In this document: piece by piece, positions 1 to 64,000 of the stretch
How the letters are laid out: the number at the start of each line of letters is the position of its first letter
Numbering within the stretch: the first letter of the stretch is position 1
Source: an uncultured Pedobacter sp.
Lineage (GTDB): Bacteria > Bacteroidota > Bacteroidia > Sphingobacteriales > Sphingobacteriaceae
Length of the DNA: 64,000 nt
NCBI RefSeq assembly: GCF_946480185.1
Contig: NZ_CAMLIG010000015.1
Span: forward strand, 30,517-94,516
Direction of reading: 5' to 3'
The notes under the pieces: model-generated
Databases searched by the model: none
Told to the model about the DNA's origin: nothing
The model's input: only the letters and a program-made list of their open reading frames with translations
Program-made: the position numbers and the translations under genes

Positions 1-2
1 AT

Positions 3-1373
3 TGGCTTTCGCAACATAGTACAAGCCCAAATGCAGCCGATGTTTTAACCAGATTTAAAGCTTATATCAACTCGGTTTATAATTTGTATAAAAAACCAAT
101 TTGGGTAACCGAATTTAACGCAAATACCAATCGTACAACTGCAACTCAGGAAGCTTTTATGCAACTGGCTTTACCTTATTTAGAGAGTGACAGTAGGATT
201 GAACGTTATGCTTGGTTTTTCGAAACCAATAGTCCGGCATCGGTAAACGGTAGTTTAACCAATTTAGGCCAAATTTACAGCAATTATGCATCTACGGCTA
301 GTTTTACGTCCAACATTGTAGATGCTAGATCCACAAATATGGCATCATCTCCACAAAATTTGGTGTTTAACGGGGATTTTGAAAACGCAACTTCTTATTT
401 AAGCGGTTGGACACCTAGTAGCGCACCGGATTTTGTAAAAGAAACTACATATCCTATCAACGTTACTTCGGTAAGGTTTGCTTCAGTTACAAACAGCCGA
501 AATTTAACTTCAGATGCAATAACCGTTGTGCCGGGAAAAACCTACCAACTCCAGTTTACAGCAAGGATACAGGAAACTGCAGGTGCAGGTGGAGGTGCCG
601 GCCCTGCAAAAGGAGGGATTTTTACCGGACAAATTTTAAATGCATCAGACTTAGCGGCAACTACTTTTACCACATTGTCCACAACATCATCAAGTAATAC
701 TATACTTTCGGGCAATTACACCGTTCCGGCAGGGCAAACTTCTATAAAGCTAAGATTTACAAAAACCGCCGATGTGGGATATTTAGATGATGTTTCTTTG
801 GTAGAGCTAACTAACCTTCCGATTCATCTCACGTCTTTTACAGCTAATGCCGGATTAGGAGGAGTTGATTTAAACTGGAAAACATCAAGCGAAACGAACA
901 ATAACTTTTTTACGCTTTACCAAAGCAACGATGGAAAAGTATTTAATAAAAAAGTAACTATAGCCAGTTTAGGGAACTCAACCAATGAAAAGAATTACCA
1001 TTTTTTAGATAAAAGCCCTTCAAATGGAACTAATTACTATAAACTGTCGCAAACAGACTTTGATGGGCATACAGAAACCTTTGCACCTATTGCTGTAAAT
1101 TTTAAGATGGAGGATGAACACAATTTAAAAATATATAGCAGTGTAACTGATCTTAAGTTTAGTTTAAATTGGAATGTGAACGAGATGGCTAACGTAAATA
1201 TATTTGACCTCTCCGGAGAAAAACTATTTAATGCCGAAGTAAAGCTAGCTAATGTAAACAACGTGGTTAGTTTAAATATGGCTAAAAACACGTTAATAGC
1301 TAATAAATTATATGTTTTTAGCTTAAGCGGATCTAATCAAAGTTTGGCGGCAAAGTTTGTGGTCAATCCGTAG
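3..1373 (+). CDS. GH128-type beta-1,3-glucanase, C-terminal part, with type IX secretion tail (5' truncated by window edge)
   Basis: The reading frame is open to the first bases of the window, so the start and the catalytic acid/base lie outside. The first ~100 visible residues match the end of the lipoprotein enzyme at 14.6 kb; the nucleophile motif is WVTEFN here and WFTEYN there. This is the fold of GH128 / Glyco_hydro_cc endo-beta-1,3-glucanases. After it come a jelly-roll carbohydrate-binding-like region (about residues 118-265, beginning LVFNGDFE), a domain that starts LPIHLTSFTA, and a final ~80-residue beta-rich segment ending in KFVVNP, typical of a type A T9SS sorting domain. The protein is therefore probably secreted or cell-surface attached through the gliding/T9SS route. 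It lies just before the regulator and SusCD genes, so it is likely part of the same glucan locus. The family assignment rests partly on similarity to the second copy. Confidence 0.75.
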   Translation, partial: WLSQHSTSPNAADVLTRFKAYINSVYNLYKKPIWVTEFNANTNRTTATQEAFMQLALPYLESDSRIERYAWFFETNSPASVNGSLTNLGQIYSNYASTASFTSNIVDARSTNMASSPQNLVFNGDFENATSYLSGWTPSSAPDFVKETTYPINVTSVRFASVTNSRNLTSDAITVVPGKTYQLQFTARIQETAGAGGGAGPAKGGIFTGQILNASDLAATTFTTLSTTSSSNTILSGNYTVPAGQTSIKLRFTKTADVGYLDDVSLVELTNLPIHLTSFTANAGLGGVDLNWKTSSETNNNFFTLYQSNDGKVFNKKVTIASLGNSTNEKNYHFLDKSPSNGTNYYKLSQTDFDGHTETFAPIAVNFKMEDEHNLKIYSSVTDLKFSLNWNVNEMANVNIFDLSGEKLFNAEVKLANVNNVVSLNMAKNTLIANKLYVFSLSGSNQSLAAKFVVNP

Positions 1374-1395
1374 TTATATAAGCATCAAAAAATAT

Positions 1396-1429
1396 AAGCC
1401 AATTGAAGCAACTTCAGCTGGCTTTTTTT
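1396..1429 (+). terminator. Rho-independent terminator after the first GH128 gene
   Basis: An imperfect stem (AAGCCA...TTGAAG pairing with CTTCA...TGGCTT around a CAA loop) is followed by a run of seven T. Confidence 0.7.
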
Positions 1430-1641
1430 AACCTCAAGATAGCGAAGCGTAAAATTGTTCAATTTTAGGGGCAAAATAGGTCAAATAAATTTTGAACTTT
1501 CTTTTTACAGTATAGAACCATGATTTTATTTATGAATGGTTAAAGGATGGATAGTTTTAATTGTAATTAATGCAAACTATTATCTAGATTTAAGTGTTAT
1601 AACCTCAAACCTGAGTTTCAACTATTAGTTTTAAAAAAGAA

Positions 1642-4600
1642 ATGAGAGCATCTTATGTTGTCATTTATAGCAATAAGCGCTTAAATAATTTTATGCCTCA
1701 ACTACTTCATTATTTAAAAAATAGCGATTTTAAGCTTAAATCACTTATAGTGTTAAGCACATGTTTATTTCTGTTAATTCACAAATCATCCTTTGCACAA
1801 CTAAATAAAGAGTATCCGATTACTATTGATAATGGCTTGGTAAACAACGAGGTAACTGCCATCCATCAGGATAAGTATGGTTTTTTATGGTTTGGCACAC
1901 GTGGCGGACTTAACAGGTACGACGGTTACGATTTCAATTTATTACGCTATAATCCAAAGTCTGGAAATAATTTAACCAGCCAGGCGGTAGAAGCCATTGC
2001 CGAGGACAAAAACTACACTTTATGGATTGGAACCAAGAATGGAGGCCTAAACAGTTACAACTTACTAAAAGATAGTATAACGCATTATTTTCCGGCAAAT
2101 AATATAAAAATACAGGAAATTAAGGCCTTAGTGGTTGATGCCAACGGAACACTTTTTATTGGTGCCATACACGGGCTGTACACTTACAAAAACGGTAAGT
2201 TTAATGTTATTAACGATAAATTGACGGTTACCTGCATTAAAATTGATAGTAAACAAAGGGTTTGGGTGGGCACAACTTATGGATTTTACGTACTTTATCC
2301 GGGGTCTACTGCTTTACAGCCTATTGCTCTTGGCAAAAAAAAATATTCTTTAAATTCAATCGCTATAGACGAAAAAAACAATACAGTTTACATTGGGACA
2401 TGGATTTATGGTTTGTTTAAATATCAGATTTCTCAAAAAAAAGTAGAGCAGTTTTTGCACAGTGATAATGATAATCAAAGTATTTCTCATAACAGTGTTT
2501 ACCGTGTATATTTTGATAGAAGCAAAAACCTTTGGGTTGGAACTTGGGGTGGCGGACTCAATAAATTTAATATCAACACAAAAAAATTTGAGCGTGTTGA
2601 GATTAAACCGATTAATGTTTTTAATACAGATTATGACATCATACTATCTATTGAGCAGGATATAACAGGTATTGTATGGATAGGAACCGACGGTGGCGGG
2701 ATATGTAAAATAGATCCTTTTAAAAAAGAATTTAAAACCATTACACACGTTAGCACACAATCAAACGGATTAATGAATACCCACATTAAATCAGTTTTTC
2801 AGGACAGCCACGGTGGTCTGTGGATTGGGACAAAAGGAGGGGGGCTAAATTACTCTAAAGACAAAATTAACTTTTCCCGGAAAAATGTTCCGATAAAATC
2901 AAATGTTATCAATGCGTTTTTTGAAAACAACGGAAAGGATTTATGGGTTGGAACCGCGAATGGTTTATTGATTTATAAAAACTATATCGAGAATAGTAAC
3001 TCGCCAATTTATATTGAAAACGATAAAAAGGAATATGGTTTAAGTGGTCCAAAAATTACATCTATTGTTAAAGATCAAAATGGAACTATCTGGATTGGTA
3101 CACAAGAACATGGGCTAAATAAGTTAATTGGTGGAAGTATTGATGATCCGCACTTTAAAAGATACACCGAGAAAGCATCAATAAAAGACTCATTGCAAAA
3201 TAGCAGAGTAAGCTGCATGCTTATTGATCATAAAAACAGGTTATGGATAGGCACTTATGATGGTTTACATCTTTATAATGCTGATAAAGACGATTTTTAT
3301 GTGTTTAAAAGTAATCCAAATAATAGTAATTCACTTTCAAACAATACTATTCTTTCTTTAGCTGAAGATAATAGCGGAAATATTTGGATCGGAACTCAGC
3401 AAGGGCTTAACAAAATGGTTTATAAAAGCCAAAACAACGTTAGTTTTACCAATTTTTTTGAGCAGGCTGGTTTACCTAATGATTATATACACGCCATACT
3501 TGTTGATGAGTTTGATGATATTTGGATATCAACAAATAGCGGAATTAGCAAGTTGAGTGTAAAAACAAAAAGCTTTGTCAATTTTGATGAAAGAGACGGA
3601 GTTTCATCAAATACATTTTCAGAAAACTCGAGCTACAAGGCCAAAGATGGCGAAATGTTTTTCGGGGGCATATCTGGGTTAACCTATTTTTATCCTAATG
3701 ACATCCGTTTAAACAGATATCAGCCAAAAGTATTTATCACCAATTTAAAAATCGATAATGCACCTGTAAAAGTTGGGCAAGTAATTGGAAAAAACAAAAT
3801 CTTAAAAAAGGCATTATTCCTTACAAATAAACTAAAGTTAACCTATAAGGAGAATATTGTTTCTTTATATTTTTCTGCTTTAGATTTTCATGCGTCAAAC
3901 AAAAACCAGTACATTTATAAGTTGCAGGGGTTTGAAAAAAACTGGGTAAATGCAGGCAAAAGAAGATCTGTAACTTATACAAACTTGCCTCCGGGAAACT
4001 ACACCTTCAGAGTTAAGGCATCCAATAGCGACCAAATTTGGAATACGCAAGAAGCAATTTTAAACATCGAAGTTTTGCCACCACCATGGAAAACTTGGTG
4101 GGCTTATACCATTTACTGCTTAATTATTTTAGGTTTGCTTGGTCTATCTAGGTACATTACTTTAACCAGAATCCGATTAAAAAACAAGCTTGAGATAGCA
4201 GATCTTAACTTTAAAAAAGAACATGAGATTACAGAGATAAAGAACAAGTTTTTTTCTAACATCTCGCATGAATTTAGAACACCTCTTACTTTAATGATTG
4301 GTCCGCTTGAAAGCCTTTCAAACTATAATAATATTGATCACTCGGTAAAACAAACCTTGATAAAGGTTAAAAACCAATCAAAAAGGTTGTTAAGCCTTGT
4401 AAATCAGCTCTTAGACTATAATAAGGCAGAAACTAATGTTTTAACTTTAAATGCCTTTGTACAAGATGTAAGTGCAATGTTTTACAATATTTATGAGTCT
4501 TTTATTGATGAAGCCGAGCGTAGAGGTATCAACTATCAGTTTAAATCCAACCAAAAAGAAATTCACCTGAACGTTGATAAAGATAAACTGGAAAGCATTT

Positions 4601-5781
4601 GCTATAATTTATTATCCAACGCATTTAAGTTTACACCAAACGGAGGAGAAATTTGTTTCAAAATAAATGTTATAACTGCTGAAAGTATTTGTGAAATCAG
4701 TGTTTCCGACTCGGGCAAAGGCATTAGTGAGGCAGATAAAAGCAAAGTATTTGACCGGTTTTACCAGGTTTCACAAGCAGAACCAGGACAATATGCAGGA
4801 ACAGGCATTGGTTTGGCCTTTGTTAAAGATTTGGTGGCTTTGCATGAAGGCTCTATTTTTATAGATAACAACCAGCCTAGAGGAACAATATTTAAGGTAA
4901 TACTGCCATTTAGCAACGCTGCTGATCTTTATACTATTGAACCTACAGCAGAAAAAAATGAACAGGATATTACAGCAGAAAATGTAACTTTTATTGATGA
5001 TCTTGAAGAATCAGATGATACGCCAATTTTATTGGTGGTTGAAGATAATGAAGAGTTAAACCACTATATCAGTGAAACACTAGCGCCAGTTGGAAAAATT
5101 ATAAGTGCTAAAAATGGTAAGGAAGGTGCTGAGAAGGCTTTTCAAACCATTCCGGATTTAGTAATAAGTGATGTAATGATGCCGGAGATGGACGGTTATA
5201 CGCTTTGTAAAGCACTGAAAACGGATAATCGGACTTCCCATATCCCTGTAATTTTATTAACAGCAAAGTCTGATGATGTTTCGCACATACAGGGTATGGA
5301 GCTTGGTGCCGATAATTATTTGGCAAAGCCGTTTAATCCTGCTGTTTTAATATCTCATGTAAAAAATCTAGTCAAATCCCGTAAAAAACTTAAGGAGTTA
5401 TTTACGAATAAGTTGAACCTAACGCCTAGCGAGGTAGAAGTAAGCTCATTTGATGAGGAATTTATTAAAAAATCCATAGAGTTTATTGAAGCTAATATGC
5501 AACGAGAAAAACCATCAATTGATGAACTAGCTAACCAACTAAACATGAGCAGATCAACTTTTTACAGGAAGTTAAAAGCATTAACCGGAATGTCTGGCTC
5601 CGAGTTTATTAGTTTAATTAGGTTAAAACGCAGTGCGCAGCTTTTAGAAACCGGTGAATATTCTGTAAGCATGGCCGCTTATGAGGTGGGATATAATGAT
5701 CTTAAAAATTTCAGAAAAAGTTTCCATAATCAATTCGGGATGAATCCGTCTGATTATTTAAAATCAAAACAATTGAAATAA
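1642..5781 (+). CDS. Hybrid two-component system regulator (HTCS) of the polysaccharide locus
   Basis: This one-protein sensor and transcription factor senses an oligosaccharide in the periplasm and activates the neighbouring SusCD genes. In order it has a signal peptide/membrane segment (to about residue 53, ending SSFAQ), two-component propeller repeats (many LWIGT/VWIGT motifs, ~60-690), a Y_Y_Y domain (~745-810), a transmembrane helix (~818-838), a HisKA domain with phosphorylated His876 in NISHEFRTP, an HATPase domain (G boxes, ~975-1090), a receiver domain (acidic pair E1134/D1135, phosphoacceptor Asp1177, Lys1229) and an AraC-type HTH (~1280-1377). All catalytic residues are intact. 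An alternative start is Met18 (1693). The usual target of such proteins is the adjacent susC promoter; the 315-bp leader downstream carries candidate sites. Confidence 0.95.
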   Translation: MRASYVVIYSNKRLNNFMPQLLHYLKNSDFKLKSLIVLSTCLFLLIHKSSFAQLNKEYPITIDNGLVNNEVTAIHQDKYGFLWFGTRGGLNRYDGYDFNLLRYNPKSGNNLTSQAVEAIAEDKNYTLWIGTKNGGLNSYNLLKDSITHYFPANNIKIQEIKALVVDANGTLFIGAIHGLYTYKNGKFNVINDKLTVTCIKIDSKQRVWVGTTYGFYVLYPGSTALQPIALGKKKYSLNSIAIDEKNNTVYIGTWIYGLFKYQISQKKVEQFLHSDNDNQSISHNSVYRVYFDRSKNLWVGTWGGGLNKFNINTKKFERVEIKPINVFNTDYDIILSIEQDITGIVWIGTDGGGICKIDPFKKEFKTITHVSTQSNGLMNTHIKSVFQDSHGGLWIGTKGGGLNYSKDKINFSRKNVPIKSNVINAFFENNGKDLWVGTANGLLIYKNYIENSNSPIYIENDKKEYGLSGPKITSIVKDQNGTIWIGTQEHGLNKLIGGSIDDPHFKRYTEKASIKDSLQNSRVSCMLIDHKNRLWIGTYDGLHLYNADKDDFYVFKSNPNNSNSLSNNTILSLAEDNSGNIWIGTQQGLNKMVYKSQNNVSFTNFFEQAGLPNDYIHAILVDEFDDIWISTNSGISKLSVKTKSFVNFDERDGVSSNTFSENSSYKAKDGEMFFGGISGLTYFYPNDIRLNRYQPKVFITNLKIDNAPVKVGQVIGKNKILKKALFLTNKLKLTYKENIVSLYFSALDFHASNKNQYIYKLQGFEKNWVNAGKRRSVTYTNLPPGNYTFRVKASNSDQIWNTQEAILNIEVLPPPWKTWWAYTIYCLIILGLLGLSRYITLTRIRLKNKLEIADLNFKKEHEITEIKNKFFSNISHEFRTPLTLMIGPLESLSNYNNIDHSVKQTLIKVKNQSKRLLSLVNQLLDYNKAETNVLTLNAFVQDVSAMFYNIYESFIDEAERRGINYQFKSNQKEIHLNVDKDKLESICYNLLSNAFKFTPNGGEICFKINVITAESICEISVSDSGKGISEADKSKVFDRFYQVSQAEPGQYAGTGIGLAFVKDLVALHEGSIFIDNNQPRGTIFKVILPFSNAADLYTIEPTAEKNEQDITAENVTFIDDLEESDDTPILLVVEDNEELNHYISETLAPVGKIISAKNGKEGAEKAFQTIPDLVISDVMMPEMDGYTLCKALKTDNRTSHIPVILLTAKSDDVSHIQGMELGADNYLAKPFNPAVLISHVKNLVKSRKKLKELFTNKLNLTPSEVEVSSFDEEFIKKSIEFIEANMQREKPSIDELANQLNMSRSTFYRKLKALTGMSGSEFISLIRLKRSAQLLETGEYSVSMAAYEVGYNDLKNFRKSFHNQFGMNPSDYLKSKQLK

Positions 5782-6096
5782 CAGTCATAAGCTATCTATT
5801 TTACATTTATGTTTAAAATAAGGAGTATATATATTTAAGCAACTGCAATTGGATAAAAATTACGTTGCTTTACTATAAAAATAAGTTGCAGAAGATCATA
5901 AGTGTACTTGTGTTTTTATTTTTTAAGATTTTATTTTAATTTTTGATTAAAAAAAGTTTTAATGATTAGTTATTGCCACGTAAATGAATAGTTGCCCCCC
6001 TCCGTAAAAAGCACTTTGTTTTTACTATTGCACAGGAAAGAACTTAAACTTTCTGAAACCAGTTATTAGTTTTTATATAACCTAAATTCTTTTTTT
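5782..6096 (+). promoter_or_regulatory. susC upstream leader with an inverted repeat
   Basis: This 315-bp non-coding leader is AT-rich. It holds a perfect 7-bp inverted repeat, AAGCAAC (5837-5843) and GTTGCTT (5864-5870). A third related copy, AGTTGCAG, lies shortly downstream. It is the natural place for the hybrid regulator to bind, but I see no fully convincing TTTG/TAnnTTTG promoter and the repeat could also be a weak transcript hairpin. Confidence 0.35.
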
Positions 6097-9000
6097 ATGA
6101 GTAACGTAAAACTACTTAAAAGTATACTCAGCCCATTAAGGCTGTGTTTTTTGTTGATTTTAAGTTTTGCCACCGCTGTAAATAGCGAAAATGCAATGGC
6201 ACAGCAAAAATTAAATGTTAAAGGAAAGGTAATATCATCAACAGATGGTATGGGCCTGCCGGGAGTATCGGTACAAGATACCGGAAACCCAAAAAACGGA
6301 GTGGTAACCGATGTAAATGGTAATTACCAAATCAATTTATCTTCTGAAAAATCTGCATTAAAATTTTCTTATTTAGGCTTTAAAAGTCAACAGATTTTAT
6401 CAACTGGTAAAACCGTTATCAATGTAAGTTTAGATGAAGACAAAGCAAAACTAGACGAAGTTGTGGTAGTGGGTTATGGCCAACAGAAAAAGATAAATAG
6501 TACAGGCGCTTCTGAAACTGTTAGGTTTGATGATGCAGTAAATACGCCGGTCACCAATTCGGCGCAGTTAATGTATGGCAAATTTTCCGGCGTTCAAATT
6601 ACCCAAGCAAGTGGTTTACCGGGTTCAGATGGTTCTGCAATAACTATCAGGGGCTTAGGTACTTTTGGATCCTCAAATCCCTTGGTGGTTATTGATAATA
6701 TCCAGTACATCGGTTTAGAAGCTTTTAATAATTTATCACCCTCAGATATTGAGTCGGTATCGGTTTTAAAAGATGCTTCAGCAGGTGCAATTTATGGAGC
6801 AAGAGGTTCAAACGGAGTAATCATAGTAACAACCAAAAAAGGCAAGGCCGGTTCCATGTCTGTCAGTTATAACGGTTATACGGGTTTCCAGGATGTAACG
6901 GTTGTGCCGCAGTATTTAAATGCCGTGAATTATGCAACATTATTAAACGAATATAATGTTAATTTAAATGGTGCTAATGCACCCGTAAGATATTCGCCGG
7001 CTAACATTCAAGCAATTATAGATGGATCTAATCCAGACCAATATGCTAATACTAACTGGGCTAGCGAAATTTTAAGAACTGCACCTATTCAAAATCATTA
7101 TCTGTCTTTTTCTGGTGGTAATGAAAGAACCACTTTTAGGTTATCCGTAGGATATTTAAATCAACAAGCGGTTGTAAGAGGTAAGTTTCAGTCTGAGAGA
7201 TATAATTTAAGTTTAAACCTTAATTCTAAAATGAATAAATGGTTAGAGCTATCGAATGTTACCAATACCTATTGGAAAAAATTTAAAGGTCCTTCCGGCG
7301 GGGCAAATGCAATTACAGGAGAAACAGGTATTATTAATCAATTCCAAAGATCTTCACCTACAATTCCAGCATATTACTCAAACGGAGATTATGGTATTGT
7401 TGATGGTTCTTATCAAAATGTAAATTTTAGTTATCCTAATACAAACGCCTTGCGAACTGGTGTTTTGGGAGATAACACAAATGATGATATTAATCTTGCA
7501 GAAAGATTAGGAGCCAAAATAAATTTCACAAAAGAATTATCTTTTGAAACCAGCGGCGCCTTAAATTTAAGTTACGGTAACGTTTCTAATTTCAATCCAA
7601 CTTCTACTACTTATGATTATGCAGGTGCTATAGTAGGGCAAAACTTAGTGAATTCACTAACAAACAGTACCACGTTTGATTATAAATTACTGAACGAAAA
7701 CATTTTAAGGTATGCTAAGGTTTTTAATAAAAAACATGATTTTTCTATTCTTGTAGGCCAGTCTGCATCTTATGAAAGAAACGATGGTTTTTCCGCCTCT
7801 GCACAAGGTTTTCCATCCAATTTCACCCAAGAGTTTGATGCTGGTGGAGTTTTAAATCCTAGTGTGGGGGGCCGACCTGGCGAAGGTGTCGATAAAGGTG
7901 CTAGTGAAGATACTTATCAATCTTTTTTTGGTAGGTTAAATTACAGCTATGGCGGTAAATACTTATTTGAGGCCAACTTGCGGAGAGACGGTTTTTCAAG
8001 ATTTGGACCAGGTTACAGAGAAGGTAATTTCCCATCAATATCTGCCGGTTGGAGAATAAGTGAAGAAAAATTTCTTAAAAAAGTAAATTGGATTTCTGAA
8101 CTAAAACTAAGGGGAAGCTGGGGTATAAATGGTAATGGGGATATAGATAGGTATATTTATGACCAAAATTTAAATACAAGTCTTGATTATACATTAGGTA
8201 ACGGTATTATAGTTAATGGCGTTGCTCAAACCGCCTTAGCCAACAAATCAGTAAGATGGGAATCTGTGGAGCAGTACGATATAGGTTTGGATGCCGATTT
8301 ATTTAAAAACGGTTTGTCTGTTACGGCAGATTATTTTAACCGCAGAAGTTACGATATACTTTATAAAAATTTTCCTGTACCGGCTACTATAGGTGTTACA
8401 AATATAGCAGCACAAAATGCGGCCAATATGTTAAACAAAGGTCTTGAGGTATCTTTAAATTACAGAGGAAAATTTAAGGAACTAAATTACAGTGTGGGTG
8501 GCAACTTTACCAATTTTGCTGATAATAAGGTAACCAGCTTGGGTGAAAATGGTAATGAGACCATAAACGGTGAGAGTATTATAAAAATTGGTGTGCCTTT
8601 TAATGCAATTTATGGTTATAAAGTAGTAGGAATTTTTCAAACTGCCGCAGAAGTTGCCGCTGCTCCTCAGCAATTCGGTAGCGTAAAAACCGCACCTGGA
8701 GATTTCCAATATGCAGATTTATCGGGTCCTAACGGTGTGCCGGATGGTAAAATTGATGCACTTGACAGAACGGTGATTGGAAACCCTTTTCCAAAATGGA
8801 CTTACGGATTTAATGCAAATGCAAATTACAAATTATTTGATTTGAGTTTAGTCTTGCAGGGCGTTCAAAGAGTAGATCGTCTTTTAAATGATAACGGACA
8901 ACAGCCTTTCCCGGACGGAAGAAACAATGCGTTGTCATATTGGGTAAACCGATGGACGCCAACAAACCCATCAACTACCTTGCCGCGTGTAGGAGGAGAT

Positions 9001-9261
9001 AATAATACGCAACTTTCTGATTTTTATGTTCAGGATTGTTCTTTTTTACGACTTAAAAATTTAGAATTAGGTTATACTATGCCAACGCTTTTTACTCAAA
9101 AATATGGCGTATCTAAAGTAAGAATCTATGTAGGAGCTCAAAATCTTTTAACCTTTACTAAAATGAAGAATTTTGACCCTGAGAGACAAAGAGGTGGCAA
9201 TACCGACCAATTAACTCCACTTTATAAAGTTTATACTTTTGGCTTAAATCTTAAATTTTAA
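6097..9261 (+). CDS. SusC-like TonB-dependent outer membrane transporter
   Basis: This protein imports oligosaccharides through the outer membrane, powered by TonB and working with the SusD lid encoded next. It has a signal peptide (about 1-35, ending AMAQQ), a carboxypeptidase-like regulatory domain (~38-115), the SusC hallmark DEVVVVGYGQQKK (~120), a plug domain with IRGLGTFGSSNPLVVIDN, and a 22-strand barrel ending in the aromatic-terminated strand GLNLKF. The length of 1054 residues is normal. It overlaps no gene and is 5 bp from susD, so the two are co-translated. The substrate cannot be read from SusC itself; the linked GH128 enzymes point to beta-1,3-glucan. Confidence 0.95.
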   Translation: MSNVKLLKSILSPLRLCFLLILSFATAVNSENAMAQQKLNVKGKVISSTDGMGLPGVSVQDTGNPKNGVVTDVNGNYQINLSSEKSALKFSYLGFKSQQILSTGKTVINVSLDEDKAKLDEVVVVGYGQQKKINSTGASETVRFDDAVNTPVTNSAQLMYGKFSGVQITQASGLPGSDGSAITIRGLGTFGSSNPLVVIDNIQYIGLEAFNNLSPSDIESVSVLKDASAGAIYGARGSNGVIIVTTKKGKAGSMSVSYNGYTGFQDVTVVPQYLNAVNYATLLNEYNVNLNGANAPVRYSPANIQAIIDGSNPDQYANTNWASEILRTAPIQNHYLSFSGGNERTTFRLSVGYLNQQAVVRGKFQSERYNLSLNLNSKMNKWLELSNVTNTYWKKFKGPSGGANAITGETGIINQFQRSSPTIPAYYSNGDYGIVDGSYQNVNFSYPNTNALRTGVLGDNTNDDINLAERLGAKINFTKELSFETSGALNLSYGNVSNFNPTSTTYDYAGAIVGQNLVNSLTNSTTFDYKLLNENILRYAKVFNKKHDFSILVGQSASYERNDGFSASAQGFPSNFTQEFDAGGVLNPSVGGRPGEGVDKGASEDTYQSFFGRLNYSYGGKYLFEANLRRDGFSRFGPGYREGNFPSISAGWRISEEKFLKKVNWISELKLRGSWGINGNGDIDRYIYDQNLNTSLDYTLGNGIIVNGVAQTALANKSVRWESVEQYDIGLDADLFKNGLSVTADYFNRRSYDILYKNFPVPATIGVTNIAAQNAANMLNKGLEVSLNYRGKFKELNYSVGGNFTNFADNKVTSLGENGNETINGESIIKIGVPFNAIYGYKVVGIFQTAAEVAAAPQQFGSVKTAPGDFQYADLSGPNGVPDGKIDALDRTVIGNPFPKWTYGFNANANYKLFDLSLVLQGVQRVDRLLNDNGQQPFPDGRNNALSYWVNRWTPTNPSTTLPRVGGDNNTQLSDFYVQDCSFLRLKNLELGYTMPTLFTQKYGVSKVRIYVGAQNLLTFTKMKNFDPERQRGGNTDQLTPLYKVYTFGLNLKF

Positions 9262-9266
9262 AAGAC

Positions 9267-10823
9267 ATGAAAAAAATATTAATTATATGTTTCGTACTGG
9301 CTTTATCAACAAGCTGTAAGAAAGAGTTATTAGATAAACATTCGCTAACTTCTATTAACGCGGGTACATTTTGGAAAACCGAACAGGATGGCAAACTAGG
9401 TATCAATGGTATATTGGATGCACTACAAGATAGAACAATGTATAGCGGAACCTTAAATACGTATGATGGTGCAGCAATACCAATATTTGACGGAATAGGA
9501 GATAATTGCTATGGGAATTATAAAGCTGAGGGTCCGGGGAATTTTATGATTGCAAACGTGGATCCTTCTGCTCCTTTATTCAAAGGACTTTGGGTATCAA
9601 GCTATAAAGGGATTGCAAGGGCAAACTTAGCTTTAGAAAGTATTCCAAACATCCCATCGTCTGCTATCTCTGATCAAAGTAGAAAAACTTTAATTGCTCA
9701 GGCCTTATTTTTAAGATCATTGTTTTATAGCAATCTTGCGGTTTATTATCAGGATGTACCATTAATTTTAAAATTACAGAATATAGGAGAGGCTTTTGTA
9801 CCGAAAAACACATATCAAGAGGTTTATGATCAAATAATCAAAGATTTAAAGACCGCCGCCAATGATTTGCCACCTTCATATTCTACCAATGAGTATGGCT
9901 ATCCAACAAAAGATGCGGCTTTAGGTCTTTTGGCTAGAATGTATTTATACAACAAAGATTATCAAGGCGTATTAGATGCCATTTCTCAAATTTCTCCTCG
10001 CACATTAAATCCAAGTTACGCTCAGTTATTTACAGAACAAGGAGAGTTTTCAAATGAAATCCTTTTCTCTGTAAGATTTTTTCAAGACGCATCAAACAAC
10101 GGAGAATTATTTTCAGGAACTTTTGTCGGTATTCCTAGGGTGAATGTACAGCCAATGCCCAATTTGGTAAAGGACTATTATTGTACAGATGGTAAGCCAA
10201 TAACTGCATCGCCACTGTATAGTCCAGGCACCGCAACTAATAATACTCCTCAAAAAAATAACAGAGATCCAAGGTTGCTTGCATCAGTATATTTTAATGG
10301 TGATGTTTTTTTAACTAGCCCAGTTACCACATTTAAAGGCAATACTGCCACAACTTATGGTCAAAAAAAATATATTAGGAATGCACCATCAGCATCAGGG
10401 ATAGCAGTTTTTAGTCCTGGAGGTCAAGATTTTATAGTGCTACGTTATGCAGACATACTTTTAATGAAAGCAGAAGCATTAGTAGAATTAAACCAACTTG
10501 GCGGTGTTCCGGCATTGGTTAATCAGGTAAGAGCAAGGGTAAATATGCCAAGCGTTGAAAGCGTTGAAGGAACAAATTTAAGTCAGGGTACCTTACAAAA
10601 TATTGTTCGTCATGAGCGCAGGGTTGAGTTAGCATTTGAAGGTTTAAGATTTTTCGACTTAAAACGTTGGGGAAAAATGCAAGACGCAGTTGCAAGAGCT
10701 GCGGCAGATAACGTGGCCGGATACACACCTATATATAGACCTGGTAAATCAGAAATATTTGCAATACCACAAGTTGAAACACAGAACAATAAAAATTTAA
10801 TACAAAACCCGGTTTGGCAATAA
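9267..10823 (+). CDS. SusD-like surface glycan-binding lipoprotein (RagB/SusD family)
   Basis: This lipoprotein binds the glycan at the cell surface and closes the SusC pore. The lipobox places Cys17 as the first mature residue, followed by Lys-Lys-Glu. The body shows SusD features: an N-terminal TPR-like helical region (FLRSLFYSNLAVYYQDVPLI, around residue 150-170), the conserved LLARMYLYNKDYQGVL, and a C-terminal FILRYADILLMKAEAL-type helix followed by RRVELAFEGLRFFDLKRWG, a strong signature of the RagB/SusD family. The length of 518 residues is normal. A strong terminator follows, so the SusCD transcript ends before the next gene. Confidence 0.95.
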   Translation: MKKILIICFVLALSTSCKKELLDKHSLTSINAGTFWKTEQDGKLGINGILDALQDRTMYSGTLNTYDGAAIPIFDGIGDNCYGNYKAEGPGNFMIANVDPSAPLFKGLWVSSYKGIARANLALESIPNIPSSAISDQSRKTLIAQALFLRSLFYSNLAVYYQDVPLILKLQNIGEAFVPKNTYQEVYDQIIKDLKTAANDLPPSYSTNEYGYPTKDAALGLLARMYLYNKDYQGVLDAISQISPRTLNPSYAQLFTEQGEFSNEILFSVRFFQDASNNGELFSGTFVGIPRVNVQPMPNLVKDYYCTDGKPITASPLYSPGTATNNTPQKNNRDPRLLASVYFNGDVFLTSPVTTFKGNTATTYGQKKYIRNAPSASGIAVFSPGGQDFIVLRYADILLMKAEALVELNQLGGVPALVNQVRARVNMPSVESVEGTNLSQGTLQNIVRHERRVELAFEGLRFFDLKRWGKMQDAVARAAADNVAGYTPIYRPGKSEIFAIPQVETQNNKNLIQNPVWQ

Positions 10824-10944
10824 AAAATTAAAATTAGGTGTATGGTGTTGTACTATAGTTTATGATTGGTTGTGTTTATATTAATTGGTTTACGCACAAA
10901 CATCTGCACCTAGTTTTAATAGCTATTAAAAATCAATATTTAAG

Positions 10945-10982
10945 AAGCTTATTCTTTCTTTAAAAAAAGAATAAGCTTTTTT
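10945..10982 (+). terminator. Strong terminator after susCD
   Basis: A 13-bp perfect stem (AAGCTTATTCTTT with AAAGAATAAGCTT) with a short loop is followed by a T run. The rest of the 10824-11137 gap holds no recognisable gene. Confidence 0.85.
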
Positions 10983-11137
10983 AAAAAACCATGTTTTCTA
11001 AACCTATATGCGTTTTAAAGTCTTATTCTCGTGTTTCTGAGTTTTGCAATTTTGTGCGTCCTTTAGTTGCTCAGACAAGCCGAAAGTTTGATTATTGAGA
11101 TTTGATATACAGAAAGATTAACCAAATTACTCAACTA

Positions 11138-12832
11138 ATGTCTTTTATTCGCAATTATTGCTACGTCATTGTTTTTTTATCTGTTATGTTTAATTGCAAC
11201 ATTGCAATTGGCAGTTTAAAATTTAATCTAAAAAACGATATTAAAAGTTCGGTTGCAACAACCTACTATATTCATCCAACATTAGGTGATGATGCTAACA
11301 AAGGAACATCAAAAGCGTTTGCTTTTAAAACACTGGCTCCAATTCAAAAACTAAAACTTACACCGGGTGATAAAATTGTTTTGGCAAATGGGCAAGTTTA
11401 TACAGGCAGCTTAAATCTTGTCAATCAACAAGGAAATAAATCAAAGCCTATTGAAATCACATCCATTAAATGGGATGAAAATGATAAAGAACAACCCGCA
11501 ATTATAGATTTTAAAGGTTTAGAGAATGGAATCCTTATTCAGGACTGTAGCTTTTTAGCTATCTCAAATTTACAGCTTACAGCAAATGGTTACCAAACAC
11601 CAAATAATTCACAAAAAATGAGGTGTGGAGTTTTAATAACTAATTCCGACAAATCTTTAATGACCAATATCAGCCTAAAACAGTTGGTTGTTAAAGATGT
11701 ATATTATGAAAACGCGGGATATAAAAGAGGGGCAGGCGAAGTGAAAAGTGCCAACGGAACCCAAAAATATGGATGGGGAATTAGGCTAATCAGCGATGAT
11801 AGCGAAAAACTGTTAAAAAATATCACCATTAGTAATTGTACCATTGCGGATGTTAGTCATACAGGCATTAAACTAACCGGTAAAGGACAAAACATCAGCG
11901 ATATAACAATTAGAGATAGCCGAATAGAGAATACTGGTGGTCCTGGTATCCAAATGTCCGAGGTAAATAATATTTATGTAGCCAATAATTTAGTTGATCA
12001 TCCCGGAAGTAATAATGATAGCCGTAAATGGGGTAGGGGAAGTGGTTTGTGGACTTGGGGATCATCAAATATCTTAATTGAGAAAAACCAGTTTTTAAAT
12101 GCCAATGGCCCCGGAGACTCTGCGGGCGCACATATTGATTTTAATTGTGATAATGTTGTCATCCAATACAATTTCAGTTATAACAATGCAGGAGGATTTT
12201 GTGAAATATTGGGGAACAATTATAACTGTGCATATCGCTATAATGTAAGTGTTAATGATGGCTATAGAGTTAAAGGCAAAGACGGTGCTTTCCAGGAAGG
12301 GAAAACTTTATGGTTAAGTGGTTATGTTGGAAATAAAGCGCCACTTAAAGGACCTGTAAACACATATATTTATAACAACACAATTTACTGCGATTCAACG
12401 ATTGTTCCCAAAATCGCTTTCGCTAATAATAGCTCCGGAATATTAATTGCAAACAATATTTTTTACACAAAAAACGACTTTAAAGCTGTTTTAGGCGATC
12501 AGTATAAGCCCGATACAGAAAATAGTCTGATTACTAAAAATGTGATATTTAGCAATAATCTGTTTGCTCACAAATCTTCATGGCCAAGTGAAGCTTCACT
12601 TAAAGACACAAACTCTTTTTACGGCGACCCTATTTTTAAAAATCCGGAATTGGCAAAAATCAATGCCTTTACGCCAAAAAACATTAAAATAATACAGCAC
12701 CACGGAATCGATATTGTTGCGTTCCCTTTCAACAAAACCAAATTAAATTATTCCTTAAAAATGGATAAAGATATTTTGGGAAATAAATTGATTGGAAAGC
12801 CGAGTCTTGGTGCCATTCAACCATTTGAATAA
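11138..12832 (+). CDS. Right-handed parallel beta-helix protein, secreted, possibly a polysaccharide lyase or glycoside hydrolase
   Basis: The ATG chosen gives a clear signal peptide (MSFIRNYCYVIVFLSVMFN..., about 26 residues); a TTG 36 bp upstream would add a hydrophilic tail and is less likely. The N-terminus has the motif YYIHPTLGDDANKGTSKAFA, typical of the cap of secreted beta-helix enzymes (real onset GDDxNxGTSxxxAF, then TLxPGDxIxLxNGxxY). The middle contains many short repeats with asparagine ladders (NITISNCTI, DITIRDSRIEN, NIYVANNLVDH, NVVIQYNFSYNN). This fold is shared by several polysaccharide lyase families and some hydrolases, and I cannot assign a family or a catalytic residue. 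It lies 23 bp before the sulfatase, so both probably act together on the same glycan. Confidence 0.75.
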   Translation: MSFIRNYCYVIVFLSVMFNCNIAIGSLKFNLKNDIKSSVATTYYIHPTLGDDANKGTSKAFAFKTLAPIQKLKLTPGDKIVLANGQVYTGSLNLVNQQGNKSKPIEITSIKWDENDKEQPAIIDFKGLENGILIQDCSFLAISNLQLTANGYQTPNNSQKMRCGVLITNSDKSLMTNISLKQLVVKDVYYENAGYKRGAGEVKSANGTQKYGWGIRLISDDSEKLLKNITISNCTIADVSHTGIKLTGKGQNISDITIRDSRIENTGGPGIQMSEVNNIYVANNLVDHPGSNNDSRKWGRGSGLWTWGSSNILIEKNQFLNANGPGDSAGAHIDFNCDNVVIQYNFSYNNAGGFCEILGNNYNCAYRYNVSVNDGYRVKGKDGAFQEGKTLWLSGYVGNKAPLKGPVNTYIYNNTIYCDSTIVPKIAFANNSSGILIANNIFYTKNDFKAVLGDQYKPDTENSLITKNVIFSNNLFAHKSSWPSEASLKDTNSFYGDPIFKNPELAKINAFTPKNIKIIQHHGIDIVAFPFNKTKLNYSLKMDKDILGNKLIGKPSLGAIQPFE

Positions 12833-12855
12833 TTATTAAAATAAATTGTTATCCT

Positions 12856-14391
12856 ATGTTAGTACTTCAAAAATTAAACGTAAGACCTTTATTAATGATT
12901 GTCGCAATGTTTATCATGACTTTCATGCTAAATTCATGTAAACAAACCCATTCTTCTGATAAAAAAACCAACATCATCATCATTTATGCTGACGATTTAG
13001 GTTACGGAGATTTAAGTTGTTACGGAGCTACAGCGCTACATACGCCAAATATTGATAGTTTAGCTAACCATGGGATAAAATTTACCGATGCCCATTGTTC
13101 TGCATCAACTTGTACACCATCACGTTTTGCTTTGCTAACCGGTAGTTATGCTTTCAGGAACAATGCAGCCATCCTTCCGGGAGATGCGCCCCTAATTATT
13201 AATCCAAAAAAAGAGACTATTGCATCGATGCTAAAAAAAGCCGGATATACTACCGGTGTAATTGGCAAATGGCATTTGGGTTTAGGCAACGGAGCACCAA
13301 ACTGGAACGGTTCTATAAGTCCCGGACCTTTAGAAATTGGGTTTGACTATAGTTTTTTAATTCCGGCAACGCCAGACCGGGTGCCCACTGTTTTTGTGGA
13401 AAATCACAGTGTCGTTAATCTCGACAAACAAGACCCAATAACCATAAATTATGATAAGAGAATTGGTAATGAACCGATAGGATTAGAACATCCCGAAATG
13501 CTTAAAATGCAGGCCGACAGCCAACATAGCGGAACCATTGTGAACGGCATTAGCAGAATTGGCTTTATGAAAGGCGGGCATAAGGCTTATTGGAAAGATG
13601 AAGATTTTAATACTGTTTTAAATGAAAAAGCAAAAGCATTTATTAACGGAAATAAAGATCAGCCTTTCTTTCTATACTACGCATTACCTAATATTCATGT
13701 ACCCCGGGTAGCCAACGCAAAATTTGCAGGCGTATCAGGTTTGGGCCCTAGAGGTGATGAAATTTTAGAGATGGATTGGATGGTTGGAGAGTTAATGAAA
13801 ACCTTAAAAAATTTAGGTATCGAAGACAATACTTTAGTGATTTTTAGCAGTGATAATGGTCCTGTGCTAGATGACGGCTACGCAGATAAAGCCGTACAGT
13901 TATTAGGAAACCATAAACCTGCCGGAATTTATAAAGGCGGAAAATATAGTGCTTATGAAGGCGGAACCCGAGTGCCTACCATTACATTTTGGCCAAATAA
14001 AATTAAACCCGGAGAAAGCGACGCATTATTTAGTCAGGTCGATTTTTACGCCTCTTTGACATCGATGGTGGGTTTTAAAGGAAATAATGCACCGGATAGC
14101 GAAAATATGTTATCAGTATTAACGGGCAAATCAAAAACCGGACGGAAACAGATGGTAGAAGAAGCTTTTACCATGTCTTTAAGATCGGGTGATTGGAAAT
14201 ACATTGCTCCTTTTAATGGTAAAACACCAGATTGGTTAAAAAATAAAGCGGTGCCCACAGGTTTACAAACAGAACCACAGCTATATAATTTAAAAGACGA
14301 TCCTACAGAATCACACAATTTGGCAGATCAGTATCCGGATGACTTACAGAAGCTTTCTAAATCTTTAACAGAGATTATGGCGCATAAGTAA
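12856..14391 (+). CDS. Sulfatase, family S1 (formylglycine-dependent), lipoprotein
   Basis: This enzyme hydrolyses sulfate esters, here most likely on the glycan handled by this locus. The lipobox ends at Cys28. The sulfatase core shows metal-binding Asp46-Asp47 (YADDLGYGD) and the formylglycine motif CTPSR starting at Cys86, within STCTPSRFALLTG, plus GVIGKWHLGL and a late IFSSDNGP metal motif. The Cys-type motif requires an anaerobic or FGE-type maturase encoded elsewhere. The length of 511 residues is normal. A sulfatase beside GH128 enzymes is unusual for plain laminarin and suggests a sulfated or mixed substrate; that is inference. Confidence 0.92.
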   Translation: MLVLQKLNVRPLLMIVAMFIMTFMLNSCKQTHSSDKKTNIIIIYADDLGYGDLSCYGATALHTPNIDSLANHGIKFTDAHCSASTCTPSRFALLTGSYAFRNNAAILPGDAPLIINPKKETIASMLKKAGYTTGVIGKWHLGLGNGAPNWNGSISPGPLEIGFDYSFLIPATPDRVPTVFVENHSVVNLDKQDPITINYDKRIGNEPIGLEHPEMLKMQADSQHSGTIVNGISRIGFMKGGHKAYWKDEDFNTVLNEKAKAFINGNKDQPFFLYYALPNIHVPRVANAKFAGVSGLGPRGDEILEMDWMVGELMKTLKNLGIEDNTLVIFSSDNGPVLDDGYADKAVQLLGNHKPAGIYKGGKYSAYEGGTRVPTITFWPNKIKPGESDALFSQVDFYASLTSMVGFKGNNAPDSENMLSVLTGKSKTGRKQMVEEAFTMSLRSGDWKYIAPFNGKTPDWLKNKAVPTGLQTEPQLYNLKDDPTESHNLADQYPDDLQKLSKSLTEIMAHK

Positions 14392-14528
14392 AAAGCTATG
14401 AGCAAACTGAATTGAGAGAACAACAATCTGCTTGAACAATTTAGCACCTAACAATGAATAGATATGCCACGCATAATGCCTATTTAGTTTAGGATATTTG
14501 ATTTAAACGATAACCAAATTATTTAAAC

Positions 14529-14572
14529 AAAACTGATTATTGATTTAATCTCATAAAGATGGAATCAGTTTT
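14529..14572 (+). terminator. Possible terminator hairpin between sulfatase and second GH128 gene
   Basis: A 10-bp stem, AAAACTGATT with AATCAGTTTT, encloses a 24-nt loop and is followed at a short distance by a TTTTTT run. The large loop lowers confidence. Confidence 0.4.
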
Positions 14573-14614
14573 AAATCAGTTTTTTATTAACCAATTTAAA
14601 TTAAAAGAAACAAC

Positions 14615-15823
14615 ATGAAAAACCTTCGAATCCATTTTCTGATTTTTATTTCAATAAGTATTGCTGTTTCTGCCTGTTCTAAAAAAGATAATGCTCAGCC
14701 TTCAGTTTATGTGCCACCAGTTGTTGTTCCTCCAACGCCGGGCGGTTCGGGCGGTAACACCGGGATGACAATTTCCCAAAGTTTAAACCAGGAATCTCCA
14801 AAAACAGATTTGGATGTTTCTGTTATCTATTCAAGCTCAACACAGTCTAGCGCTAACTTTAAGCCATTGCCAGATGGTTATAACGATAATATTAAATCTT
14901 TTACCTTGCCAAAAGGCTACATGGTTTCTTTTGCCGAAAACCAAAACGGTACCGGAGAATCTATATGTTACGTTGCCGCAGTTAGTGATGTAAAAGAAAA
15001 TTTGCCAAGCAGATTAGTTGGAAAAGTTTCTTTCGTGAGGTTTTTCCCAATTAAATACACAAATAAAAAAGGTTTGTGCAATACCAATGTTAGCGAAGCT
15101 GCTGCACAAAAAGCTTCCTGGTTTTACAATTGGGGTTTAGGTGCTACTTCTAACGAAACTGGCACTTACGCTCCTATGACTTGGGGTAAAGGTGCGGCAA
15201 CAACAGCAAATGCTTTGGCTTTTATTGCAAGAACAGATATTGATCATATAATGTCTTTTAATGAGCCGGATAACACAGGCCAATCAAATATCCCTATTAT
15301 TGATACTGCTATTGCCAGATACAAGTTGATGATGCAGACAGGGTTAAGACTTGTTTCTCCAGCAGTTGAGCAGGACAATTCAACAGCCAGTACAGATTGG
15401 TTGCCTATGTTTATGGTTGCGGCAACAGCTCAAAAATTAAGAGTTGATGTTATTGCATTACATTGGTATGATTGGGGAAATGAAAAAAACAACAAGGCTA
15501 CAGATCAACTAACTGCAGATGCGATTTTAACAAGGTTTAAAAACTATGTAGAAAAACTACACGCCGCTTATCCAGATCAAAATTTGTGGTTTACAGAGTA
15601 TAACTGTAACCCCGCAAGATCAGAAGCCGTACATAAACTTTTTATGCAGAGTTCTGCGGCATATCTTAACACAGTTCCTTACGTAGAGCGTTATGCCTAC
15701 TTTTTTCCAAGTTCATTACCCATATCTTCCGGAGCTCCAAGTTATGCTCCAACAGCACTAGGTCAGGTTTGGTATAATATTTCTTCCCCTTCGGCATTAA
15801 GTGCAAATATAATTCCTAAATAG
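14615..15823 (+). CDS. GH128-type endo-beta-1,3-glucanase, surface lipoprotein
   Basis: This predicted glucanase is anchored as a lipoprotein: a signal sequence ends at Cys21 and is followed by a Pro/Gly-rich linker (PPVVVPPTPGG, about residues 33-50). The catalytic domain of the Glyco_hydro_cc (GH128) type covers roughly residues 130-395. Glu217 in FNEPDN is the likely acid/base and Glu328 in LWFTEYN the likely nucleophile; the HWYDWG motif between them lines the active site. The catalytic domain is close to the end of the truncated gene at the start of the window, but it lacks the binding module and T9SS tail. Alternative: another clan GH-A glucan-active family; the fold assignment is firmer than the substrate. 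Confidence 0.8.
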   Translation: MKNLRIHFLIFISISIAVSACSKKDNAQPSVYVPPVVVPPTPGGSGGNTGMTISQSLNQESPKTDLDVSVIYSSSTQSSANFKPLPDGYNDNIKSFTLPKGYMVSFAENQNGTGESICYVAAVSDVKENLPSRLVGKVSFVRFFPIKYTNKKGLCNTNVSEAAAQKASWFYNWGLGATSNETGTYAPMTWGKGAATTANALAFIARTDIDHIMSFNEPDNTGQSNIPIIDTAIARYKLMMQTGLRLVSPAVEQDNSTASTDWLPMFMVAATAQKLRVDVIALHWYDWGNEKNNKATDQLTADAILTRFKNYVEKLHAAYPDQNLWFTEYNCNPARSEAVHKLFMQSSAAYLNTVPYVERYAYFFPSSLPISSGAPSYAPTALGQVWYNISSPSALSANIIPK

Positions 15824-15836
15824 CCGAACCTTAAAA

Positions 15837-15875
15837 AAAAGTCCATTTCAACATAAAATATTGAAATGGACTTTT
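15837..15875. terminator. Bidirectional terminator at the end of the polysaccharide locus
   Basis: A 10-bp perfect stem, GTCCATTTCA with TGAAATGGAC, is extended by A4/T4 on each side, so it could stop transcription in both directions. Confidence 0.8.
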
Positions 15876-15955
15876 AGAAACGATCAATAACATCATTTCA
15901 AAAACTTATCAAAAAGATATTGATAATCAATTTATTAATTGTTTTTTAGGAGTAG

Positions 15956-16200
15956 CTATTTGTTTTTGTAAAAACTGATATTTGAAATGGTTCCACTGTA
16001 TCCTTTAATTTGGGTATCGGTAAAATAACCATCATTATTAGCACTAAAGCAAATTCCCTTAATATCTGGAGATAATTGAATGGTTTTTGCAATATAACAT
16101 TGATCACGTTTAAAGCATCTCTTTCTGACTTCAGGATGGTAACTGTCAGATTATCTGAATTTTCTGCTTTAAAAATTGATACTTGTTGTTAGCATTAAAG
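15956..16200 (-). pseudogene. Gene remnant downstream of tamL, broken by two apparent -1 shifts
   Basis: On the minus strand the last 60 or so codons before a TAG read as protein (ending GYSGTISNISFYKNK). Upstream, protein-like sequence continues in other frames. Adding one A in each of two short A runs (near 16095 and near 16170) joins the pieces into one frame of about 85 residues that begins within the end of tamL. No start codon or full gene is present. I do not recognise the family. It may be the end of a deleted gene, or small errors in the sequence may exaggerate the damage. Confidence 0.35.
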
Positions 16201-16209
16201 TTTGCACCG

Positions 16210-18501
16210 CTAAAACGGATACCCAATAGCCAAGTTAAATACCAAATTCTCTTTTCTCCAGTTTTTATCTCCAAACTTAATATCGTTCAATACCCATCTC
16301 TCACCTTGCGGTAAATAAGGTTTTCTAATCGGGAAACCCAAATCTAAACGTAAAATCAAAAAAGATAAATCTAAACGTACTCCGGCACCTGCATCAACTG
16401 CAAGTTCGTTTAAAAAATGGCTACTAAAAGCTGCGCCCTGTTTTTGTGGATCATTGTTTAATAACCAGATGTTTCCGGCATCTACAAACAAAGCACCTTT
16501 AAAAATCGAAGTAAAATCATACCTATACTCCGAATTTAATTCCAATTTAATATCTCCAGACTGGTCTGGCAAAAAAGAATTAGCATTAGCTGGTTCTTTG
16601 TAAGTTCCTGGACCAATTGATCTTGCCCTAAAGCCACGTAAACTGCTTGTTCCGCCAATAAAAAATTGTTTGATAAAGGGCAATTGCGAGGAATTTCCAT
16701 AAGGATAACCAAAACCGGTAATGATACGGCTTGCGATGGTTGATTTTGCTCCAAATTTAAAATAGTGCCTAAAATCGTTTTCTATTTTTAAATATTGGCT
16801 AAACGGTACTTTAAATATTCTGGCGGTATCGCCGTTTAAAACATCGCTTTTGTTAATTAAACCCGCAATATTTCCGGCTAAATCTATTTGTCCTTTGTAA
16901 TAAAAAGTGTTTTTCTTTTTGGTTTCGGCAGTTGTGGTGTAAGTGTAACTATAAGACGGACCAAAAATAAGCTGTTTGTCAATTATCCGTTGTAAACTGG
17001 GTACAGTATCGGCTTGCGCCTGATACTCTGCAGATATATTGGAGGAATTGGTGTAGGTGATTTCTGTAAGTTTTAAGGAATGTTCTTTACGGATATTCTC
17101 TTTCCATAAATAGCCAAAAGAGCCTCTGAAAGTGTTTAAGGAATATAATCCTGTTCTGTTCTGGTACTCGAAACCTAAAGTTGCCACTGTTTTAGGCGTA
17201 AAAGCCGAGATGGATTTAAACTTAACAAAAGGGGTCACAAATTTTGGCCAGGTTAAGCTGGCGTCGCCACCGAAGCGCAATACGTTATGCCCATTGTTTT
17301 GTCCCGAAACTTGAGTTTCTGCTCCAATAAACGCTGTAACCGTTAGTTGTTCAGCACCTCTAAAGGCATTTCTGTTAGTCCAGTTGAGGTTTACCTCAGA
17401 ACCGGTATAATTTGCGGAGTTTGTTTTACCTAGCAACTCTAATCGGATAGATTTTTTTGGCAGAGGCGTTAGATAATAGTAAGCGTCCAAAACGCTATTT
17501 AAAGAATCAGAGGGTTTGAACTCGTTTTTAACAAATTTAAAAGTACCCACATTTACTAATCTATTTAGCGATAAATTATGGTCGGTGCGGTTGTAAATAT
17601 CGCCTTTGTTAAATTGTAAGGCCCGGTCGAAAATTTGTGGCTTAAATTTTTTCTTCGGGTCAACAATGATCAAATCTTTATACCTATTTAAAGAATCGGT
17701 ATAGCGCTGCACACTGTCGTTACCCAAGCTATAATCCGGATAAACATAAATATCGCCAATGCTATAAACGTTTTTTGCCTGTTGTGGCGTTTGGTTTTTA
17801 ACTTTTAAAATGATATCAACTTGGTGTTTGCCTACTGTACTATCTACTTGCGCCAATAAATAATCGGGACCGAAATAAAAAAATCCTTGCTCTTTTAATT
17901 TGGCATCAATCCTTGCTCTTTCGGCTTTTATTTTACCCAAATCATAAGGCTCGCCAGCTTTAAAAAATGTAGTTTCTTTTGTTGCGGCTACGGCTAAACC
18001 TAATTTGCTGGAGTCTGTGGGGAATTTAACTTCTCTAATTTTATACTGAAAGTTAGGTTTAACAGTATAAATAGCGGTTGCCCGTTTATGTTTAGCAGTT
18101 GAATCAGCGTAAGCCCTACCTTTAAAATAGCCACGGTTGTCCAAGCGGTTTTCTATCAATTTAACATTATAATCTAAATCAACTTTTGAGAAATAAACTG
18201 GCGCTTGCCCAAATTTTGTGTTTAAAAAGTGTTTAATTCCTTTGGTTTTGTTTGTTTTGGTAATGTTATAAATCCATAATTTGGGACGCAAACCTAAAAT
18301 TGATGAATTTGGAAGCGGACGTAAAATACTTTCTAATTCATCTTTTAAGATGGATTTTTCTGATTTTTTAATACTATCGCCTTCCACTTTAATTTTAGCA
18401 CCTACATAAAGTAACTCGCCCTTTGGCAAATATTTGGTGTTGCTACATGAGGCAATAAAAAATACAACCACTAATAAATATATATGAGATTTAAGTTTCA
18501 T
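16210..18501 (-). CDS. tamL: TamL: BamA/TamA-family outer membrane lipoprotein
   Basis: This is an Omp85-family barrel that works with TamB in outer membrane biogenesis. The ATG chosen gives a lipoprotein signal (MKLKSHIYLL..., lipobox IASC, Cys19). A longer frame of 20 more residues is possible but would put charged sequence before the signal. The start lies 1 bp after the tamB stop, indicating translational coupling. POTRA-like repeats occupy roughly the first 400 residues. The surface-antigen barrel has the characteristic QFFIGGTSSLRGFRARSIGPG (quoted as GGTSSLRGFRARSIGPG) and ends in AIGYPF with a terminal Phe, as in BamA proteins. The lipid anchor distinguishes TamL of the Bacteroidota from TamA of Proteobacteria. 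Confidence 0.88.
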   Translation of the reverse strand: MKLKSHIYLLVVVFFIASCSNTKYLPKGELLYVGAKIKVEGDSIKKSEKSILKDELESILRPLPNSSILGLRPKLWIYNITKTNKTKGIKHFLNTKFGQAPVYFSKVDLDYNVKLIENRLDNRGYFKGRAYADSTAKHKRATAIYTVKPNFQYKIREVKFPTDSSKLGLAVAATKETTFFKAGEPYDLGKIKAERARIDAKLKEQGFFYFGPDYLLAQVDSTVGKHQVDIILKVKNQTPQQAKNVYSIGDIYVYPDYSLGNDSVQRYTDSLNRYKDLIIVDPKKKFKPQIFDRALQFNKGDIYNRTDHNLSLNRLVNVGTFKFVKNEFKPSDSLNSVLDAYYYLTPLPKKSIRLELLGKTNSANYTGSEVNLNWTNRNAFRGAEQLTVTAFIGAETQVSGQNNGHNVLRFGGDASLTWPKFVTPFVKFKSISAFTPKTVATLGFEYQNRTGLYSLNTFRGSFGYLWKENIRKEHSLKLTEITYTNSSNISAEYQAQADTVPSLQRIIDKQLIFGPSYSYTYTTTAETKKKNTFYYKGQIDLAGNIAGLINKSDVLNGDTARIFKVPFSQYLKIENDFRHYFKFGAKSTIASRIITGFGYPYGNSSQLPFIKQFFIGGTSSLRGFRARSIGPGTYKEPANANSFLPDQSGDIKLELNSEYRYDFTSIFKGALFVDAGNIWLLNNDPQKQGAAFSSHFLNELAVDAGAGVRLDLSFLILRLDLGFPIRKPYLPQGERWVLNDIKFGDKNWRKENLVFNLAIGYPF

Positions 18502-18502
18502 G

Positions 18503-21500
18503 TTAGTTGCTCTCGGTGTTATCTTTCTTTTTGTTATCTTTCTTGATTTTCGATTTTTCAAAAAGTTCTTTAAACTTATTGTAATCCATGGTAATGATAA
18601 AACCTAAACCAGTTTCCACTACCTGCCCTTGCAATGCCACCTGATATTGGTTTTTGCGGTACGCTCTTAGTAAATACCTGCCGTCTTTAGAAAGCGAATA
18701 ATCAATAGCAACATCACCAGCAATATTATTTGCTTGTTGGTTGCTCTGTTGCGGGCCTTCTAGTCCAAAACTGCTACCAATGGTAACTTTTAACCGGTCG
18801 TTTAATAAACGTTTGGATAATCCCACATTCAAATCGGTTCGGTTTGCTCTTTGGCCTGTAGTATAATCGTTCGTAGATTCTAAATCAAAGTTTAGCTGAA
18901 CTCCTTGAATCAAATCACCCGCAAAATCATTCAATTGTTGCGAGATAATTTTACTTACGCTTTGCCTTATCAAAGTTTCTGCACCGCCAGAACCTGCTTC
19001 ACTAGCAAAAGGATTTTCGCCGATAAATCTGTTCAACAATAGCAATGCAAAAACCTGTTTATTAAGCTCAGATGGCTGTTGCCTTAACTGATCCAACTTT
19101 GTTTTAGAATCATCAATGATATTTTGTGCAACATTATAATTGCCATCAGGCAAAATAATATCAAATGAAATTTCGGGTTTCATCAATTCACCCTTCATTT
19201 TTAGCAATACATTAAATGGCAGCTTTTGCTTGTAAGTATTTTTAACCGCTTGTGGTTTGTCACCTAACTGGTCGCCAACTAAATCTATAGGGGCAGTATC
19301 TGCTACGTAAATAGCGGTTACGTCTAAAGTTGCAGAAAGCGGGTCGCCGGTCCACAAAACAGAGCTTCCTTTATCAATTTTAAACTGTCGTTTGATGAAA
19401 TTGAAAGACATTTCATAATAGCCTTCTTTCAGTTCATATTTCCCTGTTAAAGATATTTTTCCGGACGGATCTATTCCAGCACTTAATTCTGCGTCTCCTT
19501 TTAATTTTACAAAATCTCCATTTCCTTTATCAATTACCATGGTAAGTTCCGCCTCCGGGTCAACCTCGATTGCCATGTTAAGGTTCATTCCTTTAAAATT
19601 GGTTTTGTTTAAAGAATCGGGTAATACAAAGGCTTTGTTAAATGCAGGATCGTCCTGATCTATAAATTCCACAATTCCTTCTTTATCGGCAATTCCAGGA
19701 TCGTTTTGTGGCAAAACCAAAGTAAGTTTGGTGTCCTTATTTATCCGTAAACTTCCGTCAATCACGGGATTATCTAAATCGCCTTTGATACGCATTTTGG
19801 TATCAAAATAAAGTTTACCGTAATACAGATCATTGTCTTTTTCTGTAGAGTTAACTGCCATAAAGTTATCGGCATCTACTTCTAAATTAAACCTATAATC
19901 TTTAAAAGTTTGGGTGTAAATAGCACCGTTAACCGATAGTTTATTATCCGCCGAATCTGCCAGAGAAAAATTATTGAATAATATTCCATCGCCATTGAAA
20001 ACAATTTTATCTGTACCTAATTTGTAATAAGAATTTATTGGAGTAACCCTAAAAGCGGCATCGTTAAAGGCAACATCACCTAAAACTTTTGGGGCATCAA
20101 CGGTTCCGGTAATTTTAAATGCACCGTTTAAAAATCCTTTTGAATCGCTGATATTACCAAAGGTGAATCCTTCAATACTTTTTAAATTAAGGCGCTGCAT
20201 ATCCAAATTCATATCAAAACTGCTGTTCCCTGTATGGTATAATCCTTTTAAATTAACTTGGTTTCCGTAGCCAGTAATGGCAACGTCTGCATTAAAAGTA
20301 TTCGGCGTGTTGTTGTTTACTTTTATGGCGAGGTTGCCCACCGTATCCGTCATAAAATTAAAGTCCTTTACCGTCATATCTGCATTAAAATTGGGCGTGT
20401 TTGCCAAATTTTTAACCAGTACATTCCCGTTAATTACGCCACCTGCCAAAAGCGAATCTTTGGATATAATATTAGTAATAGTTTCTATTCTAAAATTGGC
20501 GAAATCAATTGCTAAAGGTGAATTTGCCGATGTTTGTTGCGATTGTATTTTGATAGATTGGCCAGAATTGCTTAGCTCAAAATTATTTGCATAAACGCCC
20601 GTTTGACCAAACCTAATTACGTTGTCTTTTGTAATTTGCCATTTTTGGTAATTCAATTTTAAGCCATCTAAATTCAGTCTAAATTCGCTGTCCTTGTTTT
20701 CTAAGGCTTTTAAATTTCCGGCAATTAGGTAGCGTTCTTTGTCTGCTTGGTCACGTACCTGTAAGCGGTAATCTATTAAATTGTTTTTTAATTGCCCGGT
20801 TAAGCTCGTTTTTGGCAATACCAAGGATTGACTTTTTATTTCGTCTATCAGTAAACTGTATTTCAATGCAGCGCTGTCGGTATTTATTTTTAACCTACCG
20901 TTGGTAATGGTATAGCCAGTGTAAATTAGTTTTGGGGTAGTACCGTTTACCACTATTGTATCTCCGTTGCTGTTATATCTTCCTTTTATCGCAATGGGTT
21001 CTATTCGGGTTAAACCTGGCACCAAAGTATATAAAATGGGGTCGTCAGATACGTTCAAAGCAAAGACAAAGCGTTGCGGTTTTATAGTGTTGGCTTTTGC
21101 CACAGCAACTCCGTTTGTATTGTAATATTTTGCAATGGTATTGCTGAATGCGGCGCCAACTTCTGTTAATTTGTATTTGCCTACAATATTTGCCGACAAA
21201 ATTTGCGAGCTGAGTTTTAAACTGCTGAGGTCCGCTGTGGCTTTTGAAATCAGTTTTACCGAATCCAGCTGGTAACGTTTTTTACCATCCGAAATCAATA
21301 ATTTCGTTAAAAATAGCTGCCCATTTAGGTAATCCGCATCGGCAGTTTTAATATCCGCGTCAAGCGTAGCTCTTAATTTTAAAGGTTTGGCATACAAGTT
21401 TAAGGCTTTTAAATCCACACTGTCCAAATTCAGTTTCATTTTTATCGATGGGTATTTTTCTTTAAAACTTCCGCTAGCTAACAGGTCGAAATCTAAGTTA

Positions 21501-23563
21501 GGGTCGTTCATTCCGGCTTTTGCCTTAAACAAACCGTTTGCAATATTGGCTTTTAGCGCCAAATTTTGGTAAGTGTATTTATTGAAAACGGCTTTTATTA
21601 AATTTCCATCAATAGTTGCGTTGGCAGTTTTTGGGTCAAGCCCGATGCCTTTCACATTTGCTCTTAATGTGATTCTCCCTATCGAATCGTTTTTAATCAG
21701 TTTTCCGACATTGAAGTTATTGATATCAACAAAGGCATTATATTTTTCTTTGTTTTTGATGCGTTGGTCAAATGCAGCTTTAACTTTTGCCGTTCCGTAA
21801 CTGCTTGCCAAAGCCAAATTGGTATTAAAGTTTTTAATACCTCCTTTAAAATATCCCTTAGCGGCAAAGGTAGGAGGGAGTTGAATATTGGTTGGCAAGG
21901 TTCCTTTCGGAATAAACGCGTTAATGTCTTTTGCGGTAGATTGAAAGTTTTTGATGTTTAAATCAAAATAGGCTTTTTCAACATTTGGCAAACCTTTAAC
22001 GTTTCCGCTGGCTGTGATTTTTGTATTTCCAATTCCCGAAATCTCTAGTTTTGGGATATGTAAATCTTTAACCTTGCCTATTACTTTGCTGTTGATGTTC
22101 ATTACGGCATTAGGCATGGTGTTAAATGGCGCAGTGCCGGAAAGTGTAGGCACCAGTAATAAAATATCTTTAAATCCTAACTTACTGCCATCGATGTTGG
22201 CATCAATATATAACTCGCCTGGCGTTTTTGATAAAGATGCAATCGACGGATATTTAACAATGATCTCGTCTTTAATTAAGGTTTGTGGCGTTTTTAAATA
22301 CAGTTTTTTTAAGAAAGCATTTTTTGGTCCGTAAAAAAAGTTTGTTTTTAACTCCTGTATATTTAATCCGCTTTTATCCTGTAAAGTGAAACTGTTAATA
22401 TCGCCAGAAATGGTATCTAAACTGTAGTAAAAGTTATCAGCATTAAGGTTGATGCTTTTTAAATCCAAATGCATAAAATCCATCCCTTTTTTTGCTTTTG
22501 GCGCATTCATATCATCAAAAGCGAAAGCAATATTCTTAAAATCCGCCTTGCTAAGGTTTACTTTCCAGTTTGAATTTTCCGCTGCGGCCGAAGTATCTTT
22601 GGATGTCGCATTTTTAATGGCCTGTTTTTCTGCCTTTCCTAAAGCCAAGTTTCCTTTAGTATCAGAGAACTGGATGGATTTAATATCAACAAATTGTTTC
22701 TTAAGATCTATTTTGTTGAAATCAACCAATAGTTTCCTCAGGTTTAGATGTGTTTTTAGTTTGGATCCGGCGTTATCGTAAGCAATAACAATTTTAGAAA
22801 GGTCTATTTTTCCCAAATCTAATTTCAAATCTGGAGCGGAGGAAGCTGAATCTGCAACAGCAACAGCACTTTCCGCCATTTTTTCTAGGGCGCCCTGTTT
22901 CAAATTAAGGTTTAATCCATTTAAAGTGATTTTTGGAATTTTGAAATCCATCCTGTCCAAATCAAACTTTTTAATGTCGGTATCAAAATGGTTGATATAA
23001 ATATCTAGGTTGTTTTTAGTGATGGCATCGTCAAAGCGGACGCGAATTTTATCAAGATTTATTTTGTTGATGGAAAACTTCATGGAAGCAGAGCTGTCTG
23101 TTGCTTGCTTAGGTTTTTTCTGCTCGCTCATGAAAGCCTTAAGCATGTAATCAAAGTTGAAAACAGAATCTTGATTTCTTTTGATGTTTGTTACAATTCC
23201 TTCTAAATCCACCGAGTTCAACTCAATCTGATTGTCCAATAATTTGAACAGTGAAATGTCAACCGCAAGCTTATCGCCGGCTAATAAAGTGTCTTTCTGC
23301 TGGCTTTCAAAGTAAAAACCTTTTAAAACAAGTTTTTTAGGTAAACCAATCTCTATCCTATCAATTTTAACTGGCGTTTTAAATTTGCCTTCTAAAAAGG
23401 TTACCACTTTGTTTTTAACAATGTTTTGTACGGCAGGCACCTGTATAAGGATAACAACCAACAAAAAAAGCCCGATAATGCTTCCAACTATCCAGGCCAA
23501 TATTTTTAAACTAAGTTTTAGGGATTTATTCAAGGATATGTGCTTTTTTAATAGATAAGACAA
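18503..23563 (-). CDS. tamB: TamB: inner-membrane-anchored translocation/assembly (AsmA-like, DUF490) protein
   Basis: This very large (1686 residue) periplasm-spanning protein bridges the membranes and is thought to carry phospholipids or assist outer membrane protein insertion with its TamA/TamL partner. It has one N-terminal transmembrane helix (about residues 20-45, AWIVGSIIGLFLLVVILIQV), then a long repetitive beta-taco/AsmA-like region, and the DUF490 domain at the C-terminus (around 1300-1640, with motifs such as GKISLTGKYELKEGYYEMSF). The first codon is TTG and no ATG is available near the N-terminus; a second TTG at codon 11 is an alternative. It is transcribed first and tamL follows by 1 bp. 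Confidence 0.88.
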   Translation of the reverse strand: MSYLLKKHISLNKSLKLSLKILAWIVGSIIGLFLLVVILIQVPAVQNIVKNKVVTFLEGKFKTPVKIDRIEIGLPKKLVLKGFYFESQQKDTLLAGDKLAVDISLFKLLDNQIELNSVDLEGIVTNIKRNQDSVFNFDYMLKAFMSEQKKPKQATDSSASMKFSINKINLDKIRVRFDDAITKNNLDIYINHFDTDIKKFDLDRMDFKIPKITLNGLNLNLKQGALEKMAESAVAVADSASSAPDLKLDLGKIDLSKIVIAYDNAGSKLKTHLNLRKLLVDFNKIDLKKQFVDIKSIQFSDTKGNLALGKAEKQAIKNATSKDTSAAAENSNWKVNLSKADFKNIAFAFDDMNAPKAKKGMDFMHLDLKSINLNADNFYYSLDTISGDINSFTLQDKSGLNIQELKTNFFYGPKNAFLKKLYLKTPQTLIKDEIIVKYPSIASLSKTPGELYIDANIDGSKLGFKDILLLVPTLSGTAPFNTMPNAVMNINSKVIGKVKDLHIPKLEISGIGNTKITASGNVKGLPNVEKAYFDLNIKNFQSTAKDINAFIPKGTLPTNIQLPPTFAAKGYFKGGIKNFNTNLALASSYGTAKVKAAFDQRIKNKEKYNAFVDINNFNVGKLIKNDSIGRITLRANVKGIGLDPKTANATIDGNLIKAVFNKYTYQNLALKANIANGLFKAKAGMNDPNLDFDLLASGSFKEKYPSIKMKLNLDSVDLKALNLYAKPLKLRATLDADIKTADADYLNGQLFLTKLLISDGKKRYQLDSVKLISKATADLSSLKLSSQILSANIVGKYKLTEVGAAFSNTIAKYYNTNGVAVAKANTIKPQRFVFALNVSDDPILYTLVPGLTRIEPIAIKGRYNSNGDTIVVNGTTPKLIYTGYTITNGRLKINTDSAALKYSLLIDEIKSQSLVLPKTSLTGQLKNNLIDYRLQVRDQADKERYLIAGNLKALENKDSEFRLNLDGLKLNYQKWQITKDNVIRFGQTGVYANNFELSNSGQSIKIQSQQTSANSPLAIDFANFRIETITNIISKDSLLAGGVINGNVLVKNLANTPNFNADMTVKDFNFMTDTVGNLAIKVNNNTPNTFNADVAITGYGNQVNLKGLYHTGNSSFDMNLDMQRLNLKSIEGFTFGNISDSKGFLNGAFKITGTVDAPKVLGDVAFNDAAFRVTPINSYYKLGTDKIVFNGDGILFNNFSLADSADNKLSVNGAIYTQTFKDYRFNLEVDADNFMAVNSTEKDNDLYYGKLYFDTKMRIKGDLDNPVIDGSLRINKDTKLTLVLPQNDPGIADKEGIVEFIDQDDPAFNKAFVLPDSLNKTNFKGMNLNMAIEVDPEAELTMVIDKGNGDFVKLKGDAELSAGIDPSGKISLTGKYELKEGYYEMSFNFIKRQFKIDKGSSVLWTGDPLSATLDVTAIYVADTAPIDLVGDQLGDKPQAVKNTYKQKLPFNVLLKMKGELMKPEISFDIILPDGNYNVAQNIIDDSKTKLDQLRQQPSELNKQVFALLLLNRFIGENPFASEAGSGGAETLIRQSVSKIISQQLNDFAGDLIQGVQLNFDLESTNDYTTGQRANRTDLNVGLSKRLLNDRLKVTIGSSFGLEGPQQSNQQANNIAGDVAIDYSLSKDGRYLLRAYRKNQYQVALQGQVVETGLGFIITMDYNKFKELFEKSKIKKDNKKKDNTESN

Positions 23564-23676
23564 AGGTTAAGCCAAGATTAAGCTTATAATTCCTTAGTAG
23601 GTATTTTCTAAAATAAACATATATTCAGACCATATTTTATTTAAAATCTATTTTATATTATTCATTCACAAAAATT

Positions 23677-24287
23677 ATGAAAAAAACAATCGTTACAATT
23701 TGTATGGTATGCTTTGCCCTTGCCTATTCTTTTGCACAATCAAAGGTGATAATTTTGTAGGCCTGAATTTCGGAACCACAAAAAGTACAATACACTATTT
23801 AAATCAAAACACAGAAACTACCGTAAATTCTGCCGGCATTAGTTACAGCACCTTTATTAAAGAAAACAGAAGGTTAAACTTCACTTTATCTTACAGTCAC
23901 ACTAAATCCCCAGGTCAATTAAATAAAGAAAACACTTCTAATGGTTACGGATTTGGCGTTGGGTATGGTATATTATTCCCTTTATTAAAAAACTTTTATG
24001 CAGAGATAACTCCAGGCGCAAATTACTCTTTTAGAAAATATCCTCAAGAAACAACTAATTATGAGGATTATAATTATTCGCTTAATCTGACTGGAGGATT
24101 ATTATGGGTGCCATTTAAACATTTTGGTGTTAGCGCAAATTTGATAGGTTTAAGTTTCGGATATGCGAAATCTAAATCTGTTGAAACTTCAAATAACCAA
24201 ACTTATGAGACAAAAACCTCCTCATTATCATTTACTAATCAGGGTAGTTTACAAAACCAGAGTTTCAGTATCTTCTTTAAATTTTAG
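23677..24287 (+). pseudogene. Outer membrane beta-barrel protein with a frameshift just after the signal peptide
   Basis: An ATG begins a perfect signal peptide (MKKTIVTICMVCFALAYSFAQ) that runs into a stop 22 codons later. The mature protein (GDNFVGLNFGTTKSTIHYL ... SFSIFFKF) is encoded in the -1 frame, starting at the AAA after CAATC around 23742. One extra A there (AAAA instead of AAA) would restore a 204-residue barrel protein that ends in Phe as such proteins should. The rest of the barrel has no other damage and alternates polar/apolar residues normally. So this is either a very recent inactivation, a phase-variable homopolymer, or an assembly error. Confidence 0.75.
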
Positions 24288-24325
24288 TTTATAAGATAAT
24301 TCTATTGCAAGATTACTATTATCTA

Positions 24326-24357
24326 TTTGCAAGGTTTAAGCATTGGACTTATATTTG
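24326..24357 (+). promoter_or_regulatory. Bacteroidota-type promoter for thioredoxin
   Basis: TTTG (-33 element) is followed after 20 bp by TATATTTG (-7 element, consensus TAnnTTTG). It lies 28 bp before the thioredoxin start codon. Confidence 0.65.
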
Positions 24358-24384
24358 ATGCAATCTTATTAAAACATATAGACC

Positions 24385-24705
24385 ATGGCATTAGAAATAA
24401 CAGACGCTAACTTTGAGGAGTTAGTTTTAAAATCAGATAAACCTGTATTAGTTGATTTTTGGGCAGAGTGGTGCGGACCATGTCGTATGGTTGGCCCTGT
24501 AGTTGAAGAACTGTCAAAAGAATATGATGGAAAAGCTGTTGTAGGCAAAGTAAATGTTGACCATAATCCAGATATATCCGTAAAATTCGGTATCAGAAAC
24601 ATCCCAGCTTTATTGTTTTTCAAAAACGGTGAAATTGTTGACAAACAAATTGGTGCAGTGCCAAAATCGGTTTTAGCCGGTAAACTGGATGCACAGTTGG
24701 TTTAA
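24385..24705 (+). CDS. trxA: Thioredoxin
   Basis: This is a cytoplasmic thiol-disulfide reductant. The single thioredoxin domain has the redox motif WCGPC with Cys30 and Cys33, the buried Asp region VDFWAEW, and the cis-proline in RNIPALLFF. The last motif has Ala where Thr is most common, a known variation. It is 106 residues long, with no signal peptide. It has its own promoter and terminator, so it is a single-gene transcript. Confidence 0.95.
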
Positions 24706-24722
24706 TCTTTTTTAGATATTTT

Positions 24723-24762
24723 GAAAGGTCTTCTTTTTAAAAAAAGGAAGACCTTTCTTTTT
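24723..24762 (+). terminator. Terminator after trxA
   Basis: An 11-bp stem GAAAGGTCTTC with GAAGACCTTTC is followed by TTTTT. Confidence 0.85.
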
Positions 24763-24807
24763 GTGCTTAAATTTTAACACCTTTTAACGTTTAAATTAAC
24801 AAAAGCA

Positions 24808-24838
24808 TTAGGATACATTTATTGAATCTTTATATTTG
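24808..24838 (+). promoter_or_regulatory. Probable promoter for the OmpH/Skp gene
   Basis: A perfect -7 element TATATTTG lies 19 bp before the start codon. The -33 element is only an approximate match (TTAG) at 19 bp spacing. Confidence 0.5.
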
Positions 24839-24857
24839 CGGATAAATCAAAATTAAC

Positions 24858-25463
24858 ATGAATAAAATTATTTCAAAAATTGCTCAAGCTGGTGCAGGAT
24901 TAGCTTTTATGGCAGCGGTGGTAGCTTGTAATAAAACAGATTCAAAAACAGCAAGCAAAGCATCAACTTCTGGTGCTAAAGAAAATACTAAAGTAACCAA
25001 TGAGTTTGTGTACGTAAATTCTGATTCTCTTTTAAGTAAGTACGATTATTTTAAAGATATGAATGCGGCTTTAGAGATAAAATCTAAAAAAGCCGAAGCA
25101 GACCTGAAAGATAAAGGAACTGCTTTCCAGCGTGAAGTTGCTGCTTACCAACAGGGAGCAAATACCATGAGCGCAGACCAAAGAAAACAAACTGAGGAGC
25201 GTTTGGCCAGGAAACAGCAAGAATTGCAAGGCTACCAACAAAACGCGGGTGCAGCTTTGCAAAATGAACAAGCTACAGAAAATGAAAAATTGTACAATAA
25301 AGTTGCCGATTATTTGAAAGGTTACGCAAAAGAAAAAGGATATAAAATGGTGTTAACTTATTCAAAAGCTAACCCAACCATCTTATTTGCTGATGAAAGC
25401 TTAGATGTTACCGCCGAAGTAATTAAAGGCCTGAACGAAGCTTACAGTAAAGACAAAAAATAA
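24858..25463 (+). CDS. OmpH/Skp-family periplasmic chaperone-like lipoprotein
   Basis: Skp proteins hold unfolded outer membrane proteins in the periplasm. Here the signal sequence ends at Cys24 (AAVVAC), so it is lipid-anchored. The mature part begins with a beta strand, FVYVNSDSLLSKYDYF, then a long Gln/Lys/Glu-rich coiled coil (about residues 70-150, the tentacles of Skp), and a closing strand around KMVLTYSKANPTILFAD. The length of 201 residues fits the family. It is monocistronic between a promoter and a terminator. Confidence 0.85.
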   Translation: MNKIISKIAQAGAGLAFMAAVVACNKTDSKTASKASTSGAKENTKVTNEFVYVNSDSLLSKYDYFKDMNAALEIKSKKAEADLKDKGTAFQREVAAYQQGANTMSADQRKQTEERLARKQQELQGYQQNAGAALQNEQATENEKLYNKVADYLKGYAKEKGYKMVLTYSKANPTILFADESLDVTAEVIKGLNEAYSKDKK

Positions 25464-25485
25464 TAGAAATTTTTATTAATTTTAG

Positions 25486-25513
25486 AAAGCTCGATTTTAG
25501 TCGGGCTTTTTTT
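25486..25513 (+). terminator. Terminator after the OmpH gene
   Basis: A 9-bp stem (AAAGCTCGA with TCGGGCTTT, one wobble pair) with a 6-nt loop is followed by T run. Confidence 0.75.
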
Positions 25514-25526
25514 ATGACCACGTAGC

Positions 25527-26000
25527 ATGGAAAGACACGAAGAGTTTATGCGGGAAGCTATTGCACTTTCTAAACAAAACGTTGAAAGTGGCTTAGGCGG
25601 ACCTTTTGGGGCTGTAATTGTTAAGGACGGAAAAGTGGTTGCCAAAAGTGCGAATATGGTAACCTTAAACAACGACCCAACTGCGCATGCCGAGGTTGCT
25701 GCAATTCGTTTGGCTTGCCAAAAACTAAATACTTTTAATCTGGAAGGATGCGTAATTTATACCAGTTGCGAGCCCTGCCCAATGTGTTTGGGTGCCATAT
25801 ATTGGTCCCGTTTAGATAAAATGTATTATGCCAACACAAAAAAAGATGCTGCAGAAGTGGGTTTTGATGATTCGTTTATTTACGATGAAATTGATTTGCA
25901 TCCGAAAGAACGTAAGCTGAAATCCGAACAAATATTGGCCGCAGAAGCTTTAGAAGCTTTTCAAATGTGGCATATTTCCGAAGAGAAAAAGAAATACTGA
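25527..26000 (+). CDS. guaD: Guanine deaminase (CDA-fold)
   Basis: This enzyme converts guanine to xanthine. It has the cytidine-deaminase fold with zinc ligands His54 (AHAE motif, catalytic Glu56), Cys84 and Cys87 (SCEPCPMC). The sequence around GGPFGAVIVKDG, NDPTAHAEVAAIR, FDDSFIYDEI and the C-terminal tyrosine (KKKY) closely follows the Bacillus GuaD pattern. TadA, the tRNA adenosine deaminase, would show a different C-terminus. The length of 157 residues matches GuaD. Cytoplasmic. Confidence 0.88.
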   Translation: MERHEEFMREAIALSKQNVESGLGGPFGAVIVKDGKVVAKSANMVTLNNDPTAHAEVAAIRLACQKLNTFNLEGCVIYTSCEPCPMCLGAIYWSRLDKMYYANTKKDAAEVGFDDSFIYDEIDLHPKERKLKSEQILAAEALEAFQMWHISEEKKKY

Positions 26001-26049
26001 TTAGGCCGAGGCATAAGGCGAAAAGCTCAAAGCAAAAGCCTTGAACGTC

Positions 26050-26111
26050 TCTTGATACTCGCATCTTGATACTAAGCCAGTTCTCAATACGCAATACTCA
26101 CATCTCATACT
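26050..26111. repeat. Short degenerate tandem repeat, unit close to TCTTGATACT
   Basis: TCTTGATACT occurs twice in a row with a 14-bp period (26050, 26064), followed by related copies TCTCAATAC (26082) and TCTCATACT (26103). It fills the gap between guaD and the oxidoreductase gene. Confidence 0.55.
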
Positions 26112-26119
26112 AAACAAAA

Positions 26120-27103
26120 ATGAATAAAATTACTTGGGGAATATTAGGCTGTGGCGATGTTACAGAGGTCAAAAGCGGACCGGCATTTAACAAAGTTGCA
26201 AATTCTGAGATTATTGCAGTAATGCGAAGAAATGCGGAGAAGGCAGCCGATTATGCGAAAAGACATAGCATCAATAAATGGTACAGTAGCGCTGATGACG
26301 TCATCAATGACGAAAATATAAATGCCATTTACGTTGCCACTCCGCCAGCTCCACACAAAGATTACGCAATTCAAGCGTTAAAAGCAGGCAAACACGTTTA
26401 TATAGAAAAGCCAGTTACCTTAACCAGTGCCGAGTGCGAAGAAATTATAGCGGTTGAAAAATCTGTTAAAAACAAGGTTACGGTTGCGCATTACAGAAGG
26501 GCCCAACCTTTTTTTATTAAGTTAAAAGAACTTATTGATAGCAATTCCATTGGCGAAATTAGGTTGATAGATTTAAAACTGTTTCAAAAACCAGGTTCAG
26601 ATGCTATCGCAAAAACAGATGAAAATTGGCGGATAAACCCCGAAATTTCTGGTGGCGGACTGTTCTTTGATCTGGCTCCTCACCAATTAGATATATTGAT
26701 TCATACTTTTGGTAAACCTTTGCAATATCAAGGCTTTTCTAAAAACCAAAGCAAGCAACACCATGTAGCCGATATTACGGTTGGGGAAATGGTTTTCCAA
26801 AATGATGTTATTTTTAATGGTGTTTGGTGTTTCAATAGTCATCCTGATCATGAAATAGAGCAATGCGAGATTATAGGTAGTGAAGGAAAAATAACATTTT
26901 CATTTTTTAGCGCTAAACTGAGTTTAACTAAAAACGGTAAAACCATAGATTTTAGCTTTCCGCCGATGCAACACGTTCAGCAAGCTATGATAGAGAAAAC
27001 GGTTGATTATTTTTCAGGAGAAACAGAAGAAAACCCTTGTTCTTTGGAGGAAGCACTGGGAAGTATGAAAGTAATGGAATGTTTTGGCAAATCTTCAGAT
27101 TGA
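26120..27103 (+). CDS. Gfo/Idh/MocA-family NAD(P)-dependent oxidoreductase
   Basis: This cytoplasmic dehydrogenase acts on sugars, inositols or sugar derivatives; the exact substrate cannot be told. The N-terminal Rossmann fold begins at WGILGCGDV (residues 6-14), the conserved YIEKPV motif with catalytic Lys lies near residue 96, and the C-terminal GFO_IDH_MocA alpha/beta domain follows (GGGLFFDLAPHQLDIL around 180-195, with the His-Asp pair). The length of 327 residues is usual. Confidence 0.88.
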   Translation: MNKITWGILGCGDVTEVKSGPAFNKVANSEIIAVMRRNAEKAADYAKRHSINKWYSSADDVINDENINAIYVATPPAPHKDYAIQALKAGKHVYIEKPVTLTSAECEEIIAVEKSVKNKVTVAHYRRAQPFFIKLKELIDSNSIGEIRLIDLKLFQKPGSDAIAKTDENWRINPEISGGGLFFDLAPHQLDILIHTFGKPLQYQGFSKNQSKQHHVADITVGEMVFQNDVIFNGVWCFNSHPDHEIEQCEIIGSEGKITFSFFSAKLSLTKNGKTIDFSFPPMQHVQQAMIEKTVDYFSGETEENPCSLEEALGSMKVMECFGKSSD

Positions 27104-27122
27104 TGCATCAGAAGTTTCTATT

Positions 27123-27338
27123 TTATGATTTTACTAAACTTAATGCTTTGCCTTTATGGACCGCAATATGGTCTGATTTATCGCTCTTAATTTCATATTG
27201 TGGATCATCTTCACTGGCGTGGTGCGTATAACCTTTATAGTTGAAATCTTTGGTATGCACTTTTATGATTTTTCCGCTAACATGCCCCGCTTCCGAATTC
27301 CAAGTTACGTGGTCTCCAATTTTATATTTATTGCTCAT
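27123..27338 (-). CDS. Small Tudor-like protein of the HVA1 / DUF2945 family
   Basis: The start chosen (MSNKYKIGDHVTWNSEAG) gives a 71-residue protein; sequence upstream in frame is not protein-like. The pattern GDHVTWNSEAGHVSGKIIKVH then YTHHASEDDPQYEIKSDKSDHIAVHKG is the whole length of this small family (hypervirulence-associated Tudor domain). Its function is not established; stress-linked small proteins of this type are common in Bacteroidota. It converges with the oxidoreductase gene. Confidence 0.75.
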   Translation of the reverse strand: MSNKYKIGDHVTWNSEAGHVSGKIIKVHTKDFNYKGYTHHASEDDPQYEIKSDKSDHIAVHKGKALSLVKS

Positions 27339-27624
27339 GATTAAAATTTTTAGACTAAGTCGTTTTAATAGATTAATTGGAAAGTTCCTCATATAAACTT
27401 TTCGTGTTGTAACCATAGCAAAATGTAAACCAGTTTGCAAACAGAACATCTTTGTTTTTAATCATGTAACTTCGGATTAATCCACAAAGTAAAAACAAGC
27501 CAGCGGGAATTTTATGCTATAGTTTTCAATCCGGTTATTGATAGCTAGTTAATCATTATTTATTTTAATAAATAATTTTCTTTTCTGTATTTCTTTCATA
27601 TCTTCATGGTTAAAGAAAGACATA

Positions 27625-29034
27625 TTGAAAACATTAATTTACCTGGTAACTTTTCTTGTCGTTTTTACTTCTTGCGAAAAGGCCATTCAACCTGTTAAAG
27701 ACGCTGTTTTTTCAGAAATTCCAGATACTGCCTCAATTGGTGACACTATTACTATCAAAGGAGAAAATTTTCCAATTGACTTAAAAAACCTCAAAATTTT
27801 ATTTAACGATAACGAATCGAAGATTGTTTCATTAACAAGTACTGATATTAGTTTTAAAGTACCTGTTGTAAAAACGAAAGAAACTACGGTAACGGTAAAA
27901 ATGAACAATCAAGTTTTGCAAACTTTTTCATTTAAATTGGCAGAAGTTCGTATAACGCAGACTTCCGAGAAAGTAAAACTTGGAGAACTTTGTGTGCTTT
28001 ATGGTAAAAATTTCCAGTTTCTATCATCTCCCGTATTGCTTATTAATAATGTAGAGGTAAAGCCCAAAAGCATTGATGAAAATGGGATGAGTTTTATTTT
28101 GCCAGATATTTTATATCCGGATAGGAAAGTGAAGATAGCAGTAAAGGACGCCTCTTTAACAAATGAGTTAGGATATGAAACAAAAGTTACAGACAAATGG
28201 ATTCGGGTTGCATACAGTCCCTTTGTAAAACGAGAGTTATTTAGTGCATTTGTTTTTAAAGACGAAGGATACATTCTTGGCAATAATCAGGAAGGCACAA
28301 AAAAAGTAAATTACTTCTATAAATTAAACCCAAATACATATAAATATCAGTTGGACACAGTTCCTTTGGAGACAACAACTGCGTTTGCAACACCAAACCA
28401 TGTTTACTATGTTGTCAACCACACTAATATTATAGAGTATAATTTTGCGGATAAAAGTAATACCTATATAACCAAATGTCCGGACAACAATAAAAACGGG
28501 TTTTCGTATTTTACTGTTGGTGAAGATATTTACTGTTTACAGGAGTATTCTTATTTTGGGACCGTTGATCCTTTAGGGTCCTTGTTTTTTAAATTTGACT
28601 TCCAGTCTAAAACTTGGCAAAGGAGGACTGCCCCAACAAACCTTAAAAAATTTGGAACTTACAGCGCAACTGTAGGTAATGATATTTATTTTTTAAAGGA
28701 TGGGACTACTTTCTTAAAATATAATTCACTTGAAGATAAATGGGTGCAAAATTTGGAAAATCCGGTAGTGAAAGGGACAAAATTTTATATAGATGCAACT
28801 TACAGCAATGCATTAAGTGTTTATGCCTTGTATAATATTGATGGTTTAGAATATATGTATGAGTACGCTACTACCAATGGCAAGTGGAAGAATTTGGGTG
28901 CTATTATCTCATCTCCAACCTATAACTTTTTCGGTTTCTTTATAGGTAATAAACATTTTATTGGCGGGTTTAAACATGATACGCTTTCGTCAGATCTTTT
29001 TGAGTCTGATGCTAGCCATATTTATCTGTTTTAA
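27625..29034 (+). CDS. IPT/TIG-domain surface lipoprotein with kelch-like beta-propeller
   Basis: The lipobox ends at Cys17 (VVFTSC). Two IPT/TIG immunoglobulin-like domains follow: residues 30-100, with ASIGDTITIKGENFPID, and 105-185, with VKLGELCVLYGKNFQF. The remaining ~280 residues contain repeats of the kind found in kelch/galactose-oxidase propellers (WQRRTAPTNLKKFGTYSATVGNDIYFLKDG and similar, short parts only). It may be a carbohydrate- or protein-binding surface protein. The only plausible start is TTG, because the nearby ATG is out of frame. No neighbour suggests a pathway. Confidence 0.7.
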   Translation: MKTLIYLVTFLVVFTSCEKAIQPVKDAVFSEIPDTASIGDTITIKGENFPIDLKNLKILFNDNESKIVSLTSTDISFKVPVVKTKETTVTVKMNNQVLQTFSFKLAEVRITQTSEKVKLGELCVLYGKNFQFLSSPVLLINNVEVKPKSIDENGMSFILPDILYPDRKVKIAVKDASLTNELGYETKVTDKWIRVAYSPFVKRELFSAFVFKDEGYILGNNQEGTKKVNYFYKLNPNTYKYQLDTVPLETTTAFATPNHVYYVVNHTNIIEYNFADKSNTYITKCPDNNKNGFSYFTVGEDIYCLQEYSYFGTVDPLGSLFFKFDFQSKTWQRRTAPTNLKKFGTYSATVGNDIYFLKDGTTFLKYNSLEDKWVQNLENPVVKGTKFYIDATYSNALSVYALYNIDGLEYMYEYATTNGKWKNLGAIISSPTYNFFGFFIGNKHFIGGFKHDTLSSDLFESDASHIYLF

Positions 29035-29187
29035 AGCGAACAGTTTAAATAAACAGATCAAAGCGGTTTTTTGTTTGATTTAGAGGGGAAAGGCTTGGAG
29101 ATTTTCGGTCTATTGTTAAAGTCTTAGCAACGCTTCATTTTGTTCTTCGCAGAGAAACGTTATTTTTTGATTTACGCTATTAAGCTT

Positions 29188-29907
29188 CTACTTAAACTCC
29201 AGTTTTCCCAAATTATTCATGTTTCTGAGAATAAGAGATTGCCTATGATAAATATAAGCTGTTGGGTGTGCCGGCGACCATTTTATAGGGTTCGGTAAAA
29301 CGGCAATCATCAGTGCGGCTTCGCCCTTTGATAAGCTAGTTGCGGGTTTGTTAAAATAAGTTTGGCAGGCACTTTCGGCACCATAAATCCCATCGCCCAT
29401 TTCAATAACGTTTAAATAAACTTCCAAAATTCTGTTTTTGCTCCAAAAAAGCTCAATCAAAAAAGTAAAATAGGCTTCAAATCCTTTTCTAATGTAAGAA
29501 CGGCCGGGCCATAAAAAAACATTTTTTGCAGTTTGTTGGCTAATGGTGCTTCCGCCTCTTAGTTTTTTGCTTTTTTGGTTTTTTACAAATGCTTTTTCTA
29601 TGGCGGCAAAGTCAAATCCGTTATGGTGTAAAAAATTGGCATCTTCGCCAGCAATGGCAGCTTTTCTTAAGTTAAAAGACAGCTCATCAAAATTTTTCCA
29701 CTGTTTATCAATCTTCCAGCTCTTATCGTCAGCTTTTCTTTCAAAAGCTCTTTCCACCATTAAAAAAGTAATCGGCGGATTGATGAACTTATAAAGCAAA
29801 ACCCAAAAAATACTTATCGCAAAAAAATAAAGAAGGATTTTAGATATCCATTTACTTACACGCTGTAAATTAAGCTTGGCGCTTTTAGATTGCTTTTTTG
29901 ACGGCAT
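29188..29907 (-). CDS. mtgA: Monofunctional peptidoglycan glycosyltransferase
   Basis: This enzyme polymerises lipid II into glycan strands without a transpeptidase domain. One transmembrane helix (about 20-40) is followed by the GT51 domain. Its catalytic Glu88 lies in AIAGEDANFLHHNGFD, then come GGSTISQQTAKN, the KNRILEVYLNVIEMG motif and LIAVLPNP-like ending (ALMIAVLPNPIKWSP). The start chosen is the ATG giving 239 residues; the 14-residue upstream extension overlaps the ribosomal operon terminator and is unlikely. Confidence 0.93.
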   Translation of the reverse strand: MPSKKQSKSAKLNLQRVSKWISKILLYFFAISIFWVLLYKFINPPITFLMVERAFERKADDKSWKIDKQWKNFDELSFNLRKAAIAGEDANFLHHNGFDFAAIEKAFVKNQKSKKLRGGSTISQQTAKNVFLWPGRSYIRKGFEAYFTFLIELFWSKNRILEVYLNVIEMGDGIYGAESACQTYFNKPATSLSKGEAALMIAVLPNPIKWSPAHPTAYIYHRQSLILRNMNNLGKLEFK

Positions 29908-29918
29908 AGGGCTAAAAT

Positions 29919-29953
29919 AAAAAATGCTTCCTGAATAAACAGAAAGCATTTTT
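29919..29953 (-). terminator. Terminator of the rpsF-rpsR-rplI operon
   Basis: On the minus strand AAAAATGCTT pairs with AAGCATTTTT, followed by T. It lies 21 bp after the rplI stop. Confidence 0.8.
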
Positions 29954-29974
29954 AAATAAATGTATTAAAATAGC

Positions 29975-30418
29975 TTATTCGGCTACAACAGTAAAAGGAA
30001 CTTGTACTTTAACCTCTTTGTGTAAGTTTAAATTAGCGATATAATCACCAACAAATTTCACATCAGTTTCAAAAGTAATTCTTCTTCTATCAACCTCAAA
30101 ACCTAATTTCTTTAATGCATCAGCCACTTGGATAGTGTTTACTGCACCAAATATTTTGCCGCTTTCGCCAGCTTTAGCACCAATAGAAAGTGTTACGCCT
30201 TCTAATTTAGCTGCCGTAGCGTCAGCATCTTTTTTAATTTTTTCTTGTTTAAACTGAGCTTGTTTAATGTTCTCAGCCAAAACTTTTCTTGCCGACTCAG
30301 TTGCCAAAATAGCATGGCCCTGAGGAATTAAATAGTTACGGCCAAATCCAGGTTTTACAGAAACGATATCGTCTTTCTCTCCCAGCTTTTTTACATCTTG
30401 TTTTAATATTACTTCCAT
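29975..30418 (-). CDS. rplI: 50S ribosomal protein bL9
   Basis: The protein starts with the bL9 signature MEVILKQDVKKLGEKDDIV, then VKPGFGRNYLIPQGHAILA, a long connecting helix (~45-75) and a C-terminal domain with GKIFGAVNTIQVADAL. The length of 147 residues is standard. It is the third gene of the rpsF-rpsR-rplI operon, 13 bp after rpsR. Confidence 0.97.
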   Translation of the reverse strand: MEVILKQDVKKLGEKDDIVSVKPGFGRNYLIPQGHAILATESARKVLAENIKQAQFKQEKIKKDADATAAKLEGVTLSIGAKAGESGKIFGAVNTIQVADALKKLGFEVDRRRITFETDVKFVGDYIANLNLHKEVKVQVPFTVVAE

Positions 30419-30431
30419 GTTTTAGCCTCCC

Positions 30432-30695
30432 TTATTTTAAACCATCAGTTACAAATGGCAATATACCTATGTGGCGAGCTCTTTTTACTGCCTGAGCTAC
30501 TTTACGTTGATATTTCAAAGAAGTGCCAGTTAATCTGCGAGGTAAAATTTTACCTTGGTCGTTGATAAACTTTAACAAAAAGTTAGCGTCTTTGTAATCA
30601 ATGTATTTAATTCCGTTCTTTTTGAAACGGCAATATTTTTTTCTGTTATCCTCCACCTTGGGAGCAGTCACATACTGGATTTTGTCTTGTGCCAT
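30432..30695 (-). CDS. rpsR: 30S ribosomal protein bS18
   Basis: The protein has the bS18 core, [24 protein letters not shown] followed by [20 protein letters not shown] (quoted in short parts). The length is 87 residues. Its ATG overlaps the rpsF stop by 1 base (TAATG), so the two are translationally coupled. In Bacteroidota bS18, bS6 and bS21 help to hide the anti-Shine-Dalgarno end of 16S rRNA; this is established for Flavobacterium and only inferred here. Confidence 0.97.
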
Positions 30696-31057
30696 TAGTT
30701 TGCTGCCTCAGCTTTGTCTTTTTTCTTGTTAAATGCACCGCCACGTTTTTTCTCGTTATACGCAACTGCATGCTTATTTAAATTGATGGTTAAAAATCTC
30801 ATTACACGCTCATCACGTTTTAATTCAATTTCTAATTTGCCGATAACCTCACCTGAACATTTGTATTCTGTCAAGTGATAGTACGCGGTCGATTTTTTCT
30901 CGATCGGGTACGCCAGTTTTTTCAAACCCCAATTGTCTTCCATAACAATTTCGGCTCCGTTATCAGTAAGTACTTTAGAGAATTTTGCAATCACCTCTTT
31001 AGCAACTTCTTCTGATAACAACGGGGTAAGAATGATAGTGGTTTCGTATTGATTCAT
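30695..31057 (-). CDS. rpsF: 30S ribosomal protein bS6
   Basis: The protein starts [17 protein letters not shown] and contains [21 protein letters not shown] and [20 protein letters not shown], diagnostic of bS6. The length is 120 residues with a Lys/Ala-rich tail. It is the first gene of the operon. Upstream are a promoter and a short leader with a CCCAC/GTGGG hairpin that might serve autoregulation by the S6:S18 complex. Confidence 0.97.
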
Positions 31058-31079
31058 TTCTTACAATATTGTTTTAATC

Positions 31080-31095
31080 CCCACTTTTTTGTGGG
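31080..31095 (-). promoter_or_regulatory. Leader hairpin of the rpsF operon
   Basis: In the transcript CCCAC pairs with GTGGG around an A-rich loop, inside the untranslated leader about 25 bases before the start codon. A role in S6:S18 feedback control is possible but not shown. Confidence 0.35.
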
Positions 31096-31099
31096 ACTG

Positions 31100-31131
31100 C
31101 AAAAGTAGAGATTATTAAATTGAAAAACAAT
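31100..31131 (-). promoter_or_regulatory. Bacteroidota-type promoter of rpsF-rpsR-rplI
   Basis: On the minus strand a perfect -7 element TACTTTTG is preceded, at about 20 bp, by ATTG, near the TTTG consensus. Confidence 0.55.
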
Positions 31132-31306
31132 AGTTTAAATCTTTTAAAATGGAGGATTCGATGAATTTACGCTGAGGCTTGTAATAAGAAAGAATGATAA
31201 TTTGGCACAGAAACAATATTGCACCTGTAATAACGTAATTGATGAGTTAATTTGTTGCATCTCCTTTCAAAAGAACTTAAATTGCAAAAAGCCTAAAAAC
31301 ACATTT

Positions 31307-32851
31307 ATGAGAATACCCATCACGAGAAAAAATGTTACCGTAATGCCCGATTCAAAGCGGGTAATCGCCCGCTTTTTTTATAACGGCGAAGAAAGAGCAA
31401 AAGAAATTTTGGCACATCTTAATAATTTTGATGAACAGGCCGTTTATGATTTAATAGCCCCAATTTTACAGGAATTTTCAAAAAGACACCGTAATATCAC
31501 ACGGATATTAGAAAAACACGCCGATAAACTGATGCTTGAAATACCGGAAGAGGCGCAAGGCATTAGGGAAACATCACGTTTCCGGAAACTGTTGATAGGT
31601 GCTTATTTTACACATGAATATTCAATTGAGTCGGCGGCGTTTTTTAATCCCTCTATTATCGAAGATCCAGACCAGTCTGATTTAGTGGAAGGCGAACGCA
31701 GGTTAATTATAAGTTTTAGAGCAGTAGGAGAGGGGCATATTTCTTCCATTGTTTTTAGAAGGGCTTTGTTGAAAAAAAACAATGATATTGAAGTTATGCC
31801 TGCTGGCAGATATGTAGATGAGGCGGAAATTGTAAAAAATAATGTTTACAAGAAAGAGTTGTTTTTAGAGAAAGCAGAAGACGCCCGGATATCCAAAAAA
31901 ACACTCAAGCTTGCTCACGAACATTTGCCAGAAAAGTTTGATTATAGAGAGCTGAAGAATGTAGTTGAGAACTTATTGGCAGACCATACAGATAAGCCAG
32001 GGACTGAATTGCAAAAGCTTTTATGGTTGGCAGACTCATACCATGAGATTATATTTTCTTTAGATACAGACATCTCCGACCGTATCATTTACCCAATTAC
32101 AGAATACGAAAGAAAGGGGATTGAAGATGCCCGTTTTGTAAAGTTTACCGATGATGAGGGCGGTATTAAATATTATGCTACCTACACCGCTTACGATGGG
32201 AAAACCATTATGCCTAAGCTTTTGGAAACCACTGATTTTTATGATTTCAAAGTGCGACCGGTATATGGTTCTGGCGCAAAAAATAAAAACTTAGCCCTGT
32301 TTCCGCGGAAAATCAATGGCAAATACGTAATGATGTCGCGTATTGACGGCTGGAATAATTACATCATGTATTCAGATAAAATAAATATCTGGACAGATCC
32401 TATCCAGCTTCAATCGCCAAAGTATTCTTGGGAGTTTGTGCAAATTGGCAATTGTGGCTCGCCTATAGAAACAGAACATGGTTGGTTAGTGGTAACACAT
32501 GGCGTAGGCGCAATGCGCAGGTATTGTTTAGGGATAAGTTTGTTGGATTTAAATGATCCCGGAAGAGAAATTGGCCGATTGAAAGAACCACTTTTAATTG
32601 CTAATACAGATGAACGGGAAGGTTATGTACCCAACGTGGTTTATTCCTGTGGTTCAATTATTAATAATGGCGAGTTAATTATCCCATACGGATTATCAGA
32701 TTATTCTTCTTCGTTTATGACGGTTAATTTAAATGATTTAATGGAGAGATTATTGGGCACAGATTCTCATACGGTGGCGGAAAGTAAGGCGGAACAGAAA
32801 AAGGATGTAAGCCGTATGAAACCGATAGGATTGGCTAAAAGTAGTCGCTAA
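31307..32851 (+). CDS. GH130-like glycoside phosphorylase/hydrolase (five-bladed propeller)
   Basis: Enzymes of GH130 phosphorolyse or hydrolyse beta-mannosides. The N-terminal ~190 residues are helical and specific to the long (~500 residue) form; the C-terminal part is a five-bladed propeller with the family pattern EDARFVKF (around 275), YTAYDG, KNLALFPRKINGKYVMMSR, GNCGSPIETEHGWLVVTHGV, and a late NVVYSCGSI/IPYGLSD. The ATG chosen (MRIPITRKN) removes a Cys-rich tail of 35 residues that lacks protein character. It converges with two glycosyltransferase genes, so it may trim or recycle the glycan that they make. Confidence 0.78.
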   Translation: MRIPITRKNVTVMPDSKRVIARFFYNGEERAKEILAHLNNFDEQAVYDLIAPILQEFSKRHRNITRILEKHADKLMLEIPEEAQGIRETSRFRKLLIGAYFTHEYSIESAAFFNPSIIEDPDQSDLVEGERRLIISFRAVGEGHISSIVFRRALLKKNNDIEVMPAGRYVDEAEIVKNNVYKKELFLEKAEDARISKKTLKLAHEHLPEKFDYRELKNVVENLLADHTDKPGTELQKLLWLADSYHEIIFSLDTDISDRIIYPITEYERKGIEDARFVKFTDDEGGIKYYATYTAYDGKTIMPKLLETTDFYDFKVRPVYGSGAKNKNLALFPRKINGKYVMMSRIDGWNNYIMYSDKINIWTDPIQLQSPKYSWEFVQIGNCGSPIETEHGWLVVTHGVGAMRRYCLGISLLDLNDPGREIGRLKEPLLIANTDEREGYVPNVVYSCGSIINNGELIIPYGLSDYSSSFMTVNLNDLMERLLGTDSHTVAESKAEQKKDVSRMKPIGLAKSSR

Positions 32852-32858
32852 GGAGTCT

Positions 32859-33863
32859 TTACTTTAAGATTTGATGGTATAAATCCAGGTATTTTTTAGC
32901 CGTTGTTTCGGCAGAGAATTTACTTTTTGCAATTTTAGAACAATTGGAGCGGTTGATTGTAGCTAGTTGTAAAACCGCTTCACTTGCTTCTGCAATATTG
33001 CTCACTAAAAATCCCGTGGTTCCATGGCCAATTAATTCCGGCATGGAACCGCGGTTAAATGCAATAACCGGCGTCCCGCACATCATGGCTTCAGCTACGC
33101 TTAAACCAAAAGGTTCGTTAAAATTTATTGGATGTAATAAGGCTAAAGATTCGCCCATTAGTTTGTTTCTTTCTTCCAGTCCAGCATGCCCGATAAATTG
33201 AATGTCGTCATTTAAATGTGGCTGAACTTCTTTGTCAAAGTAATGTTGATCTTGGATAATACCAGCTATAACCAATTTTTTGTTGGTTTGCCTTGCGATA
33301 GCAATGGCTTCGGCAGTTCCTTTATCAGGATGAATTCTTCCGAAAAAGAGCAATTGATCTTTTGGATTAGTGTTTAAGGTAAAATCAGCTGTGTTTAAAC
33401 CGTTGTAAACCGTTGCTAAATAACTTAACTTTTTATGCCTATCTGAATTGCTGATAGATACATAAGAAGTATTTGCATTATATTTTTGGTACACCGGGAT
33501 TATTTTTTCTGATGAAAAGCCATGGATAGTGGTAAGCATGGGAGTAGCGATGAGTTTTGAATAAGTAAGTGGCAAAAAATCGAAGTGATTATGGATGATG
33601 TCATAATCACCTGCGTTTTCCATTAAGTTGCTGATATGCAAACACTCCAACACCTTTGCGTCCTGACCTTTTTTGGTTTCATATCCTTCATCAATTACAG
33701 CGTTTAACTTGCCGGAAGTTATAGAATCTCCAGTCGCAAAAAGCGTAACTTCAATACCAAGTTTAACCAGTTCTTCGGCTAGGTTAGAAGCCATTTGTTC
33801 CCACGGGCCATAATGTACCGGCGGTGTACGCCAAGCAACGGGCGATAATATGGCAACTTTCAT
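32859..33863 (-). CDS. Glycosyltransferase family 4
   Basis: This cytoplasmic GT-B retaining transferase acts on a nucleotide sugar. The N-terminal half opens MKVAILSPVAWRTPPVHYGPWE, and the C-terminal half has the GT4 donor site with HPINFNEPFGLSVAEAMMCGTPVIAF (short part; catalytic Glu in the EPFGLSVAEAM motif) and FGRIHPDKG. The length of 334 residues is normal. Its start codon directly abuts the stop of the upstream glycosyltransferase, so both are one operon. The acceptor is unknown. Confidence 0.88.
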   Translation of the reverse strand: MKVAILSPVAWRTPPVHYGPWEQMASNLAEELVKLGIEVTLFATGDSITSGKLNAVIDEGYETKKGQDAKVLECLHISNLMENAGDYDIIHNHFDFLPLTYSKLIATPMLTTIHGFSSEKIIPVYQKYNANTSYVSISNSDRHKKLSYLATVYNGLNTADFTLNTNPKDQLLFFGRIHPDKGTAEAIAIARQTNKKLVIAGIIQDQHYFDKEVQPHLNDDIQFIGHAGLEERNKLMGESLALLHPINFNEPFGLSVAEAMMCGTPVIAFNRGSMPELIGHGTTGFLVSNIAEASEAVLQLATINRSNCSKIAKSKFSAETTAKKYLDLYHQILK

Positions 33864-36122
33864 CTAAGCCTGAGCTTTTAAAGCAACCTTATCAAACAAA
33901 TACTCTTTTTCCTGTGCTTTTAACACGGTAAGATGCGAGATATAATAAGCCAATGTACTTTCTGCTCCTTGGTTTCTGTTCAAGCCATGCGGCGTTAAAC
34001 CGTCGCAACAGCCTTTAGTTTCATGGTCGTAAAGCGGTACGCGTAAAGCATTTTCTCCTAAAAACCACAAATAGGTTTTAAACATTTTTTCTATAAACTT
34101 CACGTCTTTTGTGGTTTCAAATGCTTGGTAATACATCATCACGGCGGCCATGGTTTCTATAGCTTGTTGGTCAAAAACTGCTTTTTCTTGGCCTTTATAA
34201 AACCAGCCTTCATTTCCGATAGGATTGTAATATCCATGATTAAAGGTTTCACTATCTAAAAAGTTTAAACTTTCTAAACCAATTTCTTTATAAATCTGCT
34301 TATTTGTAATCTCATAAGATTTCAATAGCGCCAAGGGTAAAATAGCATTGTCATAAGTCAGTTTTTCTTCAAACCAATGCCATCCTGTTGAACGGTGCTT
34401 TTCATAAGCCAACACCAATTTATCTGCTAAAAGTATCAGCTGGTCTTGTACACTTTCATCAGGATAAGATTTTAGGTAATGCGCTAATCCAATGATACTG
34501 TTAGCATGGCCACGTAAATGTTCCAACTTATCTAAATGCTGTAAAGAGTTAAAAAACAGTTCACGGGCAAATTCTTTATAAGAATTATTTGGCGAATTAC
34601 AGATCATAAAACCCAAAGCCCATAATGTCCGTCCGTAAGAATCATCGGTGCCAACTTCATCTAAATACTCGCGTTTAAAGCTAAGGAAGTTTCTGAAGTT
34701 GCCGTTTTCGCACTGCATATATTGGATAAAACTGAGGTAAATAGGCAATAAATCAAGCGCTTCTTTTGATTGATACTGGTCATAAGTCATCAGTATCATA
34801 ATTAAGGCTCTGCTGTTATCGTCCATGCAATAGCCCTCTTTTAAGTTTGGGATGCCGTACTTTGCATGTTGTACAATACCAGTATCATCTGTTAAACGTT
34901 TTACATAATCCAAGGTAAAGTTGGGCATTAAATCGGCATTAAGCTGCGAAAAATTAAAAGCTACTTTAGGCAGATGATTTTCAATTGCCTGTTCGGCCAG
35001 TTTTTTATAAATGCCACCAATTTTTGGATAACGAAGCGTTAAGCCATAAGCGTAAGCGTTGTCTCTAATATTTTTAAGTACTTTGTCATTATTCAATAAC
35101 TCGTTTACAATATCGGCTAAAGCTTTTTCATCCCCAAAATCAAAAAGTTTGCCTCGGTTGTTTGCAAGTAATTCTTGTGCATGCCAATAAGGTGTAGAAA
35201 CTACCGCAGCGCCAGCTCCAACGGCGTAAGACAAAGTTCCGCTGGTAATTTGTGCTTCGTTTAGGTATGGAGTAATGTAAATTTCTGTTGCGGTGAGGTA
35301 TTTAACCAAATCTTCCTCGCTAACAAAGCTGTTGATAAAGTTTACGTTTTTGCTTACACCTAAATCTGCGGCTAGCTTTTTTAAGTAATCCCGATATTCT
35401 TCTCCCTGATTTTTTAAAATGTGAGGATGTGTTTTTCCGATAATGGTATAAACTACATCTGGATGGTTTTTAACAATTGCCGGTAAGGCTTTTATTACGG
35501 TTTCAATGCCTTTATTTCTGGATAGCAGGCCAAAGGTTGATAACACACGCTTACCCGGTAATACTTTTTTCTTGTTTAAAATTTCTTCGATAGAATCCGG
35601 ATAATCTGGTACGCCATGCTCAATTAGCGCAATTTTGTCTCTGCTTATTCCGTAAACTTTTTCTAAAAAATCAACAGCTTTTTTGGCCATTACCACGATT
35701 TTTGCGGAGTGTAGAGCAATGTCCTGAATGATCAGCTTTTGCAGATAATTTGGCTCCTCTAAAACGGTGTGTAATATGGTAATTAATGGTTTCTCAATCC
35801 GATTGATCAATGGTAAAACATAAACCCCACTATCGCCACCATAAATTCCAAATTCATGTTGCATGATACAAACATCCGCATCGCTGTTATTGATAAAGTT
35901 TGCCGTTTGGATATAATCTTTCTGGTGTTGCTGTCTAATAACGTGTTTGACCTCTTTTCCATACTGGTATTGCGCCAAATCATCCTGATCATTAATGGCA
36001 ATAACGAAACTTTCACCTTTGCTGTGTAATAAATTTTTGTCTATTGCATTTTTAAGATTTGCGTTAAATGTAGCCAAACCGCAAGGACGTGGCATGTACG
36101 TAGAGATGTATGCGATTTTCAT
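33864..36122 (-). CDS. GT4 glycosyltransferase fused to a helical-barrel (six-hairpin-like) domain
   Basis: Residues 1-380 form a GT4 transferase: MKIAYISTYMPRPCGLATF, GLLSRNKGIETVIKALP (donor site start), then YLTATEIYITPYLNEAQITSGTLSYAVG. Residues ~390-740 are a helical repeat region of the alpha/alpha-barrel kind (YGRTLWALGFMICN, TGWHWFEEKLTYDNAILPLALL, GCCDGLTPHGLNRNQGAEST). It resembles N-acylglucosamine epimerase or six-hairpin glycosidases. Such fusions may build and modify or sense one saccharide. It is the first gene of a two-gene operon. Confidence 0.8.
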   Translation of the reverse strand: MKIAYISTYMPRPCGLATFNANLKNAIDKNLLHSKGESFVIAINDQDDLAQYQYGKEVKHVIRQQHQKDYIQTANFINNSDADVCIMQHEFGIYGGDSGVYVLPLINRIEKPLITILHTVLEEPNYLQKLIIQDIALHSAKIVVMAKKAVDFLEKVYGISRDKIALIEHGVPDYPDSIEEILNKKKVLPGKRVLSTFGLLSRNKGIETVIKALPAIVKNHPDVVYTIIGKTHPHILKNQGEEYRDYLKKLAADLGVSKNVNFINSFVSEEDLVKYLTATEIYITPYLNEAQITSGTLSYAVGAGAAVVSTPYWHAQELLANNRGKLFDFGDEKALADIVNELLNNDKVLKNIRDNAYAYGLTLRYPKIGGIYKKLAEQAIENHLPKVAFNFSQLNADLMPNFTLDYVKRLTDDTGIVQHAKYGIPNLKEGYCMDDNSRALIMILMTYDQYQSKEALDLLPIYLSFIQYMQCENGNFRNFLSFKREYLDEVGTDDSYGRTLWALGFMICNSPNNSYKEFARELFFNSLQHLDKLEHLRGHANSIIGLAHYLKSYPDESVQDQLILLADKLVLAYEKHRSTGWHWFEEKLTYDNAILPLALLKSYEITNKQIYKEIGLESLNFLDSETFNHGYYNPIGNEGWFYKGQEKAVFDQQAIETMAAVMMYYQAFETTKDVKFIEKMFKTYLWFLGENALRVPLYDHETKGCCDGLTPHGLNRNQGAESTLAYYISHLTVLKAQEKEYLFDKVALKAQA

Positions 36123-36310
36123 AATTAAAACTAAAAATAGGATTGAAATAGAATGCGCCGTTGTAAAGAAAAAATGATGCCAATTTAGCTGAAAGTGACG
36201 GATGTCAGCTATTTTTGATCAGGATGATAATTGTGTGATTGGAGAGTAGGTGTTATACAAAGATTAGTGAATAAATCAGCCTGAGCGAATGCGGAAATTT
36301 TCACGTAAAA

Positions 36311-36352
36311 AAAGCCGGTATTTATTGACCTAAATCAATAAACACCGGCTTT
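36311..36352 (-). terminator. Strong terminator after the bacilliredoxin gene
   Basis: A 17-nt arm AAAGCCGGTATTTATTG pairs with CAATAAACACCGGCTTT (one mismatch) with an 8-nt loop, and A/T runs flank it. On the minus strand it closes the bacilliredoxin transcript. Confidence 0.85.
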
Positions 36353-36379
36353 AACGAATAATTATAACGGAGCTAAACC

Positions 36380-36811
36380 TTAGCAATATTGCTCAAATGC
36401 ACCAATTAAATTATCGGCAATCATTTGTGCCGGACGTCCTTCTATCTGATGACGCTCTATCATGTGTACCAATTTGCCATCTTTAAATAAAGCCATTGAT
36501 GGCGATGAAGCTGGGAAAGGCAACATAAAACCTCTGGCGGCATCTACTGCTTCTTTTTCCATTCCTGCAAAAACAGTAACTAATTTATCAGGTGTTTTAG
36601 CACTTGAAGCTGCAATTTTTGCAGCCGGACGAGCGTTTGCCGCCGCACAACCACAAACAGAATTAACAACCACAAATGTTGTACCTTCTGTGGCTATCGC
36701 ATTTTTTACTTCTTCAGCGTTTTTTAATTCTTGGAAACCTGCGTCTGTTAATTCTGTACGCATTGGTGCAACTAAATATTCTGGATACATCTTTTTATTT
36801 TGTTTAGTCAA
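36380..36811 (-). CDS. Bacilliredoxin, BrxA/BrxB (YphP/YqiW) family
   Basis: This family removes bacillithiol from, or repairs, oxidised protein thiols. The motif Cys53-Gly-Cys55 ([14 protein letters not shown]) is the family redox site in a thioredoxin-like fold, and [15 protein letters not shown] near the N-terminus and [32 protein letters not shown] are family hallmarks (short parts). It is 143 residues long. Met8 ([11 protein letters not shown]) is an alternative start that aligns better with Bacillus proteins. Monocistronic. Confidence 0.88.
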
Positions 36812-36986
36812 TAATTTTTAAAAAAGTCTGCTCAAACTTTTTAACGTTACAAAATTAGCGTTTTTTTTGAAGCGCTATTAATTTGCCAATCAATTATATG
36901 TCATAAATAAAAAAGACTTTGGTCAATTTTATCTTTTAGCTCTCCTATCCGGCGGGATATTATAACGCTATGTATGAAGTGGAACT

Positions 36987-38258
36987 TTACTTTTTATAGC
37001 TTACTTTCCAAATGATTTTTGCGGCGTCATCGCTCACCAATAAAGATCCGTCTGGCAAAGTAGCTACAGAAACTGGTCTGCCGTAAACTTGGCTGCTATC
37101 TTCATTAGCTACAAATCCTGTTAAAAAATCTTCGGGTTTGCCCGCTTGTTTTCCGTCTTTAAATGGGATAAACAGCACTTTGTACCCCGAAAATACTGAT
37201 CTGTTCCAAGAACCATGCTGACCTACAAACATACCGCCTTGGTATTTAGCAGGAAATTGTTTTGCTCTGTAAAATGTTAAACCTAAAGATGCAGTATGTG
37301 AGCCTACTTGAATATCTGGAACTAAAGCTTTGGCCACTAAATCCGGACGTTCGCCTTTTCTGCGTGGATCTTCATGCTGTCCGAAATATGAATATGGCCA
37401 GCCATAAAATCCGCCGTCTTTTACGCTGGTCACATAATCCGGTACTAAATCGTCGCCTAAATTATCCCTTTCATTCACGGCAGTCCATAAAGCACCGGTT
37501 TTGGGCGCCCAATCTAAACCGTTCGGGTTTCTTAATCCGCTGGCATAAACGCGTTCGCCACTGCCATCCGGATTAATCTCCAATATATTTGCTCTGCGAT
37601 GTTCTTCTTTAACACCATACTCGCCCACATTGCTTGCCGAACCTACGGTAACATATAATTTGGTATGCTGAGGGTTTGCAATAATGTTCCTTGTCCAATG
37701 GTTGTTATAGCCGCCGCCTGGTAAGGTTAAAATGCGCTTTCCGGCAGAGGTAATGCTGGTATCTGCAGCTTTATATGGGAACTTCAATACTTCGTCTGTG
37801 TTCGCTAAATAAAAGAAGCCATTCATTACCAGCATTCCAAATGGTTGATTTTGACCGGTTAAGTAAGCGTATCTGCTTTCATAAATTCCGTCTTTGTTTT
37901 TATCTCTAAAAAGTGTAACTCTATTTGCGCTCCCAAAATTTTGTGATTTTGACTTAAAAAAGTCGTCACTTTCATCAGTTCTTTTTTTCTTTGGGATCTT
38001 AGTGCCCGATTCGGCTATAAAAACATCGCCGTTTGGCGCTACGTAAATCCACCGTGGGTTAGCTAAGTTTTTTGCAAACACAGAAACTTCGAAACCTTTT
38101 GGAGCGATAGGTGTTTTTCCTTTTGGCCATCCAATTACTTTACTGTTTTTTTGTGCAACAGGAGTGGCGTAAGGCGCAGGTAAATCTTGAGCTTTAATTT
38201 GTGCGATACTGAGGCTTGTTGCCCCGATAATTAAAACTGATTTTAAAAGATGCTTCAT
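36987..38258 (-). CDS. PQQ-type sugar (glucose/sorbosone) dehydrogenase-like secreted protein
   Basis: A signal peptide (~22 residues, ending AQIKAQ) sends it to the periplasm. The remaining protein is a six-bladed GSDH propeller: FEVSVFAKNLANPRWIYVAPNGDVFIAESG (short part), GGGYNNHWTRNIIANP, YASGLRNPNGLDW, and near the end YGRPVSVATLPDGSLLVSDD. Proteins of this kind oxidise aldoses or sorbosone using PQQ; the substrate and actual PQQ binding are inferred. The length of 423 residues is usual. It is a single gene. Confidence 0.85.
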   Translation of the reverse strand: MKHLLKSVLIIGATSLSIAQIKAQDLPAPYATPVAQKNSKVIGWPKGKTPIAPKGFEVSVFAKNLANPRWIYVAPNGDVFIAESGTKIPKKKRTDESDDFFKSKSQNFGSANRVTLFRDKNKDGIYESRYAYLTGQNQPFGMLVMNGFFYLANTDEVLKFPYKAADTSITSAGKRILTLPGGGYNNHWTRNIIANPQHTKLYVTVGSASNVGEYGVKEEHRRANILEINPDGSGERVYASGLRNPNGLDWAPKTGALWTAVNERDNLGDDLVPDYVTSVKDGGFYGWPYSYFGQHEDPRRKGERPDLVAKALVPDIQVGSHTASLGLTFYRAKQFPAKYQGGMFVGQHGSWNRSVFSGYKVLFIPFKDGKQAGKPEDFLTGFVANEDSSQVYGRPVSVATLPDGSLLVSDDAAKIIWKVSYKK

Positions 38259-38364
38259 GAATTTTTTAGTTGCGGATGATGGTTAATATATGAAGATAAC
38301 AATTTTTATTGCTAAGAGTTTTTGAATTGAGAGGGAGTTTTTTGCTGTTTCTTGATTTTTAGGG

Positions 38365-38788
38365 TTAAGTGTTTTTAAGTACTTCAATATCAAACTTTTT
38401 CATTTTTATAAAAGTTTGAACTACCCTTTGTCCTTTTTCCGGTTGCGACATTAGCGCTCTAAAATAGCTGGTACTACTTGCCAAGATAAACCAAATTGAT
38501 CTTTGCACCATCCACACTGACTTTCTGCGCCACCATTTGCAATTAATTTATACCAATAATGGTCAATTCCGCTTGCTCTTTACAGGTGATTAAAAAGGAG
38601 GCGGCTTCGTTAAGCTCAAAATTATCATTCCCGTTTAATCCCATGAACAACTGGCCAATTAATTCGAAATTCACCACCATCCCAGAGTCGTGAATAACTT
38701 TTGAGTTTGGAAATATTGAACAGTAAAAATCTGCTTCAGCTCTGGCTTGGCCATCAAACCATAAGCAAGGATGGATTTGTTTTGGCAT
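38365..38788 (-). pseudogene. VOC/PhnB-family (glyoxalase-like) gene, broken in at least two places
   Basis: The intact first frame encodes 81 residues starting MPKQIHPCLWFDGQARAEADFYCSIF, a standard PhnB/3-demethylubiquinone methyltransferase-like VOC beginning. Near 38567 the frame is lost (GAATTGAC where GAAATTGAC would continue as EIDHYWYKL). The next piece reads IANGGAESQCGWCKDQFGLSWQVVP, the usual second half. A second shift near 38452 leads to the last piece, QRVVQTFIKMKKFDIEVLKN. In addition a ~13-residue stretch normally found after NSKV is missing. So the gene looks truly decayed, not only misread. Confidence 0.75.
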
Positions 38789-38827
38789 TTAAATACTGGA
38801 CTTAAATTTACGTGAGCGTAGCAAGTA

Positions 38828-40711
38828 CTATATTTTTTTTCGCTTTATGTGCATTAGTTTTTGGCCACGTAATAGGATTTTATAACCCTTTCTTTTTAAA
38901 GAAATATGAGGTTCTTTCATCTCGTGAATATCAGTTCCTTGCTTGTATTTTGCAAGAATGTCACGATAAGATATTATCCCCACGATATTTTCATTTTCGA
39001 TAACAGGCAATACGTCCACATTTTCTTTTGCCATTGTCTCGGCGGTAAACCTTAACGTATCTTTTAGCCTTACGGATGAATGGTGTTCTTTCAATAACGT
39101 ACCAATTTTGTTTTCTTGAGATTGATTACTGCTGTATAAAGTTGAAGCACTTAATATTCCCTTATATTCGCCTACATCATTTGAAACCACAAAATAATTA
39201 GATTTAGTCTCTGCTTCCTTAGCAATTTGTTCTCTAGCATCCGATATTCTGTCATCCTCGTTTATTATTATAATTCCGAAATCATTAACAGCTTGTTCAA
39301 CCGTTAATCCTTCTAACAGATCTGGTTCATACGAGTTAGAAATTTTTACGCCTCTCCGAACAATTTTTTCTGTCATAATGGTATTCTCCATTAAAAAAAA
39401 CGACACCAAGTAGGAGGCAAGACAGGCGCCCAAAAGAGGAAGCAGCGCATTGGATTGCCCGGTAGTTTCAAGGGCAAAAACTATAGAAGTTAATAATGCT
39501 CTTGATGCACCAGCAAACATTGAAGCCATACCAACTAATGCCGCAAGAGGAATGGTAATGCCAGAATCAGGAAAAATCTTTATAATTGCCATTCCCAATA
39601 ATGTGCCAACAGCGCCTCCAATAGTAAGTAAAGGGGCTAAAGTTCCCCCAGAAGTTCCGCTTCCTAAAGCAATAGCCCATGAAATGAATTTTAAAATGCA
39701 TAAAGATAAAATGACTTGCATTGTTAAATTTCCTGAAAGAATATCGGTGATGTTTTCGTAACCCACGCCTAATGTTTTCGGAGAAAAATAGCCGATTAAA
39801 CCCACTACAAGTCCGCCAATTGCCGGCCACCACATCCAATGCACTGGGAGTTTTTCAAATCCTTGCTCAGCAAAATAAACTGATTTACTCACGCCTACTG
39901 ATAATACACCTATGATAATTCCCATCATGCTGTAAGTAAAAAGTGCGGAGTTACTTGGGATGAAGATCGTTGCCATTTCAAAAACAGGGCTTTCACCAAA
40001 TAACAAATGGTGACCTGCGGCCCCTGTAATACAAGCTATGGCAACTGGAATAATCGATCGTGGAGAAAATTCAAACAACAATAACTCAATTGCCAAAAAG
40101 ATAGAAGCAATTGGACTACCAAAAATTGCGGCCATACCTGCCGTTGCGCCTGCTGCTAAAAGTATTTTTCGTTCGTTGTGCGATATTTTTAATAACTGAC
40201 CAATAGTAGATCCTAAAGCGCCACCAGTGGCGATGATTGGCCCTTCCGCACCAAAAGGTCCACCTGTTCCAATTGCTATTGCCGAAGAAAGTGGCTTTAG
40301 ATATGTTATTGCCGGGTTGATTCTGCTTTCATTGGTTAAAATTTGTTCCATGGCCTCTGGAATACCATGACCACGAATTGCTTTTGAACCGTAAAGTGCC
40401 ATTAAGCCAACTAAAATACCCCCCAAGGCAGGATTTATAATTACAAAAATACCCATTGAGTTTGTTGTAGGGCTTGAATGTGTAAATGAAAAATTACCGA
40501 AGAAAGATATATTGGTAATCAAATTGAGCAGTAGAACTAAAAATTTTGTGATAAAACTTACGATTACTGCAATAAGAAAAGCTATCGCTGATACAATTAG
40601 CAGTCTTTTTTTGTTTTCTCCTTTTCGAGGTTCAAAATGTTCGGACTCTAATGTTGGGTTTAATGAAGGAGAGATTGGGATTCCGCTATTTAATAAATCA
40701 ATTTTTTTCAT
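38828..40711 (-). CDS. ClC-family chloride channel/transporter with C-terminal CBS pair
   Basis: This membrane protein moves chloride (or another halide). About 10-12 transmembrane helices cover residues 35-440. ClC selectivity motifs are GHGIPE (usually GSGIP; His replaces the central Ser), GPFGAEGP with the gating Glu kept, and GSGTSGGTLAPLL. Aligning the stretch IFLAIELL with the Escherichia coli protein puts Leu at the internal proton-transfer Glu203, which would favour a channel over an H+/Cl- exchanger; this is inference. Two CBS domains (~465-600) suggest control by adenine nucleotides. Monocistronic. Confidence 0.9.
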   Translation of the reverse strand: MKKIDLLNSGIPISPSLNPTLESEHFEPRKGENKKRLLIVSAIAFLIAVIVSFITKFLVLLLNLITNISFFGNFSFTHSSPTTNSMGIFVIINPALGGILVGLMALYGSKAIRGHGIPEAMEQILTNESRINPAITYLKPLSSAIAIGTGGPFGAEGPIIATGGALGSTIGQLLKISHNERKILLAAGATAGMAAIFGSPIASIFLAIELLLFEFSPRSIIPVAIACITGAAGHHLLFGESPVFEMATIFIPSNSALFTYSMMGIIIGVLSVGVSKSVYFAEQGFEKLPVHWMWWPAIGGLVVGLIGYFSPKTLGVGYENITDILSGNLTMQVILSLCILKFISWAIALGSGTSGGTLAPLLTIGGAVGTLLGMAIIKIFPDSGITIPLAALVGMASMFAGASRALLTSIVFALETTGQSNALLPLLGACLASYLVSFFLMENTIMTEKIVRRGVKISNSYEPDLLEGLTVEQAVNDFGIIIINEDDRISDAREQIAKEAETKSNYFVVSNDVGEYKGILSASTLYSSNQSQENKIGTLLKEHHSSVRLKDTLRFTAETMAKENVDVLPVIENENIVGIISYRDILAKYKQGTDIHEMKEPHISLKRKGYKILLRGQKLMHIKRKKI

Positions 40712-40982
40712 TTGATGTTTGCCTAAAAAAAAGCTTCCTAATAAGAGCTTGTTTGGGCAACTTAATCACCCCCTAAAACAAACTAGTTATAAGGTAGATA
40801 TAATTTATTTAAAGCGCATATAAATTATAAAAATTATGTTCTGTCAATTGTAATTTAAATACATGAGCAATAATTCTCCGATCATAAATTTTAATAGTTT
40901 ACTGGTAAGAATGTCGTTAACTTTTCCATTACGTTAAACATGGAATTTTACATTAAACATAATGAGTTTGCAGTTTAAATCA

Positions 40983-41013
40983 TTTGCGTTAATGAAATAT
41001 ATCCTTACTTTTG
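40983..41013 (+). promoter_or_regulatory. Bacteroidota-type promoter for the DUF2249 gene
   Basis: TTTG, 19 bp, then TACTTTTG (consensus TAnnTTTG), ending 45 bp before the start codon. The rest of the 347-bp gap (40712-41058) is AT-rich with no other recognisable element. Confidence 0.65.
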
Positions 41014-41058
41014 ACTAATAAAAGATAAAAAGGTCTTTATTTATTAAATTGAATTGCC

Positions 41059-41811
41059 ATGGATGATAGGCTACAGAAAGAAGAGCTAGATATGCGGGTG
41101 TTAATCCCTATTGAAAGACATAAAAAATTGATACAACTTTTCAAAGAATTACCGGTTGATGAGAGTTTTGTTTTTATCAACGATCACGATCCAATTCCGC
41201 TTTATTACGAATTCCGCTCGATTTACGGGGACGTTGTAGGTTGGGAATACCTTAATAGGGGAGGAAGAGAGTGGAAAGTGAAAGTTACCCGTATCGAGGA
41301 GTCTCAAGGCAGAGAATTTACGGATATATCTACGTTGTTGGATCTTAGAAAAGCAAATGAAAATGAATGGAAACAAATTGTTTTTCACCGTTACGGGATG
41401 ATGGAACAAGGCGATATCATGGAAATTATTGCAGCGGAAGATCCGAAAGAGATTCACGGTATTTTTGTGCAGAAATTTGACGGGCAACATTCTTGGATTT
41501 ATAAAAAGCAAGAACCAAATGAATACGTGGTTCACATTACTAAAAAGGATAAAAGCGGTTTGGGCGATGACGGTTTTTCTGTCGTTAACGAATTCGATTT
41601 GCGTCCGTTCCCGCCAACGGAGCGTCATGAAATGTTTTATCAAGGTTTTGCAGCTATAAAACCGGGTGAGGCTTTTGAATTTATTAACGATCATGACCCG
41701 AAGCCTCTGTATTATCAAATGGAAGCAGAAAGTAAGGAACCTTTTAATTGGGAGTATTTAGAGAAAGGGCCTGAGCAATGGAAAGTAAGGGTCATTAAAA
41801 CATATAAATGA
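41059..41811 (+). CDS. Three-unit DUF2249 domain protein
   Basis: Three copies of the small DUF2249 fold lie in tandem: residues ~12-78 (DMRVLIPIERHKKLIQLF, then INDHDPIPLYYEF), ~90-165 (degenerate, no DHDP motif), and ~178-248 (DLRPFPPTERHEMFYQGF, then INDHDPKPLYYQM). The signature is the charged start with RH, an FxxL segment, and NDHDPxPLYY followed by WEYLxxGPxxWKV. The function is not known; members are often encoded beside nitric oxide or anaerobic respiration genes, but no such genes are nearby. It has its own promoter and terminator. Confidence 0.85.
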   Translation: MDDRLQKEELDMRVLIPIERHKKLIQLFKELPVDESFVFINDHDPIPLYYEFRSIYGDVVGWEYLNRGGREWKVKVTRIEESQGREFTDISTLLDLRKANENEWKQIVFHRYGMMEQGDIMEIIAAEDPKEIHGIFVQKFDGQHSWIYKKQEPNEYVVHITKKDKSGLGDDGFSVVNEFDLRPFPPTERHEMFYQGFAAIKPGEAFEFINDHDPKPLYYQMEAESKEPFNWEYLEKGPEQWKVRVIKTYK

Positions 41812-41819
41812 TTTTTAGG

Positions 41820-41846
41820 GAGAGCTGTAATAGCTCTCTTTTTTTG
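41820..41846 (+). terminator. Terminator after the DUF2249 gene
   Basis: The 7-bp stem GAGAGCT with AGCTCTC and a 5-nt loop is followed by eight T. Confidence 0.88.
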
Positions 41847-42010
41847 CTTTAAATTTTTGCTAATTAAACCCTTGTGTAGTCAATATCAAGCGCAACTACA
41901 TTACAGAAAAAAAAGATTTGTCATTTTTGTGTAATCTTGATGATTTGATTAAACTCCGATAGCCTTAATCGCTCATACGTGAAAAACAATATTAACTTAA
42001 AAATAAGAAG

Positions 42011-42337
42011 ATGAAAAAAGTAATTGTAACCTTAATGGTTGGCCTATTTAGTGCAGCCGCTTTTGCTCAAACAACAACTCCTGCAACAGCTGACAAGAAA
42101 AAAGACATGACAGATTTGAGAAAGGATATCAAAGATGAGCGACATGACAAACAACTTCGTAAGTATGAGGTAAAACACGGGGATAAAACAGAAGCTAAAG
42201 CAGAAACAAAAGATATTAATGCCGACAAAAAAGGTATTAATAGCGATGTTAAAGGCTTAAAAAAAGATGGTATAAAACATCCTGAAAAAAGAGCTGTAAA
42301 GCAGATTCACAAACAACACGTAAATCGTAAACACTAA
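42011..42337 (+). CDS. Small secreted, very lysine-rich protein
   Basis: The signal peptide is clear (MKKVIVTLMVGLFSAAAFAQ, cut after AFA). The mature ~88 residues are almost all charged or polar (DKKKDMTDLRKDIKDERHDKQ, KADK/INADKKGINSDVKGLKKDG), basic, and probably disordered or helical. There is no known domain. Similar small periplasmic proteins occur in Sphingobacteriaceae, but I cannot give a role. The gene has its own terminator. Confidence 0.7.
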   Translation: MKKVIVTLMVGLFSAAAFAQTTTPATADKKKDMTDLRKDIKDERHDKQLRKYEVKHGDKTEAKAETKDINADKKGINSDVKGLKKDGIKHPEKRAVKQIHKQHVNRKH

Positions 42338-42359
42338 ACAAAAAAAATTATAAGATTTA

Positions 42360-42389
42360 AAAGCTATCCCTAGGGATAGCTTTTTTTAT
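42360..42389 (+). terminator. Terminator after the lysine-rich protein gene
   Basis: A perfect 24-nt palindrome (AAAGCTATCCC with GGGATAGCTTT around TA) is followed by TTTT. Confidence 0.85.
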
Positions 42390-42497
42390 GGATGAAATTT
42401 TAATTCAAGTATTTTACTCAGGCTTAATAGTGATATTAAATTTTGTTTCCTGCGGATTTCTTGAGAAGTATTTGAATTGTCTTTCTAAACTGCTCAG

Positions 42498-42614
42498 TTA
42501 GTTGAACTTTTTAACAATTTCATCATAATTATAACCTGCTCTGGCCAACGCTCGGATAGCAGATTCTATAGCGATAGGTGCCGGATTTGGTGGATGAATC
42601 GGAACTTTTAGTTA
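42498..42614 (-). pseudogene. Fragment of a gene: C-terminal 37-38 codons without a start
   Basis: On the minus strand a frame ending at TAA encodes IHPPNPAPIAIESAIRALARAGY... with the look of a real protein C-terminus, but it is closed upstream by a stop and has no start codon. I do not recognise the family. It lies in a 740-bp gap that otherwise looks non-coding. Confidence 0.3.
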
Positions 42615-42641
42615 TTAAATGAACTTTGTAAAGTTTGTTTC

Positions 42642-42749
42642 ATGTGTCCTAAAAAAAGAGCTTCATTAGTCGAAAGAAGACGCTTAAACCCTAAAAAACG
42701 AATTTGGGTATTATTAATTGTGGATTTCTTCTCTTTAAATCTGTTTTAA
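42642..42749 (+). CDS. Possible 35-residue small membrane peptide
   Basis: An ATG reading frame encodes a strongly basic N-terminal half (KKRASLVERRRLNPKKR) followed by a short hydrophobic run (WVLLIVDFFSLNLF). That layout fits a tiny inner-membrane peptide. There is no supporting neighbour, promoter or known family. Confidence 0.2.
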   Translation: MCPKKRASLVERRRLNPKKRIWVLLIVDFFSLNLF

Positions 42750-43080
42750 TGTTATTTAACGAGGAGTTAAATAACGGCATCTGTTTTGTCTACCAAATGT
42801 ATCATTAAACAAAAAGCCAAATAAATCTTTACTGCATGGTGGCAATAAAGTCTAGGTGTAAAACCTCAGAATATCTAACTAGATACAGATAAAAAAAATT
42901 CTGCACTTAGCTACAATTTAATTAATCACATAGCTCAGGAGCATCAATCTCCTTGAACTTTATGGAATGGCCAGTCGGTCTGGAAATATGTGAAATTACT
43001 CTTAACATTTTGCTATAAATAAAAGGCAAGATGTATCAAATAGTCTAAGTACGACTAAACATTCATTTAATATAAATATC
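42750..43080. other. Non-coding gap before the ice-binding gene
   Basis: AT-rich sequence with no ORF of note. It must contain the promoter of the ice-binding gene, but no clear TTTG/TAnnTTTG pair was found. Confidence 0.5.
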
Positions 43081-44697
43081 ATGAATAAAAACATTTCCTC
43101 ACCAGAGAATAGTTCTGCTGCATTTATTGGCCGGGCCTATTCAAAACTAAGTGCTATCGCCTTTATGGCATTTTTAGCGTTTGCGTTTATTATTACGAGC
43201 TGTAAAAAAGACGACTATACGGGTGAAATTTCCGGAGTTTGTCCCGTGGTTACATCAGACCCACTAAACGGCGCCGTAGATGTGCCGGTAAATAAAATTA
43301 TTGGGCTAACATTTAATACCTCAATGAAAGGTTCCACTATCAATGGAACCACGGTGAGTTTGATGCAGGGTACCACGCCGGTTGTAGGAACCGTTGGTCC
43401 TGCTACAGATGGGAATGCTTACACTTTTACGCCTAGCGTACCATTACTGCCTTTTACTACTTATACAGGTACGGTGAAAAAAGCAGTGCAGGATACTTTG
43501 CGTAGTTATATGGCACAAGATTATGTATGGACTTTTAAAACTATCCCTCGTGTTACTCTAAGTCAAAATCCATCAGACTGGGGTGCTGTAACGGGCGCCG
43601 GCGACTTTGCCCAAGGGAGTGCTGTTACTGTTAAAGCAACAGCAAATCCGGGTTTTTTGTTTACCAATTGGACAAAAGCGGGGGTTATAGTTTCTACAAA
43701 TGCTAATTATACATTTAATATGGACGGAAACGTTGCTTTGGTCGCTAATTTTGCGCCATCTGTTACAACAAATACGGTAACCATTGTTTCTTATTTGAAC
43801 GGTGTCGCCTCTAATTTGGGTGGCGTAACAACAGGTTCCGGGGTTTACATTACTGGTAGCATGGTAACTATTAGAGCCACCGCAAATAGCACTTATAATT
43901 TTGTTAACTGGACTCAAGACATCACTACTGCTGTAAATCCTTACACCTTTGCATTAACAACAAACGTTAATATTAAGGCGAACTTTGTTTCTGGCGGACC
44001 AATTATCGGCCCTGCTTCCGGTCCATTATTGCCAAGTTTAGGTGGTGCTGCTGATTTTTCTATACTTACAAAATCAGGAATATCTACTACTGGCGTATCC
44101 TTAGTAAACGGAAACATAGGTGTTAGTCCTGCTGCAGCAACGGCAATTACGGGCTTTGGATTAATTATGGATTCCAGCGGAGAATTTTCTCGCACACCAT
44201 TGGTTGTTGGGAAAGTTTATGCTTCTGATTATGCGGCACCAACGCCATCAAAAATGACCACTGCGATAAACGATATGCAAACTGCTTATACCAATGCAAA
44301 TAATTTAGTGACGCCCGCACCGGTTGTAGGTTTAGGCGCAGGAAATATATCAGGTTTAAACCTTGCTCCTGGATTGTACAAATGGAGTACAGGGGTGTTG
44401 ATAGATCCTAACACAACGGTTACACTAACCGGTGGAGCTAACGATACTTGGGTATTGCAAATTGCTGGAGATTTAACGATGAGTAACAATGCGAAAGTAC
44501 AGTTGGCAGGTGGTGCTCAGGCTAAAAATATCATGTGGGTAGTTGCTGTAAAAGCAACGCTTGGAACTCAGGCAAATTTTAGCGGAAATCTGTTGACAAA
44601 AGAACTTATTTCTCTAAATAATGGTGCTGTAGTAAACGGTAGATTGTTAGCCCAAACTGCGGTAACCTTAATTGGAAGTACTGTTACCCAACCTTAA
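43081..44697 (+). CDS. Ice-binding-like (DUF3494) lipoprotein with Ig-like and InlB-type repeats
   Basis: An N-terminal extension precedes a lipoprotein signal with Cys41 (AFIITSCKK). Next come a bacterial Ig-like (SbsA/Big_5) domain (~57-155, PLNGAVDVPVNKIIGLTFNTSMK), two InlB-type repeats (~158-225 and 230-300, each with FTNWTKAG/FVNWTQD and ANF), and a DUF3494 domain (~318-535): AADFSILTKSGIST, GVSLVNGNIGVSP, LAPGLYKWSTGVLI, AGDLTMSNNAKVQL. DUF3494 beta-helices bind ice in cold-adapted microbes; in this lineage they may also be surface adhesins. The next gene, an OmpA protein, is 60 bp downstream, so both are probably co-expressed. Confidence 0.88.
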   Translation: MNKNISSPENSSAAFIGRAYSKLSAIAFMAFLAFAFIITSCKKDDYTGEISGVCPVVTSDPLNGAVDVPVNKIIGLTFNTSMKGSTINGTTVSLMQGTTPVVGTVGPATDGNAYTFTPSVPLLPFTTYTGTVKKAVQDTLRSYMAQDYVWTFKTIPRVTLSQNPSDWGAVTGAGDFAQGSAVTVKATANPGFLFTNWTKAGVIVSTNANYTFNMDGNVALVANFAPSVTTNTVTIVSYLNGVASNLGGVTTGSGVYITGSMVTIRATANSTYNFVNWTQDITTAVNPYTFALTTNVNIKANFVSGGPIIGPASGPLLPSLGGAADFSILTKSGISTTGVSLVNGNIGVSPAAATAITGFGLIMDSSGEFSRTPLVVGKVYASDYAAPTPSKMTTAINDMQTAYTNANNLVTPAPVVGLGAGNISGLNLAPGLYKWSTGVLIDPNTTVTLTGGANDTWVLQIAGDLTMSNNAKVQLAGGAQAKNIMWVVAVKATLGTQANFSGNLLTKELISLNNGAVVNGRLLAQTAVTLIGSTVTQP

Positions 44698-44706
44698 ATT
44701 CATACA

Positions 44707-44726
44707 CCCTCGCCAAAAGGCGAGGG
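44707..44726 (+). terminator. Stem-loop between the ice-binding and OmpA genes
   Basis: CCCTCGCC pairs with GGCGAGGG around AAAA; the following T run is weak (TTATTTT). It may be an attenuating or mRNA-stabilising hairpin inside an operon. Confidence 0.5.
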
Positions 44727-44757
44727 TTATTTTAAATATTATTTAATCAAAAAAGAT

Positions 44758-46689
44758 ATGTTATCTCTTAACAAAACCCTAAAGAGTGTCGCCGCCTGTG
44801 CGTTGGTGTTACTTATAAATGTCACAGTTCAAGCCCAAACGACACCAACTTGGTGGTTTGGTGTTTCCGGCGCTGCAAACGTTAATTTTTATAGCGGAAC
44901 TACACAGCATTTAAATAATTCATTTACTGTTCCTACTGCTTTTCATAAAGGCAATGGTGTACGTCCGTTTGGTTCTGTTCTTCTTGAATATCGTCCACAA
45001 AGCATATTTGGCTTCATGCTGAATGTTGGTTATGATGGCCGTGGCGGAAAGTTTGACAAAGTAGTTGCACCTTGTAATTGCGATGCCACACTGAAAACAA
45101 ATTTGGACTATGTAACCATAGAACCGAGCTTACGTTTGGCCTTGCCTTCCACTAGCATTTATCTTTTCGCCGGTCCACGGGTAGCGTTTGGCTTGCAAAA
45201 AGGTTTTAATTACACGCAAGTAAACCAACCAAATACCGATGGAGATTTTAGTGAAATGAGATCGACCATATTTTCTGGACAAGTTGGTGTGGGATATGAA
45301 ATACCAGTTTCTGCAGCAAACAGCACAACCAAAGTAGTTCTTTCTCCTTTTGTATCTTATCATCCTTATTTTGGTCAGGATGCTAGGAATATAGAAAGTT
45401 GGTCGATCTCTACAGTTAGAGCGGGTATTGCTTTAAAATTTGGTAAAGGCAAAAAAGCAAAAGAAATAGAAAAACCGATGGTAATTGCGCCAGTAAGTGA
45501 CGTTGAATTTACCGTTACTGCACCAAAAGATATCCAAGAAAGACGTGTTATAAGCGAAGCTTTGCCTTTACGCAACTCTGTTTTCTTTGATGAAGGATCA
45601 GCAACTATACCAAGTAGATATGTGTTGTTGGATAATAATGATGCGAAAACATTTAATGAAGCATCATTGGAAAATGAGCCTTCTGCAAGTATGAACGGAC
45701 GATCTGCCAGACAGTTGGTAGCTTATCATAATATCTTAAATATTTTGGGAGACCGCATGAGAGCGAATCCTAGCACTGAGATTTCTTTAGTTGGTGCATC
45801 TGCGAATGGTGCTAAAGAAGGAAGAGAATTTGCTGTGGCCATTAAGGATTATTTGGTAAACACATTTGGAATTGATGCATCAAGAATTGCCGTAGAAGGG
45901 CGTGTTAAACCATTAATTCCGTCTGAGCAACCTGGTGGAACAAAGGAATTGGCGCTTTTGCGTGAAGGAGACCGTAGAGTTGACATCAACAGTACCTCAC
46001 CAGAATTACTAATGGGCATTGGGGGCGACATAATGAAGCCTGTTCAAATCACTAGTACACAAATTAATCCGCTGGATAACCAAATTGTGTTTAATGTGGA
46101 TAGTGCCAGTACTAAATTGAAATCATGGAGTTTAGATTTAACAGATGAAAGAGGCGTGGTACAGCATTATGGTCCGTTTTATGGAAATCAAGCAAGTTTG
46201 GTGGGTACTTCTGTTTTAGGTGATAATCCGTCTGGAACCTATAAAGTAGTAATGTCAGGCGAAACAAAAGAGGGTTTACCTATCCGTAAAGAAAGTAAAG
46301 TGGCACTGTCTCGCCAACAAACAACTTCAGATAAAGGATTCCGTTACAGTATTTTATTTGATTTTAACCGCTCAGACGCTATTGAATCTTATAAAAAGTT
46401 TTTAACTGATGTTGTTGCTCCAAAAATAACTTCTGGCTCATCTGTAATGATTCATGGTTATACCGATGTGATTGGTGAAGTAGAATATAACCGTATCTTA
46501 TCTGATAAAAGAGCGAAAGAAACGCAACATGTTTTAGAAGATGCTATTGCTACAAACGGAGTAAGCAATGTTACTTTTGAATGTTTTGGATTTGGCGAAG
46601 ATCCAAGTCGTTCACCTTTTGAGAATAACCTTCCGGAAGAACGTTTCTATAACAGAACTGTGATTATTGACATCACTCCTGGGAAATAA
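44758..46689 (+). CDS. Outer membrane protein with an N-terminal barrel and two OmpA-like peptidoglycan-binding domains
   Basis: The signal peptide ends around residue 27 (VTVQAQ). Residues ~28-235 form a small beta-barrel-like domain (QSIFGFMLNVGYDGRGG and alternating aromatic residues), then a linker. Two OmpA-C-type regions follow. The first (~275-415) runs from NSVFFDEGSATIP to LLREGDRRVDI. The second (~525-640) holds LFDFNRSDAIESYKKFL, IHGYTDVIGEVEYNRILSDKRA and RFYNRTVIIDI. A duplicated OmpA domain in one protein is unusual. It probably links outer membrane and cell wall and may display or anchor the ice-binding lipoprotein. Confidence 0.8.
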   Translation: MLSLNKTLKSVAACALVLLINVTVQAQTTPTWWFGVSGAANVNFYSGTTQHLNNSFTVPTAFHKGNGVRPFGSVLLEYRPQSIFGFMLNVGYDGRGGKFDKVVAPCNCDATLKTNLDYVTIEPSLRLALPSTSIYLFAGPRVAFGLQKGFNYTQVNQPNTDGDFSEMRSTIFSGQVGVGYEIPVSAANSTTKVVLSPFVSYHPYFGQDARNIESWSISTVRAGIALKFGKGKKAKEIEKPMVIAPVSDVEFTVTAPKDIQERRVISEALPLRNSVFFDEGSATIPSRYVLLDNNDAKTFNEASLENEPSASMNGRSARQLVAYHNILNILGDRMRANPSTEISLVGASANGAKEGREFAVAIKDYLVNTFGIDASRIAVEGRVKPLIPSEQPGGTKELALLREGDRRVDINSTSPELLMGIGGDIMKPVQITSTQINPLDNQIVFNVDSASTKLKSWSLDLTDERGVVQHYGPFYGNQASLVGTSVLGDNPSGTYKVVMSGETKEGLPIRKESKVALSRQQTTSDKGFRYSILFDFNRSDAIESYKKFLTDVVAPKITSGSSVMIHGYTDVIGEVEYNRILSDKRAKETQHVLEDAIATNGVSNVTFECFGFGEDPSRSPFENNLPEERFYNRTVIIDITPGK

Positions 46690-46758
46690 ATTTTAAATGC
46701 TCAAAGCAGCATACTGACATTCTATAAATTCGAATGAGATTTTCAGTATAAGCAATAG

Positions 46759-46798
46759 AAAAAGCGGATCTAGATTTTTAATTTAGGTCCGCTTTTTT
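46759..46798 (+). terminator. Terminator after the OmpA-like gene
   Basis: AAAAGCGGATC pairs with GGTCCGCTTTT (one wobble) around a ~14-nt loop and ends in TTTTTT. Confidence 0.75.
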
Positions 46799-47002
46799 GT
46801 AAAAAAGAATGATAAGCAGCTGGGAGAAGTGAATTGTTTTAAAATTGTTTTTATTGGTTTGTTGTTTTAGCGTTCCAACATTGCTTTTCCAGAAAATTGG
46901 GATCTCAAACAGCATTAGGAGGGGTTTCGGCATATATTGAGGTTAAATAAATTTATTGATTTAAAATATAACTTTGTTAATGCAAATCGAAATAGTCCTA
47001 AA

Positions 47003-47908
47003 ATGAAAAAATTAAATTTATTAATTCTATTAATAATCATGTTTAATTTAGCTAGTCATGCTCAAACAGATTCATTAACAAAAAAACACTCGTTTTTTAG
47101 ATTAGCCACTGCCTATTTATCAAACAATGCTTATATGGGTAGGCAAAGTGAGACTGTGCAAAGTTATATAACACCTTCTATTGGCTTTTATCATAAATCA
47201 GGCCTGTTTATAAATGCCGCAACTTCATATATTCCTAATAATGGCTATCAACAATTTGACATGAAGGAACTTAATGAAGGTTACGAAATAAGTAAAGGTA
47301 ATTTTTATGGTAGCGCTACGGCCACACAGTTTTTTTTTAATGATAGTAGTACAGTTGTTAATTCTGCAATAAACTCTATGGTTGGTTTATCTAGTAGTTA
47401 CGATTTTAATTTCATCACAGCTAGCGCATCTGTTGACTTTAATTTTCTTAGTAGGACTGATGCAGTAGTAGAAGCAGGCTTAAGCCACTCGTTTTCGGTA
47501 GCAGACGATAAGTTAAGCATTAGCCCGGCTGTAAATTTATTTGCAGGAACTCAAAATTTTTACCAAGCTTATTATAAGCCCTTTAATGGTTCTAAATCCT
47601 CAGCAGCATCTAGAAGTGCGAGGATTTCTTCTTCAAAAGGAAAATCTACTGGAAAAGGCAAGGGCACAACTCAAAATACTACCACATCTTCTAACACTAT
47701 TGAAGTGCAAAACTATAATCAATTTAAGGTAATGGATTGTGAATTGAGTGTGAATGAAGAATATGAGTATAAAAACTTTATGTTTAGTTTAAGTCCTGTT
47801 TATGTAATTCCTGTAAATCCATCTTCTTTAGTGGTTAACAATGTTATAGTTCCTGAAACCTTAAAGCATATATTTAAGGTAGAAATGGGCGTTTGTTACA
47901 AGTTTTAG
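47003..47908 (+). CDS. Outer membrane beta-barrel protein with a low-complexity Ser/Gly/Lys insertion
   Basis: The ATG chosen gives a signal peptide (MKKLNLLILLIIMFNLASHAQ); a longer frame begins 22 codons earlier but lacks this. The ~280-residue mature part has barrel-like alternation, and the last residues are VCYKF with a terminal Phe, as in barrel proteins. Residues ~215-250 are a low-complexity SSAASRSARISSSKGKSTGKG insertion, likely an external loop. No family name can be given. It is convergent with the araC-like gene. Confidence 0.65.
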   Translation: MKKLNLLILLIIMFNLASHAQTDSLTKKHSFFRLATAYLSNNAYMGRQSETVQSYITPSIGFYHKSGLFINAATSYIPNNGYQQFDMKELNEGYEISKGNFYGSATATQFFFNDSSTVVNSAINSMVGLSSSYDFNFITASASVDFNFLSRTDAVVEAGLSHSFSVADDKLSISPAVNLFAGTQNFYQAYYKPFNGSKSSAASRSARISSSKGKSTGKGKGTTQNTTTSSNTIEVQNYNQFKVMDCELSVNEEYEYKNFMFSLSPVYVIPVNPSSLVVNNVIVPETLKHIFKVEMGVCYKF

Positions 47909-47975
47909 GAATATAGACCTATCACTATTGGATAGATTTCAGTTGGGTTTTTAGGATTAAACTTCAGCAACTTTG

Positions 47976-48890
47976 TCAATTAAATGATTCCCTAAATGCT
48001 AAGGGCGATTGATTTGTTTTTGACTTAAACAATTTGCTGAATGACTGAGGGTGCTCAAACCCTAAATGGTATGCAATTTCATTTATTGATAAGTCAGTGC
48101 TTGATAGTTTTTCCTTTGCTAAATCTATTAACCTATCATGAATAAATTGTTTAGTGCTTTGCCCTGTTAGCATTTTTAGCAAATGACTTAAATAATTTGC
48201 CGAAATATGTAGTTTTTCTGCAATAAATTCTACTGTTGGAGTTCCTTTAACTGCTAAATCAGCACTGTTAAAATAATCTGTTAGTAAGGTGTCTAACTGA
48301 TTTAAAATTCTATGATTGTCTTTTTTTCTTGTAATAAATTGGCGATGGTAAAACCTCTCGGTATAGGTAAACAGTAACTCGAGTTCTGCGATAATTACGT
48401 TTTGGCTAAAATTATCAATATTCGAATCATATTCCTGTTCTATGTTTTTGATAATAGTTGTAATTTTTTTCTCTTCTTTATCAGATAAAAAGAGCGCCTC
48501 GTTTACGTCATAGCTAAAAAATTCATATTGTTTCATTTTTTTTGCTAAAGCGGTTCCCCAAAGGAAATCAGGATGAATTAATAACAGCCAGCCTGTAATT
48601 TTTACTTCAACATCTTTTTTAAACTCTACCCTGAGTACCTGTTTGGGTGCCATAAACGAAAAAACTCCTTCGTCAAAATCATATTCCAGTTGTCCGTACT
48701 TCACCTTTCCGTTGAATTCTGTTTTTAATGAAATGGAATAGAAATCGAGTTTAAGATTTGTTTTACTTTCAAATGGTTTCCTTTTAATGGATGCGTAATC
48801 AATCAAACTAATTAACGGATGCTTAGGTTTGGGTAATTCCATCAATTGATGGAACTGGTTGATCGTTTTTATATTTTGAGTTAGCAACAT
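47976..48890 (-). CDS. AraC-family transcriptional regulator
   Basis: A cupin-like sensor half (about residues 1-190) is followed by a double helix-turn-helix at ~215-304 (FIAEKLHISANYLSHLLK, then INEIAYHLGFEHPQSFSKLFKSK). It begins right after the SDR stop codon, with no gap, so it is the second gene of a two-gene operon and may autoregulate it. The direct repeats ahead of the SDR gene are its likely operator. The effector is unknown. Confidence 0.9.
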   Translation of the reverse strand: MLLTQNIKTINQFHQLMELPKPKHPLISLIDYASIKRKPFESKTNLKLDFYSISLKTEFNGKVKYGQLEYDFDEGVFSFMAPKQVLRVEFKKDVEVKITGWLLLIHPDFLWGTALAKKMKQYEFFSYDVNEALFLSDKEEKKITTIIKNIEQEYDSNIDNFSQNVIIAELELLFTYTERFYHRQFITRKKDNHRILNQLDTLLTDYFNSADLAVKGTPTVEFIAEKLHISANYLSHLLKMLTGQSTKQFIHDRLIDLAKEKLSSTDLSINEIAYHLGFEHPQSFSKLFKSKTNQSPLAFRESFN

Positions 48891-49661
48891 TTAGAGATTT
48901 AATATTTTATCTACTGATTTACTCATCTGATTCAATAAAAAAGCTGGTGCCAATCTACTCAAAATCTTTAATGCTTTTGCAGAACCTGGTGTTATCTCCA
49001 GCTGATTCTTTTCAATATTTTTTAGCGTAATGGCTACCAATTTATCGGCATTCATAAATGTTTTAGTATCCACGTCATTGGCAAATTTATCATTCAATGG
49101 TGTTTTTACTGCAGGCGCTACCAACTCAAATACTTGAATATTTGTATTTTTCAGTTGTATGCGTAGAGATTTTGTGTAGGAACGAAGTCCTGATTTTGTT
49201 GCACCATAAATAGGGGATATAGGGAATGGCACAAGTGCAAGACCAGATGTAACATTGATAATGGCAGCTTTTTTCTGCGTTTTCAAATGTGGCAGAAATT
49301 GTTGTACCATTCTAATTGGGCCACACAAATTGATGTCTATTTCTCTTGTAATATCTTGTATATCAATATCTGTGTGGTGCAAATTTATCTTCCGCATTTC
49401 TCCCGCATTATTGATAATTATATTAAGGTTCGGAAATTGAGTAATTACTTCTTCGTAAAGTTCAGTTATTGCTTTTGGATTGCTAACGTCATTTTGAAAT
49501 GTATGAACTTTAGGAAATTGTTTTTTAGTTTCTTCCAGTTTCATTTGATTTCTTCCTGTAATAATAACGGTGTTTCCCAATGCAATCAACTGTTTTGCGA
49601 ACTCTAGCCCAATGCCACTTGTCCCGCCAGTAATTAAAATTGTATGATTATTTAAGTTCAT
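48891..49661 (-). CDS. Short-chain dehydrogenase/reductase
   Basis: This classical SDR has TGGTSGIG (residues 11-18) for NAD(P) binding, NNAGEM, the active-site Ser region (VTSGLALVPFP), and YGATKSG with Tyr and Lys. The tail (SRLAPAFLLNQMSKSVDKIL) is typical of a broad DltE-like subgroup. The substrate is unknown. It is the first gene of the operon with the AraC regulator. Confidence 0.9.
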   Translation of the reverse strand: MNLNNHTILITGGTSGIGLEFAKQLIALGNTVIITGRNQMKLEETKKQFPKVHTFQNDVSNPKAITELYEEVITQFPNLNIIINNAGEMRKINLHHTDIDIQDITREIDINLCGPIRMVQQFLPHLKTQKKAAIINVTSGLALVPFPISPIYGATKSGLRSYTKSLRIQLKNTNIQVFELVAPAVKTPLNDKFANDVDTKTFMNADKLVAITLKNIEKNQLEITPGSAKALKILSRLAPAFLLNQMSKSVDKILNL

Positions 49662-49715
49662 TTGTTCCTTTTTATGTTAATATAAAGTTCCGCAACAAAT
49701 AAAAGTTTTTTGTGT

Positions 49716-49745
49716 TCAAATCTGTCTTTTTGGTAGTCAAATCTG
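49716..49745. promoter_or_regulatory. Direct repeat TCAAATCTG x2, candidate AraC-type operator
   Basis: Two identical 9-bp copies (49716-49724 and 49737-49745) start 21 bp apart, two helical turns, immediately ahead of the SDR-AraC operon. Direct repeats at this spacing fit AraC-family half-sites. The rest of the 308-bp gap (49662-49969) holds no gene or RNA I can recognise. Confidence 0.45.
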
Positions 49746-49969
49746 ATAATGTCTCATCCTAAAATAACGTTACAGTTTTTACAAAGTAAAGCTTTAAGCA
49801 ATGTGGTACGTTCAAGATACTGTGACCAGTAAGTCGTGGCATTTGAAATGTAATCCATTTGCACCGCATTGCCTTTTAGGTTTGCTGGTAACTTGCCTAT
49901 ATTCGCAAGTAGCTTAGGTTGTGATCTTTCCTACCTTCAACACGAATTTTTAATTTAAAATCAACCTAT

Positions 49970-50503
49970 TTAGTTAATCTTTTCTTCCAGTTTTTTTAAA
50001 ATCTCAAGCTGTTTAGCCTGGCTTTCAAACAAAGTTTTAATTTGTTCTTCCAATAAAAAATCAATTTTTTGGTTAAGTGCACTAATTTCCAATTCTGCTT
50101 TTAGGTTAATCATATAGTCATTTTCGCCACGTTTCCTGTCTTTTTCTTCCTGCCTATTTTGGCTCATCATAATAATGGGCGCCTGCATAGCAGCAATACA
50201 TGATAGAATCAAATTCATTAAAATAAAGGGATACGGATCAAATATATCTTTAACAGGAGTTACCGTATTGAAAACAATCCAGAAAACTAAAATAATAAAA
50301 AATGAAATAATAAATGCCCAGCTACCTCCAAACTTAGCCACCTTGTCTGATATGGTTTGCCCTTTGGTTAAAACCTCTCTCGGCGGGTTCAATAAATTGT
50401 TGGTAATCAGTTTTTCGTCGTCAATCACTTTTTTAACAATCTCTTGGAGCTTTTTTATTTGCTCACTATTAGCTGTCATCAGTTTTTCTGCGTCAACGTC
50501 CAT
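49970..50503 (-). CDS. DUF1003 membrane protein
   Basis: The ATG used (MDVDAEKLMTANSEQ) gives 177 residues. It has a hydrophilic start, then two transmembrane helices: FIISFFIILVFWIVFNT (~68-85) and the following PFILMNLILSCIAAMQAPIIMM. The DUF1003 pattern DPYPFILMNLILS and MSQNRQEEKDR is clear. A coiled coil (~120-177) ends it. The role is unknown; the family is widespread in membrane stress and homeostasis contexts. Confidence 0.85.
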   Translation of the reverse strand: MDVDAEKLMTANSEQIKKLQEIVKKVIDDEKLITNNLLNPPREVLTKGQTISDKVAKFGGSWAFIISFFIILVFWIVFNTVTPVKDIFDPYPFILMNLILSCIAAMQAPIIMMSQNRQEEKDRKRGENDYMINLKAELEISALNQKIDFLLEEQIKTLFESQAKQLEILKKLEEKIN

Positions 50504-50689
50504 TTTTCTTAAGTTATAATCTAGGGTTAATAATGATATGTGATACTGTAAATATAAGCTAAATCCCCACTTGACGAAATTCAACATCATCGGGATTTTT
50601 GGATTAAAGTTTACGTAAAATTACCTCACCTACAATCAGTTTTTCTTTATAAAAACCGAACTTAATGTCTCCTCCTAAATGAACTAACC

Positions 50690-51646
50690 CTACACTATTT
50701 CTTTCTCTATCTGGTAACTGTTACGGTTAGAAGAACTGCGGGCAACCAATTCTGCCACAAAACCGGTTAAAAACAATTGCGAACCCAAAATTACCGCCAC
50801 CAACGCGATGTAAAACAAAGGCTGGTCAGTAACTTCTCTTTCTATTTTAATGTGGTTAGCAATATGGTAAAGCTTTTCGCCGATGATCCATAACGCCATT
50901 ATGGTACCAATTAAGAAGCTCAAAACACCCATTGCGCCAAAAAAGTGCATCGGGCGCTTACCAAATTTACCCACAAAAAAGATGGACAGTAAATCTAAAA
51001 AACCATTGATAAACCTACTGAAACCAAATTTAGTGGTTCCGTACTTTCTTGGGCGGTGCTCCACCACTTGTTCCTCAATTTTTTTGAAACCCGCCCATTT
51101 AGCTAACACCGGGATATAACGGTGCATTTCGCCATAAACTTCAATGTTTTTGACTACCTCTTTACGGTAAGCTTTTAAACCGCAATTAAAATCATGAAGG
51201 TTATTTATGCCCGACATACTGCGTGTAGCCGCATTAAAAAATTTAGTAGGGATGGTTTTGGTTAGCGGATCATAACGTTTCTTTTTCCATCCTGAGATTA
51301 AATCGAGTTTTTCCTCCTTTATACGACGGTAAAGTTCCGGAATTTCATCTGGAGAATCCTGCAGATCGGCATCCATGGTAATAATCACATCACCTTGGGC
51401 CGCATCAAAACCTACATTTAAAGCTGCGGATTTTCCGTAATTACGCCTAAATTTAATTCCTTTAACGGCAGCATGGCTTTGGTGCAGTTCCTCAATTTTT
51501 TCCCAGGTACCATCGTTACTGCCATCGTCAATCAATATAATCTCATAGGAAAAGGCATGCTTTTGCATTACTGTCTTAATCCAGTTGGTTAATTCTGGTA
51601 AAGATTCAACCTCGTTATATGCTGGTACTACAACCGAAATATCCAT
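50690..51646 (-). CDS. Polyprenyl-phosphate glycosyltransferase (GT2, GtrB/DPM1-like)
   Basis: This inner membrane enzyme transfers a sugar to undecaprenyl phosphate. The cytosolic GT2 domain (residues 1-225) has VVVPAYNEVESLPEL, the donor DxD-type region MDADLQDSPDEIPEL, and LISGWKKKRYDP. Two transmembrane helices close it (~232-255 and ~268-292, ending in GFVAELVARSS). The length of 318 residues is standard. It may be the final member of the leftward transcript, although a hairpin lies ahead of it. Confidence 0.92.
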   Translation of the reverse strand: MDISVVVPAYNEVESLPELTNWIKTVMQKHAFSYEIILIDDGSNDGTWEKIEELHQSHAAVKGIKFRRNYGKSAALNVGFDAAQGDVIITMDADLQDSPDEIPELYRRIKEEKLDLISGWKKKRYDPLTKTIPTKFFNAATRSMSGINNLHDFNCGLKAYRKEVVKNIEVYGEMHRYIPVLAKWAGFKKIEEQVVEHRPRKYGTTKFGFSRFINGFLDLLSIFFVGKFGKRPMHFFGAMGVLSFLIGTIMALWIIGEKLYHIANHIKIEREVTDQPLFYIALVAVILGSQLFLTGFVAELVARSSSNRNSYQIEKEIV

Positions 51647-51722
51647 TTTTATTTTTTTAGCTTAAAGCTTTTAAAACCGGTGTATTTGGGTTTAAAGCAG
51701 AAGGCAAATATTTAATTAAATA

Positions 51723-51756
51723 AAAAAACGCTCATTATGTAAAAGAAGCGTTTTTC
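51723..51756 (-). terminator. Terminator between DUF4199 gene and GT2 gene
   Basis: AAAAACGCT and AGCGTTTTT form the stem with a 13-nt loop, followed on the minus strand by T-rich sequence. It should end the operon that begins with the BatA-like gene. Confidence 0.65.
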
Positions 51757-51795
51757 GCGACAAAATCTCGTCAAATATAAAGTATTTTAATCTAG

Positions 51796-52356
51796 CTAGT
51801 TTTCGTCCTCAACGGGAGCAAACATGGGCGGATTTTTTTTGAAAATAGCGGCAAAAATCAGCGAAAGCACAAAGCCCACTAAAATGGCAATAACCAAATT
51901 TTTAGCAAAATCACCGATTGATGGCATGTACTGTGCTTTTAAACTTTCTGTTGCTTTTTCAACAGCTTCATCCAGTTTATCACCACTCATACCCATTTTC
52001 TCAAAAGTTGCCGTCATGCCATCTGCTACGTAAACTTTTACTTTGTCATAAGCGCCAGGCTCAATAAATCTGTAAAAAACAAAATTGAAAATGCTAGACG
52101 ATAAATTAGCAACCAGAGACATGACAAAAATGCCACTTAAGGCTTCTTTGAAGGGCCAATAACCCCCAACTTTTTTCCGCAAATCAAAAATGAACACTAC
52201 GTAAATAACTACAGAAACAAGAGTAATTAAAATCCCATACCAAGTGGCACCTAATAAATTTGGAGCCGCATAATAAGTTAGCAACTGTATAGCAATAGTA
52301 ATTACCGCAATAATTATCCCGTTGGTTAATGCAAATTTATTTAAATCTTTATTCAT
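51796..52356 (-). CDS. DUF4199 four-helix membrane protein
   Basis: Four transmembrane helices are visible: near residues 12-32, 38-58, 78-98 and 150-172. The pattern GYWPFKEALSGIFVMSLVANLSS matches DUF4199 of Bacteroidota. The function is unknown. It lies 6 bp downstream of the acidic-protein gene and is probably the last gene of a four-gene transcript. Confidence 0.82.
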   Translation of the reverse strand: MNKDLNKFALTNGIIIAVITIAIQLLTYYAAPNLLGATWYGILITLVSVVIYVVFIFDLRKKVGGYWPFKEALSGIFVMSLVANLSSSIFNFVFYRFIEPGAYDKVKVYVADGMTATFEKMGMSGDKLDEAVEKATESLKAQYMPSIGDFAKNLVIAILVGFVLSLIFAAIFKKNPPMFAPVEDEN

Positions 52357-52362
52357 CAGTTT

Positions 52363-53031
52363 TTAGGCTTTAAAATTCAAAATCATCGATAAAATGGCCG
52401 CATCAAAAGCAGGATCCTCACTTAAATCTTTAAATTCTTTAAGGTCTTCATCTGTTGGCTCTGTCTCATAAAAATAAGCCATTAACGGATAAAAAATATC
52501 TCTAATCTCAGACTCGGGATCTAAAGTTTTAGAGATGCGGGCAATTTCTTTCATGTCGCTTTCCATTAACATTTGGTTAGCAATAATATCTTCATAAATG
52601 CGGTGCTCGTCCTGGAATTCGTCTTCCTCTACCAATAAAAACTCTTTCAAGAAATCCTCCAAAGAAGGTTCAATTTCTTCATCGTCGCACTCGTTAAGGT
52701 AAAGCAACAAGTTCAAAAGCTCGGTACCGCGATCTAAAGTTTCTTCTTCAATTTGTTCCCACTCTGGCGAATCTAAATAGTCTTCATCTAATTTTTTAGC
52801 ATCCTCTGCAAAGAAGTTGATCAGTAATAAATCAAAAGTCACCTCTCTTATTGCACCCAATAATGGCGAATCGTCAAAAACGCTATCCATTGCCTGTAAC
52901 TTGCTCATGAAATCTTTTTCACTTGAAAAAATTTCAAGCAGTTTCGCAAGTTCCTTTTGTCCGCCTACATTTTCTAAAGCAGAAAACGTATTAAAAAGGT
53001 TTTCTAAGGCATTTTTTACTTTAATATCCAT
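52363..53031 (-). CDS. Acidic conserved hypothetical protein, 222 residues
   Basis: I do not recognise the family. The protein is helical, strongly acidic (for example EIEPSLEDFLKEFLLVEEDEFQDEH), cytoplasmic and without signal or membrane segments. It is tightly placed (12 bp from the dihydroorotase-like gene, 6 bp before DUF4199), which indicates a shared transcript and perhaps a complex. Confidence 0.7.
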   Translation of the reverse strand: MDIKVKNALENLFNTFSALENVGGQKELAKLLEIFSSEKDFMSKLQAMDSVFDDSPLLGAIREVTFDLLLINFFAEDAKKLDEDYLDSPEWEQIEEETLDRGTELLNLLLYLNECDDEEIEPSLEDFLKEFLLVEEDEFQDEHRIYEDIIANQMLMESDMKEIARISKTLDPESEIRDIFYPLMAYFYETEPTDEDLKEFKDLSEDPAFDAAILSMILNFKA

Positions 53032-53043
53032 AATGTTATGTTT

Positions 53044-54300
53044 TTAGGCTAAATAAACCTGATTATTGTTGCAAGTTAACCAAACTTTTCCTTTTAAGTT
53101 TTGGTTTAAAAACGGACTATTTGCCGATTTTGAAAAGTTGTTCTCTTTTGTATAAAGCCATTCGCTACCATCAAATAAAACCAAATTAGCTGCTGCGCCT
53201 TCCTCTGTTACCGGTATTTTTAAGCCTAGTATTTCGCGAGGACTTTCTGATAGTTTCTGTACAATTTCTTCTTCGGTTAAACCGGCTTGGTAAAGCAAGG
53301 GCAATGCAGTTTGTAAACCGATAATTCCGTATTTGGCAATCTCAAATTCTACCTGTTTAAACTCAATTTCTTGTGGCTGATGTTGTGATACCACGGCATC
53401 AATAGTTCCGTTTTTAACACCCTTAATTAAAGCTTTTACATCGTTATTGGTTCTTAAAGGTGGTTTAACTTTGTAATTGCTATCAAAACCAACAATGGCC
53501 TCATCGGTTAAAAATAAATGATGCGCCGCCACGTCGCAACTTACTTTTGCGCCTTTCATTTTTGCATCGGCAATTAACTCAACAGCATGTGCCGTAGATA
53601 TGGTGGAGAAATGAACGCGAGAATCGGTATAAGCGGCCAAGTACAAATCGCGGATAATCATCAGCTCTTCCGCTAAATTTGGGATGCCCTTCATCCCTAA
53701 AAAAGTACTCATTGCGCCTTCGTTCATTTTTGCATTGCCAGCAATGGAGGCATCTTCTGGGTACGATAGGATGAGCGCATCAAATCCTTTTGCATACAAT
53801 AAAGCCCGTTCCATTAAACCTGCATCCTGCACTGCTTTGTTGCCATCTGTAAACGCAACAGCACCAGATTTTTGCATATCGTACATCTCTGCCAAATCTT
53901 TACCTTCCCGCTTTTGCGATAAACATCCGTAAGGAAAAATATCAACCAAATTACCTTTGGCTTTATTGATCAAAAATTCCACTTGCGATTTTGAGTCTGT
54001 GGTTGGCTGGTTATGTGGCATTAAAGCAACACCGGTAAACCCGCCTGCCATTGCCGCCTTGCTCCCGGTTTCAAAATCTTCTTTGGTTTCCAGTCCGGGT
54101 TCCCCAAAACTCACATTCATATCAAAAAAGCCAGGTGCCAAAAACTTTCCTTTTCCGTTGATCAAATCTGCATCACTTTCTAAATTGACTCCTATTTTAT
54201 CAATACGGCCGTTTTTGATCACTACATCAACAGTTTTTAAATGGTGTGATGATTTTGGATCAACTATTTTGCAAGATTTAATAATGATGTTTTTGAGCAT
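53044..54300 (-). CDS. Dihydroorotase homologue, catalytically degenerate
   Basis: The whole 418-residue sequence follows the amidohydrolase-fold dihydroorotase (PGFFDMN..GEPGLETKEDF, AMAGGFTGVALMPHNQPTTD, AHHLFLTDE, KVKPPLRTNNDVKALIKG, GLQTALPLLY). The metal and catalytic residues are not there: DxHxH is Asp60-Met-Asn62-Val-Ser64, the His of the usual HxED is Tyr (YPED), and the TDHAPH motif is SQHQPQ with Gln306 in place of the catalytic Asp. So it is likely an inactive partner or a protein with a new role (some Bacteroidota carry a separate active PyrC), not the pathway enzyme. It lies in an operon with a BatA-like gene. Confidence 0.88.
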   Translation of the reverse strand: MLKNIIIKSCKIVDPKSSHHLKTVDVVIKNGRIDKIGVNLESDADLINGKGKFLAPGFFDMNVSFGEPGLETKEDFETGSKAAMAGGFTGVALMPHNQPTTDSKSQVEFLINKAKGNLVDIFPYGCLSQKREGKDLAEMYDMQKSGAVAFTDGNKAVQDAGLMERALLYAKGFDALILSYPEDASIAGNAKMNEGAMSTFLGMKGIPNLAEELMIIRDLYLAAYTDSRVHFSTISTAHAVELIADAKMKGAKVSCDVAAHHLFLTDEAIVGFDSNYKVKPPLRTNNDVKALIKGVKNGTIDAVVSQHQPQEIEFKQVEFEIAKYGIIGLQTALPLLYQAGLTEEEIVQKLSESPREILGLKIPVTEEGAAANLVLFDGSEWLYTKENNFSKSANSPFLNQNLKGKVWLTCNNNQVYLA

Positions 54301-54314
54301 GACTATTTTGCTTT

Positions 54315-56369
54315 TTATTTTTTTTCGGATTTAACATTCAGTTTTTTGTAAAACCTGATGAGCAGAACCTCTGCCGCCAAAAATATTAGCGTCAAAATTA
54401 GACAAAGTTTCCATAAGGACGAACCTAAAGTAACTTCTTTTATTTGTTGGTCGGTGATTTTTTCTTTTGAATTGATGACGTTTTTCGGCGTCACCTGAAA
54501 CAGTTTTCCGAGTTCACCTGCGTTATAAAAACTTAAGGCAGACTCTGCCCTATCTTGATTTAATGCAAAAACGTTTAAAAGCGAATCTTTCAAAAACACA
54601 TTGTAAAAGCCAGTTTGCTTTAACTGGTCTGCAAAATAAATGCTGCTGTTTGACCCGTTGTTTTGGTAATTCGGAATCACATCTACACCTGCGGCTTTAA
54701 TTTTAATAGTTTCGTTTTCCAATAGTGGAACCGCCGGAACTGTTATGGTTTTATCAGTTCCTAAAGTATAAAATAAGGTTTGCTGGTTAAAGCCCAACAA
54801 AGCGCTTTTAAACAAAATGGGCAAAAAAAGTGCGTGTTGTGCAAAGTTGCTGGCTTCTGCCTCCAACGGTAAAAAAGACAAATATATTTTTCCTTTGCCC
54901 AATTGGTAAGCGCTTAACAAATTGTTTGAAGCTGTTCCGCTAAATAAAACCTGTTTGGTGGTTTGCGTAAAATTTGAACTTTTAAAATATTGCTTTGCAA
55001 TTGGCAAATCAATGTTTTTAGGCTGTTGATCAAACACATCTTTAAAAATAGGGTACGCCAGATTTATTTGATCAACTTTATTTTCGGCGGTTTCCAAACT
55101 CAGCGGAACATCTGTTTCTAAACTCCGCAAAAAAGTTTTGTAGCTGTCCAAATCCGCTTTAAGCGGGATAAAGATGCTTAAACTGCCTCCAGCTTTTACA
55201 TATTGTTTAAGCTGTTGCGATAAACCCGCCGGAACTTGGGTTAAATTTTCGAGCACAATCAGTTGCTGATTGGCTAAATTGCTATAGTTGATTTGTGTTT
55301 GGTCAATTTCGGAGATGTTGAAAAAAGGATCTGTACGGTAAGCAATACCAATGCTTTTAACAGGTTTTCCATCGTAAATTGCGGTAATGTTTAAATGGCT
55401 TTCTATTTTAAATACAAAATCCAGTTCATCATCAAAAGTGATGGGATAATCTTTAATGCTTAATGTTGCTTTTTGCCAGTTGCCACTAAGGCCCGAAAAC
55501 CGAAGCGTATCCAAAACAAAAGAATTTGCCTTGATATTACTGTTTGCAATGGCTTTTTGTACCCCGTTGATTTTCAAGCTTACCGGAATGTTCTCCACGT
55601 CCTTATCCGCATGATTACTGAGCTTATATACAAGACTTTCGGACTGGTTTGCCTGATGAATTGGACTTATAAAATAAACGGAATCTATAGAGATATTTGG
55701 CAAACTGTTAGCAGACAAGGGAATTAACGTAAAATTAATGGTGCTGTCTTTTTGCAGTGCCTGCTTTTGATTGGCTTGCTTTTGAAAATCGGAAACTAAA
55801 TAAGCAACACGGCTTACCCGGTGTTGGTTTTGTAAAAAGCCTTGTTGTTGGTTAATAACTTGCTGATAAGCTCTGGTAAAAGGGGCAATTTTTACATTTT
55901 CCAGCGCTTCTAAAAATTCATCTTTGCTTAATAAACGCTGGCTATTTGCATCAAAATTGTTGGTTAACAGTTGGAACTTGTCATTTAAGCCATAAGTGTC
56001 CAATAAATCCTTTACTTTTCTTTTGCCTTCATCTAACAAAGTACCGTTTTTATTTACCGCTTCCATTGAGAATGAATTATCCAGATAAATACTCACCACG
56101 GTTTTATGAAAGCCCTGTGGCTGATTTGCGTTTTTAATAAAAGGCTGGGCAAATGCCATCACCAGAAAAAAAACAGCTAAAACTCTACACAACAAAATTA
56201 ACCGCTCTTTTAAAGTTTGCGCAGACGCAGTTTGCGTTTGCACATCTTTTAAAAAGTTAACATTGGTAAAATAAACCTTTTTAAATCTTCGGAAATTGAA
56301 CAAATGAATAATTACCGGAATGGCAATTAAAACTAAACAAAAAAGAAACTCAGGAAAGAGAAACCCCAT
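54315..56369 (-). CDS. BatA-domain membrane protein (aerotolerance-type, VWA-like)
   Basis: The ATG chosen gives MGFLFPEFLFCLVLIAIPVIIH, the normal start of the BatA N-terminal domain with a first transmembrane helix, LFNFRRFKKVYFTNVNFLKDV, and a second helix near 58-78. The periplasmic part (~85-650) includes a VWA-like beginning (VVSIYLDNSFSMEAVNKNG, MIDAS-like DxSxS) and a glutamine-amidotransferase-like later part. One more helix lies near the C-terminus (CLILTLIFLAAEVLLIRFY). It is the first gene of the leftward operon. The function of these proteins is unclear; a role in envelope stability is suspected. Confidence 0.82.
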   Translation of the reverse strand: MGFLFPEFLFCLVLIAIPVIIHLFNFRRFKKVYFTNVNFLKDVQTQTASAQTLKERLILLCRVLAVFFLVMAFAQPFIKNANQPQGFHKTVVSIYLDNSFSMEAVNKNGTLLDEGKRKVKDLLDTYGLNDKFQLLTNNFDANSQRLLSKDEFLEALENVKIAPFTRAYQQVINQQQGFLQNQHRVSRVAYLVSDFQKQANQKQALQKDSTINFTLIPLSANSLPNISIDSVYFISPIHQANQSESLVYKLSNHADKDVENIPVSLKINGVQKAIANSNIKANSFVLDTLRFSGLSGNWQKATLSIKDYPITFDDELDFVFKIESHLNITAIYDGKPVKSIGIAYRTDPFFNISEIDQTQINYSNLANQQLIVLENLTQVPAGLSQQLKQYVKAGGSLSIFIPLKADLDSYKTFLRSLETDVPLSLETAENKVDQINLAYPIFKDVFDQQPKNIDLPIAKQYFKSSNFTQTTKQVLFSGTASNNLLSAYQLGKGKIYLSFLPLEAEASNFAQHALFLPILFKSALLGFNQQTLFYTLGTDKTITVPAVPLLENETIKIKAAGVDVIPNYQNNGSNSSIYFADQLKQTGFYNVFLKDSLLNVFALNQDRAESALSFYNAGELGKLFQVTPKNVINSKEKITDQQIKEVTLGSSLWKLCLILTLIFLAAEVLLIRFYKKLNVKSEKK

Positions 56370-56794
56370 TGTTTTCAAAGATACAAAATAATTAATTTCC
56401 AACAGCGGTTGCCAGCAGGCTCTAAAAACCGCAATAATTACACCGCACACATTCAACTGATTATCAATGTAATAAAAAAATAACACAAATAACCCATCAG
56501 CTATAAGTCTGCTATTTAGCTTTGTGGCTGAACAAAATCAGTTGTTTATATTTATTAAAATAGTGCTTTTTAAAAAGAATTTTTTGGGTGAAGCCGTCAT
56601 AAATTAGGGTTGAAAACTATCATTGGTTATGTTAAAGCACTAATTTTTGAAATATTTTGGAGAAGAAATAAACAGAATTACCTCAAAAAAATTACCTTAG
56701 CACTGGGGCTTTATTCGGCCTAAGTTTAATTTCGTTTAAAACAATAATATTAATTTTAACCGAATTTAAAAGATGCAAAATCCAATTATATTTT
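56370..56794. other. Divergent intergenic region without recognisable features
   Basis: This 425-bp gap separates the BatA operon (left) from the SDR gene (right). It is AT-rich and should carry two promoters. No convincing consensus pair, RNA or operator was found. Confidence 0.5.
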
Positions 56795-57529
56795 ATGCCA
56801 AGTACTTCATTTGACGATCAGCTTTTACCTCAAAAAATTATTATTACCGGTGCAAGTAGTGGAATTGGGTTTGAAGCCGCAATAGAATTGGCTACCAAAG
56901 GGCACCAAGTGATTGCAATAGCAAGATCAAAAGAGAAGCTGCAGAATTTGAAAAGAATCATCACGGACCTTAACCCTGATGCGGTAATTTTTCCGGTTGT
57001 TTTTGATATTTTAAATGATGAAGAAATTGCCTTGGTAAACTTTGTAAAGCAACAATGGGGAACGTTTAATATCTTGATCAACAATGCAGGCGCATTAATT
57101 AATAAGCCTTTTGATGAACTTACCGAGTTTGATATGGCAGAAATGTTTCAAAGCAATGTATTAAGTCATTTCAGAATAATTAAGGCGTTAAAACCACTTT
57201 TGCAACAGCAATCGCATATTTTAAACATCGGTTCTATGGGCGGTTTTCAGGGAAGTTCAAAATTTCCGGGCTTAGTGGCTTACTCGGCCAGCAAAGCTGC
57301 GCTGCATAATTTAACGGAATGTTTGGCACAAGAATTTATAGCAGATAAAATTAATGTAAACTGTTTAGCCTTAGGTTCTGCACAAACAGAAATGCTGGAA
57401 AAAGCTTTTCCGGGCTACCAATCGCCGGTAATGGCATTTGAAATGGGCAAATATATTGCCGAATTTGCCTTAACAGGCCACCGCTTATTTAATGGAAAAA
57501 TTTTACCTGTTGCGGTAACCACACCTTAA
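56795..57529 (+). CDS. Short-chain dehydrogenase/reductase
   Basis: A classical SDR with TGASSGIG (residues 18-25), NNAG, an active-site Ser (NIGSMGGFQ) and YSASKAAL. The length of 244 residues is usual. The product and cofactor partner are unknown. Its stop is 5 bp before the next lipoprotein gene, so they form one transcript. Confidence 0.9.
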   Translation: MPSTSFDDQLLPQKIIITGASSGIGFEAAIELATKGHQVIAIARSKEKLQNLKRIITDLNPDAVIFPVVFDILNDEEIALVNFVKQQWGTFNILINNAGALINKPFDELTEFDMAEMFQSNVLSHFRIIKALKPLLQQQSHILNIGSMGGFQGSSKFPGLVAYSASKAALHNLTECLAQEFIADKINVNCLALGSAQTEMLEKAFPGYQSPVMAFEMGKYIAEFALTGHRLFNGKILPVAVTTP

Positions 57530-57534
57530 AACTC

Positions 57535-58029
57535 ATGAAAAAAACAATTTTATACCTTTCGGCGATCTGTGTTTTTGCCGCTTGTAACAGCGATACAAAA
57601 AACACCGAAAATACTGGCGATAGCGTACAAACCACGTCAACTAAAAAAGTGCAACCTGCACAGCTTTTTGATGTTCCTTGGGCCGCGGTTTTGGATTCTG
57701 CCTCTCAAAAAATAAGCATGACCAGAACTGCCGAGGTAAAAATTGAGGATTTAAACATTAACAACGTTACCGAATCTTTAAACAGAAAATATCCTGAAAT
57801 ATTAATCTCGGAACCTACACAGAGGAACGACACTGTTTTTGTAAAGATTAAAGACGCCAATTACTTAACGCAAGGCGCTGGAACAATGGGAGCCGAAATA
57901 TATTTAGCAGAAAGCACTTATTCTTTTACCCAAATACCAGGTGTATCATTTGTGACTTACGATTTTACAGTGGGCGATCACGCTTCGCCGGGGACATTTA
58001 ACCGTTCTGATTTTAACTTTAAAAAATAA
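57535..58029 (+). CDS. Lipoprotein of unknown function
   Basis: The lipobox FAAC gives Cys17, followed by a Thr/Asn/Asp-rich linker. The remaining ~120 residues form a small alpha/beta domain (AAVLDSASQKISMTRT, AEIYLAESTYSFTQIPGVSFVTYDF). I do not recognise the family; it weakly recalls GerMN-like folds. It is between the SDR and PAS genes and is probably co-transcribed with both. Confidence 0.65.
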   Translation: MKKTILYLSAICVFAACNSDTKNTENTGDSVQTTSTKKVQPAQLFDVPWAAVLDSASQKISMTRTAEVKIEDLNINNVTESLNRKYPEILISEPTQRNDTVFVKIKDANYLTQGAGTMGAEIYLAESTYSFTQIPGVSFVTYDFTVGDHASPGTFNRSDFNFKK

Positions 58030-58052
58030 ATTAGCGCTTTAGAAAAATATAA

Positions 58053-59936
58053 ATGTTAGAACATTCAACATCCTTTCTAGTTGATCATTTAATCTCTCAG
58101 AGCGCAGACTTAATTTGCATTTGCGATGAATATGGCAAGGTATTAAAGGCCAATAAAACAATTATTGATTTATCGGAGAAAACATTGCCCGATATTGTGG
58201 GCCAGCCACTTGAAAGCCTTTTTTCGGAGAAGAATCAGAAATTAAACGATTTGCTGTATAGCAAGCTTTTAAGTGTTAATGATGAAGAGCATTTTATCAA
58301 TAATATTATCCACCAAGACGGCACACTACAATCTGTATCATGGCAAATTTCTAAGTTCGAGGAATTACGGATTATACGTGGAACGCTTTCTAAATCTTAT
58401 GTAAACCATCCAGAACTAAAAACAGACGTAAGGTTAAAAGCAATTATTGACAATGCATCAGACTGCTTTTTTATTTTAGACAAAGACCTAAACGTTATAT
58501 TCCAGAACAAGGCGGCTATTAAAAAATTTGCTCATCCGCAGTTTCAAACCGGCACCAACATTTTCTTCGGAAGCTTTCCGGAAGAAACAAACATTAAATT
58601 TTTTGGCCATTTCAAACATGCCCTAATCAATAAAAGCCATTTAAAATTTGTGGAGTTTTCTGCAATATTAAATTGCTGGTTTAGTATTGATGCAATTCCT
58701 TACGGTGATGAGTTAAACATTTTGGTCTGCGATATTTCTGACCGAATTGTTGATCATAAAATTAACGAACTGGAGCTAAAAACCTTTGAAATGAATATTG
58801 CAAAAGAATTTCCTGTAAATGATATTCTGCAATTTCTATTGAAAGGCTTCCAATCACTTTATCCTCATTTAGACAGCTCAATTTCAAGAATTGCAGACCA
58901 AAAAATGTGGCCTGTTGCAAGTACAAATTTACCGCCAAGTTATATTGAAGCTATAAACGGCGAAACCATCAGTATCGAAACAGGATCATGCGGAAGTGCC
59001 GCTTTCCTTAAAAAAAGTGTTATCACCTTTGATCTGGCTACGGATGAAAACTGGAAAAATTTTCACCATTTGATAACTCCGTTTGGTTATAAATCATGTT
59101 GGTCTTTCCCTATTTTAAGCAATAAAAGCTTTGAAGTGATGGCTACTTTTGCACTTTATACGAAAGAGAACAAAACACCCACAGAAAACGAGACCAAAAG
59201 CATTGCCAGACTTTGCAACATCATTAAAATTATATTTGAAGATTTAAAGCAAGATGATGCCATTTTGATGATGAACAACCGTTACAAGATGGTTACCATG
59301 GCTACCAATGATGCCATTTACGATTGGAATTTAATTACTAACGGAGTTTATTGGAGCGAAAATCTTTATAATATTTTTGGATATACACCAACAGAAGCAC
59401 ACCAGACCAAAAATTGGTGGATAAACCACATACACCGTGATGATAGGGCGCAAACCGTTAAGGCATTAAGAGACTGTTTAAGAAAAAAGGAATCGGGCTG
59501 GATTGCAGAGTACAGACTTAAATGTAAAAATGATGATTTTAAATATGTTTACAACAGAGGCTATATTATTTACGACAAGCAAAACCGGCCTATTTCTATA
59601 ATCGGCGCCATACAAGACATCAGCGGGCTTAAAGAACGGGAAATTAAGATTATCAATCAAAACAAGAGGTTAAAGGAAATTGCACAAATTAATTCTCATG
59701 ATTTGCGGAGACCGGTAACCAGTATTTTGGGCTTAATCAGTTTGTTTGATAAGGATAATGTTGCCAACGACAACAATAAAGTTATGATAGAATATTTGCA
59801 AAAAGCTACGGAGGAGCTGGACCAAGTGATTCATACTATTGTTTCTAAAACTTTAGAAGCAGACGAAACTATTTACAGCAAATCACATAAATTTAAAATT
59901 TCGGTTGTTCCAAATCCTGCACAGGATCCTGAATAA
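58053..59936 (+). CDS. PAS/GAF sensor protein ending after the HisKA-like helix (no ATPase domain)
   Basis: Domains in order: PAS (~8-115), a second PAS (~120-225), GAF-like (~245-395, with GSCGSAAFLKKSVITFDL), a PAS/PAC (~405-525, with YDWNLITNGVYWSENLYNIFGY), and a HisKA-like dimerisation helix with His549 in NSHDLRRPVTSILGL. It then stops after ~75 more residues, with no HATPase G-boxes. So it cannot autophosphorylate alone, although a phosphoacceptor-like His is present. It may act as a scaffold or get its phosphate from another kinase. No membrane helix, so cytoplasmic. Confidence 0.85.
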   Translation: MLEHSTSFLVDHLISQSADLICICDEYGKVLKANKTIIDLSEKTLPDIVGQPLESLFSEKNQKLNDLLYSKLLSVNDEEHFINNIIHQDGTLQSVSWQISKFEELRIIRGTLSKSYVNHPELKTDVRLKAIIDNASDCFFILDKDLNVIFQNKAAIKKFAHPQFQTGTNIFFGSFPEETNIKFFGHFKHALINKSHLKFVEFSAILNCWFSIDAIPYGDELNILVCDISDRIVDHKINELELKTFEMNIAKEFPVNDILQFLLKGFQSLYPHLDSSISRIADQKMWPVASTNLPPSYIEAINGETISIETGSCGSAAFLKKSVITFDLATDENWKNFHHLITPFGYKSCWSFPILSNKSFEVMATFALYTKENKTPTENETKSIARLCNIIKIIFEDLKQDDAILMMNNRYKMVTMATNDAIYDWNLITNGVYWSENLYNIFGYTPTEAHQTKNWWINHIHRDDRAQTVKALRDCLRKKESGWIAEYRLKCKNDDFKYVYNRGYIIYDKQNRPISIIGAIQDISGLKEREIKIINQNKRLKEIAQINSHDLRRPVTSILGLISLFDKDNVANDNNKVMIEYLQKATEELDQVIHTIVSKTLEADETIYSKSHKFKISVVPNPAQDPE

Positions 59937-60023
59937 GTTGAGTTTTAGTTCTTGTCTATAAAATGGCATATCGCCTAAACAGAATCTGTTTAAAATTTAT
60001 CTGATAATTTGTTTATACTTACC
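59937..60023. other. Non-coding sequence after the PAS gene
   Basis: No gene is visible here. It leads into the hairpin-rich region described separately. Confidence 0.4.
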
Positions 60024-60149
60024 GCCAAAAGGTCGATCAGTTTCTTTTGGCTAAAAGGGCGTTAAATTTTTTCCTATTCTTTATATTTTGCAAGGAACCC
60101 AAAAGTGTGATGCAGTTTTCGGGATAGCTTCGGGCTTTTTGCAAAATAT
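60024..60149. repeat. Nested hairpins in an intergenic region, candidate dispersed repeat
   Basis: The arms GCCAAAAG (60024-60031) and CTTTTGGC (60044-60051) are exact complements. Further along, ATATTTTGCAA (60083-60093) and TTGCAAAATAT (60139-60149) form an 11-bp stem around ~45 nt, which itself contains CCCAAAA/TTTTcGGG. Such structure in a non-coding gap suggests a miniature or dispersed element; the copy number is unknown. Confidence 0.45.
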
Positions 60150-60276
60150 GCCTTGTTCTGCTCAAAAACAAACTATAATATTTTACAAGCAGCTAAATAG
60201 TGCTATAACTGATTTATATTAGCGATATAAATTTTATTGTTAATTAATATTTTCAAAAGAAAACAAAGCGTTAGGG

Positions 60277-60334
60277 ATTGCAGTGAAAATCCTTTTTTTG
60301 CTTTTTCAGCGAAAAAAGATTGTAACGGAAAGCC
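60277..60334. repeat. Pair of related 17-bp motifs, REP-like
   Basis: GATTGCAGTGAAAATCC (60277-60293) and GATTGTAACGGAAAGCC (60318-60334) are imperfect direct copies. A short palindrome CTTTTTC/GAAAAAG lies between them. The layout resembles known intergenic repeats of this lineage; the exact family is not known to me. Confidence 0.45.
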
Positions 60335-60452
60335 CGCCCGAACGCCCAAATAATCATTTTAATAATTAGGTAAAGAAAAGCGAGCGGTTAACTATCAAGG
60401 CTGTTGAGCAATTGAAACGCAATTGAAACTAGGCTTCAGGAATTATAAAAAG

Positions 60453-60491
60453 CCAGACTTACGATTTCTGCACAAAGCCCTGTAAGCCTGG
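60453..60491 (-). terminator. Terminator after ssb
   Basis: CCAGACTTAC pairs with GTAAGCCTGG (one mismatch). On the minus strand it is followed by a T run. Confidence 0.7.
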
Positions 60492-60522
60492 ATTAAAAAA
60501 TTGCCGCTAAGTTTTGTGTGTA

Positions 60523-60858
60523 TTATTTTTTGCCCAGCATTACCATTTCATTTACTACAATCTCTGTATAAAACCTTTTAACGCCTTCTTTATCGGTATA
60601 GCTTTTGGTCACCAATTTTCCTTCAATTGCTACTTCACTTCCTTTGCTTAAGTATTTGGCCGCAATATCAGCCTGTTTATCCCACAGTACTAAATTGTGC
60701 CACTGTGTTTCTTCTATTTTATCGCCTTTTTCATTTTTATAGCTATCGTTTGTTGCCAAACTCATTTTAGCCAACTTTTTGGTTTTAGAAATTTCTTTCA
60801 CTTCTGGTGCCGCACCTAAAAAACCAATTAATCTTACACTGTTTCTTAAATTACTCAT
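60523..60858 (-). CDS. ssb: Single-stranded DNA-binding protein, short form without acidic C-terminal tail
   Basis: The ATG chosen (MSNLRNSVRLIGFLGAAPEV) gives 111 residues; the longer frame adds a Cys-rich tail that is not SSB-like. The OB fold is complete: MSLATNDSYKN, ETQWHNLVLWDKQADIAAKYLSKGSEVAIEGKL (short parts), and YTEIVVNEMVMLGKK at the end. The protein ends there and lacks the usual disordered region and acidic tip that recruit DNA-repair proteins. This form is typical of accessory SSBs in mobile regions. It lies beside the integrase region and is divergent from the zinc-ribbon gene. Confidence 0.88.
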   Translation of the reverse strand: MSNLRNSVRLIGFLGAAPEVKEISKTKKLAKMSLATNDSYKNEKGDKIEETQWHNLVLWDKQADIAAKYLSKGSEVAIEGKLVTKSYTDKEGVKRFYTEIVVNEMVMLGKK

Positions 60859-60970
60859 GATCTTAAAGTTTAAATTGTAAATGTTTGTTAACGAACAGCT
60901 AACCACCATGGCTAACCGACAGAACAAAGGTGCAGATAGCTCAAAAAACTAGTCGGATGTTAAACAATTA

Positions 60971-60990
60971 TATCCGTATATAATCGGATA
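60971..60990. promoter_or_regulatory. Palindrome between ssb and the zinc-ribbon gene, candidate operator
   Basis: TATCCG (60971-60976) and CGGATA (60985-60990) face each other 8 bp apart, and another half-site TCGGAT occurs at 60953-60958. The location, between divergent genes, fits a shared repressor site. Confidence 0.4.
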
Positions 60991-61044
60991 AATACGAATA
61001 ATATATCTATATTTAACACTTAAACCTCTTTTTATCATTTACTT

Positions 61045-61401
61045 ATGGAAAAAACATGTTTGGATTGTGGCACAAACATAAAAGGCAGAGCCGATAAGAA
61101 ATTTTGTGATGACCAATGCCGAAGCAATTATAATAATAGGCTAAAAGCAGACGACAGCAAGGAAGTAAAACGGATTAACAGTATTTTGTTTAAAAACAGA
61201 AAAATCCTCACCGCCTTAAATCCCGACGGTAAAACTAAAGTACCAAAGGCAAAATTAGAGAAAGCCGGTTTCAATTTTTTGTATTTTACCCACCAATACC
61301 AGACTGTTAAGGGCAGTTTATATATCTTCTGTTATGATTATGGGTATTTGCAGTTAGAAAACGACTGGTATCTGCTGGTGCGGAAACTGGAAGAACAGTA
61401 A
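61045..61401 (+). CDS. Small protein with an N-terminal zinc ribbon (DUF2116-like)
   Basis: The beginning has four cysteines in CLDCGTNIKGRADKKFCDDQC, a treble-clef or ribbon zinc-binding pattern, followed by RSNYNNR. The other ~85 residues are an unassigned domain, with LEKAGFNFLYFTHQYQTVKG and a Tyr-rich end. It may bind nucleic acid or protein. It is divergent from ssb and transcribed toward the recombinase. Function unknown. Confidence 0.65.
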   Translation: MEKTCLDCGTNIKGRADKKFCDDQCRSNYNNRLKADDSKEVKRINSILFKNRKILTALNPDGKTKVPKAKLEKAGFNFLYFTHQYQTVKGSLYIFCYDYGYLQLENDWYLLVRKLEEQ

Positions 61402-61657
61402 ACTGTTTTTATGGCCAAACGCTCGGCAGGCGCAGCATGTTTCCTTACAAGAACATTATCCCCATATCGCACTGCAGAAAAACCTGCATGGCTATTATTG
61501 TGTGTCCTCGCCTTTTTTTAAGGCTATTTTTGATTTTATATGTAGGGTTAAGCAAGAAAGATTTTTTCATATCCGAGTCCGACAAACCGTATGCTAAGAA
61601 ATTTTTGTAATTTATGAGACAAATTTGCTATTTTGGATTTTATTAGACCTTGAAAAA
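61402..61657. other. Gap between the zinc-ribbon gene and the recombinase gene
   Basis: No gene is seen. A short hairpin GCCTTTTTTTAAGGC lies near 61513 and may end the zinc-ribbon transcript. The recombinase promoter should lie in the rest. Confidence 0.4.
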
Positions 61658-62704
61658 ATGGAATTTGAAGCAAAGTTAATTCGGCATCGTAACAAAAACA
61701 GGATTGCTGTTTGGTTTGAAAACAAGCCTGAGCTGATTACGAGATTTAGGAGACTGGATGATGCCATGTGGAGTTCGACTTTGGGCGTTTGGCATTTGCC
61801 GGATACACAAACAAACCGCGAAAAGTTTAATTTAGAAGCCGACAAAGGTAAAGGTGTGCCTTATTTAGCCAAAATTGAGCAGATTGAGCTTTTTAAGAAA
61901 TACCTAAACACGAAACGATATAGCCCGAATACGGTAAAAACCTATTCGGAAGCTTTGCAGACTTTTTTATTTTTTTACAACGATAAAGCTATAAAAGACA
62001 TTAACAACCAAGATGTTGTAGCATTTTATAATGATTATATTTTAGAGAAAAAGCTTTCAATCTCGTTCCAGAATCAGGTGGTTAATGCTCTTAAATTATA
62101 CTTTAAAACGATAAAAGAAACAGCAATAAACGTTGATAAAATTTACAGGCCAAAAAGAGAAAAGCTTTTGCCCAATGTTTTAAGCAAGGAAGAGGTTAAG
62201 AAAATTTTAAATGTACATAGCAATATTAAACATAAAGCGATGCTATGTTTGATTTATAGCTGTGGATTGAGGCGGAGCGAGTTGCTGAACTTAAAACCAA
62301 AAGATATTGACTCGAAAAGAAATTTGGTAATTATTAGGCAGGCCAAAGGAAGGAAAGATAGGATTGCGCCACTCTCGCCCGCTATTTTAGATATCCTTAG
62401 GGATTATTACAAAGCATATAAACCGGGAGAATGGTTATTTGAAGGAAAATACCCCAATACGGCTTATGACGAAAGGAGTTTAGGGCTGGTATTAAAACAG
62501 GCATTAGCAAAATCAAAAATAAATAAGCCAGTAACGCTTCATTGGCTGAGGCACAGCTATGCCACACATTTATTAGAGAGCGGGACGGATTTACGTTACA
62601 TTCAGGAAATTTTAGGCCACAAAAGCAGCAGAACGACAGAAATTTATACTCATGTAAGTACAAAAAGTTTACAAAAAGTAAAAAGTCCTTTTGATGATTT
62701 ATAG
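61658..62704 (+). CDS. Tyrosine recombinase (integrase) adjoining a cassette array; not of the IntI type
   Basis: This is a complete site-specific recombinase of 348 residues. The ATG chosen (MEFEAKLIRH) is better than the TTG 33 bp upstream. An extra N-terminal domain (~1-70, with RLDDAMWSSTLGVWHLPDT) is followed by a SAM-like core-binding domain (~78-165) and the catalytic domain with Arg205 (CGLRRSE), Lys230, His295, Arg298 (HWLRHS), His321 and nucleophile Tyr330. The spacing Lys-to-His is 65 residues. It is 72 in XerD and 106 in class 1 IntI, so the insertion that IntI uses to hold folded attC DNA is absent. The end, KVKSPFDDL, resembles the IntI end RSPLDAL. The gene stops 98 bp before the first cassette junction and runs in the same direction as the cassettes. 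Confidence 0.9.
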   Translation: MEFEAKLIRHRNKNRIAVWFENKPELITRFRRLDDAMWSSTLGVWHLPDTQTNREKFNLEADKGKGVPYLAKIEQIELFKKYLNTKRYSPNTVKTYSEALQTFLFFYNDKAIKDINNQDVVAFYNDYILEKKLSISFQNQVVNALKLYFKTIKETAINVDKIYRPKREKLLPNVLSKEEVKKILNVHSNIKHKAMLCLIYSCGLRRSELLNLKPKDIDSKRNLVIIRQAKGRKDRIAPLSPAILDILRDYYKAYKPGEWLFEGKYPNTAYDERSLGLVLKQALAKSKINKPVTLHWLRHSYATHLLESGTDLRYIQEILGHKSSRTTEIYTHVSTKSLQKVKSPFDDL

Positions 62705-62811
62705 AATTTAAATATATTTATAAAAATATGTTCACACACGGACTAGACATATACAACATTATTTGGTTGTATATAAGAAGTTTTATAGGACATATATGTA
62801 AGTTACCGCTA
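62705..62811 (+). other. attI-like region with the first recombination junction
   Basis: The junction is G-TTACCGCTA, with G at 62802 and the cassette beginning at 62803. Upstream are two direct copies of GACATATA (62746-62753 and 62789-62796) and an inverted repeat ATACAAC/GTTGTAT (62751-62757, 62766-62772). These may be recombinase-binding sites, since class 1 attI also has direct repeats. They could equally be chance in AT-rich DNA. A clear promoter for the cassettes was not found. Confidence 0.6.
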
Positions 62812-63435
62812 ATTGTGCCGACATGAAAGACTATACAAAAAAGGATTATATTCTTCACTTTCTAAGTGAAAATAATTCAAAATCTATTGGCGAATATTGT
62901 AAAAATATAAATGCTGACTATAATGAAATATGTTCACTTGTTGACGACTTAATACATCTTGAACTTGTTGATATTATTCCAATATCCAGTAAACACGGAA
63001 ATAGACATGACAAATTATTAACAATAAATCATCGTGGTCTTTTCTTTTTAAAAAATGGAGGTTTCACATCTACTAAAAAAGCAGAAACAAGGAAACACAG
63101 ACTTAGTATTGCTAAAGAAATCATGACGTACACCAGTACTTTTGCTATTATCATCATATCATATTTTAATTATACTGCCACAGACAAAGCAAATGACAAT
63201 AAAGAGGTTACAAAAAAATTAAATTTCACTATCGATAGTTTGAAAAAGTCAAACGACATATTAAATACTAAACTTCATTACTACGAACTGAATAAAAAAA
63301 ACAACTAGCGGTAACCACAGGTTTAAAAAATTGCGGGCGAAGTGCTTTCACTTCCTTCATCACCATTTATTTAATTTTGTGCGGTGCGACATCGGTTCTG
63401 CAAGCAATTTCGCAATTTCTCAAACCTGCCAACCG
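62803..63435 (+). mobile_element. Cassette 1 of an integron-like array (633 bp)
   Basis: The unit starts TTACCGCTA and ends at the G before the next junction. The first 10 bases plus the preceding G (GTTACCGCTA) are the exact reverse complement of TAGCGGTAAC (63306-63315) at its right end. The match extends to 14 of 15 positions (ACAA-x-TAGCGGTAAC). It carries one ORF on the same strand. This is the structure expected of a gene cassette that can form a circle by joining its ends. Confidence 0.82.
62823..63308 (+). CDS. Cassette 1 cargo: unknown membrane protein with winged-helix-like N-terminus
   Basis: The ATG is 21 bp after the recombination point, and the stop TAG is the first three bases of the attC outer arm, as is common in integron cassettes. 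The protein (161 residues) has a helical, winged-helix-like N-terminal part (~1-80, KDYTKKDYILHFLSENNSKS, LVDDLIHLELVDIIPIS), one transmembrane helix (~107-122, STFAIIIISYFNYTA) and a C-terminal coiled coil (~128-158). I do not recognise the family. Its AT-rich codon use, different from neighbours, fits an acquired gene. Confidence 0.8.
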   Translation: MKDYTKKDYILHFLSENNSKSIGEYCKNINADYNEICSLVDDLIHLELVDIIPISSKHGNRHDKLLTINHRGLFFLKNGGFTSTKKAETRKHRLSIAKEIMTYTSTFAIIIISYFNYTATDKANDNKEVTKKLNFTIDSLKKSNDILNTKLHYYELNKKNN

Positions 63436-63441
63436 TTATGG
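63306..63441 (+). repeat. attC-like site 1
   Basis: The site is 130 bp from the start of the R'' arm to the junction G (63435). R'' is TAGCGGTAAC; then CA; then L'' CAGGTTTAAAAAATTGCG (63318-63335); then an inner hairpin GAAGTG-CTTT-CACTTC; then L' CGCAATTTCTCAAACCTG (63411-63428); then CCAACC; then the core GTTATGG. L'' and L' pair with a few mismatches and leave an asymmetric bulge next to the outer arms, like the unpaired central spacer of integron attC sites. About 104 of the 120 positions after the R'' arm are identical to site 2. Confidence 0.82.
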
Positions 63442-63950
63442 GTAAATGTTCCCCGAACGAAATGCATCAGTAAATGAAAATTTCGACACTGCAAACGGAC
63501 AAATTTGAACTGCCGAAAAGTATTTAAGAAATAGAACAGTAAAACCGAACTAAAACAACCTTTAAACCGACCAGAACGAAAAGAAAATTAGAATTTACAG
63601 CATTTAAAAAAAAACAAGTTTCAGACCGACCTAAACGCTCAACTGAACTGCTCAATTGAACGACATTTTCAATTCTGGTTTCAGCCGACCAAAACGCTGA
63701 CCGACCGAATTTTTTTCGGTTTTTAAGAACAAATTGAAAAGACAAAATTGAACTGTTTCTAAATGCTGACCGAACTGAAACAAAAGCCAATGCTTGAATA
63801 TAATATGGAAAAAACACATCTACCCATAACCACAGGTTTGCAAAATTGCGGGCGAAGTGCTCTCACTTCCTTCACTTCTTTTTATTTAGTTTTGTGGGGT
63901 GCGACAGAGGTTCTGCAAGTAATCTCGCAATTTCGCAAACCTGCCAAACG
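63436..63950 (+). mobile_element. Cassette 2 of an integron-like array (515 bp), little coding potential
   Basis: The unit starts TTATGGGTA, and its right-end arm TACCCATAAC (63821-63830) is an exact complement of GTTATGGGTA. The match extends to 14 of 15 positions (ACAT-x-TACCCATAAC). The interior (63490-63800) is rich in loose ACCGAC/GAACTG motifs. The only same-strand ORF of note is 20 codons, and a 97-codon ORF lies on the minus strand; neither is convincing. Confidence 0.8.
63446..63508 (+). CDS. Possible 20-residue leader ORF of cassette 2
   Basis: The ATG lies 10 bp after the junction. The first 13 codons (MFPERNASVNENF) also occur in cassette 3; of the three differences in the shared 50 bp, the only one inside the codons is synonymous (AAT/AAC). 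That hints at translation, but the ORF is so short that chance is a fair alternative. Confidence 0.25.
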   Translation: MFPERNASVNENFDTANGQI

Positions 63951-63956
63951 TTATAG
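63821..63956 (+). repeat. attC-like site 2
   Basis: The site has the same 130-bp layout as site 1: R'' TACCCATAAC, CA, L'' CAGGTTTGCAAAATTGCG (63833-63850), inner hairpin GAAGTG-CTCT-CACTTC, L' CGCAATTTCGCAAACCTG (63926-63943), CCAAAC, core GTTATAG (G at 63950). L'' and L' differ from perfect complements at only one of 18 positions, so this copy folds even better than site 1. Confidence 0.82.
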
Positions 63957-64000
63957 GCAAATGTTCCCCGAACGAAACGCATCAGTAAATGAAAATTTCG
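63951..64000 (+). mobile_element. Cassette 3, first 50 bp (cut by window edge)
   Basis: It begins TTATAGGCAA at the G-TTA junction. It matches the first 50 bp of cassette 2 at all but three positions. The array therefore continues to the right of the window. Confidence 0.75.

What the first reader, a model, noticed from the sequence alone, without database searches (positions are those of the whole stretch)
62705..64000. Integron-like cassette array at the right end of the window
Three consecutive cassette boundaries of the form G-TTA are visible. Two complete cassettes each end in a 130-bp hairpin-forming site, and the two sites are about 87% alike after the variable outer arm. The decisive sign is that each site's outer arm matches the start of its own cassette, not of the next one: GTTACCGCTA at 62802 with TAGCGGTAAC at 63306, and GTTATGGGTA at 63435 with TACCCATAAC at 63821. 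That is what excision of a cassette as a circle, with cutting after the G, requires. Integrons are well described in Proteobacteria and Treponema. I do not know of a described example with this layout in Sphingobacteriaceae, so novelty is inference.
Basis: partly seen in the sequence, partly recalled or inferred. Interest (0 to 1): 0.95.

Follow-up and report, generated by a model that had tools for sequence, protein, structure and literature searches.

The report
Integron without the integron integrase
The right end of this window holds the start of a gene-cassette array beside a recombinase that lacks the domain which sets integron integrases apart; its hairpin sites turned up in 143 of 296 sampled genomes of one bacterial phylum, such sites flank known antibiotic-resistance genes on plasmids, and the system likely captures and reshuffles genes the way an integron does.

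Summary
In detail: boundaries at 62802, 63435 and 63950, and two complete cassettes each ending in a 125-nt hairpin site whose outer arm matches that cassette's own start. The finding left out the key gene, a tyrosine recombinase at 61658-62704, 97 nt before the first boundary.

The layout recurs. In 19 further genome stretches, 67 of 82 cassettes match their own start and 6 of 82 the next. In 296 Bacteroidota genomes the sites go with this recombinase (odds ratio 18.9), not with true IntI (0.6). The recombinase lacks the IntI insertion: 96-97 residues between two motifs in 35 of 35 rows, against 138 in 11 IntI and 99-103 in 10 XerC/D. On plasmids, erm(F) sits in several contexts with its left end exactly at G-TT, and one such plasmid shares 977 identical bases, through the attI GTT, with a plasmid carrying another first cassette.

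It works like an integron but fails the test for an IntI integron: a widespread new variant. Recombination is inferred, not shown. IntI falls among these recombinases on the tree with moderate support, so this may be what cassette systems looked like before the IntI domain.

The parts
61658..62704 (+). tyrosine recombinase, 348 aa, without the IntI-specific insertion; extra N-terminal stretch of about 75 residues
62705..62801 (+). attI-like leader between recombinase and first boundary; repeated arms and a possible promoter position (no exact TAnnTTTG in the window itself)
62802..62816 (+). first boundary (attI GTT) and own-start arm of cassette 1
62802..63434 (+). cassette 1 (633 nt from G to the base before the next G)
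62823..63308 (+). cassette 1 gene, 161 aa, no Pfam, NCBIfam or PADLOC match; only itself found in the protein database
63301..63315 (+). outer arm of attC 1, pairs with 62802-62816 (14 of 15)
63313..63437 (+). attC 1: AAC, inner stem, GTT, 125 nt
63435..63949 (+). cassette 2 (515 nt); no gene of 60 aa or more lies wholly in it on the + strand, a 97-aa frame on the - strand
63816..63830 (+). outer arm of attC 2, pairs with 63435-63449 (14 of 15)
63828..63952 (+). attC 2: AAC, inner stem, GTT, 125 nt
63950..64000 (+). start of cassette 3, cut by the window end

Best explanation
This is the first part of a gene-cassette array next to a Xer-type tyrosine recombinase without the IntI insertion, which likely cuts at G-TT in the adjacent attI and in the hairpin attC sites and so would insert, excise and reorder one-gene cassettes as an integron does. 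Shown by sequence: recombinase, then attI about 70-130 nt behind its stop, then cassettes that carry their own-start partner arm and a hairpin site; cassettes with identical ends in unrelated contexts. Inferred: that this recombinase is the enzyme, that it acts on a folded single strand of attC, that the conserved A.C mismatches mark strand and orientation in place of the extrahelical bases of classical attC, and that a promoter in the attI leader reads the first cassettes.
For: Own-start rule in the discovery loci: at least 6 of 9 letters match the own start in 41 of 62 candidate cassettes and the next start in 8 of 62; 0 of 10000 permutations reach the sum (the 62 include some false hits of the crude finder). 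In 19 further loci: 67 of 82 match 6-7 of 7 letters, next start 6 of 82, 0 of 10000 permutations. Sites lie downstream of the recombinase on its strand, with few in upstream controls. In 296 Bacteroidota genomes: sites in 85 of 96 with the recombinase and 58 of 200 without; recombinase without IntI 62 of 71, IntI without recombinase 10 of 59. attI: A before the GTT in 13 of 13 loci, attC: C before it in 55 of 55, A at +10 in all 68. In the 127 cassettes picked by the own-start rule the longest frame runs with the array in 116 of the 124 that have one, median length 840 nt. Natural moves: erm(F) in 13 of 14 other plasmid records starts at the G of GTT (position 975 or 976) and in 8 of 14 ends at the GTT after its attC (flanks read); Flagellimonas and Arenibacter plasmids share 977 of 977 bases through the attI GTT and then carry different first cassettes; a cassette shared by L080 (inner place) and L069 (first place) is alike from the G of GTT on and not before.
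Against: No recombination was observed. 58 of 143 site-bearing genomes lack the recombinase at the cut-off used. 15 of 82 cassettes do not match their own start; on plasmid arrays 9 of 12 match at 5 of 7 or better and on one Chryseobacterium plasmid only 1 of 6. The E. brevis tet(X) cassette matches only 4 of 7. A duplicated cassette of L021 is 94% alike but differs from 23 nt into its attC on. The single-strand claim rests on weak evidence: the bottom strand is predicted more stable in 53 of 78 sites, the top in 24 (38 and 16 of 55), and T.G wobbles on the top strand (59 against 7) point the other way at other positions. The two window sites have A.C mismatches at positions 4, 12 and 14 and none at 17.
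Confidence: 0.88

Rival explanations
1. A classical integron: true IntI elsewhere in the genome works on these sites in trans, and the neighbouring recombinase has another task.
For: IntI over its curated cut-off occurs in 84 of 296 Bacteroidota genomes, so the enzyme is around.
Against: Sites do not go with IntI (odds ratio 0.6, p 0.054) but with the neighbour (18.9, p 3e-23); IntI-only genomes have sites in 10 of 59. Of 6 IntI genomes looked at more closely, 1 had a site. The array begins beside this recombinase, not beside IntI.
Confidence: 0.04
2. The host's XerC/XerD pair moves the cassettes, as it does for phages and elements that exploit it.
For: XerC/D are close relatives and CTXphi integration by XerCD uses a folded strand (passages of PMC4792948).
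Against: 7 of 8 hosts checked have an XerD over the cut-off at another place; the array and its attI lie beside the dedicated recombinase.
Confidence: 0.03
3. A dead relic: the arrays were built in the past and no longer move.
For: In some loci the recombinase is cut short: beside tet(X3) in an Acinetobacter plasmid it starts only at query residue 103; some hits hold stops. Many sites lie without the recombinase.
Against: In the window the recombinase is open and complete; 977 identical bases followed by different first cassettes on two plasmids speak for recent change.
Confidence: 0.04
4. Dispersed palindromic repeats (REP- or MITE-like) that merely lie between genes.
For: Single sites occur outside arrays.
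Against: Own-start pairing, one gene per unit in array direction, boundaries shared to the base among unrelated contexts.
Confidence: 0.01

Closest known systems
Integrons with IntI (class 1, Vibrio and other chromosomal integrons)
   Same: recombinase gene, adjacent attI, array of one-gene cassettes, attC as imperfect inverted repeat with AAC...GTT core, own-start pairing of the outer arm
   Different: recombinase lacks the insertion of about 41 residues; inner arms of equal length with conserved A.C mismatches instead of conserved extrahelical bases; recombinase mostly on the strand of the array (17 of 19 loci), divergent in L086, L087 and a Spirochaetota genome
XerA and Xer recombinases of archaea (PDB 4a8e, 5hxy)
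   Same: closest solved structures by sequence and the best fold match; NCBIfam NF040815 at 217.6 bits, just under its cut-off of 220
   Different: those are known as single recombinases without cassette arrays (recalled); here with attI, array and an N-terminal extension
CTXphi integration by XerCD
   Same: Xer-type enzyme without I2 on a folded strand without extrahelical bases (Discussion of PMC4792948, part 1)
   Different: phage uses host enzymes and has no array; here a dedicated enzyme and cassettes
tet(X) neighbourhoods named xerD/tpnF-tet(X)
   Same: the tpnF beside tet(X3) is a shortened member of this family; papers note the adjacency and leave a role of XerD open (passages of PMC7473080; PMC7722449)
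   Different: passages seen explain spread by ISCR2 transposition and do not describe attI/attC sites

Membership tests
Integron (IntI type) | IntI tyrosine recombinase with the additional domain between patches II and III | tested here: not met
   96-97 residues between the two motifs in 35 of 35 rows against 138 in 11 IntI rows (a 12th was misread on the wrong strand and dropped) and 99-103 in 10 XerC/D; TIGR02249 207 bits in two stretches, cut-off 265; alignment to IntI4 leaves 24 residues against 66
Integron (IntI type) | attI beside the recombinase gene | tested here: met
   found without a pattern in two Spirochaetota loci as the own-start copy 126 and 462 nt from the recombinase
Integron (IntI type) | attC sites with AAC...GTT core, inverted repeats and own-start complementarity | tested here: met
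Integron (IntI type) | conserved extrahelical bases in attC | tested here: not met
   most inner arms pair in one register without a bulge; the conserved feature is an A.C mismatch, at position 17 in 65 of 78 sites
Integron (IntI type) | strict RYYYAAC / GTTRRRY core | tested here: not met
   GTT then A or G (55 of 55), later positions free: position 5 is C in 30 of 55
Integron (IntI type) | promoter Pc reading into the array | tested here: inconclusive
   TAnnTTTG (motif recalled) in the leader of 15 of 32 loci, shuffles mean 2.0 and at most 6 of 32, other strand 1; none in the window
Integron (IntI type) | match to the attC covariance model of IntegronFinder | not tested
Integron (IntI type) | recombination of the bottom strand of attC with attI | not testable with these tools
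   needs a bench assay; energies favour the bottom strand only mildly
XerC/XerD (chromosome dimer resolution) | orthologue of XerC or XerD | tested here: not met
   186.5 and 181.7 bits against cut-offs of 329.6 and 335; separate branch from XerC/D at 100/100 support, except that L024, which has no array, falls with Xer; hosts have their own XerD

The most novel reading that the evidence does not exclude
A second class of integron, built on a Xer-type recombinase without the I2 domain and on attC hairpins marked by mismatches instead of extrahelical bases, runs cassette arrays through much of the Bacteroidota and into Spirochaetota and perhaps Archaea; it is the surviving form of the stage before IntI acquired I2, and it assembled the erm(F), tet(X) and OXA-347 resistance clusters of Bacteroidota.
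Probability: 0.4. Interest if true: 0.97.

Novelty: new variant of a known kind. Interest (0 to 1): 0.92.

Why it matters
Escudero et al. [quoted passage not shown] they name CTXphi as the only other reaction with some likeness (PMC4792948 Discussion, part 1). A working cassette array with a recombinase that lacks I2 would be the missing intermediate, and it is open to test in laboratory strains. Finders that demand the IntI-specific profile (PMC9668308 passage on IntegronFinder) would not call this recombinase an IntI, so a large pool of cassettes may go uncounted. It also gives a cassette explanation for the placing of erm(F), tet(X2) and OXA-347 on Bacteroidota plasmids, useful for surveillance.

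Tried and rejected
Rejected: dispersed repeats, trans-acting IntI, host XerCD (see rivals). RNAalifold on the first alignment predicted no pairs because MAFFT misplaced the right arms; I set the register by hand and named the structure for the models. A crude finder for classical attC sites found none in four stretches beside true IntI: it uses strict consensus, so it says little. Synteny of the window with L001, L002 and L023 outside the recombinase region: none found by blastn. The cassette-1 protein has no relative in the protein database. The tree puts IntI beside L020 (95/84) and L084 (87/90) among the array recombinases, but the IntI branch is long (1.9) and inner supports are mixed. Archaeal sites are weak: 3 in G307 at E 1.5e-4 to 0.0075 with open filters, none there at 1e-4 with strict filters, 13 of 148 genomes of its phylum at E <= 1e-4. 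One search scored only 10 candidates a genome with strict filters, so it undercounts. Predicted structure: mean pLDDT 81.3 but pTM 0.52; Foldseek E 1.7e-16 to 4a8e and 4.5e-15 to 2a3v, TM only 0.39-0.44. Loci of the second own-start test were chosen from the recombinase hit list; L086 and L087 were chosen because sites had been seen near them; L078 was left out as a copy of L022; 5 of 91 sites were dropped for lack of AAC or GTT and 4 had no start to compare.

Full report
What is there. The window's right end carries a tyrosine recombinase (61658-62704), a 97-nt leader, and an array that starts at 62802 and runs off the window. Cassette 1 (62802-63434) holds one 161-aa gene without known relatives; cassette 2 (63435-63949) holds no + strand gene of 60 aa or more wholly within it; cassette 3 begins at 63950. 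Each complete cassette ends in a site of 125 nt from AAC to GTT. The outer arm of each site pairs with the start of its own cassette at 14 of 15 positions, with one A.C mismatch at position 11. A covariance model trained only on other loci recovers these two sites and nothing else at E <= 0.01.

The recombinase. It scores 217.6 bits with NF040815 (cut-off 220) and 207.1 with the integron-integrase model TIGR02249 (cut-off 265), the latter in two stretches. Against the IntI4 structure the alignment breaks between query residues 251 and 276, where IntI4 has 66 residues and the query 24. Measured between GLRxxE and HxxRH, 35 of 35 rows related to the window protein have 96-97 residues, 11 IntI of the same phylum 138, and 10 XerC/D 99-103 (one of the 35, L024, groups with Xer and has no array). 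The predicted structure has no helix in the place of the IntI insertion (helices 241-254 and 272-285 follow each other) and matches archaeal Xer and IntI4 best. About 75 N-terminal residues precede the part shared with Xer.

Relatives and the own-start rule. The one genome-contig scan gave 25 loci, nearly all from Bacteroidota. A finder that asks for AAC, an inner stem and GTT found sites downstream of the recombinase in 13 of the 24 loci scanned (window included), with at most 1 in each upstream control, not counting L024, where 2 hits are not of this kind. Outer arms match their own start, not the next (41 against 8 of 62 at 6 letters or more; the 62 contain false hits of the finder). With model R1 I repeated this in 19 further stretches: 67 of 82 own, 6 of 82 next, 0 of 10000 permutations as high. 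The attI GTT has A before it in 13 of 13 loci and attC has C in 55 of 55; position +10 is A in all 68. The best direct repeat of the attI arm at -18 lies at -61 in 13 of 30 loci, and inverted and direct repeats exceed shuffles (9.4 against 7.9 and 9.3 against 7.7 of 12).

Site structure. The inner stem is 20 positions long with left arm 4-23 after AAC. Of 187 non-pairing positions in 55 sites 93 are A on the left and C on the right, 6 the reverse; in 78 further sites 118 and 16 of 254, with A.C at position 17 in 65 of 78. On the bottom strand these become G.T wobbles. That fits, but does not prove, folding of the bottom strand: it is predicted more stable in 53 of 78 sites, the top in 24, and T.G on the top strand (59 against 7) runs the other way. 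In classical attC strand choice is set chiefly by extrahelical bases (PMC2727003, passages). The two window sites lack the mismatch at 17 and have it at 14.

Which enzyme. Over 296 Bacteroidota genomes, R1 sites (E <= 1e-6) occur in 143, the recombinase (E <= 1e-40) in 96, true IntI over its cut-off in 84. Sites occur in 85 of 96 genomes with the recombinase and 58 of 200 without (odds ratio 18.9); for IntI the odds ratio is 0.6. Genomes with the recombinase and no IntI have sites in 62 of 71, with IntI and no recombinase in 10 of 59, with both 23 of 25, with neither 48 of 141. The last number shows that the cut-offs miss recombinases or that sites outlive them. In Spirochaetota 10 of 149 genomes have sites; two of these show the own-start copy of the first cassette 126 and 462 nt from a recombinase of this kind, and one of the five looked at also has a true IntI.

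Cassettes. 127 cassettes chosen by the own-start rule have a median length of 840 nt, and the longest frame runs with the array in 116 of 124 (3 have none). Of 121 genes of 80 aa or more I gave 104 to Pfam and PADLOC: varied families, nearly all once each, among them Fic, HNH, TIR, methyltransferase, reverse transcriptase, efflux and many DUFs (the first 25 families are shown). Four pairs of the 127 share a body. In one pair from two genomes the likeness starts at the G of GTT and not before.

Resistance cassettes on plasmids. Of 199 plasmid records with a relative, I read nine regions from these and from follow-up searches. In Flagellimonas the first cassette holds erm(F); the Arenibacter plasmid is identical for 977 bases through the attI GTT and then carries another cassette. 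In 14 other records with erm(F), the match starts at the GTT in 13 (one is cut by the record start) and ends at the GTT after the attC in 8; the other 6 end earlier. In Sphingobacterium and Myroides plasmids OXA-347 (7 of 7), erm(F) (6 of 7) and tet(X2) (7 of 7, Sphingobacterium) keep own-start arms. tet(X3) in an A. indicus plasmid lies behind a shortened recombinase of this family and starts at a GTT; its attC is cut; the likeness to an E. brevis plasmid with a complete site starts at that GTT. Counter-examples: E. brevis 4 of 7, two of the nine Sphingobacterium and Myroides cassettes 1 and 2 of 7, and 1 of 6 on a Chryseobacterium plasmid with insertion sequences.

Origin. On a tree of 56 rows the array recombinases and IntI stand together against XerC/D (100/100, with L024 on the Xer side), and IntI lies among them next to L020 from an archaeal assembly (95/84) and L084 (87/90). 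If this holds, arrays with I2-less enzymes came before IntI. Support is moderate and IntI has a long branch.

Literature. Ten searches listed no paper that describes cassette arrays with an I2-less recombinase, or attC sites around tet(X) or erm(F); I saw listings, and passages of ten papers and part 1 of one Discussion. Open-licence PMC papers only were searched, no preprints.

Noticed in passing
window 60263-60343 (+): Flavo-1 RNA (RF01705), 63.4 bits against a gathering score of 42.
   Followed up: no
L110, L113, L115, L116, L117, L118 (plasmid records): erm(F), tet(X2/X3), OXA-347 and neighbours lie in arrays with sites of this kind.
   Followed up: partly
G054, G041 and others: True IntI over its cut-off occurs in 84 of 296 Bacteroidota genomes; what arrays it serves there is unclear, a crude finder saw no classical attC in four stretches.
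   Followed up: partly
G313 (L147), G440 (L148): Spirochaetota genomes with the same sites; in G313 they spread over about 72 kb of one contig beside a divergent recombinase.
   Followed up: partly
G307: L020, L120-L122: An assembly labelled Candidatus Alkanophagales archaeon has a recombinase of this kind with an attI-like end and three weak sites of about 90 nt.
   Followed up: partly
L021:10950-11650 and 15966-16664: Duplicated cassette, 94% alike from the GTT to 23 nt into the attC, then different: attC inner parts seem to be exchanged apart from the gene. Unexplained.
   Followed up: no
L086, L087, L113, L147: Divergent layout, recombinase on the strand opposite to the array, as in classical integrons.
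   Followed up: partly
NZ_AP025294.1 (hit H47): A Persicobacter plasmid matches the attC-like end of the second cassette of L113 in 10 places.
   Followed up: no
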